Assembly (NCBI GenBank): GCA_025558095.1
Contig: JAIVFI010000003.1
Span: 310,001-374,000, forward strand
Origin: Hyaloraphidium curvatum
Taxonomy: Eukaryota > Monoblepharomycota > Hyaloraphidiomycetes > Hyaloraphidiales > Hyaloraphidiaceae
Direction of reading: 5' to 3'
Length of the DNA stretch: 64,000 nt
The first letter of the stretch is position 1, and each line of letters starts with the position of its first letter. The notes beneath the pieces are model-generated. The model saw only the letters and a program-made list of their open reading frames with translations, was not told the origin of the DNA and did no database searches. Below are positions 1 through 64,000 of this stretch, piece after piece. Made by a program: the position numbers and the translations under genes.

Positions 1-910
1 GAAGTTGGTGCCCGAAAAGTATCATGATTTCCTGAGGTCTTCGAAGCGCAGGACGTGGAGTAGCTTCCCCCTCACCGGCTGGGAGTGGATTTGGAAATCA
101 ATTTGCTGCCAGGAACAACACCTCCAACTGGAGAATCATTCCCCTGAACGCCAAAGAACTCTCAGATTTGCGAGAATACGTGGACAGCAGAAGAGGGTTC
201 ATCAGACCGAGTTCTGCTTGCGCTCCCTTTTTCTACGTGAAAAACAACGGCAGGGATCCCAGCCTTATGATCAATTATCAAGGCCTCAATGTGATCACGG
301 TTCCAGACAACTACAGCCTGCCATTGCTGACGGAGCTATGGACACATTGGACAGAGTTGCCGGAGCAAAGATCTTTACCAAAGTTGATCTAGCAGCAGCC
401 TACCAAGTCAGAGTTGCAGGAGGCCATGATTGAAAAACTGCATTCAAAACTCGCTACGGAAGCAACGCGTGCATGGTGATGCCACTTGGGCTCAGGGACG
501 CACCCAGTGCTTTTCAGCGCTACATGAACACGATTTTATCGAGCTCCTGGACGACTGGTTGGTGATCTACTTGGATGACTTGCTGGTGTACAACAAAGAC
601 CCAAGTAACCACGCAGAGCACGTGAAGAGTGCTGCAGGTGTTGAAGGACAACAACTTGCAGGCCAAGCCACATAAATGCGTCGGGGACGCAACGGAAGTC
701 ATCTACGCAGGTTTCCTGATCACGGAGAAAGGGTACCAGCCACACCCGAAAATGACAAGGCCATCCTGGATTGGGCGGAACCCAGGAATGTAAAGGAACT
801 GTCTGAGGACGTTTCTTGGCTTTGCCAGCTACCTGCAAAGACATACACGTGGAAGGGTTTGCAAGGAAAGCAACGCCCCTCTACAAGTTGTTGAAGAAAG
901 AGCAAGCATG
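1..910 (+). pseudogene. Ty3/gypsy retrotransposon reverse-transcriptase fragment, decayed
   Basis: Reading shifts between the three plus frames, but the stretch keeps the order of a Ty3/gypsy reverse transcriptase. A segment near 200-300 reads SACAPFFYVKN, near 370-400 FTKVDLAAAYQ, and near 570-595 YLDDLLVY, which is the catalytic YxDD box. A tether or RNase H-like start (GFASYLQRHT) follows near 810-850. Several frameshifts and stops separate these blocks, so it cannot make a protein. The left part is cut by the window edge and no LTR is visible. It is a relic next to two other retroelements. Confidence 0.85.
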
Positions 911-940
911 AACAGAATAGAATGTGGAAATGGGTATGGT

Positions 941-987
941 ATTGGTGACCCGGACCTGCCCCTGGCTTGGCCGCTATTACACCACCA
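941..987. repeat. Inverted repeat arm, LINE 3' tail
   Basis: About 47 bases here are the near-perfect reverse complement of 9134-9180 (two mismatches by eye). Both lie just beyond the 3' end of a LINE open reading frame, so I read them as the ends of two LINE 3' untranslated regions in opposite orientation. Between this arm and the LINE stop codon at 1494 lie roughly 500 bases that are absent from the other copy. Confidence 0.75.
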
Positions 988-1243
988 TTGGTTTGTTTAG
1001 CTATGTCGACCTATCTGCCTCCTCCTTCCCTTGAATCCACAGTATGCTCCAGTCCCGCCGGTGTTGTTTGCTGGCAGGAAAACCTTCCCACGAAGGTGAA
1101 AAACCTTCCAGAAAGAATGAGGAGTTTGGTTCGGTTTGGGTTTTGGGACCTTCGTTCCCATCCAGCGGGCACAATGTCAGGCATGCAGCTTCATCTAGGT
1201 CCTGAAAAGTTCAGTGTTGGTTCTGGTCAAAAGGTGCTGGATT

Positions 1244-1359
1244 TGCCGTGTAGGCGAACAAAGAGCCGTAGGACTCCTGCCTCCATCCCCGTGTGTTTTG
1301 GAGTCGCCGTGCAGGCGAGCAAAGAGCTGTAGGGCTCCTGCCTCCATCCCTGTGTTGGC
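1244..1359. repeat. Two-copy 61-bp tandem repeat
   Basis: The unit beginning GCCGTGTAGGCGAACAAAGA at 1244 recurs at 1305 with a few substitutions. It lies inside the extra 500 bases separating the LINE stop codon from its 3' tail. No gene is visible in 990-1480. Confidence 0.75.
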
Positions 1360-1493
1360 CGCTTACGTGTCCAGAGACCGGAATCCCCGGATATGTCGTT
1401 GTTTGCGCCGCGGCCCCTCCTTGAAGAGGCGCACCGGCGGGCAGTCAGCAGCGTTTAGCTAATTGCAAAGTTCATCGCCGTCGTGCATCTCTT

Positions 1494-2453
1494 TCATTTT
1501 CCCCGTTTTCTGTCGTTCATGGACTTTGAGATGAAGCTGGCAATGGAGTTGAGGGCCTTCTCCTTTTGCCGCCTCACTTTGATCGTGGGCTCGAACTCCT
1601 TGATGCTAAGAGCCCAGAGCCAGGTCAACATGTTCCACTCGCGGCCCAGTGTATCCAGTCTGGTCTGCAGCTTCTGGCGCCGCTCTGCATTTGCTGAACA
1701 GTGAAACAGAAAGTGTTGTTCGTCTCCAATGTGCTCAGGGTCATGCTTGCACGTTCTCTGCTGCACCTCAAGTCCTTGGTGCCTGCCTGTCTCCACCTCC
1801 AGGTCGTGGGTAGAGCACAGCAACTTTTGGACATCCCTCCGGTGCTTCTCCACCCGGATCAGGGATGGTCCGATGTGGCCAAAGGTCATGTCACACATCC
1901 TCCAAAAGTGCAGTTTGTCGTTGTCCTTGAGCCTCTGGGCATTGATCTCCCTGAACTTGCCCTTCACAAGATTCTCCACAGTCTCCTTGGGCCATGAGAA
2001 AGTGTCCTTCTCCCACATCTCCCTCCCATCTTCGCCGCCATAGTATACAAGTAGTTCCCTCAGGAAGGCAGCCCAGTTCCAGGACCCCTTCAGTGCCTCG
2101 ATCTTGAGTCCTTGTAGAGCAGGTACAATGCAGGGTCAGCTGTTTTGATGCGCATGAGGAACTTGAGAGCCGACTCATGGTCATGAACTGCAAGAGGGTA
2201 CTGGCCGCATACAGACACGCCAGGGAGGTAGATTTGGGCTGATGAGTGAAAGCACGAAGGGCCATGCATGTCACTTTGTCCCTGGTGCTTTCCCCGGCAA
2301 GGTACTCCTACTTCGGCATCTCCACAATGAACGGGATCCCATATTGGCCCACCGCCTTGACCTTCGTGTTGTAGAGCTTGAGCTGGAGGTCAGGACTCAT
2401 CCCAGGCTGCTCCCTGATGTCGCGGACCGGAGCCAGAGCCTATCTGCGGCGTT
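1494..2453 (-). mobile_element. LINE (non-LTR) ORF2 C-terminal half, interrupted by a copia insertion
   Basis: On the minus strand the frame ending at 1494 encodes a LINE C-terminus. It includes a Cys-His cluster (CKHDPEHIGDEQHFLFHC, about 1690-1740) typical of the zinc-binding region after the RT domain. Upstream frames to 2453 carry the RT-to-zinc linker with at least one frameshift, so the copy is probably dead. The RT domain of the same copy resumes at 8039 on the other side of the copia element. Target-site duplications flank the copia element exactly at the break. Confidence 0.8.
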
Positions 2454-2458
2454 CATCT
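2454..2458. repeat. Target-site duplication of the copia element, left copy
   Basis: CATCT immediately precedes the LTR at 2459. The same five bases follow the other LTR at 8034-8038. Five base pairs is the usual duplication length for Ty1/copia integrases. Confidence 0.93.
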
Positions 2459-2682
2459 TGTTGGAGTGGCTATGGGGCGTGGGGAAGACGTAGCCCCAGT
2501 GGTCTGAACCGGGTCAGAACTCAGATGGACGGGATGGGGAGAGGGACAGTTTCACGTTGACCCGTTGTCCATTCCCTTGCGATGACAAGTCCCTAGATGA
2601 CCCCTCCGGTCGTACCCAAGTATCCCCACACGCCAATAGACTCCCTATTGATACAGAATCGTAGCAACGATCCATTCCAACA
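2459..2682 (-). repeat. 3' LTR of the copia element
   Basis: 224-bp repeat bounded by TGTTGGA and TCCAACA, a perfect 7-bp terminal inverted repeat. I see no difference from the copy at 7810-8033. It lies downstream of the pol stop codon on the minus strand. Confidence 0.95.
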
Positions 2683-2691
2683 CTCCCCCTC
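2683..2691 (-). other. Polypurine tract (plus-strand primer site) of the copia element
   Basis: On the minus strand GAGGGGGAG directly abuts the 3' LTR. This is the position of the polypurine tract that primes second-strand synthesis in LTR elements. Confidence 0.75.
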
Positions 2692-2730
2692 GTTGCAAGA
2701 TTCCCAAGAAGTGTCCAGAAATCCCCAAAG

Positions 2731-5700
2731 TTAGTCACGAATCTCTACAATTCCCATAAGTGCCCTGAAACGTTGAAACTTCTCCCTTGGTAGCTGTTTG
2801 GTGAGCAGATCCGCAAGCTGGTCCTCTGTGTTGATGTACTCCAGCTGTATCTCTCCACTATCAATTTTCTCCCTCACAAAATGGTACTGCACTCCAATGT
2901 GCTTGGTACGTTCATGAAAGACAGGATTCTGCGCCAGCTTGATAGCCCCCTCATTGTCCTCCTTGATGACTGTTGGCCCTTGCTGAGGAAATCCCAATTC
3001 CTCCAATAAACTCCTTAGCCACGCAACTTGACGTCCAGCATAAGATAGAGCCATGTACTCGGCCTCTGTTGTTGAAAGAGCCACCACTGGTTGCAGTTGC
3101 GACTTGTAGATGATAAGACCGTTCCCCATCATCACTACAACCCCAGTTGTTGACTTCCCAGTGTCAAGATCCCCAGCAAAACTGGCGTCTGCATATCCAT
3201 GCAATGCTTTGGTCATGTCCAGATTCGGATCCCTCTTGTAAACCAAGCCAAAATCAGCTGTTCCCTTCAAGTATCTGGTTGTCTTCTTGACTTGCTCCAC
3301 TGCTTCACGAGTAGGTGCCATCCCATGACGGCTCTCCGTGATAATAGGTAAGGCAATGTCTGGCCTGGTGAAGTTCATAGCATACATCCAACTTCCCACC
3401 ATTGATCTGAACGGAAAACGTCCGATTTCCTGCTCCTCAGCAGCAGACAACTCCGTCTTCCGTTTCCTGAGCTTCACCCCAACGTCCATAGGTACAGAAA
3501 CTGCATTGCAAGTGTCCATTCCGAAGTCCTCCAAGGCTTTCTTGATGTAGTTGGACTGCTTGATTGTGATTGTTCCAGCCTTCTCGTCCTGCTTGATTTC
3601 CAAAGCCAGGAACTTTTTCATGCGACCCATATAACGTATCTTAATCCGCTTTCCCAGCTCCTCAAGAAATGCAATCGTCCGTTTTTCGTCCGTTGAGCTA
3701 CATCCAAAGTCGTCCACATGAATAATCATCAAAAGAAACCAATCATCTTGCCGCAGAAAGTAGATGCAGTACTCCTTTGAGCAACGTATAAGCCCCATCT
3801 CCGTGAGTATCTCGTGCAGGTGTCTGTGCCAAGCACGTGCAGCTTGCACAAGTCCATAAACCGCGACTCCAGGTCGAATTACAGTAGGTCTTCCATCAGT
3901 AAACTCAGGTAAATCCATCCCTTGAGCTGGATACAAGTAAACTTCCTCGTTCTCCTGGAGCTTAGCCTGTAGGAATGCCGCGTTTGCATCTGCCTGATGT
4001 ACAATCATGTTGTTCTGAGCAGAAAGCCAAAAGAAAAGCCGTACAGCAGCAGCAGAAGGTACAGGTGCAAAGGATTGACCAAAAGAAGATGGATCCTGCC
4101 AATCACCCCTTGCCACCCATCGAGCCTTGTAGTTTTCCTCCCCCACAATGCTGCCATCAGCTCCAGGTTTGAGGTCAAATACAAATTGGCTTCCAACCGC
4201 GAATTTTTCCTTGCCCTCAGGCAAGCCCATGATGTTGTACGCATCTCTGCTCTTGAAGTTGCCAATCTCACGTTCCATTGCCTTGGCCCACATCTCACGA
4301 TCCTCTGAACGCATTGCCTCTGCATAGTTCCGTGGTACACGTGCTCCAGTGCTTGCAGCAAAGATTCCATCCATGTGTGCCATGTCCTCCCAAGTTGGTA
4401 GGTGTCCCTGCCAGTCCAGGTGGTCCTGGACCTCCTCCATCAGGAAATTGATCGATTCCAGCGTGATCACGTTGATCTCCTTCTCGTTGCTCGTGTTGGG
4501 GGCTTTCCACCACTCCCCAGGAGGTCTTGGAGCTCTGCTGGATGACCTTGTAGGTAAAGGTATCTTAGAGCCCGTTCCAGCCGCCCCAGCGCCTCCCTGA
4601 GCTCCGCTGCTTGATGAAGATGCTCCTCCAGGCTCCCCACGTTGGTCTGTGGCTTCCCTAGCCGCACGATCACCAGAAAGTTGCGATCCACCAACTGCCT
4701 TTCCTCCCCCTGGATTGCCACTTCCACTGTTCCCAGAGCCTCTTCCACGAGCCACCAGCTCGTCCTCACTTTCGCTCTGAGCTCGTTGATCGCGTGACAG
4801 ACGTAAATCCGCGCCTCGGCTGCCGGAACTTGAAGATTGATGTTGAGTACCTCCAACTTCCAGTCTTTGACCTCCTCCCCCGGCCTCCTGGCGCTCAGGT
4901 TGACGCTGCACACGGTCTCCCTGTGTCCCACGATGCTCCTGGTTGCCGTCGTCGATTGGATCTGCGGAACGGACCCGCCGTGGCGTCTCCGGTGACGCCT
5001 CCAATTCCTCAGGCTGCGCCGACTCCTCCACTGCAAGTCGACGGTTCAATACAGCGCTCGGGTCCGCGTCCTCAGGTAGTTTTTCGACCGAAACTCTGCT
5101 TTCCAGAACCTGCATGTAGCTCTTGAGCGTCTTGTTTGACCAGCGTTCCTCGAAAACGACATCACGTGAGTCAAAAATCCGCCCGGTCTCAAGATTCTGG
5201 ACCGTAAATGCCTTCGATCGCGAGCTCATTCCCAGGTAGCGGCATTGTACCGCCTTAGCATCCCATTTGCCGCGCTTATCCTTGTCGACGATCGCGTAAC
5301 ACGTTTCTCCGAAACGTCGGATGTGGCTAATGTTCGCCCGTCTCCCAGTCAGCAGTTGAAACGGCGTAGACCCTTTCTGCCACGTCTTTGTGTTCGGCAA
5401 ACGATTCCGTGTGTTGATGTGATGATGCAGTGCGTATCCCCATAACGACTTCGGCGCTTTCGAGTCGATCAGGATGGTCCGGGTCCCTTCCTCAGCCGTC
5501 CGGTTCCGCCGCTCAATGACTCCGTTCTGCGCAGGCCGATTCGTTACCGACGATTCCAACTTGATTCCCTCGTTCTTGCAGTACGCTTCGAGCCGTTTTG
5601 ACGAGAATTCACCTCCGGGATCGACCCGCATGCATCCGACCTTTAGGCTGAACTGGTTCTTCACCCACTCGGCAAAGTGCATCATCCAGTCCTCCGCCTC

Positions 5701-7635
5701 CGATTTGTGCTTCAATAGGAACGCAAACTCCGCAGAAGTGTACTCGTCGACTGCATGCAATGCCCAGCGTTCTCCATGCACCGTTGCAACGTCCGATTGT
5801 ATCAGGTCCCAGTGAGTCAGCTCAAACGGCCGCGAGACTTTCCGCTCCGACTCCGGATAGGGCAACTGATGCATCTTCCCCATCACGCACTCCTTACAGA
5901 AGTTGTTGTGGTTTCCAGCAAACACGTACTCCTCCAATCCATCCACAATCCCAGCCTGTTGAACCTTCCTGAGTGCCGCGATCGGGTAGTGCCCGCAGCG
6001 CCCATGCGCAATCTCCGCGCTCAAATCCCCTTCCTGAGCACTCAGCATGATCTGTTCGTCATGCTCGTTGAGGATTTCCGCGTTGAGATAGTAAACGTGA
6101 CGATCTATGCGGCAAGTGCCCCGCACGTCGCCGCCCTTGGTGATGGCCCCTCCATCCGGACCCAGAAGCGTGTAGTATCCCATCTGCCCTAGTCTCCCAA
6201 TCGAAATGAGCGTTGCAGGAAGATCTTTGATGAAAAGCACATCTTCCAGGGTGACGATGTCGCCAGAATTGGTGAGCTTGATCTTGAGCTTTCCGACTTC
6301 GATCGCACGCGCGATCCCTTTTCCCATTCGAACATCAACTGCATCGCACGGCTTGATGCCGTAGAGCAGTTCCCTGATTCCCGTCGCGTGCACGGACGCG
6401 CCGCTATCCCCCATCAGCCTGCCGCGCATCTCCTGGCCCGTCTTCGCCGCGTGCACGACGTGTTCCGGGGGTTTTTCGTATCCACCGTCCCCCGTCGTCT
6501 CCCCATCGTTTCCCTCGATTCCGCCCTCCATCATGAACAGGAACGCGCCGAATCGATCTTCCAGATCGGGGAGATCGCCCAGGGTGAGCGTGTTCTGCTG
6601 CTCTCGTGCCGTTTTCCCATCGTCCTTCCTCCAGCACACGGCCTCGAGATGACCGTCCTTTCCGCACTTGTTGCAGGTTTTGTCACGATGGGTGCAGTCC
6701 TTCTTGACGTGTCCACCCTTCCCGCAGCAGAGGCACGTGATTCCCGAGCCGTTTTCGCCCTCCGCCGTGGCCTGCCGACCCCCGCGATTTCCGAACCCTC
6801 GCCCGCGACCCCTTGAACCCCCGCGGTCACCTCCATGGCCACCCCGTGATCCTCCGCGACCCCTGCCACGGTTTAGAGCGTACATCAACGTGTTTGGAGC
6901 GGGATTCACGGTTATGTTGGCTGCCCCAGGTGAGTACGTATCACCATTTTGCTCAGCTCGCTTGATCATAGTCTCCTCTTCCATCTCCATCCTCTTCTGA
7001 AGGTATGCAACGTTCAAGATAGGGTGTTTCTTCACTCCATTTTCAGTCTTCCACTCGTGTTTGGTCTGTGCTCCCAGCCAAATGCCGTCAATCTCGGCCC
7101 GAACTTGATCGAACTCAGGTAGGTCCTTCAGGACTTTCCTCCAGATGCTCATATCATCGTCATCTCCCTTCAGCTTTCCCAGTGCTTCAACTTCCATCTT
7201 TTTCTGCATGAAGCGGGTAAAATTCGGAGCCACCCGGTCGGTTTTGATGAACTCAAAGCTGTAGTACTGGACCTCGGCGTTCCCTTGCTGCGCCACATTT
7301 TCCGTCACGAAACGCTTCTCTAGGTAGTCCCAGATGTCCTTAGCAGTGTCCATCCTGCTGCAGATCCTTTTGAGACCAATAGAGAGTGATCCTACCAGGA
7401 TCCCTTGAGCTTTCTGGTCCTTCGTGTTCCAGGCTGACAAATCATCTTCCGTCTTTCCTCCCTGCCCTACCACGGGCTTTGCCACCTTTCCAGTCACAAT
7501 TTGCCAGTCACTCTCCCTCTGGAGCTTGGCCTTGATGTCAATTAACCAATCCTGGTAATTGGTTTGTGATCCGGTTTCCTCGAGCTTGGCCCCCCCAAAC
7601 AATGCCACACGGGTTCCTCCGACCGAAATCTCCAT
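2731..7635 (-). CDS. Ty1/copia gag-pol polyprotein (1634 aa)
   Basis: A single intact frame encodes the full copia order. A Gag region (about residues 20-230) is followed by an RGG-rich stretch and two CCHC zinc knuckles (C301-C314 and C321-C334, both CX2CX4HX4C). The aspartic protease has its DSGA site near 410. The pre-integrase HHCC zinc region lies near 530-600. The integrase core (about 610-780) includes VDPGGEFSS and a downstream ERRNRT segment. The reverse transcriptase (about 1160-1400) has HVDDFG where most copia elements have YVDD. RNase H (about 1490-1630) contains ADASFAGD and LSTTEAEYMAL. Gag and pol share one frame without a recoding site, as in many copia elements. No stop or frameshift is present. 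The ATG at 7635 sits 174 bp inside the 5' LTR. Confidence 0.97.
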   Translation of the reverse strand: MEISVGGTRVALFGGAKLEETGSQTNYQDWLIDIKAKLQRESDWQIVTGKVAKPVVGQGGKTEDDLSAWNTKDQKAQGILVGSLSIGLKRICSRMDTAKDIWDYLEKRFVTENVAQQGNAEVQYYSFEFIKTDRVAPNFTRFMQKKMEVEALGKLKGDDDDMSIWRKVLKDLPEFDQVRAEIDGIWLGAQTKHEWKTENGVKKHPILNVAYLQKRMEMEEETMIKRAEQNGDTYSPGAANITVNPAPNTLMYALNRGRGRGGSRGGHGGDRGGSRGRGRGFGNRGGRQATAEGENGSGITCLCCGKGGHVKKDCTHRDKTCNKCGKDGHLEAVCWRKDDGKTAREQQNTLTLGDLPDLEDRFGAFLFMMEGGIEGNDGETTGDGGYEKPPEHVVHAAKTGQEMRGRLMGDSGASVHATGIRELLYGIKPCDAVDVRMGKGIARAIEVGKLKIKLTNSGDIVTLEDVLFIKDLPATLISIGRLGQMGYYTLLGPDGGAITKGGDVRGTCRIDRHVYYLNAEILNEHDEQIMLSAQEGDLSAEIAHGRCGHYPIAALRKVQQAGIVDGLEEYVFAGNHNNFCKECVMGKMHQLPYPESERKVSRPFELTHWDLIQSDVATVHGERWALHAVDEYTSAEFAFLLKHKSEAEDWMMHFAEWVKNQFSLKVGCMRVDPGGEFSSKRLEAYCKNEGIKLESSVTNRPAQNGVIERRNRTAEEGTRTILIDSKAPKSLWGYALHHHINTRNRLPNTKTWQKGSTPFQLLTGRRANISHIRRFGETCYAIVDKDKRGKWDAKAVQCRYLGMSSRSKAFTVQNLETGRIFDSRDVVFEERWSNKTLKSYMQVLESRVSVEKLPEDADPSAVLNRRLAVEESAQPEELEASPETPRRVRSADPIDDGNQEHRGTQGDRVQRQPERQEAGGGGQRLEVGGTQHQSSSSGSRGADLRLSRDQRAQSESEDELVARGRGSGNSGSGNPGGGKAVGGSQLSGDRAAREATDQRGEPGGASSSSSGAQGGAGAAGTGSKIPLPTRSSSRAPRPPGEWWKAPNTSNEKEINVITLESINFLMEEVQDHLDWQGHLPTWEDMAHMDGIFAASTGARVPRNYAEAMRSEDREMWAKAMEREIGNFKSRDAYNIMGLPEGKEKFAVGSQFVFDLKPGADGSIVGEENYKARWVARGDWQDPSSFGQSFAPVPSAAAVRLFFWLSAQNNMIVHQADANAAFLQAKLQENEEVYLYPAQGMDLPEFTDGRPTVIRPGVAVYGLVQAARAWHRHLHEILTEMGLIRCSKEYCIYFLRQDDWFLLMIIHVDDFGCSSTDEKRTIAFLEELGKRIKIRYMGRMKKFLALEIKQDEKAGTITIKQSNYIKKALEDFGMDTCNAVSVPMDVGVKLRKRKTELSAAEEQEIGRFPFRSMVGSWMYAMNFTRPDIALPIITESRHGMAPTREAVEQVKKTTRYLKGTADFGLVYKRDPNLDMTKALHGYADASFAGDLDTGKSTTGVVVMMGNGLIIYKSQLQPVVALSTTEAEYMALSYAGRQVAWLRSLLEELGFPQQGPTVIKEDNEGAIKLAQNPVFHERTKHIGVQYHFVREKIDSGEIQLEYINTEDQLADLLTKQLPREKFQRFRALMGIVEIRD

Positions 7636-7790
7636 CCCGGCCGCCGCAGCACCTCTAGTGCTTCACGCGCTCTTTCTAGCGCCCACTGAGTCCACCCAGG
7701 CGGTCCTGGAGACCAGACTCAGCTGGATGCGGTCCCCTCGGCTGGTTGCGCCACACGCAACTTCAAAGCCGCGCAAAAGTGTTCTGGACA

Positions 7791-7809
7791 CCCTTTGGGC
7801 TCATAGACC
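7791..7809 (-). other. Primer-binding site, initiator-Met tRNA anticodon-region type
   Basis: The first bases inside the 5' LTR read GGTCTATGAGCCCAAAGGG on the minus strand. The stretch TATGAGCCC is complementary to GGGCTCATA, the anticodon stem-loop of eukaryotic initiator methionine tRNA. From memory it resembles the Drosophila copia site, which uses a half-tRNA primer. The match is by eye and the tRNA of this organism is not in the window. Confidence 0.6.
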
Positions 7810-8033
7810 TGTTGGAGTGGCTATGGGGCGTGGGGAAGACGTAGCCCCAGTGGTCTGAACCGGGTCAGAACTCAGATGGACGGGATGGGGAGAGGGACAG
7901 TTTCACGTTGACCCGTTGTCCATTCCCTTGCGATGACAAGTCCCTAGATGACCCCTCCGGTCGTACCCAAGTATCCCCACACGCCAATAGACTCCCTATT
8001 GATACAGAATCGTAGCAACGATCCATTCCAACA
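7810..8033 (-). repeat. 5' LTR of the copia element
   Basis: 224-bp repeat identical by eye to 2459-2682, with the same TGTTGGA/TCCAACA ends. On the minus strand it precedes the primer-binding site, so it should carry the element's promoter. Confidence 0.95.
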
Positions 8034-8038
8034 CATCT
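8034..8038. repeat. Target-site duplication of the copia element, right copy
   Basis: CATCT directly follows the LTR ending at 8033 and matches 2454-2458. Joining the two sides restores a continuous LINE sequence read on the minus strand. Confidence 0.93.
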
Positions 8039-8865
8039 TGGCCTCCCTCCCAGTTGACGTGAGCTGGTACCCCAGGAGCTTCACACGGTGAGGTATCCTC
8101 CTGGCCATCCACTCTGTTTAGCTGACGTTGATCTCCAGCCCATATGCAGACAGAAGATCCAGCTGCATCTAAGCATCCTTCACCGTCTTCGAGGTCAAAG
8201 TGGTGTCGTCTGCAAAGAACAAAGCCAGCAAGCTGACCATCCTCTCCTGATCCTCCTTCTCCTCAAACACCATGCCCAGATCCATCTCTTTTGCACCATT
8301 GGCCTCCATGAAAGCAGCAATATCATTGATGAACAAGATGAAAAACAGCGACAAGAGTTGGTCCCCTTGTTTCACTCCAGTCAGGAACTTGATGAAGTCC
8401 GACTTGGTGCCGTCCTCATCCAGGAGCCTTCCCCACACACGCCCAAACGCCATCTCGAACATGACAGCAACCTGTTTGGGTACACCCATCTCCTCCAGCT
8501 TCTTCCACAACCTCGGGCGCTCCACCGTGTCAAAAGCCTTTGTGAAGTCTACAAACACCATGATCAGCTTCTCCTTGCGTGCCTTGGCCAAGGAGAAGAA
8601 GAGCGCCTCAGCAAGGAAACTGTGTGAGGGGGTTGACACCCTCCGTGCACGGAATCCAAACTGCAAGCTCTTCCGCTCCCACTTCTCCATGATGAGGGAT
8701 CTCAGCTCAAGAAGCAAGGCGTGACAGCTTGGGGTCAATCTCGGTCCTTTCCACCATATCTGCAAAGCCGTTCAGGATCTGAATCAGCCTCCTCATGGAT
8801 GCTGACCTTGTCGTACGTACTTCCTCTTTGCCTCCTTGTTCACCGCCACCATGATCTAAAAAGCT
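8039..8865 (-). mobile_element. LINE reverse-transcriptase domain (same copy as 1494-2453)
   Basis: The minus strand encodes a non-LTR RT. It has FVDFTKAFDTVERPRLWKKL (about 8500-8560), a TGVKQGDQL segment near 8370-8390, and the catalytic FADDTTL box near 8190-8210. Upstream codons near 8700-8840 read ILNGFADMVERTEIDPKLSR in a shifted frame. At least one frameshift near 8700 and loss of continuity make this a pseudogene. It abuts the inverted second LINE tail at about 8.9 kb. Confidence 0.85.
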
Positions 8866-8910
8866 GATTGCACTTGGCTGAGCCAGCCTCCATCTGCTCG
8901 TACTCCGGAG

Positions 8911-9180
8911 CCAGAAGCTGCAGACCAGACTGGAAGCACTGGGCCGCGAGTGGAACATGGAGACCTGGCTCTGGGCTCTTAGCATCAGGGAGTTCGAGCC
9001 CACGATCAAAGTGAGGCAGCAAAAGGAGAAGGCCCTCAACTCCATTGCCAGCTTCATTTCAAAGTCCATGAAGGACAGAAAACAGGGAAAATGAAAAAGA
9101 TGCACGATGACAAACTTCAAATTAGCAGCAAACTGATGGTGTAACAGCGGCCAAGCCAGGGGCAGGTCCGGGTCACCAAT
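8911..9180 (+). mobile_element. Second LINE 3' end, inverted relative to the first
   Basis: Read on the plus strand, this repeats the last 58 or so codons of the LINE ORF (for example LNSIASFISKSMKDRKQGK, then stop) and its 3' tail. It differs from 1494-1690 by scattered substitutions. Homology starts at about 8911 and ends at about 9180 without an obvious poly(A) run. It is therefore a strongly 5'-truncated copy facing the first LINE. Confidence 0.82.
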
Positions 9181-9181
9181 A

Positions 9182-9570
9182 CTATTCACGTTGGTATGCA
9201 TGGACTCCTTCACCCACACCCCATCCCAGAGATTTGGCATGATTGCGAGGAGCTGGAAGTGGCAGGGCAGGTGTTTGCCACGCAACTTGCTCTCCTTTCC
9301 AGCCGGGCAGGTTAGGTTGGCCTCGATGGTCATGCTCGGAACCATGTGGCTTTGTGGCAAATGCATAGTCCAGGGTGATGTCACGGTTGCCGTCCTTCCC
9401 TGCACGGGTTATCGCTCCGGGCTCTAGCCCTCCCCCCCTGGCCCCAGTACATGAGCTTTTGCATGATGTAGCACGAACCTGGCCATCAACATGGCCTTCT
9501 TCCACATGGTCTCGCTGAGGTTTGCAGGACCAAGCAACATTCAAGGTGGCAATGATAGGCAAAGATAGAG
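9182..9570 (-). mobile_element. Probable LINE 5' (endonuclease-side) remnant
   Basis: On the minus strand, broken frames read ATLNVAW near 9540-9560 and ITLDYAFATK further on. These weakly resemble the start of, and a later segment of, an APE-type LINE endonuclease. Several frameshifts are present. It lies between the membrane-protein gene and the inverted LINE tail, where the upstream part of the minus-strand LINE would be expected. The assignment rests on position and weak motif likeness. Confidence 0.35.
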
Positions 9571-11362
9571 AGAATCCATGCAACACAATGTGAGGCTGCC
9601 GTGCTGCAACTATTGGCGTTCCCAACTAGCCTAATGATTCTTGTAACCGCCTCCACTTCTGCGTCATGATGGCCTCTGCGGGCACATGTTGCAATCGTAA
9701 TGAACACGCCCACACCCCTGAGCAGCGTCCAGAACCCCAAAACAAGCGTGAACACGGTGACCAGCATCGTCCGCACGAACCCAAGCGTCACGGTGTAGCC
9801 AAAGAACCTTCCGCGGTACGGCTCAGTGTCTGCGTAGCAATCCAGCAGCTCCGCGAGCCGCTGGAGTCTCGCCACCGCGCTCGTGCTGGCCAATGATGCC
9901 GCACTGGGTGCCATCCGCATCTCGACTAGCGCCAGCGCCTCCCTGATCCGCGACTTGGCAGCCCTGTACGACTCTCCACTCTGCTCGACCTGAGCGTTGG
10001 CAGCGGCAATGTTGGCCAAATCAAGGGCAAGCGTGACAACAAGGCTGAAGAGATATGGCAAGGGGTACCCGATGATGCAGCCTGCTCCAATGAGGTTGAT
10101 GGCGAAGCCGACAAGGCCAACCACGAAGCCAACGGCGTGCTCTAACCGCCCAGCGGAGAGAATGGTGAGCCGCATGGCCCAAAAAGGACGGGCACGCGCA
10201 TTGAGGTTCACAAAGAAACCTAGGAGCTCGAAAGGGTCGGCCCTGTCAACGCTTGTGATGCTTGTGATGCTTGTGATGGATAGACCCCGGTCAAGAGTGA
10301 AGGATGCTAGTGAGGAACCCCGGTCCAGGGTGAAAGCTTTGGTTACATCTTTGCCGAGCTCAAGCTCGAGGACCTGACTGCGGATAGTCACGTCCAGAAC
10401 AACGTTCAGAGCACGGGCCTGCAGCCGGTGTGTGATTTCGAGGATACTGGTGCTGGTGATTGGCAGGGCAATGGCGTGGCCAAATGCACAAGGGATGACG
10501 GTGATGCAGAAGACGGCGCCGACAAAGATTCCCCAAGGTGCGGTCCAGAACAAGCTGCCAAACGTGACCATTGCCGTCCAGCACATCGAAAACTGGCAGA
10601 AGACCAACATGACGGCCATGAAAGCCTTGCGCGCCAGGAGAGCGGTCCCTCCGCGCATAAGGAGGCCGCCAGCGCACGTCGCAGCGGGGCAGGGGCACAG
10701 GTGGTCCCCATGCACGTGCGTTAGCAGCGCCTTTGCAACAGGCCGCCAAGACTCCGGGTCACGCTCGTGGTAGCGGCCCATCTCGATGTAGAGGTCAGAC
10801 TCTTGGACAGCTTGCAGTACCTGCGATCCCGGCGGTACATGCGATTCCGATGCTTTGGCCGCAGCGACGGCCTCGTTGTAGCGCACGGCACCGGACCAGG
10901 CTGTGCGCGAGGCGTTCTCGCGCGGGTGGATTGTTGCCTGGAACGCGAAGCCGAGCCCAACGATGCTGGGAATCGCGCACCAGCACAGCGCAACGGTGCC
11001 GACGATGAGCGCAGTGCGAGTGAATAGCCCGTTATTGAAAATCCAGTTCGCGGGAATGCAGCCGAGCGCCGCGCAAAGCGAGAGGATGAGCGAGGCGGTC
11101 GCTACGTTGGACCACTTTGGCTGCGCGTTCCACATTTCCACGTCCGCGATGGCGCGCAGCAACGGCTCCTTTGCGAGCCCGCGGGAGATTGAAGCGGCCG
11201 TCAGCGGCTCCTTGCGCCGCACGTCGCCGCGGGGTCCCTCGTTTCGTCGTCCTCCTCGGGCGGGTCGACGGGGAACAGCGCCAGCCACGCGCGCTGCGGC
11301 AACCGGAGCGAGTCGGAGTCGATGCCGCCATTCAGCGTCGATTCCGGCGGCGGGACGTCCAT
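9486..11362 (-). CDS. Unrecognised multi-pass membrane protein, probably frameshifted
   Basis: I do not recognise the family. The natural start is probably the ATG at 11362 (MDVPPPESTLNGG), followed by an acidic segment ending DPPEEDDET. Near 11220 the reading must move one frame to continue as EPLTAASISRGLAKEPLLRA. No intron of normal size fits there, so this is a frameshift or sequencing error. The rest reads without stops to 9486. There are five or six hydrophobic blocks, including a long paired one (AFMAVMLVFCQFSMCWTAMV onward) and GFVVGLVGFAINLIGAG. A short internal repeat (FTLDRG twice, then SITSITSITS) lies near 10250-10330. The last 30 or so codons overlap LINE-like sequence, so the 3' end may be insertion-altered. 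Confidence 0.55.
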
Positions 11363-11838
11363 TTCGTGTGTCTCCCGAATGGCCGATTTGGAAGGCTCTC
11401 CGGCTGCAGTTGGCGCGCACGGGCCTTTCGGAAACGCCCGATAAACGGCGCGGGACAATGGGAGAGAATGAAAGGAAGCGCCGGTGGGCGTATGCGCGGG
11501 TGGCCGACAGGGGATTTGGAACGCCCGATCGAACGTTCAGGGACGCCCGATCGACTCAGCCACCCATCCTCGCCTCCCCCAGCCTTGGCGGTACGGTGCT
11601 ATATTGTTGAGTCGGCTTAACAGATGACCCATTCGTGTGCCATAAACATCAAAGTAGTTGGGTGCGTACCGCCTGCCCGACCACTGATGTTGTACGTCTG
11701 AACGATTTGAGGAAAAGCAGACAGGCGACACGAAGGTGATCTATCCGAGGATTGCGACAACCGATCAATCATTCCATGTAAAGCCATCTGCGGGGTAATG
11801 CTCATCAGGGATGCAAGGTATTCCGTGATGTTGCATCA
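11363..11838. other. Gene-free spacer
   Basis: Between the membrane-protein start and the helicase stop codon I see only short unsupported frames. Part of it must serve as promoter for the membrane-protein gene and as 3' flank of the helicase gene. Confidence 0.5.
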
Positions 11839-14701
11839 TCAACTCCTCCGTGCCCTTTTCCGCGACTCATCTTCTACCACTTCTTCAACCGGCTCATCTG
11901 TCTCTGACAGGCCAGCACTTTCTGAGTCTTCCGGTGGTGCCAATGTGACACCCCCATGATCCGTCTGACAGGGACAATCAACACCGGCGCGGGAATGATG
12001 CCACTGCGCTACAGACAGCTTCACTTAGCTTCCGTTTCATCTTGAGCTTTGCCTGCTTCTCTCGCTTTTTTGCCTTTTGAAGCTGCTTGTCTTCGGCGTC
12101 TTGCTCATTCATGATGGATTGCAATCCAGTAAGATGGTTGGAGATCTCCTGCTGGACCCTGTCACCAATCGAAGCTCTGAAAGCGTCCTCTGATTCGAAA
12201 TGCTGCACTGGGATGGCCTGGCACCAGCGAAACCACTTCAGGGCACGGCAGCATTGACACGGCCACATGAAAAGCACCTCCCCATCTTCAGAGAAGACGA
12301 ACTTGGCTGCCGAGCCTCTTGCGGCGATTGCTTTCTGCTTGAGCTTCTGCATACGCCGCTTTGAGGTAGGGGCTGGGCCGCCATTCTGTCCTGTGGAACC
12401 CTTTGACGGTGGGGACGTCAGATTAATGGGCTGCATGACAAGCATATGGACTCACGTCCAGTGCATCGGTCAAATCGTGATCTCGGCGAGCCACCACGAG
12501 GATGTCATCCGTTTCGTCATCTTCGTCCTGTCGCTCGGTGAGCTTCCCAAAATGATCCGACAGCACCGTCTTGTTCTTCTGCCGGAACATCTTGTCCACT
12601 TTGGTGAGGGCTTGCTGTTGCTGAAGCCGGAACAGGCTGTCAGATACAATGCATACGACCTTCATGGGGCAATACCTTGGGCAGAGGAGGCTCCTCATCT
12701 GAGTCGGGTTCAGACTCGGCGAGCATTGGCTTGGACCCTGGCGTTGCCTCATCATCTCGCCGCAAGGCGTGTGGCGTGTTCTTGTCCGCTTTGGCAGATT
12801 TCTGATCCCTGCGTTAGTAATGCTACAGATGCGCCGTGCCGAGCATACCTTGGCAAACTTGATCTTTGGTGTACCCAGAAGCCCAAGCGAAGCGGCGAAC
12901 CGATCTGCGGGTAAGCTGTGCACGTTGAAGACGGCCTTGTTCCGCTGCAGGTAGACGGACCGCATGTAGGAAACGAAGGCCTTTGCCGCCCGATCAGACA
13001 CTGGCCGCCGCCTGACGAGGGATAAAGCTACCTTCTGCGCGAGGTATTTCAAGGCCGGATCTTGAGCACAGAACCCCGCAAGATTGCTCTTGATCGACTG
13101 CGTCTTGCTGAGGTTGGCCTTTATCCGGCTGATTGGCACCTTCTTCTCGTCCAGGAGAGACACCATGGCCTCCGTTTCCGATGGCAAGAGGAACAAGAGT
13201 GCGTTGCCCGTGCGTTCGTTCCTCGCGGTCCTCCCCACGCGATGAATGTACGTGTCAGTGTCGTCCGGGCAGTCGACCTGCAGGACCCAGTCGACCGCGG
13301 GGAAATCCAGACCCCTGGTGACAGATGTCAAGCGCCTCAGCAGACTGCGACGCTTCGCGACAAGAAGCCAACCTGGCGGCGATGTCCGTGGCGAATAGAA
13401 CGGCCACCTTCTTCCTGCAGAACTGATCGAAGATGGCCATTCGTTTCGGCTGCTTCTGCTTCCCGTGCAGGCACATGAGCTGGATCCCCGGCTGCAGCTT
13501 GCAGAAGACCTCGTGCACGTATCGGACCTTGGCCGCAAACAGATCAGGCCCTGGACACAATCCCGCTCCGGCGGACCAACCTGTTTGCAGCTCGACAGAA
13601 AGACGAGTATCTTGGACTTCAGATGCGTCCGAATGAACGAATACAGAAGGTCAAGCTTCTGATCCAACTCGCACGTCATGTACCGCTGAATGAGCGTGCT
13701 CGGCGTGCTGGTGTCCTCCTTTTCGTGCACCGCCACGTACTCCGGATTCTGGTGCGGAGGCTCGTTGGAGGGTCCAACGCCGTCACACGTGCCCGTGCTC
13801 ACCGCAAGGGAAAGCCGCGCGAGGTCCCGCACGCTCTTCGTCTGCGTTGCGGAAAAAAGAAGAGTCTGCCTCGTCCTCGGAAGGTTGTCGACGATGGCAT
13901 TGACGGTCTTCTCGAACCCCAAGTCCAAGATCCGATCCGCCTCGTCCAAAACCAGCACCCGAAGGTTGTCGCAGTTGAAATCAGGGGTCTGATCCATGTG
14001 CTGGAGGAGCCGGCCAGGAGTGCACACAAGGATATTCATGCGGTTGACCCGTTCCTGCTCGGCCTGCAGGTTCTTCCCTCCGATCAGCAACCCCGCGGAG
14101 AAGGTGTGATGCCGCCCGACGGCCCTGAGAACCTCAAAGATTTGGAGCGCCTGGCAACAAAACGGCCAGCGTCAACTTCTTGCCAGGGAAAAAATCGCCC
14201 GACCTCATCTCACCAGCTCTCGCGTGGGGGAAATGACGAGCGCTCCCACTCCATCCAAAGACGTCCACTTCGCCCTATAGAGGGCTTCCAAGACGGGAAC
14301 AAGGAAAGCAAGAGTCTTTCCGGATCCTGTTTTTGCCGCTCCGAGTACGTCTCTGCCCCTTAAGGCGAGAGGGAGCGACTCGCGCTGAATGTCCGTCATC
14401 TCCACGAAGTGGGCATCGGCAAGACCTGGGCCGTCGTGCAGGGCGACCAACCCCCGCGCAGTAAGAACAAGCTCTCCTAATGACCAGATAATCAACGCCC
14501 ACCCCTCTGAGTCGGTGTCGTCAGTGGGAGATCCTCGAACATCGTGGTCGACGATGGATCCAGCGATTCTAGCCGCTCCTCGATCTGTGCCAGCTCCTTG
14601 GACTCATCGAGCCTCCTCCTCTGTCTTCCATTGACAGTCTTATGCCGCGGACCCTCCTTTGGTCGCTGACGCGGCCGCTTCGGGCCCTCTGGAGCGTCCA
14701 T
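11839..14701 (-). CDS. DBP4: DEAD-box ATP-dependent RNA helicase, DBP4/DDX10 family
   Basis: Nucleolar helicase of the family needed for early 18S rRNA processing and U14 snoRNA release. From the ATG at 14701 the spliced product has a basic N-terminus, then [10 protein letters not shown] (Q motif), AAKTGSGKT (Walker A), [43 protein letters not shown] (split by an intron near 13320-13375) and HRVGRTAR. The C-terminal extension is diagnostic of Dbp4: a basic [12 protein letters not shown] stretch, KFVFSEDGE, then after an intron a helical [14 protein letters not shown] segment and an acidic tail. At least seven short introns are inferred from frame changes with GT-AG ends. The last is about 52 nt and joins KRKLSEA to TDHGGVT. 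It diverges from PHB2 across 210 bp. Confidence 0.9.
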
Positions 14702-14911
14702 CGCTGGAAGTGTTATTGTCTTGATTGGACGCGCGCGCCCCTCTGTTTACCGCCCGCGCTCGCCTCCGGTTCCACGCAAGGCCGGACCGCCAACGATGTC
14801 TTTCCGGCCGCCCAATGTGTCGCAGGTGGATTTCGAGACCTCTGCTTTGGCTTCCGGCACATGATGGTGGCTAATCGCCCCGTGCCCGCCCGCCACCCTT
14901 CGCGATAGATC
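14702..14911. promoter_or_regulatory. Divergent DBP4/PHB2 promoter region
   Basis: Only 210 bp separate the two divergent start codons. ATTGG at about 14723 and CCAAT at about 14813 give one CCAAT box in each orientation. No TATA element is evident. The boxes are read by eye and their use is an inference. Confidence 0.45.
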
Positions 14912-16082
14912 ATGCGGAACAACCCACTGAAGGGCCCGCAGGGTCGGGCCGCGCTCACCAGCGGGGGTGTTTTGTTGGGTCTCGGAGCCCTGGCTTTCGG
15001 GATCAACGCGTCCCTCTTCAACGGTACGCGCCTCGGGGTCGCCCGATGGTCGCGCTAACGGATCGGCGGGGCAGTCGAGGGAGGGCAGAGGGCCGTCAAG
15101 TTCTCCCGGGTCTTTGGTGTTCGGCAGGAGGTCTACGGAGAAGGGACGCATATCTTCATCCCGTGGTTCGAGACGCCGGTCATCTACGACGTCAGGGCCA
15201 AGCCGCGGAACGTGTCGTCGCTGACGGGGACCAAGGGTGGGATCCCACGCAGGATTGGGACGCTGCGGCTTGGGCTCAACGTTTTGGATTGGACACGCAG
15301 ATCTGCAGATGGTCAACATCACGCTCCGTGTCCTCTCCCGGCCGCGCGTGGAGCAGCTGCCGAGGATCTACCAGACGCTGGGCCTGGATTACGACGAGCG
15401 AGTTCTCCCCTCGATCGTGAACGAGGTCCTCAAGAGCGTGGTCGCGCAGTTCAACGCGTCGCAGCTCATCACGCAGCGTGAGCGGGTTCGTTCGATCCAC
15501 GGCTCTCGCCGTCCCTGCGCTGATCGACGGCCCACGTAGGTGTCGCGGCTCGTTCGCGAACAGGTGGTGCGGAGAGCGTCGCACTTCGACATTGTCCTCG
15601 ACGATGTCTCCATTACCCACGTGGCCTTCAGCCCCGAGTTCACGCACGCTGTGGAGGCGAAGCAGATCGGTGGGCGAGCGACCGATCGCGCAGGTCGAAT
15701 CCGGAGCGCTGAATCCTGTTGCAAACAGCCCAACAGGAGGCACAGAGGGCATCTTACATCGTTGATAGGGCGCGCCAGGAGAAGCAGTCGATCATCGTTC
15801 GCGCCGAAGGCGAGGCCCAATCTGCGACGCTGATCGGCGAAGCGGTCAAGAGCAATCCCGGTTTCCTCCAACTCCGCCGCATTGAAACCGCACGGGAGAT
15901 TGCCCAGACGATCGCAGGTTCCACCAACAGGGTCTTCCTGGATAGCGACGCGCTCCTGCTCAACACCCAGTCGGACGGTGGGCGATCTTCGTTCCGTCGC
16001 GCTCCGGTGTAGATTCGCTCACGTGTCTGCTGTCATTCTTCGTGATCCAGACCCAGCACTGGCAGCGTTGAGGAAGAAGTAG
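14912..16082 (+). CDS. PHB2: Prohibitin-2
   Basis: Inner-mitochondrial-membrane scaffold that forms ring complexes with prohibitin-1. The start [14 protein letters not shown] is followed by a signal anchor ([18 protein letters not shown]), the SPFH/band-7 domain and a coiled coil rich in Ala-Gln-Glu ([19 protein letters not shown]). Introns: 15024-15074 (51 nt, CTAAC branch site), then three internal ones near 15233-15305, 15483-15540 and 15672-15720. The last (15978-16050) leads to a terminal exon for [10 protein letters not shown]. Length and the basic C-terminus fit PHB2 rather than PHB1. The stop lies 51 bp before the next gene's ATG on the same strand. Confidence 0.93.
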
Positions 16083-16133
16083 CGCAGTTGTTGTCTGTCT
16101 CATCAACAAACTTTCGCAGCTGAATGCATCCCG

Positions 16134-18042
16134 ATGATCACGCGATGTGCTCGGGTGCTGCTGTCGCGGCGCCATCGGAGCGTAGCGGCTGTTGCTTCCA
16201 ACAGTGCGTCCACGCACCCGGGGGATGGACGGCTGGATTCGGTCCGGCGCGCGCTCGAGGAGTGCGGGAAGCGCGAGGACTGGGTGACCGCGAGGGACAT
16301 CTGGACGACCTTCATTTTGGGGCGCCACGGTCCGGCGTCCATCGATTCCGAGACGCTGGATCGATTTTGCACCTTGGCTTTGAAGGCCAAGGACGTGCGC
16401 GGGGCCTACGCCGTCTTCGCGGCGGGAAGGAGACGGTCGTCCGACGCGCCGCGGCATTCCACTTACCACGGCCTCATCGAGGCCTTGCTGGACAATTCTG
16501 GGGATCCTGAGAGAGCCATTGCCGCGATTGTCTTGCTCGAAGACCTCAAAGGCGCCGGAAACGTCTCTGTTCGTACCCTCGCCTCGATGCTGAAGGTTGG
16601 TGTCCCGCGGCCCCGGTTCGAAGCAGCGGCTCACGCGACTGTCCAACAAGGCTTACGGCTCGGCTGGCAACGTCAAAGCGTTGGACGCCCTCGCGACTTT
16701 CATCCAGGAAACCTGGCCCAAGGTTCCGCTCGTCCTCCAGGGAAAGATCGTCGAGTCGTACTGGGCTGCCGCCGCCGGGCAGCCGGCATCCATTCAGGAG
16801 AGGATGGAAGGCGCATTTGGTGCCATCGTCCGCCTCGTCTCGGCGTCCAACTTGGAGGAACTGGCCAGCGATGACCTACATATCGTGCGGAGCGCCGCCG
16901 TGTCATACCTCGACTACCTGGCCTCGCAGCCGTCGCATCGGGCATCCCTTGTTCTCTGGCGTCTCCGGGATCTGCGCGATGTCCTGCAAATACCGGTCGT
17001 TGCCGTTTTCGAGCGCGCATCCAAGTTCACGGCTCGCAGCGCCGAGTTGTTGGAGTTCCTGCGGTCATTGGACATTGGCATTTTGCGAGCTCTCGTCGGT
17101 GCTTTGCGCTCGGCGGACGAAGCAGCAAAGGCAGCGGGATTGGAGGCGGAGTCAGGGGTGGTCGGGACGCTGCGGAACGAATGGATGCCGTTCCTGGATT
17201 CTGCCATCTACCGACACGGGGTCACTGGTTTGGGGTTCGATGGCGTCCGGAGCATCATGCACATTCTTCTCGGGCCCGGTGGCGGACACGATCGACGGGA
17301 AGCCTTGGACCGGGCACAAGCCATCTTTTTCCGGTTGCGGGACGAAGGCCTGGACGCTCCGGCAGAGGGATACAGGATTCTCATGGAGGCATGGGCTTCT
17401 CGCGACGTGCCGGACGGCATCGAAGCGGGGGAGAAGCTTGACAGGGTCGCATCCCTTGTCGGCTCCATGAAGGCGGCGGGACATCCGATCACCGAAATTG
17501 ACTATGCCTACATGTTCCGCGCTTGCGTTCCGCTGGGCAAAGTGGCGCCGCTGTCGGATGAGTTGCTCCACTTCCTCGCGCAAACCAATCTCTATCTCGA
17601 GGAAACGAAAGGGTCGCCACCGGCGGGCCCAATCAGGACTTTTCGTCGGGCCTTTTCGGCCGCACGGGACATGGACCCCAGAATCTCCTTTGTCGAGGCA
17701 CATCTGTCGCAGAGCGGGCTGCGATACGACGAAAATCTGCTGTGCGAGCTGGTCCGTGCTCTTTGCGCCGGGTCTGGCTACGGCTCGGCGTTCGTACTCC
17801 TGAAGCTCCTCCGCACCGCGGGTCTGCCTCTCGGGATCAAGGTTTACAATGCCCTGCTGGAGCTTTGCTCGAACAGCAAGTCGGCGTCGCAGGCGGCACT
17901 GGGGTCGCTCCGTTTTGACATCACCCGCCACGGCCTGAGGCTTGACGCGGACAGCTATGGAGCGCTCCTAAAGTGCTGCGCTACCTTGGACGACGAAATC
18001 ACAGCTGCGGAGATCGCGGAAGAGATGGCAGCGGGAATCTAG
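16134..18042 (+). CDS. Mitochondrion-targeted pentatricopeptide-repeat-like protein
   Basis: The start MITRCARVLLSRRHRSVAAV is a basic, serine-rich presequence of mitochondrial type. The rest is all-helical with degenerate 35-residue-like units. An example is the C-terminal region VYNALLELCSNSKSASQAAL followed by DADSYGALLKCCATLDDEI. Such proteins bind organellar RNA in processing or translation; the RNA target cannot be read from sequence. One 55-nt intron (16596-16650) joins TLASMLK to AYGSAGN, and apart from it the frame is open. The gene sits 51 bp after PHB2, and its stop codon is 14 bp from the convergent DLD stop. It could be another helical-repeat protein, since canonical PPR consensus residues are sparse. 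Confidence 0.7.
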
Positions 18043-18056
18043 AGCACGGTGCGAGG

Positions 18057-20358
<2,302 letters not shown>

Positions 20359-20511
20359 CGTGTGTGCGGAGGATTCCGGGTGGCGTCGCGTGGTCGTCAG
20401 GGGCAAGTGCCCTGAAGCCCTTTCGCACCTTCAAGGTTATCTCTGGGTTAAACGACTTCGGCGTCCGCACCGCTCCCCGTCGATTGCCCAGTCTCACGCA
20501 GCGGACCGACC
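20359..20511. promoter_or_regulatory. Divergent LPD1/RPL18 promoter region
   Basis: 153 bp separate the two start codons. It must drive a ribosomal-protein gene and a mitochondrial enzyme in opposite directions. I see no TATA box. Confidence 0.4.
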
Positions 20512-21442
20512 ATGGTTGGTATCAGGGCATTGCGGAGCGAGGCGCGGGCCGTTGCTTCGGGCTGCGCTGCCCGGGATCGGGCGGGAACGGAGGCTGCGGG
20601 GGACGACGCCGCGGGAGCTGCCGCCCGGGACTCTGGAGTGGGCACCGTGGACATCCCGGCCTGCTGGGCAGCTGTGGGACGGCCGGCAGCGTGGAGATGA
20701 CCGCGACACAGCTGGACACACCCCGTCGGTCTTCCGGTGGCGATGGGCGGGTTCTCATGCTGCCGCGGCGCGCAGGGTATCGACATCAAGTACAAGCACG
20801 CCAAGAAGGGCAACCGGACGGCGCCGCAGTCCAAAAATGTCTACCTCCTTATGCTCGTGAAGGTGAGCCCCGCCGTCGGGCGCCCTCCTGGCGCCGCTGA
20901 GCCCCCCGGCCAGCTGTACCGCTTCCTCGCCCGGAGAACCGATGCCCCCTTCAACAAGGTCATCCTGAAGCGGCTCTTCATGTCGCGCGTCAACCGGCCG
21001 CCGCTGTCGCTGTCGCGCCTGGCGTACCTCATGAAGGGCAAGGAGGAGAAGATCGCCGTGCTCGTCGGCACCGTGACCGACGACGTGCGGCTGGTGGAGG
21101 TGCCCAAGCTGTCGGTCTGCGCGCTGCGCTTCACGAGGACGGCGCGGGCCCGCATCACCGCCGCCGGCGGCGAGTGCCTGACGTTCGACCAGCTGGCACT
21201 GCGGGCGCCCAAGGGCTCCAACACCGTCCTCATCCGCGGGAAGAAGAACGCGCGCGAGGCGGTCAGGCACTTTGGCAGGGCCCCCGGTGTTCCCCACTCG
21301 ACGACCAAGTGGGCATCAGCCGGTTGTCGTTGCCGTGGATCGGTTGCTGACGCCTCGTCCCTCCAGGCCGTACGTCAGGAGCAAGGGCCGCAAGTTCGAG
21401 CGGGCTCGTGGTCGCCGCGCCAGCCGCGGTTTCAAGGTGTAG
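20512..21442 (+). CDS. RPL18: 60S ribosomal protein L18 (eL18)
   Basis: Structural protein of the large cytosolic subunit. The spliced start reads [20 protein letters not shown], as in other eL18 proteins. This requires exon 1 to be only the ATG at 20512-20514, followed by a 261-nt intron (20515-20775). The ATG has a good context (GACCGACCATGG). Two more introns, 20863-20913 (51 nt) and 21309-21366 (58 nt, CTGAC branch site), restore [17 protein letters not shown] and [20 protein letters not shown]. The product ends SRGFKV. The first intron is about five times longer than others in the window, as is common for regulated ribosomal-protein genes. Confidence 0.94.
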
Positions 21443-21498
21443 AGCCGCTGTATTGCACGGGCAATTGTACATTCGAGGAGAGCTCGGCTTCGCGTCCG

Positions 21499-22371
21499 TC
21501 AGTCGTCGCAGTATCCGGTGTTGCACAACCGCAGGATCCGTTCGAAGAACAGCGAGCAATCGTGGCTTTGGTAGTCCCCGCCCCGCACCATGATGTTGCG
21601 GCCGAGCATGGCGTCCGGCTCGAAGCCACACGTGGAGGCGGCGTCGACGGCGTGGTCGGGCGAGGCCATGTTCCCCGAATGCCTCCGCGACGGGCCGCGC
21701 GAGGGATCGCGCGAGGGGTCGGTCCCGCTCTCCGCGTCGTCCATGCCGTGGCCCGACTGCGGGTCTTCGCTGGTCTGCGCCGCCGACGACTCCTCGTCCA
21801 GGTGGTAGTGGTTCTCTGCCTTGACGTCCCACTTCATGTGGAAGCGGCCCCCGCCGTACTGCCCGGCCCGCGTGGTGAACTTTGATTGGATCGGCTGCCT
21901 GCGCGAGGCGAAGTTGGCGGGCACCTGGCTCAGCATCGAGACCAGGTACGGGTCCACGTCCGAGCTCGAGCCGCCCGAGCCCTCCTCCGAGTCCGGCGCG
22001 CTGCTGCGGTACAGCTGCGAGTCGTTGCAGTCGTCCGACACCACGAAGCCCGGCAGGTCGGCGTCCAGGTCCTCCTCCCCGCCCTCTTCGGAATCGTCCG
22101 CGCCGGACGTCGAGCCGTCCTCCTCATCCGACTGCGAGGGCTCCGCGGCCCCCCGCTTCCGGCCCGTGCGCGCCTCGACGTCGAAAATCCTGCTGCCGAA
22201 GCCCTTTATCCTGCCGCGGGCGGCGGGGCGCTTCGGGCGCGGCGGCGACAACGGCTCGCTGGGCTGCGCGGCCCGCTGGCTCTCGTCGGGCGTCGAGTCG
22301 AGCGCGTTGCGCCGCCGCTTCAGCCGCCGGTTGGGGATCGGCGACGGCGACTCGCCGCTGTCCGACGCCAT
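21499..22371 (-). CDS. Acidic, disordered nuclear-type protein, unrecognised
   Basis: Single-exon frame of 290 aa. The N-terminus is basic with a likely nuclear localisation signal ([10 protein letters not shown] near residue 15, later RTGRKRGA). The centre is acidic and Ser/Glu-rich, with a GFVVSDD motif. It is followed by a conserved-looking patch ([18 protein letters not shown], then [12 protein letters not shown]). A dipeptide-like run [12 protein letters not shown] occurs downstream. The C-terminus has several Cys but no clear zinc pattern. I cannot assign a family. It diverges from MLH1 across only 60 bp, which might mean shared regulation. It converges with RPL18. Confidence 0.65.
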
Positions 22372-22431
22372 TTCACTTCAAGGTGCTGATGTTGATGGGA
22401 CCTGAATCCCATATTTTGACGTTCCCGGAGA
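22372..22431. promoter_or_regulatory. 60-bp divergent MLH1 promoter
   Basis: The two divergent start codons are only 60 bp apart. The centre has an interrupted palindrome, ATGGGACCTGAATCCCAT (22395-22412), whose 6-bp arms match perfectly. Confidence 0.5.
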
Positions 22432-25400
22432 ATGGGCGATGCGGCCCCGGCGTCGGCGCCGCCGCGCGTGGTCCGGCCGCAGCGCATCGAGCGGCTCGAC
22501 GAGCGGGTCGTGAACCGCATCGCCGCAGGGGAGGTGGGCCGCGGGCCGGTTCGCACCCCTTTCCGCGTCGGACACCCACACGGCCCGCCGACGTGACAGG
22601 TGGTGCAGAGGCCGTCGAACGCCGTGAAGGAGCTCCTGGAGAATGCTCTGGACGCCGGCGCAACGAGCGTGCAGATCCTGGTCAAGGACGGCGGCCTGAA
22701 GATGCTCCAGATCACGGACAACGGCTGCGGGATCAACGTACGTGGCCGCGGAAGGCACGCCGCTCGCCGCGGCCAACGGGCACATGCTTCGCCAGAAAGA
22801 GGACCTGCCGCTCGCCTGCGAGCGCTTCGCCACGAGCAAGCTTCGCAAGTACGAGGACCTCGACTCCATCTCGACCTACGGCTTTCGCGGGGAGGCCCTG
22901 GCATCGATATCCCACGTGGCGCATGTGACCATCACGACCAAAACGGCGGCGTCGAGCTGCGCTTGGAAGTGGGGACCTCGCAGTTCCCCGCGGGGAGCTC
23001 TCTGACGCCCTGGCAGGGCGGCCTACTCGGACGGCAAGATAGTGCCCTCCCGGCCGGGAGCCCCCGCTGAGCCGAAACCGTGCGCCGGGAACGATGGCAC
23101 GCAGATCCTGGTCGAGGACATCTTCTTCAACATGCCCATGCGGCTCAAGGCCATCAAGAACGCGGCCGAGGAGTACAACAGAACCGTCGACGTCGTCACC
23201 CGATACGCGGTGCACAACGCGGGGCGGGCGGGCTTTACCTGCAAGAAGGTCCGTCAACCGGAAGCTCGCGCTCGCACAAGCCTCACCCGACCCTTGCTCA
23301 GGTCGGGTCTTCCGAGGCCGACGTTACGACGCTCGCGACTGCGTCGAGGCTCGATACGATCAGGACGGTGTTCGGCGCCGGCGTCGCGAGGGAGCTTCTG
23401 GAGGTCTCCTGCGAATCCGACGAGCTTGACTTCAAGTGCACCGGCTTCGTGTCGAACCCGAACTTCAACATGAAGAAGCTCACCTTCCTGCTCTTCATCA
23501 ACGGTATGTCTATGCGCTGCTGTTTCTTGCCTTCATCCGCTGATGATTGTCGGGACGGCGCAGATCGGCTCGTGGATTCGGCCGCGCTCAAGCGCGCGGT
23601 CGAGAGCGTTTACTCCACCTTCCTGCCAAAGAACACGCATCCCTTCATCTACCTGGCGCTCACGATCAGCCCGTCGAAAGTGGACGTCAATGTTCATCCG
23701 ACCAAGCGCGAGGTCCAGTTCCTGAACGAGGACTCGATCGTCGGCCTCCTGATGGACGAAATCGGCCAGAAGCTCGCGACTGGGGCCGCCAGCCGGACCT
23801 ACTCCACCCAGATCCTGGCACCGACGTTCCGGAACGACGGCGCCGGAGACGACACCGGGCGCGCCAAGAAGCTGCGGCGGCAGGAGGACTCGGCGGACAG
23901 CGAGGACAGCGACGGGGAACCCCTCGCTCCCGGCGCAGCGGGTCCCACAGCTCGGGCTCCGGACCGCCTGCAGACGAGGATGACGGCGCACTTCCAATCG
24001 AATGATGCGAAATCCGCCAGCCCCGGGGGTGCGGATCGGCCAAACCGCGGCGAGGCGTCGTCGGGCCGGCCAAAGCTGCCTCCGAACAAGCTTGTTCGCA
24101 CGGACAGTAAAACCCGCCGAATCGATACCTTCATTTTCCATCAGCTGAACGCTCCCGAATCGCCTGTCACGAGATCCGCGCCTCGGGCACGGCGATCGCC
24201 GTCGCGCCGGAAGGAACCTGGAGAAGCCGCTGAGGAGGAACTGGCTCGGTCGCCGTCTGAATCACCAGAGGAAGAGAGCGACCCCGATCGCGACGACCGG
24301 GCCGATGAGGAAGGAGGAGCCTCTCCGGAGCCATTGGAGGACGGCGCTGACGGCGCCCGCGACCCGGAGGAACTCGCTCCGGATTCTGGCGACCAGGTTG
24401 AAGACATTGGCGAACCGCCGGACAGAGAAGTTGAAGTCGCTGAGGACGGTGACGCCATGTCTGTGGGGGAAGAGCTCGCCGGAAGTCGTGAACTGGTGCA
24501 CGATTCGGTCCCGGCTTCGCCCAAGGGGCACTCCTCGTCTCCGCCCGTGGCGAAGCCTTTCGTGGCAGTCCAGCTCACGAGCATCAAAGAGCTGAGATCA
24601 GCTGTCGCGGAATCCATGCACCGCGGTTGGTAAAGCCCACGCCTATTGCAAGCTTGTCTGACAGCCGTTCCCAGGCATCACCGAGGTTTTTCGTGAACAC
24701 ACTTTCGTCGGCGTCGTCGATTCTCGGCTAGCTCTTCTCCAACATCAGACCCGACTCTATATGGTCAATTACAGGGAAGCTAGGCGAGTCACGCGGTCCT
24801 CGGAGGCGTCGCTCGTCGGGCCTGACACAGCGCAGCCGCCTGCTTTTCGAGCAGCTGACTCTCAAGCACTTTTCCAACTTCGGACGTATCATCCTTTCGC
24901 CACCCGTACCGATCGCGGACGCGGTTTTGATCGCATTGACCGACGAGGAAGGCGATGCTGCCGTTGCCCCCGATCAGCGTGCGCAGGGGATTGCGGACGA
25001 GCTGACCGAAAAGCGAGATATGCTCGAAGAGTACTTCTCGATCACCGTCGATGACCAAGGGTCCCTTCACTCTCTTCCCCTCATGCTCAAGGGCTACGGC
25101 CCCAACCTGGAGAAGCTTCCCGACTTTCTCCTCCAGTTGGGCTCCAGCGTCAACTGGACGGAGGAGAAGCCGTGTTTCGCTGGCATGGCCGAGGAGCTCG
25201 GGAGGTTCTACGCTGCCGAGCCTCCCGCAAGAATCGCTCCCGCCGAGTCGGCGGACGCATCTTGGGACAGGACAAGATCCTCCCCAGAGTACGGCAGATA
25301 CCTGGACGTCGTCGAGCACGTGCTCTTTCCGGCTTTTAAGGAGCATCTGGTGATACCCCAACGTTGGGCGACGACGGGTGACATTGGTAGGCTGCGCAAG

Positions 25401-25542
25401 CCCCTAATGCGCACGGAAGCTCACACCTTACAGTCGAGCTCGCCAACTTGACGGAGCTTTACAAGGTGTTCGAGAGGTATGTCGCTGCATTGCACATCGG
25501 CCATGCATACAGCTGCTCACTCTATTTATAACCAGATGCTGA
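22432..25542 (+). CDS. MLH1: DNA mismatch repair protein MLH1 (MutL homolog)
   Basis: GHKL ATPase that pairs with PMS1 and other MutL homologs to direct strand excision after mismatch recognition. Spliced order: [30 protein letters not shown] (motif I), [37 protein letters not shown] and [12 protein letters not shown] long acidic linker follows (about 23840-24600), then the dimerisation domain. Introns explain the frame changes at about 22536-22600, 22737-22797, 22969-23020, 23250-23310 and 23503-23565, with more after 24632. The last intron (25477-25535, GTATGT) splits the end, so the final exon is seven bases (ATGCTGA). This completes the conserved KVFERC terminus, whose Cys belongs to the MutL-alpha endonuclease site. 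Confidence 0.93.
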
Positions 25543-25547
25543 TTGCC

Positions 25548-27326
25548 TCACACCGTGGCCGGCATCCGAATCCCGGCGTCGACCATGTGCTGCTTGATTC
25601 GGGCCGAGGCCATCTCCGCAACCTCGCTTTCGTCAAAAGGTCCGCCACGCACCCCGAGATAAATGGTCTGCGTCACGGCCCTCGCGATCGACTGAAACGC
25701 CGCCTTGTCGATGAGCTTGCGCTCGTACAGGGGTTGGAGCCTGGGCTTGACGATTCGGAAGATCCTCTCCTTCTCGTTACCCGCCGGCTGAGCGGTGCCA
25801 TTGGACGCGGAGTTGACTGAAACGTCCTTGTACTGAGCTTGCTGCGATACCGCCGAATGTGATTCCCCGGCGCTTTGCGCCCGCCCGGAAGCCATAACAG
25901 CGACGGTGGATCCGGGCGTCGTGTGTTCCGCATCGGACGCTGTCCTTCTTTCCTTCAGAAACTTCAGAAAAGAGCTCGAGCTCGTGTCTTGCTCGTCCAA
26001 AATACTGCTTAGCGGATCCGGTTCGGGCGCAAGGCCCTGGCGGGCAGCAGAAGATGGCTTCGCGACAGGGACCTCGTGGTTGCGGGAATACGACGGTACG
26101 ACGTACGTCGAATGGGAGTAAAGCCGGGTTGCCGAAGCCCGATGGCCCACCAAAGGATCGTCTCCGGCTCCGGGCTTCTCCCCTTTTCGACCCTGGTTCC
26201 GGCCGCCGGCGGCAGATCGCGGGTTCTGGTCCGTGGCTGGGTCCAAAGCCGCCTGCGCAATCTTCAGCTGCCTCCAGAGAAAGCGCTCCACGTCCGAGGG
26301 ACCCTTCAACTCCGGCAGGCCTTCCGTCGTGGTCCGTTTCCGCTTACGCTTCTTTGAAGCCTGCTTTATAGGTGCCAAAGGCCGATCGAAGCGGTAGTCC
26401 GGGAAAGGGCCTGACGTCTCTGAGCGCTTTTGCTTTATGTTCCGCGACGCCGAGCCGCGTGCTGCGACAGGCTGCCGCGGTTCACTGCGGCGTGGCTCGC
26501 GCAGTCTGGCCGACATGCGAGGCGATCCATGAGGAGCCCCATCGTCCGAGCCGCTGAAATCGGACTCCTCGGCGGAGTCAGCACCCGATCCTTCCTCGCT
26601 CTCCGACAAGGGCTCCCTTTCGCCGCCGGCTCCGTCTAGCAGCTCCAGCGAATTCAACCGCGCGTTGCGCTCCATCCGTCGCCGCTGAGCTCTCGCCCGC
26701 ATTCGCAACACCCGGATCTCGGAAGCGCTCGCCCCGCGAATCGCAGCTGACGTCCGCAAGGTCCGCGGTCGTGCCGCCGGATGAGGCTCCGACTGCGCCG
26801 CGACAGCCGCGCCGGTTTCCGAATTGGCAGCGGGACGACGACTCCGCCGCCGCTCCTCGTCCACTCGGGCAGTCTCGCGGATGCTCTCGCACAATTGGCA
26901 GAACCACTCCCCCTCGGGAATTCCTTCGAGGCCCAGACAGTCCGTGTGATATCCGTCTTCGCAGCCATCGCAGAGCAGCATGACGTCCTCCCGGTCGCAG
27001 CGGTGGCAGATCCGGCAGTCGGTGAGATCGTAGCGTGAGAGATCGCCGTCCTCCTCCCCGTGCTCGGCATGCTCCACGTGCCGCTGGACCTTCCGCTCGA
27101 AGCGAACGGTCCTGAGCACCTTGCCCGCGATCTTTTCCTTGACGTTGACATGGTCAAACTCGCGTCGATCCAAGGGGCAAAGGGTACAGCTCTCTGTAGC
27201 CCAGAGGGAGATACAGAGGAGATGATAGACATGATGGCAAGAGAGCTCGCCGAGCTCCACGGGCAGCTCGGTACCGGCCGCCGGCTCCAGAGCCTCGAGG
27301 CACACGGCGCACGACGACTCGTCCAT
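25548..27326 (-). CDS. RING and PHD finger protein, PHRF1-like (592 aa)
   Basis: A C3HC4-type RING opens the protein (CAVCLEALEP, SCHHVYHLLC, CTLC; about residues 6-50). A PHD finger follows (CRICHRCDREDVMLLCDGCE, then YHTDC and WFCQLC; about 100-145). The middle is basic, Ser/Arg/Glu-rich and probably disordered. The last 70 residues (RIFRIVKPRLQPLYERKLID onward) look like the SRI-type helical bundle by which PHRF1 and Set2 bind the RNA polymerase II tail. This order fits PHRF1, a ubiquitin ligase of chromatin. I chose the ATG at 27326, right before the RING; the frame stays open upstream to 27566 but overlaps the divergent gene. No intron is needed. The stop lies five bp from the convergent MLH1 stop. 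Confidence 0.82.
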   Translation of the reverse strand: MDESSCAVCLEALEPAAGTELPVELGELSCHHVYHLLCISLWATESCTLCPLDRREFDHVNVKEKIAGKVLRTVRFERKVQRHVEHAEHGEEDGDLSRYDLTDCRICHRCDREDVMLLCDGCEDGYHTDCLGLEGIPEGEWFCQLCESIRETARVDEERRRSRRPAANSETGAAVAAQSEPHPAARPRTLRTSAAIRGASASEIRVLRMRARAQRRRMERNARLNSLELLDGAGGEREPLSESEEGSGADSAEESDFSGSDDGAPHGSPRMSARLREPRRSEPRQPVAARGSASRNIKQKRSETSGPFPDYRFDRPLAPIKQASKKRKRKRTTTEGLPELKGPSDVERFLWRQLKIAQAALDPATDQNPRSAAGGRNQGRKGEKPGAGDDPLVGHRASATRLYSHSTYVVPSYSRNHEVPVAKPSSAARQGLAPEPDPLSSILDEQDTSSSSFLKFLKERRTASDAEHTTPGSTVAVMASGRAQSAGESHSAVSQQAQYKDVSVNSASNGTAQPAGNEKERIFRIVKPRLQPLYERKLIDKAAFQSIARAVTQTIYLGVRGGPFDESEVAEMASARIKQHMVDAGIRMPATV

Positions 27327-27454
27327 CGTCACTAACTGCCTAACTGCGGCCGGGCCGCTGAGAGCAAGGGTTTGGTCGTCGTCGCTGGATGGGCGGGGAG
27401 CCGCGGAGCTTTCCGGGTCGCCTCCGTCACCCGTTTCCTCTTGCCCCGCCAGCG

Positions 27455-28092
27455 ATGCACGTCCCCGCTGCTGCCTCCCGCAGCGTTGCTGCTCTCCGCA
27501 CGGCCCCGAGCGCCGCCTGCCGGGCGTTCTCGACGTCTCCGTGCGCCGCGGCAAAGGCCGCCGCACCGGCGGCGTCCTCGGGCGTCCCCGAGGTCATCCT
27601 GCGCGGCCACACGCGCTCGATCAAGTTCGGACGCAAGCATGCGGCAGGTGAGCGAGGTGAGAGCGGTACGGCGGCCGCATGGTGCCCTGTGGGGGCAATG
27701 CCGAGTGTGGCGGACCCCGAGACGTCCACTTGGGGCGATCGCCCGGGACCTTTCCAGGGCGGCAGCTCATCGCGGTTCCCGCGTTGCTCGCAGGTGTTGC
27801 CACGACCCAGCACCCGCTCGGCCCCCTCCCCGGCTCGGCACCTGTGCCATTCGTCCCGGCACCCCCTGCGGCGCTGACGTCCTCGGGATCCGCGACCTAC
27901 TTCGGCAGCATCGCGCAGTTGGGGTTGCGGTTCAACCGGCCGCTATCTGAGGAGGAAATCGCTGTGGTCGAGGTGCGATGGAGTGGCCACCCGGGGGAGG
28001 ACGGACGCTGACCACCTCTACAGCTCGGAGGAGCGTTCCCGGACCCACCGAAACCGCCAAAGGACGACAAGGCGAAGAAGGCGAAGAAGTGA
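27455..28092 (+). CDS. Small mitochondrion-targeted protein, family not recognised
   Basis: The N-terminus (MHVPAAASRSVAALRTAPSA, then CRAFSTSP) is a textbook mitochondrial presequence with a likely cleavage site. Two introns are supported: about 27645-27795 (GTGAGC to CGCAG, joining KHAA to GVATTQHP) and about 27970-28020 (GTGCGA, CTGAC, CTACAG). The second leads to a basic C-terminus PPKPPKDDKAKKAKK. The mature part (YFGSIAQLGLRFNRPLSEEE) is about 90 residues. Size and charge would suit a mitochondrial ribosomal or respiratory accessory protein, but I see no diagnostic motif. It diverges from the RING-PHD gene across 128 bp and converges with DTD1. Confidence 0.65.
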
Positions 28093-28144
28093 AAGCGTTT
28101 CGTCGTTTCTTTATACCATTTTGGGCAGTTCAAGCGTGCTCTGA

Positions 28145-28777
28145 TCATTCCTTGGCTGCTGCGGAGTCGCCCTCGGCGCCCGCTGCCACGGTGCCGTTTG
28201 GCGGTTCCGCGGGCCCTGCTCCTTTCTCGTACTTTGCTCTCCGCGCGGCCTTTGCCGCGTCGATGTCCCTCTTCACCTGTGCTGCCGGCGATTTCGGATC
28301 CGCTGGCACGTCTCCTCTCGCCTGCTGCGGGCTCTCGATGATGATGGTCACAGGCCCGTCGTTGTTGATTGACACGTCCATCATCGCCCCGAATCTACCG
28401 TTTTGAATCCGCTCGGGTACGTAGGAGGCCCTCATCTTGGCCAAGAAGTCCGAGTACATCGCCTCGCTTTCGGCCGACTTCATGGCCAGGTGGAAGTCCG
28501 GCTTGGCCCCCTTCGTCGTGACGGAATACAACGTGAACTGGGAAACGCAGAGTACCCCGCCTTCGATGTCCACGACCGAGCGCGCCCAAGGCTTCCCGTC
28601 GTCCGGGTTGGGCCACAGTCTCAAATTGAGGATCTTGTTCACGACATACTCGACGTCTTTGTGCGTGTCGTTGGCGTGGATTCCCACGAGCACGCAGAGT
28701 CCTCTGCCGACCTGTCCCACGATCTCTCCACCGACTGTGACTGATGCGCGCGTAACGCGCTGCAGGACCGCCCGCAT
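28145..28777 (-). CDS. DTD1: D-aminoacyl-tRNA deacylase
   Basis: Removes D-amino acids (and misattached glycine) from tRNA. The intronless 210-aa product starts MRAVLQRVTRASVTVGGEIV, typical of the family. It carries both active-site elements: SQFTLY (residues 79-84) and the NDGPVT strand (139-144) with its Gly-cisPro dipeptide. Family members are about 150 aa. The extra 60 residues here form an Ala/Lys/Glu-rich C-terminal tail (AAQVKRDIDAAKAARRAKYE), as in several eukaryotic DTDs. It diverges from the metallo-hydrolase gene across 359 bp. Confidence 0.94.
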   Translation of the reverse strand: MRAVLQRVTRASVTVGGEIVGQVGRGLCVLVGIHANDTHKDVEYVVNKILNLRLWPNPDDGKPWARSVVDIEGGVLCVSQFTLYSVTTKGAKPDFHLAMKSAESEAMYSDFLAKMRASYVPERIQNGRFGAMMDVSINNDGPVTIIIESPQQARGDVPADPKSPAAQVKRDIDAAKAARRAKYEKGAGPAEPPNGTVAAGAEGDSAAAKE

Positions 28778-29136
28778 TCCGGCTCCTCGTGCACAACACG
28801 GAGCTCGTTCACTTGATGTGGTGAGCAGCTTCCGTGGCTCTTGGCCAGCGGCCTTGCCGACGCCCCGGTGGAGGGATCAGACGGTAACGAATGGGACGTT
28901 TTCACGGTACACGGCTCGGCCCCGCGCGCGGGTCCAAATCGCGTGGGCGATGGCAACAGCGAGAATAGTTTTAGGACAGTGCACGACGGCACGCCGGAGC
29001 GGACGCGCGTGTTTATGGTTGCTTGCGATCGACGCCATCACACGCGGTCGACGTAGGCGGGAGACAATCCGGTTCACGGCCTCGCATCCATCCGCCGACG
29101 CGCCGTCACAGGGCTCGCCAACGCCACCTACCAGGA
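28778..29136. other. Divergent intergenic region
   Basis: 359 bp between the DTD1 and metallo-hydrolase starts. I see no gene or strong repeat. It must contain both promoters. Confidence 0.4.
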
Positions 29137-30097
29137 ATGGCAGCCCCCGCCTCGCTCTTCCCCGCGCACGAAATCTACGCCGTCCGCTATGCCTTCGTCG
29201 ACCGCCCCCGTATCGCCAACTTCCTGCAGCGACCTGACGACCACGACGGCCCCGGCCCGCTCGACTTTTTCGTCTGGGTGATCAAGGGCGGAGACGGGCC
29301 GCCGATCGTCGTGGACACGGGGTTCTCGGCCGCCACGGGGAAGAAGCGGGGCCGGGACGTGCTCCGGACGGTCCCGGAGGCACTGAAGCTCGTGGGGGTG
29401 GACGCTGCGGACGTTCAGGACGTCATCGTGACCCACATGCACTACGGTGGGCCCGCTAGGTGCCGCGATGGGCCGCCTGGCTAACGGAAAGGCTCGGGCA
29501 GACCACGGCGGCTGCATCGAGGACTTTCCGAACGCGCGATTCCACATCTCCGACGCAGAAATGCGTTACGTGACGGGCCGTTGTATGACGTACGCGCCAC
29601 TCCGCCACGCGTTCGAGGAGGACGACGTCAAGGCGATGGTCGCGAAGCTGTGGCAGGGGCGCGTGGTGTTCCACGGCGGCGACCCGCAGTGGGGCGGGGC
29701 CAGAGGTTCCGGCTTGTTCACGCGTTCTGGCGTCGCGGTCGAGGACGAGATTGCTCCCGGCGTGAGCGTGCATGCGGTCGGAGGACACACGGGAGGTCTG
29801 CAGGTCGTGAGGGTGTCGACGGCACGCGGCTGGGTGACAGTTGCGTCGGATGCCTCGCATTTCTACGAGAACGTCTTGTCCGCCAACCCGTTCCCCATCG
29901 TTCAGGACGTGGGCCGGATGATCGAGGGGTGGGAGATCTGCAGGCGGCTAGCAGACGGCGTGCAGGCGGCCGTGATCCCGGGCCACGATCCGCTGGTGCG
30001 GGTGATCTACCCGGCGGTGGACGGCACGGACGGCGAGGCGGTGCGTGTCGATGTGGGCCCCTCTGTGTGGCCGCCGGTGGCGCCGGCCGGCAAGTGA
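29137..30097 (+). CDS. Metallo-beta-lactamase-fold hydrolase, AHL-lactonase-like
   Basis: After removing a 55-nt intron (29447-29501, CTAAC branch site) the metal motif reads THMHYDHGGC, the HxHxDH signature that binds two zinc ions. Downstream ligands are also plausible: a GGHTGG segment, a SDASHFYEN Asp region and the late His of VIPGHDP. The 300-aa length and the PGHDP ending resemble the N-acyl-homoserine-lactonase-like subgroup common in bacteria and scattered in fungi. The true substrate (lactone, thioester or other) cannot be read. No signal peptide is obvious. The intron lies within the codon for the metal-motif Asp. Confidence 0.8.
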
Positions 30098-30207
30098 TCT
30101 GAATAGATTCACCTGCTGAGCCTGACCAAAGATTAGCAGGGGAAAGAACGGAGAGAGTGATGGCCTGATCGCCCGCAGTTCGCCCGCGCCACACGGAGAT
30201 ACGCGAA

Positions 30208-31963
30208 ATGACGCGCCTCACGCAGCTCCCGCGGCACGCGCCGGTCCTACGGGCGTCCGCGGTACGCGCGTATATCTCGCGGCGACAGCACGGCGGGGCG
30301 GCGGGCGGCGGCGACGCGGGGCCGCGGGGCGTGCGTCCCGGCGGGCGGCTCGGCGGCCGCGCGCCCGCCGCGGCAGTGCCCCGCCCCCCGCGCCTCCGCC
30401 ACGACTACGCCGAGCACCTCGGCAGGGCGATGCTGTCGGTGGTCGCCGAGGCGCGCGCAGAGGAGGACGAGGGCCCGCCCGAGGAGCAGAGCTCGCCGCC
30501 GCCTCGCGCCTTCGTGCTCAACCCGCGGATCATCCGCGGCCAGATCGACCAGCACGTCATCGGCCAGGAGCGCATGAAGCGCGTCATGGCCACAGCCGTC
30601 TACAACCACTACGTGCGCGTCGAGACCAACCTGCCGGCCCCGGAGTACGATCCCGCCCTGGAACCCGCAGACTTCCGCACATACACAAAGACCCCGCTGC
30701 CGCGGCGGCCGAGCTTCTCGCACGCAATGAACCGCGTGGTCCGCCACGACGACCGGGACCGCATCGTGCTCGACAAGAGCAACGTGCTCCTGCTGGGGCC
30801 GACGGGTTGCGGGAAAACGCTCATCGCAAAGACCACCGCGGACCTGCTGCAGGTCCCGTTCAGCCTCAACGACGCTACGCCCTTTACACAGGCCGGCTAT
30901 GTCGGCGAAGATGTCGAGGCGTGTATTGCGCGTCTCCTCCAAGCCGCAGACTACGACATCGCGCGGGCCCAGCGGGGCGTCGTCTATATCGACGAGATCG
31001 ACAAGCTCGCAAAGCGGGCCGACACGGCCAGCCTGAACCAGCGCGACGTTTCCGGCGAAGGCGTGCAGCAGGGGCTCCTTCGGATGCTGGAGGGCACGGT
31101 GGTGAACGTCAACGTGCGGCCAAACGCGGCCAAGCGGGGACCCATGTCGCCGGCCAACGGCGAGGTCTTTTCCGTGGACACGAGCAACATCCTCTTTGTG
31201 CTCTCGGGCGCCTTCGTGGGGCTGGACAAGATCGTGCACGACCGCCTGGGGAAGAAGGGCTCCATCGGATTCGGGGCCGAGGTCGTCGGTCAGGCGCACG
31301 ACGCGGTTGACGAGAACATCCTGGACTACGTGGAGCCCGAGGACCTCGTCAAGTTCGGACTGATCCCCGAGTTTGTCGGCCGCCTGCCCATCGTGGCCAG
31401 CGCGAGGGCGCTGACCGTGGACGAACTGACCCGGATCCTGACCGAGCCCAAGAACGCCATCCTGCGGCAGTATGCCGAGATCTTCACCCGCAACGGAGTG
31501 AGTTGCCCCGTGGCTCCCTCGCTCCGTGTGTCGCAAGCACTGACCCCTTGTATTCCAGATTGAGCTCCGCTTCACCCAGGACGCCCTCAAGGAGGTCGCG
31601 ATCGAGGCGCGCAAGCGCAAGACCGGCGCGCGGGGCCTGCGCCGCCTGATCGAGCAGGTTCTCGGGGACGCGATGTACGAGACGTTTGGGGACCCGGGCG
31701 TGCGGCTGGTCTGGGTCGACGCCGAGGCGGTGCGGAAGCGTGCGCCGAGGGTGTTTTCCACCCTGGAGGAGGCTGCGGCGGCTCTGGGGGACGCTTTCCC
31801 CGCCGATCTGGCGACGGGGCACAACGACAGGGCGAGGCGGAGGGGGATGCAGGCGAGCCGGCCGGACAGGTGGGAACAGGCCGCGGAGGAGGACGGGCAG
31901 GGAGACGCGGAACGGAGGCGCTTGTACTCGGGGTTCACGCTGGGCGAGCGGCCCCATGACTAG
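30208..31963 (+). CDS. MCX1: Mitochondrial ATP-dependent unfoldase ClpX
   Basis: AAA+ unfoldase of the mitochondrial matrix. An Arg/Ala/Gly-rich presequence (residues 1-70) leads straight to NPRIIRGQIDQHVIGQERMK. The N-terminal zinc-binding domain of bacterial ClpX is missing, as in fungal Mcx1. Walker A is GPTGCGKT (197-204), the pore loop GYVG (230-233) and Walker B VVYIDEID (D262, E263). LIPEFVGRLP and the sensor-2 segment KTGARGLRRLIEQ follow. One 61-nt intron (31498-31558) joins FTRNG to IELRF. The 90-residue tail after the core is charged and unusual. No ClpP gene is in the window; in fungi without ClpP, Mcx1 works alone, for instance in heme-pathway activation. Confidence 0.92.
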
Positions 31964-32155
31964 GCCGCACAATTTGACTGGAAGGTGCTGCGAGAATGAT
32001 TGACGTGGAGATTCCACGGAAGCGCTTGTGCTTCGGGCAGCGAGACGCCTCCGAGGGATTCAAAGGGATCTGTAGTGTTGCCGGGCCACGCAAAGTCTCC
32101 TGAACCGACGGTCTATTCTCTCGCATTGGACATCTTTCGGCCGCCGGTTTGAACG

Positions 32156-32548
32156 ATGAACTTTGGCGCCTTCGGCCCGTCGGCCGAGCAGCGGCAGATG
32201 GAGGCCATGATTGAGCAGAAGCAGATGAAGGACTTCCTGAAGATGTACGCCAACCTGGTGGACCGATGCTTTACGGACTGCGTGTCGGACTTTACCTCGA
32301 CGAAACTCTCGACGAAGGAGGTGCGTCCCTGCGCCCGTTGCGTCTCGGTGGCGTCTCTGACGCGCCGGGACGCGCTTCCAGGAGACCTGCGTCCAGCGGT
32401 GTACGGACAAGTTCCTCAAACATTCGGAGCGGGTAGGACAACGATTTGCGGAACGTGAGTCGGAAGCTGCTGCTGCGTTGCACGGCGGGAGTTGATCGAG
32501 GCCCGCGAACCAGAAAACGCCGCCTTGCAACAGAGCCAGCAGCAATAG
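32156..32548 (+). CDS. TIM9: Mitochondrial intermembrane-space translocase subunit Tim9
   Basis: Small chaperone that with Tim10 escorts carrier proteins across the intermembrane space. The spliced product carries [20 protein letters not shown], the twin CX3C motif (CFTDC and CVQRC, 17 residues between) and the Tim9-specific [13 protein letters not shown]. Two introns: about 32319-32379 (joining STKE to ETCVQRC) and about 32456-32516 (GTGAGT to AACCAG, joining FAE to QNAALQQSQ). It ends in a Gln-rich tail. It follows ClpX by 192 bp and converges with the SNF2-PHD gene, 64 bp between stops. Confidence 0.93.
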
Positions 32549-32612
32549 ACGAGCCGGATGAGGAGAAGATCTGTGTCAAATCCAGGACATATGCAATCTA
32601 GCTTTAACTCTA

Positions 32613-35600
32613 TCAGTTGGTCGGCGCGCCATCGCCCTCCACCCCCGTCACCTCCTCGCGCTCGGCCGGCGGCGGCGGCGGCGTCGGCGTGGGCGCGGCC
32701 GCGACAGCGTCGGGGAGCGGGTCCCCCCACTTCCTCCGCTCTCGCTCGGCCCGACGCGCCTCCCGGTCCAACCTGGTCTGCTCAGCCTTGCTGGAGCCGG
32801 GAGAGGGCGGCGCGTACGTCGCGGCGTACGGGTCCGACTTGGCTCCCCGGGGCACCCTCGGCTTGCTCGACTTCTCCGACCTAGGCGCCTTCACCGGCAC
32901 CGCAAAATCGTCCTCGCCGGCGGGAATCTGCGGCGGCGCGGGTATCCGGCCCTCGTTGACGTCCTTCTCGAACTGGATGCAGACTGGAACGAACGAGTTC
33001 AGCGGATGGCGCAAGGGGCGAAGCGCAGAACAGACGCACCGTCGCATTTGATGTAGTAGGCCTGCTTGACGTAGCCAAAGCCCCGGGCTTCGAGGTAAGG
33101 GTTCACGTCTCCGATGGGCTCGATCTTCTCCTCGTCAGGCAAGCAATCCTCGCACCAGGCGTGGGGGCACCCGACACAGCGGAAGAGCAGCCCTCCGGCA
33201 TCCTGCGAAAGGACACACGTCAGCATGGACGCACAAGCGGGGCGAGAAAACGCACCGTGGTGACCCTGCTGCACTCGCAGCACCGGTGCTGCGGGCACGT
33301 CCAGGTGATGAGCCGCGCGACGTCGTTCTTGGTCAGGTCCACACAGCGCGGGTGGTAGACCCGCGGGCAGCGGCTGCACAGCATGATGAGCCCGCCTTCC
33401 CTGCACGCGTAGCACTCCTCGTCGTATTGGAAGTTGCGCGCCGACGGCCTCTTGGATTGGTGAACCTTCGGAGGAGCAGAAGCCGACGTCATCGTCTTGA
33501 CCGCCTCCCACTCTCCGCAAGCGACCGTCTCCGCGAGAACCATGTGCCTAACCAAGGCCATCAGAGCCCGAAAGAACTTGGCTGCTCGAACAGAGACTCA
33601 CCCAGCAATCTTGACCGTACGCTCGGTCCGCGCCCTCTTCATCAAATCTTTCCACTCCTTGGCAACATCCGACTTCGTCGCCTTGTGCTCCTCGCCATCG
33701 AAGAAGCGAAGCCCAAAGTTCTCCGTGCTCTGGAAAATCTCGTTCTCGATGTCCTCGTCCGCCTTTTCCGACTCCACCGCAGCATTGATGGAATCCGCGT
33801 GCTGCTTGCTCTTCTCCAGGATCTCCTCTATGCTCGCCTTGAGGAAGTCCAGCGGGTTGGAGTTGTCCACGACCGAGCGCGATCCGGAGCGGATCATCGA
33901 GACGAGGTCGTTCCGCGTGAACTTGGGCTCCGTGGACGTCGAGTCCTGGCACTCCTCCGTGACCTTCAGACTCAGGTAGAGCTTCTTCAGCGTGCGGGAA
34001 AGGATGCGCTCCTCGACAGTGTCCTTCGTGACGAGGCGGTAGATGGTGACCGGCTTGGTCTGGCCGATGCGGTGGCAGCGGGCCATGGCCTGTACGTCGG
34101 CCTGCGGGTTCCAGTCCGAGTCGTAGAAAATGCAGGTATCGGCGCCGGTCAGGTTGATACCGAGGCCGCCGGCGCGGGTGGAGAGGAGGTAGACAAAGTT
34201 CTCGGACCCCTGCTTCTGGAAGAGCTTGATGTCCAGGTTGCGCTTCGCGCGGGAAGTCTGACCGTCCAGACGCGAGTACGAGTAACCGCGGAAGTTCAGG
34301 TAGTCCTCCAGAATGTCCAGCATCCGCGTGAAGCCGCTGAAGATGAGGCAGCGGTGCCCCTCCTTCTTGAGCTTCGGAAGCAGCTTGTCCAGGAGGATGA
34401 ACTTCGACGAAGCCAAGATGAGGTGCTCTCCGTTCTGGTACGGTTCCGGCTCGCTGCCGGGCAAAAGGTACGGGTGGTTGGTGACCTTGCGGAGCTGGAA
34501 CAGCAACCCCACTACACGGACGGAAGAGTTTTAGCAACGCAGATGTCGAAGAAGCTCCGGGCCCGACACCCACTGAGCTTTGTCCACTGCCTGTCCCCTC
34601 CAGCCTTCTTGACGAGCTCTTCCGCCTCGTCAAGGTGGAAAGCCGCAGCCATCTCGTTGTCCATTCCCGAGTTGCTGTTAGTCTCCCCTCCGACCGTCGA
34701 CGTGTCCTCCTCCGCCTCCGGCTTGGGCGACTTCGACTCGAAAATCTCCTTGAGCGTCAGGCTGTCGAGCTTGGTGATCATGCGTTTGTACCACCATTTC
34801 TGGCGACGGGCAGGCGTCAGGACTGCAACTCCAACAGCAAGTTCGAAGCGCCTCACCTGCATCGGGGTGAGCGGCAGGTAGATGTTCATCTCCGATTTGG
34901 TCGGGATGTTAAGGTCAACCTGGCTCTTGAGACGCCGCAGCATGAACCGCTCCAGCAGGTTCCTCGCGGCGTCCATGATCTGCGTGTCGAGCACTCCGCG
35001 CGTGATGTTGAAGCCCTCCTCAAACACCTTCGACGTGTTCTCGGTGAAAACGTCAGGCATGAGCCAGTGCAGGAGGGACCAAAGCTCGCGGAGGTTGTTT
35101 TGCAGCGGCGTCCCCGTGAGCAGAAGGCGGTTCTGCGCCGAGAGCGTCTGCACCGCGAGCCCCAGCTGGGTCTGCTCGTTCTTGATGCGGTGACCTTCGT
35201 CGATGATGACGTAGCGGTACGTGAAGCGGTGCTTGAACCACGCCTCCTCGCAGATCATCATCTCGTACGTCGTCACGATCACATCGTAGGGCTCCTTCTG
35301 GGACTGCGCGATGGCCTTAAGGCGCGCACGCTCCTTGGCCACACCGTGGAAACGGAGAGCCTTGAGCGTGGGCGTGAACCTCTTGATTTCCCGGATCCAG
35401 GACTCGAGGACGCTGAGCGGAGCAATGATGAGGTGCGGACCGCCCTTGCCGAGGGTTTTCAGGTGCGCAAGCAAGCTCAAAGTTTGCACGGTCTTGCCTG
35501 GAAATGGAGGAAACTCAGCCCGCAATGACGACGAGATGCCGGAGAACCCACCGAGCCCCATTTCGTCGCCAAGGATTCCGTTCACGCCGTTCTCGTACAT

Positions 35601-36301
35601 GTTGTAAAGCCAGCTAAGTCCGTGCAGCTGGTAATCCTTCCTGCAATGCGACGACCGATTCGCGTCAGCAACCAGGGGGGCCGGGGGGTACAAGAGTACC
35701 AACAGGGTCACGGTCAGGCAAGATGGCTGTTCCGTCATCGGCTTGAAGGGAATGATCTTGCCCTTCGCGATGCTGGGATCCGAACCGAGAAGATCGATCT
35801 TGTTGTTGGGACCGAGAAACAAGGAGAAGAGATTGCCTGCAGTGCCGGGGAATCGCGCGTGAGTTGTAGCCGCGGAGGAGGTCCGCCACGCGACCCACGG
35901 TGCTGGTACAAGAAGACTTCGCGCCGGTGCTTCGTCGACGCCTTGTCGCGGCGCAGCTGGTTGTTGTTGTCGACGATGCTCTGCCCGGCGCGCACGGGCT
36001 TGGCGACGGGGACCGGGGGAAGGGGGAGGGGAAGCGGGAGCGGCATTGGGACCGCGAAAGATTGGCCCCCGGCCGGCCCGGCCAGCGGCGCGAGCACGGC
36101 CGCGGCGGCCTTCTCGTCATCGTCGACGACCGTCGTCGAGCCCTCGTCCGATTTGCGGTCCGCTGCCTCGCCCTCTTCGAGCTTGAGCCGCTTCTGCGCC
36201 GGGCCGGGAAAGGCGGGCCCGCCGCCGTCCGCTGCGTGCTCCCCGGGGCTCTGCCGTTTCAGCCGGGCCGCGGGGTCGGACGCGCCGTCGTCGGCAAGCA
36301 T
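32613..36301 (-). CDS. SNF2 (ISWI-like) chromatin-remodelling ATPase with C-terminal PHD-type zinc fingers
   Basis: From the ATG at 36301 an acidic/proline-rich N-terminus and a REVFLYQHR-NLFSLFLGP segment (joined over an intron) lead into the helicase. Motifs are GDEMGLG-KT (Walker A, split by an intron near 35510-35570), IIDEGHRIKNE (DEGH where most Snf2 proteins have DEAH), LTGTPLQNN, MLRRLK, LSTRAGGLGINL and ARCHRIGQ. After DLMKRARTERTVKIAG, a GTGAGT intron (about 33540-33612) continues in frame. It leads into a double PHD-like cluster: ECYACREGGLIMLCSRCPRV, YHPRC, HRCCECSRVTT, FRCVGC, WCEDC and YIKCD. A charged tail follows. No HAND-SANT-SLIDE region is recognised. It diverges from RPN12 across 113 bp. 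Confidence 0.86.
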
Positions 36302-36414
36302 TCTGCGAGTGCTTTCTCGCGACGCCGGAGCGCGCGAAGGGCTCGGTAGCTGGCAATGAAATTGGATGAAAAGACTCGCGCGCTCCGATTTCACAGCTGG
36401 CGACTCCACCCAAG
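36302..36414. promoter_or_regulatory. Divergent SNF2-PHD/RPN12 promoter with 12-bp inverted repeat
   Basis: CGGAGCGCGCGA (36326-36337) and TCGCGCGCTCCG (36376-36387) are perfect reverse complements about 38 bp apart. They are placed almost symmetrically between the two start codons. This could be a pair of binding sites in opposite orientation, one per gene. Confidence 0.55.
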
Positions 36415-37642
36415 ATGGCCAACTCCGCGCAGCTGGCCGAGGCGCAGGCCCTGTACCAGCAGCTGGCAAAGGAGATCGCGTTGCCGAACGCGGATCTCAA
36501 GAAATGCGGGTCGCTGCTGGCCAAGCTCAAGGTCCGGCGCGCCGTCGCGTCCGGTCGCGAAACGGGCCTCACCCGGCACAATCGCAGATAGCCTTGACCC
36601 AGCTGTCGTTCCTGGTTCCGGCGGAGGCAGCACCTGACCCTGCAAGCTTGGCATTGGCACGTGAGGATCGCCGGGGCTCCTCGGTTCAGTCGGACGGCAC
36701 CTTGACGCGGCCATTCCCGCTTCGACGCGCCCTTCTAGGCGACGTGCTGGAGATCGGGGCGCAGTACAGCATTCGCGTCAAGGATATTCCGGCGTTTGAG
36801 CGCTACGTCTCGCAGCTCAAGACCTACCACAACGACTACACGTGAGCTCTCTCCTTGTTCCCTCACCGTCGCCGGCTCATTTCTGCCGTTTCGACCACGT
36901 TCGGCCGCCGCCAGCAACATCCTCCCTCCCTCCTCCCGCATGTACCCCATCATCGGCCTCAACCTCCTCCGCCTCCTCGCGCAGAACCGGATCTCTGACT
37001 TCCACACGGAGCTGGAGACCATCGACCCGGAGCAGCTCCAGTCGAACATCTACATTCAACACCCCGTCGAAGTGGAGCAGTGCCTGATGGAGGGTTCCTA
37101 CAACAAAGTGTGGAACTCGCGGCAGAATGTGCCGACGGAGGACTACCTGCTCTTTATGGACATCTTGATGGACACGATAAGGTCGGGTCTCCAGGGGGAC
37201 GTCGTTCTTGCTGGGTTTCGGGTGGCATGATTTCAATCGTGGTGTTGCTCCGTCGCCGTGGTGGAACGCGGGCCGCGTTTCCGGATCCGATTCCTCGTGG
37301 TTTTCGTCGTGGATGGATTCTGACCGTGGGCCACCCGGATCCAGGAGCGAGATTGCAGACTGCAGCGAGAAAGCATATACCAGCCTGCCGCTTTCGGACG
37401 CCGCAACACTCCTGCACTTCAAGACCAATGACGAGGTCCTGGCCTTTGCCAAGGAGGTGCGAAGACTCCGCCCCAGTCTGGCCATAGATCTCACCCAGCA
37501 ACCACAGCGGGATTGGAAGGTGGACCCTGCGACGAAAAAGATCCACTTTGCCACTGCGGACTCGAGCCTCACGGATATACCCCGGGATAAGATCGTGTCG
37601 ATGATGATCTCCTACGCAAAAGAGCTGGAACGGATCGTGTAA
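36415..37642 (+). CDS. RPN12: 26S proteasome regulatory subunit Rpn12/PSMD8
   Basis: Lid subunit of the 19S particle. The spliced product starts [20 protein letters not shown] and continues with [33 protein letters not shown], then [20 protein letters not shown] and [19 protein letters not shown] of the family's helical repeat. The PCI winged helix closes it ([14 protein letters not shown] onward), ending [13 protein letters not shown]. Introns are near 36525-36595, 36690-36745, 36842-36935 and 37183-37350. The last is the longest and holds no other gene. The ATG at 36415 gives the expected N-terminus. Confidence 0.9.
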
Positions 37643-37782
37643 GCTTCGGCCCGTCCCAATGCTGCAATAGAGCCGTTGTATGCGGCAGAATATGCTCCTT
37701 GCTTTCCATCAGGGGTCGTAGATCTGGCGGACGCGCGAGAAGCTTTCAAGCCAGCTCCCGCTCCACCACAACCACACAAACC

Positions 37783-40700
37783 ATGGAGGCGCCTCCCCCC
37801 GGCGGCCCCTCAGATGGGCCATCGGGGCCACGGACAAATGGTCCGAGGACCAGTGGCCCACGTCGGCCCCGACCTCGGAACGATGGCGCGATGCCGACAC
37901 ACGCCGAAGCCTCTGGCCACCCCGGGCCTCGCCGTGCTCCCCGGCCCCCGTCGGAACCTTTGGAGCCCGGATCTGAACATCGGGGAGCTGGAAACAGCGG
38001 CTTTCGACGATCCAGGGGTGCGGCGCGGCCCAACGGGCCGGCATCGAGGCCCGAGGTCGCGGGAAACTCCGGCGGACCTCCCGTGGAAGCTGTTTCGGCA
38101 GAGCCGGGCCTGGCTCGGGGAAACGGACCGTCGCGGAAAGCTTTCGAACCGAAACTCGGGGCGAACGGGCATCCTCGGAAACCTCCGGCCTCGGGGGAAC
38201 CTCGAAAAGCTCCGGACGCCAGGCCGCCGTCCGGCGGACGTCCGTCAGGCCGCGGGGGAAAGCGGCTCCTGCCCGTCTCGGAGCGTCCGGATGCCGACGA
38301 TCTCATGACCAAACTCGTACGCGGGCTGACGACCGGGACGTATGAGTGCTACATCGTGGGTTGCCTCGGTGTGCTTTCGGACTTCGTTGACTTTGGCCCA
38401 CCTTCGCAGTGCTACTCCAACGTCGCTCCCGCGCACCAGACTTGGGCGTGCAGCAACTGCTTCGCGGTTTTCCACCTCAACTGCATCAGCCAGTGGGCTC
38501 GGAAGTCGATGCCGGAACCAGGTCGCGGCGTCCCGGGAGCACCCGGCGCCACCGCGGGGTTCCGCTGCCCCGGGTGCAATTTCTCCCACACGCAGATGCC
38601 TTCGGAGTACAGGTGCATGTGCGGAAAGACGGTCGATCCGCCGCAAGATCGGAACGTCACACCGCATTGCTGCGGCTCGCTTTGTCTGGGTCAGCGGCCA
38701 GAGGGGTGCGTGCACGAATGTCTCCATCCTTGTCATCCCGGACCGCACCCGCCTTGCTCCCAGACGATACACGTCCCGTGTCACTGCGGGAAAGCGGGTT
38801 TCACTCTTCGTTGCGGGTCGGGTGGACGTCAGATTTCTTGCGGTCAGGTGTGCGGAAAGCTGCTTGGATGCGGTAGCCATTCGTGCGAGGCTGTTTGCCA
38901 TGCCGGACCGTGCGAACCGTGCGCTGTCAGCACGGACGTATCTTGCTGGTGCGGGAAGGAGTCCAAGAACGTGGCGTGCGGGAGCAAGGATCAGCCTCTC
39001 GATGGGTTCAGCTGCCAGCAGGTCTGCGACCATGCTTTCGGTTGCCCCGGCCACCACAAATGCGAGAGGATCTGCCACCCGGACGCTCATCCGGCAGGCC
39101 AGGTCTGCCCCTTCGATCCATCGGTCATCTCCACGTGCCCGTGCGGGAAAAACCGCCTTGAAGCGGAGGCGCGCGAGACCTGCTTGGACGAGATCCTGAC
39201 GTGCGGAGAACGGTGCGACAAGGAGTTGCCGTGCGGTCATCGCTGTCGCAGCGCTTGTCACCTCGGGGAGTGTGCGCGGTGCGATGAGCCTTTGACCGTG
39301 GCCTGCCAATGCGGGGAGAACACCATGACGGTCGTTTGCGGCGAAGTCGAACGGAAGAACGGCGAGCTCGTTCCTCCGACGTGCGAGAAGGTGTGCCGAG
39401 TTTTGAGGTCGTGCAAGAAGCACCAATGCGGCAGGAAATGCTGTCCCGTGGGGAGCAAGAAGACGCCGGACGACCCCGATGGTCTTCATGTTTGCGCGCT
39501 CGTCTGCGGGAAGCCCCTGAAATGCGGCAATCACACTTGCGAGGAGCTGTGCCACCGCGGATTCTGCCCTCCATGTGCGTACCCTGCATCATCCGTACTT
39601 TGACCCTTCTAACCATCGTCACCGGGAAACAGGCCTGAGTGCCTCGTTCGAGGACCTCTCGTGCCATTGTGGGCGCACCGTCCTCTTTCCGCCCATTCCT
39701 TGCGGGGCCAAGCCGCCTCGGTGCCGCCACAACTGCATTCGGCAGCGCGATTGCGGTCACCCCATGCAGGAGCACGAGTGCCACAACGACTCGGTCTCTT
39801 GCCCGCCCTGCGTCGTGCTTGTGGAAAAACCGTGCGTCTGCGAGCGCAAGGTGTTCAAGCAGGCCTGCTACAAGACGACGGGCGGCGTCTCTTGCGGCGA
39901 CCGGTGTCCGGAGATCATGGTCTGCGGCCATCGCTGCCCGGCCGTCTGCCATCAGCACGACATCGACTCGGAGCGGGGCTCGTGCACGGAAAAGTGCGGC
40001 ACTCCCAGGCCTGTGTGTCTCCATCCCTGCGGGCAGCCGTGCCACGTTGGCTCGGCGTGCGATACGACGGTACCCTGCCAGCACCCGATGAAGCAAACCT
40101 GCAAGTGCGGGAACCGGGTGCAGCTGGGCGTATGCGGACAGGTTTCCAAGGTGGCGCCGCCGCCTACTGCCGGGGACTCGTACGTGAGCTTCTTCAACAA
40201 GCCCACGGCGCCGGCGGCACCGCCTTCGCCACCCGAGGCCTCGCAGACCCGAGCCTGGCGTATTTTCCTCCCCTGCGACGCATCGTGCGAAGTTGCCGAA
40301 CGCAATAAGCGGTTGGCTGACGCGCTCGAGATCGATCCAAAGGCGCCCCGGATACCAGCATCGGACGATGCGGGCATCGACTATCCGGAACAGATGCTCC
40401 TTTTCGCGAAAGCGAACCCCACTTTCGTGAAACCGCTCGAAAAGGAGTTCGAAAGCCTTATCCTCGACCGAACGCGAAAGTCGACACGGATGCTCAACCA
40501 CGCCCGCAAGACCCACCTGGCCTTTGCGCAGCGGCTGGCGGCACAGTTCTACGATCTGGACAGCGAGATTGAGGACGCCAACACGCAGAGCCCCGGGCTG
40601 TTTCTCAAGAAGCGCCCAACTTCGCGCATTCCCGCGACGCTCGTCTCCGAGGCCGCCAACATGCCCAAGAAGGTGCGGTCCGCGAAGCCGGCAGCGGTGG

Positions 40701-41200
40701 CGAGCCAAGGCACGATGGCAGTAAACGCTCTGCACCTGGTCAACGTTGCTTGGGGCATGGACTCGCGATCGATTGCGATTTTGCTCGAGCCTCTATTCGG
40801 CACTTCGTTCGGCAAGCCCGTTATCCACTGGAACGGCGAGGACGACCTGATCGTGGCCGTCAAGACGCTCTCGCCCGCGGAACCCGCTCAGGTCGAGCAG
40901 TTTCTTCGGCAGATCCGGACGAGCGTTGCCGAGAAGTTTGTCAGCAACGGGTGGGCCAAGGCCGTCAATCTCTGCTGGGTGGATCGCACGCTCAAGATTC
41001 GCGGGGAAGAGGGCGCCCAACCGAAGGTGGAGGAGGAAAAGGCGGCGCCACCGGAAGCCCAACCGCAGCCGATGATCGGGACCAAGAACGCGTTCGACGC
41101 CTTGGCGAAGCCGGCGCCGGCTGGTGGCTGGGACGACGGAGCTGGAGACGCTGGAGAGGAGAACTCGACGGTGGATACTTGGGAGGCTCTTGCGGATTGA
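37783..41200 (+). CDS. NFX1-type zinc-finger protein (FAP1/STC family)
   Basis: Starts at 37783 in a good context (ACCATGG). A 180-residue Pro/Gly/Arg-rich N-terminus leads to a RING-like domain whose first pair, YECYIC, appears only after removal of a short intron (about 38358-38411); WACSNC, FHLNC and FRCPGC follow. About nine NF-X1 Cys/His repeats come next (for example CGSHSCEAVCHAGPCEPC). An intron with a CTAAC branch site (about 39576-39636) splits CPPC-LSASFEDL. The C-terminus has an R3H domain (RMLNH gives the Arg-x3-His) and an RRM-like segment ending in an acidic tail. Homologs are human NFX1 and yeast FAP1, a rapamycin-resistance factor that binds FKBP12; both are nuclear or cytoplasmic ubiquitin-ligase-like regulators. 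Confidence 0.9.
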
Positions 41201-41780
41201 GCGTTGCGGAAGCTACCTGTCTTGTACTTCCTGGCGAGGAAGAGACGGTTAGACTCCGTAATATCGGCTTCGTCCAGTCCGCCGCTGCATTGGCGTACTC
41301 TCAGCGACAGAAAGGCTCTTCACGTTTTGCTCTGAAGTCTAACAAATAGTCGAGCATCCTGGAATCCGATTCCTCCACCGTGGTTTGGATCCTCACCTCA
41401 CCGTGAATGACGCTTCAAAGTCTGGTGCGATTTCGCTTCCTCATATGTTGTAGACGAACGACACGAATCGAATCCGTCAACGACCGTGGAAAGCATACGT
41501 TCTAGGCCACAGTTTGACTCTCGGGACTACCAGTAGAAGTCCCAAGAGCTTCGATTGGGCCAAGTTGCGCCAAGTTGTGGAGGGTGCATCGGACGAGGGC
41601 GTGGCTCGGCGCTGCCAGGAACGCAGCAGACGTGCCTGAACTCTTGTATTGCTGTAAATGACATGGCGCCCGAGGCGTCTCTCGGCACGATGCGGGGTCC
41701 TGGTTGGAAGAAACAAACTGTGCGGGGCGCTCACGCTTACATCACGCGAGGCCCAAGACCACCGCCGAAGCTCGAGAGCC
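41201..41780. other. Gene-free spacer
   Basis: 580 bp between the NFX1-type gene and the deacetylase gene on the same strand. No coding or structural RNA signal is visible. It presumably holds the deacetylase promoter. Confidence 0.4.
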
Positions 41781-43584
41781 ATGGAGCAGCACGACGACAA
41801 TGACCCCATGGAAAGCCTTCGCAAGGCGGTCGAAGAGCTGGACATGCTTGCTCGGGCGCCGCTCGACGGCGGAGGGCTGGTCGTCGCAGCCGCGGTCCTT
41901 GCAGGGAACGGGAACGCGTCGGACTCCGCGGACCGCGGCTCCAACGCCAGCGCAGCTTCTCCGCGCGTCGAGGAAAAGCCGAGTTTGGCGGACCTCGGAC
42001 CCGCCACACCCGATGAGACGGCCGGCGTCCCCCCACGGGACGCAGAGCCCAACGGATCAACCTCGGTCGGCGACACGTCGCTGCTGGCACCGACAACGCC
42101 AGGACGTCCCTCTGCGCTGGAAGGTGCCGGAGAGACGGCTCCTGTAGCTCCACTGCCTGTCGTTTCGACTCCCACGCCGGCCGGTAGCACCGCCCTGCCT
42201 TCCCTCGGAGATTCTCCGGCACCGGCCTCCGTTTCGCCAGCTTTGCCGGCACAGAAGCCGCGGAGGGGCAGAGGAGCAAAGAGCCCGGTTCGGAGCACCG
42301 TCGAGGAATCTGTGTCGCCTGCGCGCTCGATGCGGTCTTCAGGCCCTCCCCCTCCCATCGTTGCGGAAAAGATCAAAATCGGCACCGGTTGCGGCCTCGT
42401 CACGCACAAGGACATGGAGCTTCACACCAGCGGGGTTACCTCGGACCCGAATCATCCCGAGAGCCCGCTGCGCATAATTGCCATCATGGCCGAGCTGACG
42501 AAAACGGGACTGGCCGCGCGTTGCACCACCGTTCCGCCTAGGAAAGCCACTGAGCAGGAAATCCGGGCCTGCCATCACGGACCTTACGTGGACTTGCTCC
42601 TGACCATTCCGACGATGGACAGTGCGATGCTCTTTGCCACCGCGCACTCATACAACTCTGTTTACTTGAACAACCAGTCGCTCGATGCGGCCCTGTGGAG
42701 CGCGGGATGCGTGGCGCAGATGGCCGAGCACGTCTGGACGGGCAAAATCCGCAACGGGTTTGCCGTGGTCCGACCGCCCGGCCACCACGCCGAATCGCAC
42801 CAGGCGATGGGCTTCTGTCTTTTGGACAACGTCGCGATTGCCGCTCGCATGCTCATCCAGAAGTTCAAGGTGGCACGCATTCTAATCATCGATTGGGACG
42901 TCCACCACGGGAACGGCATCCAGCAGCTGTTCTATTCCGACCCGCAGGTCCTGTACGTTTCCCTGCACCGGTTTGACAACGGCACTTTCTTTCCTGTCGG
43001 CCGCGGCGGCGCACCGGAGAGGATCGGAGAGGGCAAGGGCCTCGGCAGAAACATGAACATCGGATGGCCGTCGGCAGGAATGAAGGATGGAGACTACCTC
43101 TACGCGTTCACGGAGCTCATCATGCCGGTTGCGTACGAGTTCGATCCGGACATCGTCATCGTTGCTTCCGGGTTTGGTGAGCATCCTGTTGCATGCTTAG
43201 CGGAGATCTGGCACTCATCGTCTGTCCCCTTGCGCAGACGCCGCCGAGGGCGATCCTCTGGGCGGCTGCCACGTCAGTCCGGCTGGTTACCACCAGTTGA
43301 CGCATCTTCTCTCGGGCCTGGCGCAGGGCAAGCTCGTGGTCGCGCTGGAGGGCGGATACAACGTCAAGAGCATCTCGAGGTCGGCTGCGGCAGTGTGCTC
43401 GGCCCTGCTTGGGGACCCGGCGCCGAGGCTCGCGGGACCCTCGGTGCCGTCCAAGGGTGGGATGCGGGCGGTGGAGGACACGATGCGGTGCCTGGCGCCG
43501 TACTGGAAGTGCTTGAAGGGCAAGGTGCCGGCGGGTGGGGCGTCTCTCGAGGACGCATTCGGAGGGCTCGGGATCTCGTCCTAG
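41781..43584 (+). CDS. Class II histone deacetylase (Hda1/HDAC6 catalytic type)
   Basis: Zinc-dependent lysine deacetylase. The ATG at 41781 (GCCATGG) gives a 190-residue disordered Ser/Pro/Ala-rich N-terminus, then the catalytic domain from about residue 195. Key sites are RPPGHHAE (His pair, 332-338), DWDVHHGNG (zinc ligands Asp and His, 371-379) and, across a GTGAGC intron of about 62 nt (43177-43240), GF-DAAEGDPLGGC, then LEGGYN. The product stops about 70 residues after the catalytic core. Fungal Hda1 normally carries an additional Arb2-like domain there, which is absent. In the intron-spanning motif the second zinc Asp is completed only by splicing, which supports the gene model. Confidence 0.92.
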
Positions 43585-43730
43585 GTTGATTCCGCGTGAT
43601 GACTTCGTTTCATTTTGTCATGGGTTTACACTGAGAGAATCGCTGCGTGGGAGGGAAGGTATTTGAAGCGCTCCCCGAACCCCCCCCCCGCCCGCCTCGA
43701 AACACGCCGAACAGAAGTCGGCGGATCCTT

Positions 43731-45517
43731 ATGGCGCTGGCCCCGGAACGCGTCCGGGCCTATTGTAAGAAGGAGATCCGCATCCTGCGCAAGGAGACGG
43801 CCACCGTCGACCGCCACGCGGCCGGCGATGCGCAGCACGGGGAAAGCGGGACCGGGGCCCCCGCCGACGGCCCGGCCGTGCCGAGGCAGCGGGTTGGCCC
43901 GTTTCCGCGTGCGTTCGCGTCGATGATCGACAGCAATCTCGATGAGCATCACTGTGGGCATTTCGGGTGCCTTTATGGGGTGCGAGCCGCTGACGCGAGG
44001 TGCAGACTCGATGGCCGTCACCCTCCTGGAGTGCACCATGTCCGAGCAATGGTACCCCCAGTGGTGTGTCCCGCCAACCTTATCTTTCTGCATGCAGTCT
44101 TAAGGGCCCCGTTTCAGGTACCTCGTGGGCCCGCTGCTCTACCTCCGACCCTCGGCGGCCAACAACGTCGACTTTGAAACCGTCCTCCTCGCCTTCCTCG
44201 CCGTGCGCAACGTCGCCACGTGTCATCCTCCGCGGACGGTTTTCCGGGATCCCGCAGAGCTTTCTCGCGCCGAGGCCGAGGAGGACGGGTCGCGGGCGTG
44301 CCTCGCCAACACGCTTCGGATCTGGGACATTGTCGACGAGGTCATTTCCATGCTGAGGGAGAAGCCGAACCAGCCGACGCCGGTCAAGCCGAGGGTCAGA
44401 AGGAGGAAGAGGGCGTCGTCGGACAACAGCTCGGACGACGACCTGCCGATACCCAAGCCGCGGGACTACTTTGCCGAGCGGCCGAAGGAGGCGGAGTTGA
44501 CGGACGAGATCCGGAGGGAGCTGGCCCGCTGCATCCTGCAGACTCTCGTCTTCATCCTTCAGCGGGATATCGTGACGCAGGAGGGTGGGATATCATTTTG
44601 CTTCCTACCTCGGCTCCTCGCTGAACATGCATTCAGCCGACGTCCGAGAAACCTTCCTCTACCGCTCCTTCAAGCAAGTCGAAAACATATCTCGTCGCGC
44701 TGGTGCCGCCCTCTCCGAGCTCCTCCGGTTAGGTGCGGGCGACGACGAGTCGCCCCAGACCCTCAAGCTTGCGCTGGAGTTCGTTGGCTTGGTAGGACCT
44801 AGGCTTTACATCACCGACGTAGGCTTACCTTGTTCAGATTGGCCTGGTTTCGGACCTTGCGCCCATCCGCGACTTCCCGGACCTCCTCTCCCGCGAGCTG
44901 ACATCTTGCGATACCGAATTCCTGGAGCTCATCTTTGACGTGGGTTGCACGGCGCCAGGTCAGCTGTGCAGCGGCAGCTCACGCCCCTTCAGATGATGCC
45001 GTCGCCCTCGCTGCGCCTCCGCATCACGCGTGATATCGTCCTTTCGGAATTCTCCCTCCCCCGCAGCCCGGACATGCTATGCCCAGCCTCGGACTTTGTC
45101 CGCACCTTCCTCCTCGCCTCCCCCACCAAGAAGCGCCTGCGGGACGGCGCGCAGTGGCGCCGCCTGGCGCGGCTTCTCTCGGACATGGCCCGCGGGATCA
45201 TGGTGCTCTACGGCCCCGAACCGCCCGAGGACGCGGTGCGGGCGATGCGGGACGAGCTGCCGCGGGCGGCGGCGGCGATGCGGCGGCGGATGGAGGCGGA
45301 GGCGGACACGGGCAAGGCGAGGAGGTCGCTGCGGAGGCCGGCGAGCGACACCAGCGGGACCGAGGCCGAGGACGCCGAGGCGGAGGCGTACGTCGATTTC
45401 CTGGGGGGTATGTGGCAGGTGCTCATGGAACCGTGGGAGAGCGACGAGGGTGAGGACGGTGAGCAGGGACGGGAGCCGAGGGAGGAGATGCATGTGCAGG
45501 GTGAAGAAGAGGTCTAA
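43731..45517 (+). CDS. Unrecognised multi-exon, mostly helical protein
   Basis: I cannot assign a family. The start MALAPERVRAYCKKEIRILR is followed by one or more introns before 44113. There a TTTCAG acceptor opens a long exon, RYLVGPLLYLRPSAANNVDF. This continues through a Lys/Arg/Ser patch (RRRKRASSDNSSDDD) and a helix-rich section (IRRELARCILQTLVFILQR) to about 44585. Further exons read YLGSSLNMHSADVRETFLYR, then VSDLAPIRDFPDLLSREL. A last exon ends with an acidic tail at 45517 (SDEGEDGEQGREPREE). Exon joins are only partly certain, and two adjacent genes are possible. The composition suggests an ARM/HEAT-like cytosolic or nuclear scaffold. Confidence 0.5.
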
Positions 45518-45737
45518 TGCACACACGGTTGAAGAAGAGACTGAGGCGTCATCTGATGCCACTGCGGCCCATGGGGCGCGCAATAAGATCCGCTGGAGGT
45601 CTGAAGGACCGGGTATCGCATGTCCTGATGCTGCGTTGCTCGGCACGAATGCCGCTCGCACGCCGTCAAAACTGGTAGCCGGGGTATCGCAAGTCCGCAA
45701 GATTGCTGTCCACCAAGAAGCCGTCGGGTGCAGGCCA

Positions 45738-47258
45738 TCACTGCCCACCCCAGCGCTCCCGCTCCACCCTCTCGAGCTCGCTCCAGCTGTACGCCGTGAA
45801 CAGCTCCCACCCGCCCTCCTTCCCCTTGTCCTCGCCGCCGCTCGCGGCCTCCACCAGCCTCGCGAGGCCGCGGGAGCACCGGTGCACGGTGCCAAGGATC
45901 AGGTCCTGGTTCTGGAGGAGCTCCGCAGGGGGCGTGAGGGGCGAATCGGGCGCCGGGTTGGCGCTCGATGGGGGTAGAGGGACCAGGGCCGTCAGCGTAG
46001 GCGAGGTTCGGGGAAAGTCCGGGACAATGTCGGGGTGTGCCGAGGATGGGGAAGGCGGGGCGTCCACGGGGTATCGAATGCTGATCATGGCCGGTTCGGG
46101 GACTTGATCCACAGAAGTCAGAATTGACGGAAGACCGTGAACCAAAGGCGGAACCTACAGGTGCCGGGGAACCGGAAATCGAACCATCGAGACAGGGGTA
46201 CGTGCTGCCGCGCGACCTCGCCGAGCCATGCTACCAATGACGCGCTGTCGGGCTGTCCGAGAATCAGCCGGGGAGCGCACCCACGCGCTCCAATCGTCCT
46301 ACCATGACGACGGAGCACAAGTCGCGACCGTGCTGTGGCATGCAGTGCCAGAGCTAGAAGAGGCGGGTAAGCAATCAATGGACACGCACAGCGCATCCTC
46401 GCACCTTTTCGAGTACCTGGTCGGCCCGCCCCATGCACTGCAACCCCACAAATCCCTCGGCCTCCCACGCCTTGCCGGCCTCGAGCATCTGCCTCCGTAT
46501 CCCGTCGCGCATCTCCGCGTCCTGCAGCATGTGTATGACGCCCAGCGGGTCGCCGGTGGGAAGGAACGGCACGCGGGGCAGGCTGCGCTTCAGGGTCTGC
46601 AGGAAGTTGGGCAGCTGCGGCCCTGGCACGGGGCCCGCGGGCGCCGACGCCGGCCCAGGGGCAAGCTTGGCGGGGGAACCGGGGCCGCCGGGGATCAGCA
46701 GGCGAGGCACGTCGCGCGAGGGCGGGCGCTTCGCGGGGGAGGGGCCGTCCACGAGGGTCTGCTGGCTGAGCGACGGCTGCGGGCGGCGGAATGCCGGCTG
46801 CAGCGGCGGCAGGGCGGCGGGGCGCTGCGGCATCAGGAGAGGCGGGTACGAGGGCCGCTTCGGCGGCGGAGGGCGGCGGCGGCGCTTTTTCGCCGGGCGC
46901 TTTGGGCACGGCGGTGCATAGTAGGGCGGTCGGAGGCGTTTTATCCGGAATTTATCGGGGATTCGGGGTCGGGGTCGGGGTCGGCGAGTCAGTCGGCGCC
47001 TGTCAAGCGGGTCGCCGGGGTGCCCACCGCGGCCTTCGCGCGCCTGCCGCCGTTGTCGTTCCCCCAGTCGGAGCCCGAGTCGTCGCTGCCGCTGCCGCCG
47101 TCGGAGTCGTCGGCCGGCGGATCGCTGAGCAGCGCCGGCGGCTCGGGCGCGGGCGGCGGCGGCGGCAGCGCGCCCCACATCGGGTCGGCCCGCGTCGGCG
47201 CCGCGTCGGACGGCGACAGCACCGGCGCGAAGCCCGGCGCGCCGCCGTGGAACGCCAT
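45738..47258 (-). CDS. Proline-rich protein, unrecognised, exon structure uncertain
   Basis: From an ATG at 47258 the minus strand encodes MAFHGGAPGFAPVLSPSDAA, then Pro- and Asp/Ser-rich sequence. A frame change near 46930-47030, probably an intron of about 100 nt, leads to a basic stretch (AKKRRRRPPPPKRP) and Pro-rich spacers. A more conserved-looking helical part follows (LGVIHMLQDAEMRDGIRRQM, then FVGLQCMGRADQVLEK). A further intron could join this to the frame ending at 45738 (DLILGTVHRCSRGLARLVEA, then FTAYSWSELERVERERWG). Both joins are inferred. No family is recognised. Confidence 0.4.
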
Positions 47259-47608
47259 GGGGAGCCCTGGGAGGGAGATGGCTCGTCCGAATTCGAGTTG
47301 ACAGTTGGGCCTTCGTCCCCAGCCGTCGGTCACGCGCCCGCCCTTGCGCACCGTCCCAGGTCCCAACTCTATGGAAGGCGCTCCGTACGATCCCTCGGAT
47401 GATCCGATGCCGCCGTCCAAGCACCGCCATTTGGTGGATCAATTCGAAACTGGTGTTGGCGGAAATCGCCCCTATGATACGTGCGGACCAGCGGTGCAAT
47501 GTTCCCCACGTCGACGGTTGAGCCTAACGTACGGCCAATGTGGCGATCCGACGGACGGTAGCTGTGCAAGTGGCCAGGCAGCATCTTCCACTCATCGAGT
47601 GCCATGGA

Positions 47609-48973
47609 TCACACATGAAGATGCATATACTTGCGGCAAGCGACCCGTCCCGTCTTTGGACCACTCGACGACCTGTTCCTCTCCGCCAGGCTCTCACAGC
47701 TTGTCGTAGCACTGCACGCGACGACGTCAATCCCGCCCGAAGCACCCCGGAAGCCACGCACCTCGGGGCAGTAATGGAGCCCGCAGCTTGTGCAACCCCT
47801 GTGCGGTCCCGCAGGGAAGCTCTTTAGGCAGCCGCTGCAGTCGTAGGCCACCCGCCGCGCGTTGAGCGGGTGCCCCTGCGCGTCGAAGGGGCCGTGGCGC
47901 GTGCGCGCGGGTTTGGAGGGGGAGGGATCGCGCTTGGCTGGGGAGGGGTCTGGCTTGGCGGGGGAGGGGTCACGCTTGGTGGGTTTGGGCGGGGGATCGG
48001 CGGGAGCGGGGGATGCGGAGCGGGAGCTCGACGCCGGGGAGGTAGACGGCGAGGTAGACAGGGACCTTGACGAGCCCGGGGTTTTCGTCGCAGACGCAGG
48101 GGAGAGGAAAGGATTGACGATTCCGCCAACGAGAGGCCCCGTCGTCGGCGCCGCCGCAGCCTTGCCCGGCGCCTTCACCGGTGTCGCGGCACGGCCGCTC
48201 GGAGCCGGGTGTGCTGCCCCCGCGTGGTCTGTTTTGGATCCACCAGTGTTCGCTGCCGGCAGATCGGCCCGCTGGTGCTTGGCGGGCGTGGGCGCCGGGG
48301 CGGCCCCTGCCGGCAGCACTAGCTGGAGCAGCTCCGGAACATGTGCTGGCAGCTTATCCAGGTCCCTTTGGTCCCGCAAAACGGCGTTGAATGCGGCCGT
48401 CAGGACAAAGTCGTCGTCGTCCCGGTAAACAGACGTAACCACGCGGCCGTCGCGAGTCTTGCCCGTCACCCGCACCTCATAACTGGATTTGTTGTCGTGC
48501 CACGCAATGGCCAGCTCCTGCAGATGCCGGTACGGCGACAAAACGGTCCGTTCGGTAGGGTAGATGTCCCCGGCGAACGTCTTCCGCCTGCTGTTTACCA
48601 ACGTCACCACGTCGACGGAAAGCTGGGCGAAACCGTTCCGCCCGCGGGCCTTGTTGCAGTCCCCGCACGTCGGCGTAATCCCAAAGATCTCCTCGCCGTC
48701 CTCCGTTTCCGCCAGCACGTGCGCGCCGACCGAGGGCGTCCCCCCGCAGGGCATGCCGCCGCGCTCGCCGGGGCAGCCTGCGGGCACGCTCCCTCCGGCG
48801 TTCCTAAAGTACTCGAGCCAGCCGCCGACGACGCGGTGGCTCGAAGTGTCCTTCCCGTGGCGAATGGATTTGCAGAGCACGCGCCGGGGCTGCTTCGAAA
48901 TGTGGGCGGAACCGAGCGCCGACGCCAGGTCCTCCACCCCGTCGCCGGTCTCTTCGCCGGCGCGGCGCGGCAT
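47609..48973 (-). CDS. HNH-nuclease-like protein with C-terminal zinc cluster (454 aa)
   Basis: Single-exon gene. Residues 67-107 carry an HNH-like signature. Two cysteines (C67, C76) are followed by SVGAHV (H85) and, 15 residues on, ITPTCGDCN (C103, C106, N107). This fits the GAHV...PxCxxCN form known mainly from bacterial HNH domains. A region near 150-200 contains YEVRVTGKTRDGRVVTSVYR. A low-complexity Ser/Pro/Ala linker with repeats DPSPAKPDPSPAKRDPSPSK follows. The C-terminus has a CxxC...CxxC...C zinc pattern (DCSGCLKSF, GCTSCGLHYC). Nuclease activity is an inference; the function could be DNA or RNA binding only. Confidence 0.6.
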   Translation of the reverse strand: MPRRAGEETGDGVEDLASALGSAHISKQPRRVLCKSIRHGKDTSSHRVVGGWLEYFRNAGGSVPAGCPGERGGMPCGGTPSVGAHVLAETEDGEEIFGITPTCGDCNKARGRNGFAQLSVDVVTLVNSRRKTFAGDIYPTERTVLSPYRHLQELAIAWHDNKSSYEVRVTGKTRDGRVVTSVYRDDDDFVLTAAFNAVLRDQRDLDKLPAHVPELLQLVLPAGAAPAPTPAKHQRADLPAANTGGSKTDHAGAAHPAPSGRAATPVKAPGKAAAAPTTGPLVGGIVNPFLSPASATKTPGSSRSLSTSPSTSPASSSRSASPAPADPPPKPTKRDPSPAKPDPSPAKRDPSPSKPARTRHGPFDAQGHPLNARRVAYDCSGCLKSFPAGPHRGCTSCGLHYCPEVRGFRGASGGIDVVACSATTSCESLAERNRSSSGPKTGRVACRKYMHLHV

Positions 48974-50252
48974 TGTGCCGGCGCTCGCGATTCGTTGCGC
49001 TAGGACGCGATTCCAGGCGTTCTGACTGCTCTGACGAATCGGAACTTCGCGCAGTCACAGTTCACTCACTCCATCAATCTCGGTCGATCAGCTGGTCTAG
49101 TCCCCAGGGATCAGGAGGAGGAAAGCACAGATAGCCCGCCGAAACAATGAATGAAACAGCAGAAGACCGTGTTTCGAAGTACAGTGTACTTAGGAAATTC
49201 TAGCGGTAGACTGATCAGGTGATGATCAGGTTGACTCCCAAACACACTCCAACGCAAAGCGTGCTCTGACGGGCGCCGGGTGCCGGCGCGGTCCGTGCGC
49301 ACGTTTTAACATGGAAAGCAACCGAATGGATCAGAGGCCGGGTCGCTTGCCCGGATTTGAAGGCCGAGGGGGGTTGAGGGATCCGCGGTTGCGAGGGGCA
49401 TCTTGTCGACGACCTCCGCTCCCGGCACATCAATCCCACTGAGCTGAACACGAATGCGCGGCATCCAGACGTAAACCGTTTTCATGAGCCGATCCAGGGA
49501 TCAATATTGGGTTCGGTTCGGTGAAATGTTCGGAACACGCTCGCCGGTTCGTTGCCACTCTTCGGCGACGAGTTGCTGCACACAAAATCATTAGGCACGG
49601 TCTCCGGCTTCGTGGAGGGTTTCCTGGAACAGCCTGGTTGCCACAGATCCGCTACACGCCTTCATCTGGCGGCTCCCGCTGAGCACGACTTGGATTCCGC
49701 AAGGAGATAGCTCTTGGAACGACGAAAGACAATCAGTGGGCCACGGAGCGTCAGAATTTGCTCATCCAAGATTGATTGTGAAGCTGCAGAGTCCAGTGGG
49801 CTCCAGATCCTAGGTTGACGAATCCGGAGCGCCACGCCATCGGTCTGGGGAGGCTTCTCGGCCGAGTGGAGCTCCAGAGGCCGGCCGCTCGCCGGCGGAG
49901 CGTGGCAAGATGCCCAGGGGACTCCAGCGCGTCGAAAGATTCGGGAGAAGGCCCAGGAATCCGGTGGGCGCCCCGCCGCTTCCCGGCGCCGCGCCGCCCC
50001 CGGCGGTGCCTGACTGAGGCTCGCAGAGGTCCCGCGACGACCGAACGACCCTCCAGGACCGCGTGCGAGGCCTAGGAGCAGCAGAGGGGCCGCGTAACCT
50101 AACCTAGCGCTCCGCAAGGTACATAAGGCGGCGGCAATTGAAACTGAGAGAATTGCACTCGACACCGCAAACACTGCCCCGGCTCTTCGCGCCGCAGCAC
50201 CCGTGCTTTGCCTCAACGTGTCCTGTGCTCCGAGTTCCAAGCTCGAAACAAC
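48974..50252. other. Long gene-free interval (1.28 kb)
   Basis: It lies between the divergent HNH-like and six-exon orphan genes. I see only short unsupported frames. One, 49662-50693 on the minus strand, is the antisense of the orphan gene's first exons. The AT content rises around 49100-49250, where a short duplicated TGATCAGGTGATGATCAGGT occurs at about 49212. Confidence 0.45.
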
Positions 50253-52176
50253 ATGTTCAAGCAGGCTCTGCGCCGCGCGCAGCGCTTTTTCACCGAGGTG
50301 AGGCCCGGCGCCGGGTGCGCCACTTGTCCCTCTGACGCCGTCCCGCCCTCCCCAGTCGATACCCGAAGCTGCCGAGACGGTCATCGACTCCTTCAAGGCC
50401 ATTTTCGCCGAGGTGGGTGTCGCCGCCGGGGATATGCGAGGGCGAGTGCACCCTTTGTTGACACCTCCCCCCGCCACGTCGCAGATGAGCAACGACTCGC
50501 CCACCCAACACGAGACCGCCGCCGCCATCGCAAGCATTGATACCCCCACGGAGGAGCAGGTAGGGCGCATGAGCCTGCGCTTCTCGCCCGCAGCTGCTGA
50601 CCTGGTGTCACCTGTCACGCAGGCCGCCGTCGTCGCCGCCGTCCAGACCATCGAGCTGCCCAAGGCCGCCGAAGTCTCTGCCATCATACCCATTGCTTCG
50701 ATCGTCGCTCAGGTGCGTCGCTGCCTTGCTTCGATGGAAGCCATCCCTGACATGCGTCTCCACTTCAGCCGTGCACCCAGACCGGCATTGATATCGCCAA
50801 GATCCTCAAGGACAACTCGAACACGCAGACGTCCCCTGCGTTCGAGCCCAAGGACATCAAGGACTCCGTGTCCGACGCGCTCGCGCTGGACGAGGTGGTG
50901 AGTTGCATGCGCAGTCCCTCGACGATGCATTTCCTTACCTTTGCGCTCCTTGCAGATCATCCCGACTCGCCTGCACTCGCTCAAGCACCTGCGCGAGTCG
51001 ATCGAGCTCAGCACCGCGAGCATTGAGACCGACGTCGCCGAGGACGCCCTTTCCAAGTGCGAGACCGACAGCACCTACGGCGCCGTCTCGGAAATCTTCG
51101 ACGACTACGCCCTCGACATCAAGCTCGCCTACGCCATCGAGCCCATCATCTTCACCGAAAAGGACGAGCAGAACGCTTCCGCCGTCGCCTCCATCGTCGA
51201 CCTCTACGTCGAGCCGGTCGAGCAGCCCGCTCCGGAGCTGGCCGCTGCGCACGACATCCAGCCCGCAGCCGAGCCGGAGGTGGACCAGCTGCAGATCGAT
51301 GCATGGGCAACCCTCGGCCTCGACGTCACCAGGGACGCCGACTCCGACTCGGACTCGACGGCCGCGCCTAGTCCTACCTCGACCGCCTCCAGCTGCGGCT
51401 CGGACGATACCGTCAACATCATCGACCAATGCCGCATCAAGTTCCAGATCCTCAAGGCCAAGGTCTTCAAGCCGCGGAAGGCCCGCCCGGCGCTCGCCAA
51501 CCCCAAGAGCCCCGCCGCCCTCGCCATCGCGAACAACCTCCTCGACCTCTTCACGGCCTCCTTCGAGCAAGGCGCCGCCTTCGCCAACTTCGTCGCCGTC
51601 CTTGATTCGACTGAGGAGCTCGGCAGGACCCCGAAGGAGTGCCTCGATGCCCGGGCCCGCCAAGCCCTCGCTTTGCTCAAGACCCTCGGGGGCGTTCGGG
51701 ACTGGCTCGCCTCGACGTCGGGCTACGTGCGCCGCCTCAAGGTCGTGCACGACACCATGGCGGGCATAACGGGCGCGGCCTATGCCTTCCTCGCCACAGT
51801 CGAGCAGTACCAGTCGGAGCTGCGCGGCTTTGCGAGGCAGATGAACGGCGCCACGGGACAGGCCTGCGAGCGGATGGCCGACGCGCTCGAGGGAGTCAAG
51901 ACCGGCCTGAGGACGCTCGTGCGAGGCCTCGTCGTCGTCGCCAAGCAGATCCAAATGGCTTGCCGCACGCGCGCCCTGTCGTACCCCCGGAAGGGCCTCC
52001 GTTTCGAGCACCTCGCCGCGCTCTGCGACGGGGTGGCGGACCTGAGCTGCATCGTCGAAGGCGGCAACCTCGAGGCGGAGCAGGAGCTGTTGAGTTTGGA
52101 GGGCAACATCTTCGACGCCTATGACTTTGCTCCTCGCGCGCTGATCGCCGAACTGGAGGCGCTGGACCGCAAGTAG
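50253..52176 (+). CDS. Six-exon orphan protein with all introns in phase 0 (about 534 aa)
   Basis: No family is recognised. Exons are 50253-50297, 50356-50412, 50485-50559, 50623-50712, 50781-50897 and 50956-52176. Every exon before the last is a multiple of three (15, 19, 25, 30 and 39 codons) and ends exactly at a codon, with good GT and AG signals. The product starts MFKQALRRAQRFFTE-SIPEA and is rich in Ala, Glu and Ile. It has a Ser/Asp/Thr-rich hinge (DADSDSDSTAAPSPTSTASS) and a helical C-terminal half. That half ends in amphipathic segments (FARQMNGATGQACERMADAL onward) that look like a helical bundle. No membrane span or signal peptide is seen. Confidence 0.7.
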
Positions 52177-52520
52177 ATGCGGATGTGTGCCGAACCCGGA
52201 CCGGGCTCGGGCCTATGCAAACAGCACGATACCCGATCGTATCTTCAGAGACAGCTATATGTAAACACACGCACGATACCGCAAAACACCTATACCTCGT
52301 CGTTTGTGAGCGTCCGAGTCCGTGTCCGAGATTAGTGCCGGGCGGGAGTCAGAGGCTCCAAGTTGGTCGGCGAAAGCTAGTGGCTCCAAGGTGTTTGGCG
52401 AAAGTCAGTGAGGCGACGCCTCGAGGACGCGATCGGACAGCTACCTCCGGACGAGGAGAAAGCGCATTGTGGCCCGGCGGATGTACGAATGAAGTAGCTA
52501 AAGCACCGTGTTTCGGGTTT
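52177..52520. other. Gene-free spacer between convergent genes
   Basis: 344 bp between the orphan gene's stop and the stop of the secreted protein gene. A pair of similar half-sites (AGTTGGTCGGCGAAAG and AAGGTGTTTGGCGAAAGTCA, about 52360-52405) forms a short degenerate direct repeat. Otherwise nothing is seen. Confidence 0.4.
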
Positions 52521-55500
52521 TCAGTCTACGCAAGTATTCATCCTCTTGTTGTCCATCTTGGACCACGAGAACCCGATCGGCGGTGCCTTGTAATCGTATC
52601 CTCCCTCGTTCACCCCGTTCCAGTACCGCACGTTGTAGTACGGCGCGTTCCAGTATCCCTGCGCAAACTGCAGCTTCGCCACGTCCGTCTTTTCCGGCCC
52701 GCAGAACCACCGCGTCTCCGAAGACCCGTCGTTGCGCGTCACCGTGCCGTTGCTGCAGCCCGCCGCGGCCATCAGGTTCGGGTTGACCAAGGTGTACGTG
52801 TCGACCTTGTCGCACATCCAGTAGAACGTGCTCAAGAGGCTGACGAAGGAGCTGGGGCAATCGCATTGGGTGCCGCGGAACTCGGGGTAGGTGAGGTACT
52901 GCCCGATGGTCGTCTCGTGCGCGGCGGCAGGGTTGCCGGAGTAAGAGTACGATCCGGAGTGTCCGCGTCCGTCGCCGCAGTAGCTCGGGCAATCGTAGGA
53001 GCCCGAGGGAGAGGCACGGCAGTCGTCGCCGGCTTTGCCGATCCAGTCCGAGATGCGGTCCACCGTGCAGAGCGAGTACCGCGAAGGGATCAGCTCCTTC
53101 ACGTACTGCTGCTTCAGCCCGGCCTTCATCGCCAAGCTGAACTTCGAGATCGAAGTGTAGTCGATGGTGGCGAGATCGTAGGGTGACGCCCTGCTCATCT
53201 CGTAGAGGTAGAACAGCCGCGTGCGGTCCTGGTTGATGGTGTTCAGGATGGTGTTGCGGAAAGCTTTTTGGGTTGCAGAAAGCGACTGCGCAAGGGTCGC
53301 GCTGAGCTGGTCCGCCGCAAGGTAGGCGTCGATGCCGTTCTCAAACACCTGGTAGTAGTCGTTCCCAAAGGAGCCGGCGATGCTCATGATCTCCGATATG
53401 AGGCCCACGACGGCCGACAAGAGGGCCATGAAGGGGAGCGTGAACTCTGCACCCACGATGGCACTCAAGTCGATGGCAATTTCGACGCCCGCCGCGGCTG
53501 CTGCGGAAGTGAGGTAGCTGGCGATGCCAAAGGCGTCCTGGAACCCCAGGACGAGGCTGCTGGCGAGATCGTTCCCGGCCTGGTACTTTTGCACAGCGAC
53601 ATTGTCCGCGCTGGCCACGAGGTCCACGGCCTCCTGGAGCGCCTCCTTGGCGTTCTGGAAGTGCGAGGCGAGCATCTTGTCTTCCGCGGTGAGCCAACTG
53701 TTGGAAGCATCCAGCCAGGTCAGCTCGAGCTCCACGTCGCAAGCTGCACTGCAGTCGAGCTGGTTCCCGAGCACCGCCGTGACGTTGGTCAGCACGCCGC
53801 GGGCGCAGTCGGCGACGAACGGGTGGCACCCTTCGGTGATCCCCGCACACGCTCCCGACCGCAGTTGAAGTTGCGGCGCGGCAGCGGTGCTCCTCGCAGC
53901 CCCCTTGGAGCAGTCGCAGATGGGGGCGAAGGCCGTCCGCCAGGTCTGGATCCAGGACTGGTCCGCCTGCCCGCCGTTCCCGACCGCGGCCCCAAAGTTG
54001 AGCGTGTTGTTGTAGGTTGTCCGCAGGTCCGACGACGATCCGCCCGTGAGGAGACAGCTCGTGTAGGTGTAGGTCTTGAGGGCGTTGGCGTTGCCAGAGT
54101 AGCTCGGGTAGCCGGTCAGGCCGGAATCGCTGCGAAGCGGGGTTCCCGAAGGCACGCCGGTGCTGGGAAGGCCCTTCGGGATGGTGGAGACGGCGGTGAC
54201 GAAGCCGGTCGGTGCCTTGCCGCAGGTCATGTCGCGAAGGTCGGCCCAGCAGGTGCCGCATTCGGCGGCGGCGGAGACCTTGGTGCCCACGGACTTGGTC
54301 CCCGAGCAGGGAAGGGTGCCGATGGCGTTGGCGTCATAGTCGTTCTGGGCCACCGGAAGGCAGAGGCCTGAGGCGAAGTCGCAGGCGGTTCCGGTCCCGC
54401 ACTGGAGGAGGAAGCCGCCGGCAAAGCACTTTTTGCAGGCGCCCAGAGGCACGGCGAGCCCCTGGTTGTCGTAGAAGGGGCCGGGAGGGGGTTGGTCCTT
54501 TTGGATCTTGGCGGTAGCCGACGGAGAGTTTTCGCCTTGCGGGCACGCGAAGCGAGCGAGCCGCAAAGGTGTCGGTTTCTCCACGCATACGTAGAGGACG
54601 GGGTCGCAGGAGAGCCCCGAGGCGCAGGCCGATGTCTTTACTATGCCTGGCGTGGAAATGGTCAGACGATGGGCACACATAAGTCTGCGATCAAGACAAC
54701 GCACCGCTTTCGTCGACAGAGACGCAAGCCTCCCCTTTCCCGGCGTCCCGCCGAACCAGGGAGCCCGACCGCTTGCGCAGGTCATCGCCGCGAGCCGAAG
54801 GAGGCCGACGAGCCGCGGGTTCGCAAGCGAAAGTCGAGTTGCTGTAAGCCCATCCGGCGGGACAGTTCACGTCCTTCTCGGGCTTGGTCTTGAGGTTGCG
54901 CCACGCGGCGATGATCTGGTCGGCACGCGAGCAGTCCCTGTTCATGTGGGCAAACTTGCTGGCCATCTCCGACGCCGCGGGGAGGCACTCTCCGCACACG
55001 AAGATGTGGTCGCAGGGGCACACGATGCCCGCGGTCGCGAGGCCGGAAAAGTCCCGCGTGCAGTTTGCGTTGCTGGAAGGGAGCAGCGAGGCGAGGAGGG
55101 GCACGGCCGGCGCGCCATTGTCGCCAAAGCACTCGGCGCCGCTGACGCAGACGCCGTCCGCGCAGCACCCCGACGAGCACTGGTCCAGGCTCGAGGCCGA
55201 GCACCGCTCGCCGTGGCGCTTGCCGCGGCCGGTCGGGAAGCAGGCGTGGACGGGAGCGCACTTCCCACCAAAACAGCAGCCCGAGTCGCACTGCTGCGGC
55301 GTCGACGCGGTGCACCGCGCGCCGATGTTCGAGTTGCGCGGGCCGGGCCAGCAGACCGCGTGCTCCGCGCACGTGCCGTTGGCGCAGCAGCCGGTGGTGC
55401 ACGCGGCGTACGTCGACTCGGAGCACGATTCCCCGAGCCGTGCGGCCGACGACGCGTCCGCGAGCGCGATGGCCGCGGCCGCGTCGTTGGCGCGGGGGAT

Positions 55501-55569
55501 GGGGCCGCCCGCCACGAAGGGCAGGGCGAGCACGGCGGCGATGGCGGTGACGAGTAGTTGGGGGCGCAT
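52521..55569 (-). CDS. Secreted cysteine-rich protein with three CC-motif repeats
   Basis: The start MRPQLLVTAIAAVLALPFVA is a clear signal peptide. Three tandem units of about 36 residues follow (roughly residues 48-150), each with a CxxGCCxxGxC core: CTTGCCANGTC, CDSGCCFGGKC and CSSGCCADGVC. More Cys-rich sequence follows. One intron (about 54643-54707, CTGAC branch site, CGCCAG) joins CVSVDES to GIVKTSACASGL. The downstream 700 residues include a helical section and a long hydrophobic stretch (SAAAAAGVEIAIDLSAIVGA, then LPFMALLSAVVGLISEIMSI, near 53380-53500). A Tyr/Trp/Cys-rich C-terminus ends the protein. About 960 aa in total. The family is unrecognised. Likely extracellular or wall-associated; the central hydrophobic hairpin could contact membranes. 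Confidence 0.75.
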
Positions 55570-56233
55570 TGTTGTTTTGTTGCGATGGACCGGTCCCGGC
55601 CGCGCCCTTATATTAGGGAGGGGGCTGCAAGCGGCTGTGGGTTTCGTTGGGGGCAGGGTGGGGCTGTGGCTGACGGAGCCAAGCTAAGCCACCGCCCGAT
55701 CATTCCATCACACGAAACTGCGTTTAGCCGGGAAAGCCTTCGTTTCCTTACTCGGATCACTTCGCCGGCGGCTGCGGATCACTGCCTCCGAATGAAGAAA
55801 ACATCTGTGGCGTGGTTCGTGCGCCTCGCTGCACGTCTCACAGCCTCCTCTCCACTTCGCGCCATTAGTCTGCCTACCTCGCTAACTGATCCAACGAAAT
55901 CAGATACCGCCTCGCGCAATAGAGTCCGTCTCTATCCAGCATTGCGCTCAGCGCGCTGTACGCCGGAAGCTCCTCCATCTCCGGGACCCACGGGCATTCC
56001 GTTGTCGCGTCTCGCCATCCGCGCGGGCGTGCCTGTTCGCGACGTTCAGTAATCTCTATTATCATTCTCGCTTTGTCGCACTCGTCAAAGGCATGGCAGT
56101 GCGGTGGTCCAGTCTCCGGATTTCCGCGTTTGCCGATGTTTGTGACGCGATGATCTCCTCCGCCGCCCTCTGTCTCCCACGTCGGGCGCAGCTGTCCTAG
56201 GCACAACACTCGCCCTCCGCCCTACTATCCACG
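55570..56233. other. Divergent gene-free interval
   Basis: 664 bp between the secreted-protein start and the reductase start. No supported gene. A short Gly-coding GC run (55610-55680) is the promoter-proximal part of the secreted-protein gene. Confidence 0.4.
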
Positions 56234-57585
56234 ATGCCCGTTGCGCTGGTCGTCGGAGCCAACGGCATCACGGGCTCGTACCTCGTCGAGAAGCTCGTGG
56301 GCGACGCGGCCTTCTCGAGCGTCATCGCGACCTCGCGGCGCCCTCCCAACCCCGAATGGCTGAAGCGCGACGTGCCGGGGGGCGAGGCGGGGGCCAAGAA
56401 GCTCAAGTGGGTCGCCGCGGACCTGACCGCCGAGTCCGCCGCCCAAGTCGCCGAGAAGCTCCGCGGCGCCGGCGGGGACGCGATCACCCACGTGTTCTGG
56501 GGTTGCTACCTGCTCGGCGACGGCTGGGGCTCGCCCTCGGAGCTCTCGCTCAACTCCACCATGTACCGGACCCTGATGGACGCGGTGCTCCTCGTCTCGC
56601 CCCCGCCGGCGGGCCTGAAGCGGGTCGTGCTCCAGCTCGGCGGCAAGTGGTACTTCCGCCAGCCCTTCCCCGCCGTGCCCATGAAGGAAATGGACGAGCA
56701 CATCGGCGACGGCAGTTTCTACGACGCGCAGCTTGAAATCACGAAGGAACTCGCCGGCAAGCACGGCTTCGAGTGGGTCGTCACGCTCCCGGAAAGCATC
56801 TACGGAAGCACGCGCCAGTGCGCGCAGAGCCTCGCGACGTCGCTCGCGGTCTATGCGTTCGCGCACAAGATGCTGGGGGTGGAGCTCGTGTTTCCCGGAA
56901 ATGCGGTCACTTGGAACATCACTACGGACGCGAGCGACGCGCAGCTGCTCGCGGAGGAGAACGTATGGGCTGCCTTGGAACCCAAGTGCAGCGGGCAGAT
57001 CATCAACGCCGTCAATGGTGATCGTGGCTCGTTCGGTCGCTACGTCGTCGCTGACACCCCTCCCGTCTATCCTTGTCGCTTACCACCCCCCAATCAACAA
57101 CAAGGGGACGTTTTCCAATGGAAAACAATGTGGTACCGTCTCGCGGGCTTCATCGGATGCTCCGTCCCGTCCTCCGAGGAAATGGCTGCCAAGCTCTCGA
57201 CCACGGCCGAACCCACCGTCAAGATGGCCGAGCGCATCAGCGAGGACATGTGCCGCCGCGCGTGGGAGGAGGCGAAGAGGACCGTCGCCAAGGACGATCC
57301 GGAGTTTGACGTGGATGCTTGGAAGTTTGGTTATCCCTTCAAGTAAGCTTGGGGTCGACGGAGCGTGCGGTTCTAACGCACGTCACGCCCAGCTTCGCAT
57401 CCATCATCCTGTCCTTCCAGTTCAACTACCACTTCTCCATGTCGAAGGCCCGCGCGCTCGGGTTCCAGGGGTACAAGGACACCGAGGAGATGTGGTTCGA
57501 GGTGTTGGAAAGGATGCAGCGCGACGGCATTTTGCCGCGCGACCTGCCGGGACGGAGTGGGGGCAGGGCGGCGGTCAAGTGGTAG
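56234..57585 (+). CDS. PRISE-type short-chain reductase (progesterone 5-beta-reductase / iridoid-synthase family)
   Basis: NADPH-dependent enone reductase fold. MPVALVVGANGITGSYLVEK carries the glycine-rich dinucleotide site (GANGITG, 8-14), and ATSRRPPN supplies the NADPH-phosphate Arg pair. Later landmarks are THVFWGCYL, LQLGGKWY (family GxKxY-like catalytic region) and LPESIYG. An intron joins INAVNG to DVFQWKTMW (about 57018-57108). A second (about 57343-57393, GTAAGC, CTAAC) joins YPF to NFASIILSFQFNYHFSMSKA. The C-terminus matches the family (GFQGYKDTEEMWFEVLERMQ). In fungi these enzymes are often linked to secondary metabolism; no cluster is apparent here. The natural substrate is unknown. 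Confidence 0.85.
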
Positions 57586-57689
57586 CTGTACAGTTGGAAA
57601 TGAGCACCCGATGCGGGAGCACTAGCGTCACGGTGCCCTTCGCGCTGATGGACGTGGAAGCGGAGCGGCGGATGCGGGCGGGATTGCGT

Positions 57690-57825
57690 CGGCCCGGTCC
57701 CACTACCCGGGGGAGGCCGTCCGACCCGGCTTCAAAGCACCGGTCCGCGCTCTATTATTACATCCATCGATACGGAGGTCGGTTTCCGGAATCCAAGGCT
57801 GCCGGGCTGCGTCCCGCCCGCTCCG
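57690..57825. repeat. Diverged direct repeat, copy 1
   Basis: A GC-rich stretch containing GTCCGACCCGGCTTCAAAGC and later GGCTGCCGGGCTGC matches, in the same order and with many substitutions, a stretch at about 58530-58645. It is not part of a supported gene. Confidence 0.5.
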
Positions 57826-58179
57826 CCGCGTGGGAACCGAACGCGGGCCGCAAACCGCCGGCGCGAGGAACCCGGCGTTTCTCCGCGGATGGGATGCATG
57901 GTGCACAGAACCATCGCTTCCTCTGCTCGCACGCATGGCACGTTTCTGGCCCCGTCTCCATGCGTCCCCCTTTTCCGGGCCCAGTGGCGGTGGCCAGGGC
58001 CCGGCTGGACCCGCTGGGAGTCACGTCCCACATCCCCATCGCCGACGAACACAACTCTACCGCTCGCACACTTCCACCTACTGGCACTACACTCGCCGTC
58101 GACCACCTCAAGCACGGTGCGCCCTTCCCGCCGCCCGCCGCCTCCGCGGGAGTAGCTCACCCGCCGTGCGTGCGCGCAG

Positions 58180-58359
58180 ATGAGCGGCCGGCAGGGCGGG
58201 TTCCCACCCAACATGCAGCAGGGCCAGGGCGGATTCCCCGAGGGCATGAAGCAAGGAGCCGAAGCGTTCCCCGAGGGCATGAAGCAGGGCCAGGGATCCA
58301 AGGACCGTGTCTGTGGGTCCCCTCACTCCGCCGCCGAGCACGACAGCGGGCCGCGCTGA
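58180..58359 (+). CDS. Possible small Gly/Gln/Met repeat protein (59 aa)
   Basis: The ATG at 58180 follows a CGCGCAG that could be a splice acceptor. The frame has two exact copies of FPEGMKQG and a related FPPNMQQGQG unit, then a Ser/Cys-containing tail and TGA. Repeat-coding in one frame argues against chance. However, the ORF is short and the surrounding interval is otherwise empty, so it may be an exon of a longer spliced gene or not coding. Confidence 0.3.
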   Translation: MSGRQGGFPPNMQQGQGGFPEGMKQGAEAFPEGMKQGQGSKDRVCGSPHSAAEHDSGPR

Positions 58360-58529
58360 CCGGCCCGTCCGTGCGGACAGCCAACCAGCCCGGGGGCGGC
58401 GGGCCGCACCATGCGTAGGGCTGTTTGGGGGAAAGATGCGGAGGGCGGCACGGGGCGGTGTGTTGCTTTTCGGTCGGGCAATGTCGGAGAAGGACGGACC
58501 TCGTTCGAGCTTCGAGGGTTCCGTGCCCC

Positions 58530-58645
58530 CCGCGGACCCGGGGAACGCCGCCCGACCCGGTTTTCGGGCACCGGTGCGCTCATTACCGTCGAATCAATCG
58601 ACGTGGAGGCTATTTTGCGGGATTTGGCCTGCCGGGCTGCAGCGC
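58530..58645. repeat. Diverged direct repeat, copy 2
   Basis: GCCGCCCGACCCGGTTTTCG and, about 75 bp later, GGCCTGCCGGGCTGC parallel the copy at 57690-57825. The two copies are about 840 bp apart and flank the small repeat ORF at 58180. A short (TCAA/TCGA)n tract follows at about 58710-58735. Confidence 0.5.
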
Positions 58646-59129
58646 CTGCGAGCCGCCACTGGCCCAGCGTTCCTCCTGGGACCCGTGTGCGCCACGGCGA
58701 GTCAACCAACTTATCAATCAATCAATCGATCGATCGTTGTTGCCGGTGACCCGTGCCCCCGCTACAGTAGCTGGGGAGCATCCAGGGGCAGGACGAGCCG
58801 CCGAGGCCGCACAATGCTTGATTGTGGGGTGTAGTGCCGTGCTTGTGATGAATGCGTCGAGTCGAGGGGTTCCGAGCTACCCGGCAACGCCGTGGGGATC
58901 CGAGGGTGCGTGGATGCGGGTGCGTGTGCTGGCCTTTCCGCAGGGGAGGGCGTGCCCGGGCGTGGGGAGGAAGGAAGCGCATGCGCGGGGGAAAGGTAAG
59001 GCCGGTTCACCCTAAGACTTTTGCCTAGTGCGTTGGCGGCTTGCGGGGCCGACGCTTGAAGCTTTTTGATCACCTCCACCGCCCGCCCCAAGAACTGGAA
59101 ACCTGCTTGCGCGGCCGGCTATCGCCCCG

Positions 59130-62100
59130 ATGGCGGTGCGGTTGACGAGCGACGGCTTTGAGATTGCCGAGTGGCTGTCGCTGGACGACGGCAAGGCGGG
59201 AGCGGGGGTGCTGGACCGCACCCCGACCGAGCCGACTCTCGAGAGAGCCCAGACACTTGTGGACTTCCCCCTGCGGGAGGGCGTGCCGGACGCCGCGTCG
59301 TCGCCCGAGACGCTGGCCGACGACGGGTCGCCGCCCAGCCGCCGGCTGTCGGACTCGGAGCTCTCGGCCGGCGAGTCGGTGCACTCCCGCGCGTTCGACG
59401 CCCCGCGCCCCGCCCCGCCCACGTGCGCCCCGCCGGCCGCCATCGAGCCGCGGACGCGCACGCCGCGGCCCGCGCGCCCCCTCACTCCCCTGGGCCCGCT
59501 CGCGCAGTCCCGCGACGAGGATGGCGTGGGCGGCCTCCCCGCGCTGCCCCCGCTCGCGCCCGACGCCGACCGCGAGGCCGCCCTGCTCGCGCTGCGCCGC
59601 ACGCTCGACGCCGCCCGCCGCGTCTCCCCGCCCGCCCACATCCGCGTGCTGGGCGTGCCGCTGCTCGGCGCAAAGTCGCGCGTCGAGACGCAGACAAAGA
59701 TCTGCCTGCAGCTCGTGCTGCCGCCCGGCGTGCCGCCTGCCTCGGAAGCATACAGGCATCTGCGCATCCCCGAGCACATGCTGGCCAGCCGCGACCGCGT
59801 GCGCAGGAGCAGGGCCGGCGAGGACGTCGGCGGCGAGGGCGTGCTGGACCTGGTCGCCGAGGTCGTGTGCGCCTCGGACCCCGCCAGGGCCGTCGGCGTG
59901 TGCAACACCTGCATGATGCGGGAGGTGCGTTGGCCGCTGCGACCCCGCATCGTGCACCGCATGACTCACGCCTCGTTCCCCGTGTTTTGCAGCGCAAGAG
60001 GTCGCGCAAGCGCTCGTCGCCGCATCCCGACGACCCCGCCTCGGACGACGACGGCGAGTCCCGCCGCATCCTCCTCTTCAACATCAACTCCCTCGTCGAC
60101 TTTTCCGGCGACGTCATCCTCCCTTCCCGCATCACCTGCTACTGCCGCCACCACGCCGAGCGCACGGGCTTCTGCCTCTACTTTAGCCTGCGCGACCACC
60201 TCGGCCGCACCGTCGCCACCGGCCTGTCCCCGCCCATCATGATCACCGACGACCACAAGTCGCTCGCCAAGGGCCGCGCGCGCAAGCGGCCGCGCGCGGA
60301 AGCGGACGACTTGCTCGACGACGAGGTGCAGGTCAAGCCCGAGCCGCCCGAGGACGCGTACGCGTTCGCCGGGTTCCCCGAGCCCGCGCCGTCGCCCGTC
60401 CCGACGCCGCCCCCCGCGGTGGAGAGGAGGAGGCCGGTGGTGCACGTGCTCCCGCAGGGCTTCCGCACCCTCGTCGACCCCGCCGCGTTCGACGGCGGGC
60501 GCGTGGGCGAGGCGGTGATTTCCAAAGTCGTCCCCGGCGAGGGGCCGCTGCACGGGGGGATCGACGTGACGGTGCTCGGCACAGGGTTCCACAGTGCGTC
60601 TCCGCGCGTGCGGGCGCTTGCTTCCTCGGTGCTGACGCTTCCCCCTCCCGCTCCAGACGGACTGACGGTGCTCTTCGGGTCCACGCCCGCCGCCGCCACG
60701 CAGTACTGGAACTCCAACACGCTCGTCGTCATCCTGCCGCCCGGCACGGCGCCGGGGCCGGTGGTGGTGTCGTTCAAGGAGCAGGGCGCACAGCAGGCCG
60801 CGCAGCCCGCGGACAGGCCGGTGCCCGTGTTCGTGTACAAGGACGGTGGGTTGCCCGGTGCCGCGCTGCACTCGTGTCGCAGAAGGCTGATTTGTTCCGC
60901 CCTCCCGTTGCAGACTCCGAGCGGGCGCTCATGGAGCTCGCGCTGCAGGTCGTCGGCCTGCGCCTTTCCGGCCGCATCGAGGACGCCCGCGACGTCGCCA
61001 TCCGCATCATCGGCGAGTCGGCCGGCGGCGGCGCGCAGCAGCCCCCGCCCGGCGCGCTGGACCTCGCGGGCCTCGCCCTCGGCCGCCGCGCCCTCTCGGG
61101 CGCCGACCTCGAGGACCTCCTCCTGCGCGTGCTCTCCGGCGCGCGGCACAAGGCCCGCTACCTCCTGACCGCCAGCCCGGCCGGCCTCTCGCTGCTGCAC
61201 CTCGCCGTGCTGGCCGACATGCCGCGCCTGTGCGGGTGGCTCTGCGGCGAGGCCGGGGTGATGCTCGCCGACGCGGCGTGCGACGCCGTGGGCGGGTGGA
61301 CGGCGCTCATGTACGCCGCGCACCTCGGCCGGGAGGGGTGCGCGAGGGTGCTGCTGGACGCCGGGGCGGACGCGTGGCTGTGCGACGAGGGGGGCAGGTC
61401 GGCGTGGGAGATGGCGGAGGATGCGGGGAGGGGGGGTATGCTGGGGTTGCTGGCGGACTACGGCGCCGGCGGGCAGAGCGAGTGGGAGTCCTCGGACGGG
61501 GGTTCGTCGGACGACGAGAGCGGGTCGATGGCGGACGAGAGCGGGTCCGACTGGGACGGGGACGCGTCGTCGGTCTGGGGCAGCGAGGCCGACGACGGGG
61601 CGCCCGTCGCCGCGACGCTCGTCTTGCCCATCATGGCGTCGGCGCCCGCGCCGCCCGAGGGGGTGGTCCCGGCGGTGCTCCCGATCCCGCTGGCGGCGGA
61701 CGCCGCGGGGGAGGCGCCGCAGGAGGCCGCGCAGCCCGAGCCGCCCGTGCAGGAGGAGGCCGAGGCGGTGCGGATGGAGGCGGTCGCGGGCGTCGCTGCC
61801 CCGCCGCGCGCGGCGGCGTGGTACGCCGGCTTGGCGTCGCTGGGCTCGGCGGTGCAGAGCGTGGACCTGGGCGAGTACGCGAGGCTGCCGTTCGCCAACA
61901 TCAAGAACCCCTTCCGGCACTTTGAGATGCCGGCATCGGTCAGGGGCGTGCTGAGGCGCGCGACGGCGCCCGCGGGCCCCGTCGAGGGCGACGAGGGCCA
62001 GGGCACCTCGGCGCCGCGGCCGATGGGCATGCGCGTGTTCAGCTGGGTCGGGCAGAGCTCCTCGCACAAGGCTGCGCCCGACACGGCGGTGGCTGCGGAA

Positions 62101-62509
62101 GCCAAGGCGGCGGCGGCGGAGCTGCGCGAGGCCGGCGAGTCGGGGGAGGCGTTCACGGCCGTGGTGACGGACGAGGCGGCGGCGGCCGCGCAGGGGCACG
62201 ACTACGGGTCGCTGCTGTGGTTCTGGCTCCCGATGGCAGTCCGTGGGTGTCGACTGGTGCGCGGATGCGTCGCACGCATTGCTGACTCGCCTCCCCGCGC
62301 ATCCAGTTCTGGCGTCGCTGGCCACGCTTCGCTACTTCAACTACACGGACGACATCGAGCGCGTCTTTGTGGGCTTCGTGAACCACTACCTGTTCCGCCT
62401 CGTCTCGGGCGGCGCCGGCGCGGTGCGCGTGCTGCACGCGCACGCGCTCGGCGAGGGTGCCCCCATGGACGCGCTGGTGCAGCCGGCCGTCGTCGCGGCG
62501 GTCGGGTAG
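59130..62509 (+). CDS. Membrane-tethered TIG/IPT-ankyrin transcription factor, Mga2/Spt23-like
   Basis: In yeast, Mga2 and Spt23 are ER-anchored sensors of membrane lipid packing and low oxygen; proteolysis frees the N-terminal part, which induces OLE1. Here a proline-rich acidic N-terminus leads to a conserved block (VETQTKICLQLVLPP, then CNTCMMRE). A 68-nt intron (59925-59992) follows, then RKRSRKRS and FNINSLVDFSGDVILPSRIT. The TIG/IPT domain (about 60510-60840) starts VISKVVPGEGPLHGGIDVTV. Two ankyrin units follow near 61180-61420 (LSLLHLAVLADMPRL, GGWTALMYAAHLGREGC). A long acidic linker ends in a transmembrane segment completed only by splicing out a GTGGGT intron (about 62241-62309): LLWFWLPMAV-LLASLATL. 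Two further introns lie near 60595-60655 and 60847-60915. About 1060 aa. Confidence 0.88.
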
Positions 62510-62617
62510 CGGGAATGGGAGGCGGGGATGGTCGTGTGTATATACGCAGGCTGGGTTCATGCTTTTCGGCGGAGGATAGCTAGCTCGGGGCTTTCGGTGT
62601 AATCCTTTCTTTCAACG

Positions 62618-63493
62618 TCAGTTTGCGCCAGCGGACATTTCGCCTTGCTGTTTCCGCGCTGGAGCGGCCGACGCGAATGGGCGCCCGAGGTTCCGGGCGA
62701 TGAAGGCCGCCAGGTCCGGCGCGGCCTCCTCCACCGACACCATCCTCCTGCCAAGCTCGTCCCCCAGGATCTCCACCGCCAGCGGCAGAACCTTTCCTAC
62801 CGACACCGTCCCGTCCCTGGCGGCCAGCTCCGCGCTCCGAGCGCACTCTTTGGTCAGCGACGTGACCCCCTTGTCCGGCAGGCCGCAGGGCACGATGTGC
62901 CCGAACCACCCCAAATCCGTGTCGCAGTTGATTGCGAACCCGTGCGCCGTCACCCCGCGCTGCGCCTGCACCCCGATGGCGGCGATCTTTTCCTCGCCGA
63001 CCCAGACGCCGATGTTTTCCGTGGTGCCGGCCTCGACGCCGAACCGCGCGCAGATCTTTATCATGGCGCGCTCCAGCGCCCGCACGTACTCGCGCGTGGT
63101 GAGGCCATAGTCTTTGAGCTGCAGGATCGGGTAGCCGACCAGCTGGCCGGGGCCGTGGTACGTGACCTGCCCGCCGCGCTCGACCTCGAAGTAGTCCGCG
63201 CCCAGCGCGCGCAGGCGGGCGCCCTCTGTGGCGTCCTCGCCGCGGATCCGCCGGCCGCCGGTGTACACGTGCGGGTGCTCGAGCAGCAGCACGACGTCGC
63301 CGATCGGCGGCTGCGATCGGTCCTCTTCGGCCAGGCGGCGCGCGACCAGCGCGTTCTGCAGCGCCAGCGCCCGCGCGTACGGCACCGATCCGAGCACCGC
63401 GTACGGCAGCGCGGGCCGCGGCGGCGCAGATGACGTGGCCAGGCACGCTGCCGCGCGCCGCATTGGGCCGTACATCGGTTGGAGGGGAGGCAT
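62618..63493 (-). CDS. LIPB: Octanoyl-[acyl-carrier-protein]:protein octanoyltransferase, mitochondrial
   Basis: First step of lipoate synthesis: moves octanoate from mitochondrial ACP to GcvH and 2-oxoacid dehydrogenase subunits. The 291-aa intronless product has the family site RGGQVTYHGPGQ (106-117), the catalytic Lys in GEEKIAAIGV (K169), RGVTAHGFAINC and the acyl-thioester Cys in HIVPCG (C203). The N-terminus MPPLQPMYGPMRRAAACLAT would serve as a mitochondrial presequence. The ATG at 63493 is chosen for it; a second Met at residue 11 is possible. Functionally it supplies the cofactor used by complexes containing the DLD encoded near 18-20 kb. It diverges from the partial gene at 63613 across 119 bp. 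Confidence 0.94.
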   Translation of the reverse strand: MPPLQPMYGPMRRAAACLATSSAPPRPALPYAVLGSVPYARALALQNALVARRLAEEDRSQPPIGDVVLLLEHPHVYTGGRRIRGEDATEGARLRALGADYFEVERGGQVTYHGPGQLVGYPILQLKDYGLTTREYVRALERAMIKICARFGVEAGTTENIGVWVGEEKIAAIGVQAQRGVTAHGFAINCDTDLGWFGHIVPCGLPDKGVTSLTKECARSAELAARDGTVSVGKVLPLAVEILGDELGRRMVSVEEAAPDLAAFIARNLGRPFASAAPARKQQGEMSAGAN

Positions 63494-63612
63494 CGCGGGG
63501 AAAAGGGGGGCAAGTTTGAAGCTTGGAGAGGCGCCTTCTGAGACCGGTCACGGAGCGCAAGAGCACCGTTATTCGGGGACGCGTTCAGAGAGGGAGAAGG
63601 AAGGCAGCCGTG

Positions 63613-64000
63613 ATGCTCGAGTACCTGATCCCGCTGCTGCGGGGCTACTCCGCAACGGTCGGCGTCACCACAATCATCGGCCTCGGCACCGCCGCCCTGG
63701 CCGCGCGCTTCCTGCCCGACTCGTGGCGGATTCAGGCCGCCAAAAAGGCCGAACTCGTCAAAGAGCTCGCGGCAGAAGGCCACCCCGAGGCCGGGAAGGA
63801 CTTTCTCGTGATGGAGAAACGGGAGTGGCGACGCGAGGTCCCCTACCTGCTGCGCAACGTCATCTTCCAGGTCGCCCTGTTCTCCTGGTTCGACAGCTTG
63901 CGGGCAAAGGGGATCGTCAGGCTGGCGAAAGGGCTGGTGGACAACTCGGTTCCAAAGACGGTCGCGCTGGTCGCAGGACAGTTTGCCGTGAGTCGGAGTG
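63613..64000 (+). CDS. Partial unrecognised membrane-associated protein (first exon)
   Basis: The ATG at 63613 opens a frame of 125 codons to a GTGAGT splice donor at 63988, so the gene continues beyond the window. The start MLEYLIPLLRGYSATVGVTT leads into a hydrophobic segment (TTIIGLGTAALAARFLP). A Lys/Glu-rich amphipathic stretch (AAKKAELVKELAAEG) follows, then an aromatic segment with another possible span (NVIFQVALFSWFDSL). I cannot assign a family. The N-terminal anchor and basic flank would fit a mitochondrial or ER membrane protein. Confidence 0.6.
   Translation, partial: MLEYLIPLLRGYSATVGVTTIIGLGTAALAARFLPDSWRIQAAKKAELVKELAAEGHPEAGKDFLVMEKREWRREVPYLLRNVIFQVALFSWFDSLRAKGIVRLAKGLVDNSVPKTVALVAGQFAVSRS

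What the first reader, a model, noticed from the sequence alone, without database searches (positions are those of the whole stretch)
2459..8033. Full-length copia element with identical LTRs, nested in a LINE
The 224-bp LTRs read as identical, the 1634-codon gag-pol frame is uninterrupted and CATCT duplications flank the element. Together these indicate a recent insertion by a probably autonomous element. It provides an upper-bound time marker for the underlying LINE and a candidate active element in this genome.
Basis: seen in the sequence. Interest (0 to 1): 0.6.

Follow-up and report, generated by a model that had tools for sequence, protein, structure and literature searches.

The report
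Young copia in centromere-like retroelement islands
A freshly inserted, complete copia-type jumping gene sits inside an older LINE, and its family is found almost only in one small cluster of mobile DNA per chromosome-sized contig, clusters that are probably this microbe's centromeres.

Summary
LTRs 2459-2682 and 7810-8033 are identical (224/224), the minus-strand gag-pol frame 2731-7635 is open (1634 aa, copia domain order), and perfect CATCT duplications flank the element. A LINE twin just outside the window, identical for 1.83 kb around the site, carries one CATCT and no copia, so the element is nested in a LINE. A second insertion (contig C32) is identical over 5,351 bp, so the family moved very recently.

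The more important fact is where the family lives. All 28 insertions found in the 31.9-Mb genome lie within about 11 kb of copies of the same LINE. That LINE forms one compact island on 39 of the 41 contigs that carry it (two contigs have two). Of 36 copia RT matches 32 are in islands; of 41 Ty3/gypsy integrase matches only 8 are. Among 16 insertions with intact target duplications, 9 have no LINE match at either edge, so the shared feature is the region, not the LINE sequence.

Best reading: the islands mark centromeres, as do Zepp LINE clusters in Coccomyxa, copia/LINE centromeres in Chlorella and CoLT in Phytophthora. A gag-only partner with near-identical LTRs shares the niche. CENH3 binding is untested. 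New member of a known kind.

The parts
7810..8033 (-). 5' LTR, 224 bp
   Evidence: identical to 2459-2682
2459..2682 (-). 3' LTR, 224 bp
   Evidence: identical to 7810-8033
2454..2458 (.). target-site duplication CATCT
8034..8038 (.). target-site duplication CATCT
   Evidence: single copy in the empty twin
7797..7809 (-). probable primer-binding site GGTCTATGAGCCC, next to the 5' LTR; sister copies C15 and C35b read GGTTATGAGCCC, the complement of the usual eukaryotic initiator-Met anticodon arm (half-tRNA priming as in Drosophila copia, from general knowledge)
   Evidence: host tRNA not seen
2683..2691 (-). polypurine tract GAGGGGGAG next to the 3' LTR
2731..7635 (-). gag-pol open frame, 1634 aa: Gag 35-174, CCHC knuckles 301-334, protease motif DSG 410, integrase core 602-701, SH3 763-831, RT 1132-1383 (HVDD 1306)
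8039..8900 (-). LINE, reverse-transcriptase part upstream of the insertion point
   Evidence: RVT_1 in window:8169-8765:-
1481..2453 (-). same LINE, 3' coding part downstream of the insertion point
921..1480 (-). LINE 3' region with two 57-bp direct repeats (1238-1294, 1299-1355); holds the 30-base motif used to map islands (window 946-975)
8906..9192 (+). fragment of another LINE copy in opposite orientation, head to head with the first; island edge near 9.2 kb

Best explanation
This is a young, complete Ty1/copia retrotransposon. Its family (autonomous copies, deletion derivatives, and a gag-only partner with near-identical LTRs) is confined to one retroelement island per chromosome-scale contig. 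A LINE family builds these islands by nested insertion and tandem amplification, and they most likely mark the centromeres. Mechanism: LTR-driven RNA, probably primed by an initiator-Met tRNA fragment, is copied inside Gag particles and inserted by the integrase with a 5-bp staggered cut. Shown: anatomy, 5-bp duplications, very recent movement, confinement to islands, and insertion there into both LINE and non-LINE DNA. Inferred: that integration is guided by a feature of island chromatin rather than by LINE sequence, that the partner borrows the autonomous element's enzymes, and that the islands are kinetochore sites.
For: 28 insertions on 21 contigs; the 7 contigs with two have them at most 17.8 kb apart (P about 1e-8 if uniform); all lie within 11 kb of a LINE motif. 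The LINE motif occurs 123 times against 0 for the reversed control; listed places form a single cluster on 39 of 41 contigs. RVT_2 matches: 32 of 36 within 20 kb of LINE motifs, zones that make up 6% of the genome; Ty3/gypsy integrases 8 of 41. Contigs are near chromosome scale: 8 of 10 tested end in (TTAGG)n. The window's island part is 53.6% GC against 64.6% beyond it. LINE fragments form head-to-tail arrays on C37, C12 and C6. 16 insertions have perfect 5-bp duplications of differing sequence. Copies on C3 and C32 are identical over 5,351 bp. The same architecture is CENH3/CENP-A supported in Chlorella sorokiniana (PMC11005252) and Phytophthora sojae (PMC7082073).
Against: No CENH3 or Hi-C data. 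C1 and C35 carry two islands each. C16, C38 and C44-C55 showed no listed island (lists are truncated). A minority of Ty3/gypsy copies also lie in islands, so they partly act as general repeat sinks. Targeting cannot be told from selection against insertions elsewhere.
Confidence: 0.72

Rival explanations
1. The islands are silent 'safe havens' (heterochromatin, gene-free pockets) other than centromeres. Insertion is general and copies persist only there because insertions among dense genes are lost.
For: The genome is compact and the islands are gene-poor. The confinement pattern alone does not separate targeting from selection.
Against: Ty3/gypsy elements with long open frames survive on the arms in dozens, so arms are not closed to LTR elements. 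Even the youngest, identical copia copies are all in islands. One island per contig is hard to explain for generic silent pockets.
Confidence: 0.2
2. The copia integrase (or local homology) recognises LINE sequence itself, and its islands simply follow the LINE.
For: This copy and several others lie inside the LINE.
Against: Of 16 insertions with perfect target duplications only 6 have LINE at both edges and 9 at neither; target 5-mers are diverse. The LINE library used lacked the LINE 5' part, so some LINE edges may be missed.
Confidence: 0.06
3. An ordinary dispersed copia element that happened to land in a LINE (the implicit first reading).
For: The element's own structure is ordinary.
Against: The genome-wide distribution is strongly non-random.
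Confidence: 0.02

Closest known systems
CoLT, the centromeric Copia-like transposon of Phytophthora sojae (PMC7082073)
   Same: Ty1/copia element with near-identical LTRs, clustered about once per contig; intact copies concentrated in the clusters; some related scaffolds show two clusters.
   Different: CENP-A binding was shown there and is untested here. Here islands are much smaller (about 10-25 kb), LINE-based, and a gag-only partner is present. No sequence comparison was made.
Zepp LINE clusters of Coccomyxa subellipsoidea (PMC3446292) and Zepp-like LINEs of Chlamydomonas (PMC8226300)
   Same: One cluster of nested, mostly 5'-truncated LINE copies per chromosome, clusters of 1.5-42 kb in Coccomyxa.
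   Different: Membership of this LINE in the Zepp/L1 clade was not tested; its RT weakly matches an R2 protein among solved structures. Copia families share the islands here, and islands are lower in GC than their surroundings.
Mixed copia/LINE centromeres of Chlorella species (PMC11005252)
   Same: Copia and LINE families together make up the putative centromeres.
   Different: CENH3 ChIP-seq supports C. sorokiniana; none here. Host relationship unknown.
TR-GAG and BARE-2 type non-autonomous LTR elements (PMC6022998)
   Same: Gag domain only between LTRs.
   Different: The partner here has a diverged Gag N-terminus (40% identity over 113 aa), two zinc knuckles and a long C-terminal part without a known domain, and lies in islands.

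Membership tests
Ty1/copia (Pseudoviridae) LTR retrotransposon | Integrase before reverse transcriptase in one polyprotein, copia-type gag and RT | tested here: met
   Retrotran_gag_2, rve (below its curated cut-off), SH3, RVT_2 4.5e-39 in that order; integrase similar to a solved LTR-retrotransposon integrase chain, 3.5e-9
Ty1/copia (Pseudoviridae) LTR retrotransposon | Direct LTRs with TG...CA ends, 5-bp duplication, PBS and PPT | tested here: met
   the tRNA match of the PBS is inferred
Active autonomous element | Intact frame and recent copies | tested here: met
   open frame, identical LTRs, second locus identical over 5,351 bp
Active autonomous element | Transcription and new insertions | not testable with these tools
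   no RNA or strain data
Centromeric retrotransposon cluster | One compact cluster per chromosome | tested here: met
   39 of 41 contigs with one cluster, 2 with two
Centromeric retrotransposon cluster | CENH3/CENP-A binding | not testable with these tools
   needs ChIP
Chromodomain-guided centromeric element (plant CRM, Ectocarpus ECR-1) | Chromodomain in the integrase tail | tested here: not met
   no Pfam match at E 1 in residues 832-1131, and only a weak RNase-H-like match at the C-terminus
Zepp-like L1 LINE (the underlying LINE) | RT/EN phylogeny within the Zepp clade | not tested
   only RVT_1 found; no endonuclease in the copies read
TR-GAG non-autonomous element (the partner) | LTRs, Gag domain only, no pol | tested here: met
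   L037:1378-3393: Retrotran_gag_2 1.3e-6 and zinc knuckles only; LTRs 97-99.6% identical to this element's

The most novel reading that the evidence does not exclude
A still-mobile copia family and a gag-only partner with its own constrained Gag actively target the centromeres of an unidentified small-genome eukaryote, through an integrase tail without a chromodomain, and together with a LINE build them into tandem arrays.
Probability: 0.35. Interest if true: 0.6.

Novelty: new member of a known kind. Interest (0 to 1): 0.45.

Why it matters
If the islands are centromeres, they can be mapped from sequence alone in a lineage where they may be undescribed. Young copies with known insertion sites would let one test whether a copia integrase finds centromeric chromatin without a chromodomain. 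Ty3/gypsy elements on the arms of the same genome are a built-in control.

Tried and rejected
'Copia recognises LINE sequence' was rejected as the sole cause, since most edges are not LINE. A switch from 100% to lower LINE identity exactly at the copia edge (a sign of recombination between copia copies) was considered and rejected: identity to the twin continues 298 bp past the junction. Chromodomain in the integrase tail: none found. Literature search for half-tRNA priming gave nothing specific. No tRNA gene in the window.

Full report
OBSERVATION. The window is C3:310001-374000 of a 31.9-Mb, 55-contig genome. The element is as described: 224-bp LTRs identical base for base, CATCT on both sides, and a 1634-aa open frame on the minus strand with copia domain order, a DSG protease motif, two CCHC knuckles and HVDD in the RT. 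A probable primer site lies next to the 5' LTR and a polypurine tract next to the 3' LTR. Zero differences in 224 bp bounds LTR divergence only loosely (95% upper limit 1.3%).

AGE. The better clock is the comparison between loci. The copy on C32 (target duplication GCTCT) is identical to this one in all 5,127 internal bases and in the LTR, a 95% upper bound of about 0.06% divergence. Other full-length copies are 99.0-99.5% identical internally (C35, C22, C15). LTR pairs within an element are identical in nearly all complete copies. Stop-to-stop frames of 1643 aa or more are open at C3, C22, C15, C32 and C35 and in both units at C36. No mutation rate is known, so no date in years is given.

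NESTING. Both flanks belong to one LINE. An inverted LINE copy at C3:306484-308634, just outside the window, aligns through the junction with a single CATCT. It is identical for 298 bp on one side of the insertion point and about 1,529 bp on the other. This paralogous empty site proves the nesting. The LINE copies read here are 5'-truncated with broken frames and no recognised endonuclease. In C40 a LINE fragment interrupts a copia copy (L049), so nesting goes both ways. A nested insertion gives a minimum, not a maximum, age for the LINE beneath it.

FAMILY. Besides autonomous copies there are solo or truncated LTRs, a 2.0-kb deletion derivative (C20), and a head-to-tail pair on C36 with three LTRs, one outer target duplication (TGATC) and a shared duplication of about 336 bp that keeps the frame open. 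A second element type of about 3.0 kb has LTRs 97-99.6% identical to this one but a different 2.55-2.6 kb interior. It encodes 672-690 aa in four of five copies and 537 aa in C10. The protein has a partial copia Gag domain and two zinc knuckles but no pol, 40% identity to the autonomous Gag over 113 aa, and dN/dS of 0.28-0.54 between copies. That suggests moderate constraint, but few substitutions separate the copies. Matches to it lie at 12 places, all on island-bearing contigs.

LOCATION. LTR, RT and gag searches give 28 insertions on 21 contigs. Where a contig has two, they are at most 17.8 kb apart. A 30-base motif from the LINE 3' part occurs 123 times, against 0 for the reversed pattern. 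The 100 listed places, with LINE evidence for C30 and C21, cover 41 contigs; only C1 and C35 have markers more than 25 kb apart. Every copia insertion lies within about 11 kb of a marker, while zones within 20 kb of a marker are about 6% of the genome. In that script the C30 marker was entered approximately, so the smallest distance listed (60 bp) should be read as roughly 235 bp. As controls, copia RT matches (RVT_2) are 32 of 36 inside, the exceptions being two copies of another family on C11 and C41, while Ty3/gypsy integrases are 8 of 41 inside. A second copia group with a stronger RVT_2 score also sits in islands. C37, C12 and C6 carry head-to-tail units of 2011/1431, 2029 and 2672 bp that contain LINE sequence.

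INTERPRETATION. One compact, mostly internal, retroelement-rich island per chromosome-scale contig is the pattern reported for Zepp clusters in Coccomyxa (PMC3446292), Zepp-like LINEs in Chlamydomonas (PMC8226300), copia/LINE centromeres in Chlorella (PMC11005252), CoLT in Phytophthora (PMC7082073) and ECR elements in Ectocarpus (PMC11541908). Near-chromosome scale is supported by (TTAGG)n arrays at the high-coordinate end of 8 of 10 contigs tested; none showed an array at the low end. Among 16 insertions with perfect target duplications only 6 have LINE at both edges, 1 at one edge and 9 at neither, so the common feature is position, not LINE sequence. I therefore favour region- or chromatin-guided integration into probable centromeres. 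Shown: the distribution and the youth. Inferred: centromere identity and the targeting step. No chromodomain was found in the integrase tail, so the tether, if any, would be of another kind.

LIMITS. Search output lists only the best candidates, so counts are lower bounds, and contigs without a listed island may have one. The host is unidentified, so I cannot say whether its centromeres have already been described.

Noticed in passing
window 1-900: Degenerate Ty3/gypsy-like reverse transcriptase fragment on the + strand (read by eye: LNVITVPDNYSLP), part of the same island.
   Followed up: no
L060, L062, L064, L066, L068, L072, L074, L076 (contig ends): Telomere-like (TTAGG)n, the five-base arthropod-type repeat, at the high-coordinate end of 8 of 10 contigs and at none of the low ends, in a GC-rich 32-Mb genome.
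   Followed up: partly
G000:C1 (391-402 kb and 885-894 kb), G000:C35 (74-97 kb and 150-160 kb): Two contigs carry two LINE islands each: a misjoin, a chromosome fusion or an inactive second island.
   Followed up: no
L041/L042 (C36:172952-184549): Tandem copia, LTR-interior-LTR-interior-LTR, with one outer target duplication and the same roughly 336-bp duplication in both units that keeps the frame open.
   Followed up: partly
window 12801-12860, minus strand: Short probable intron with a yeast-like branch site right before the acceptor (GTATGC...TACTAACGCAG) in an SPB4-like DEAD-box helicase gene.
   Followed up: no
L080, L081, L082, L083: Head-to-tail arrays of LINE-containing units (2011/1431, 2672 and 2029 bp) in islands of C37, C6 and C12, looking like satellites forming from retroelements.
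   Followed up: partly
G000:C11:755662-756519 and G000:C41:397159-398016: A third copia group lies outside the islands, the only copia RT matches that do.
   Followed up: no
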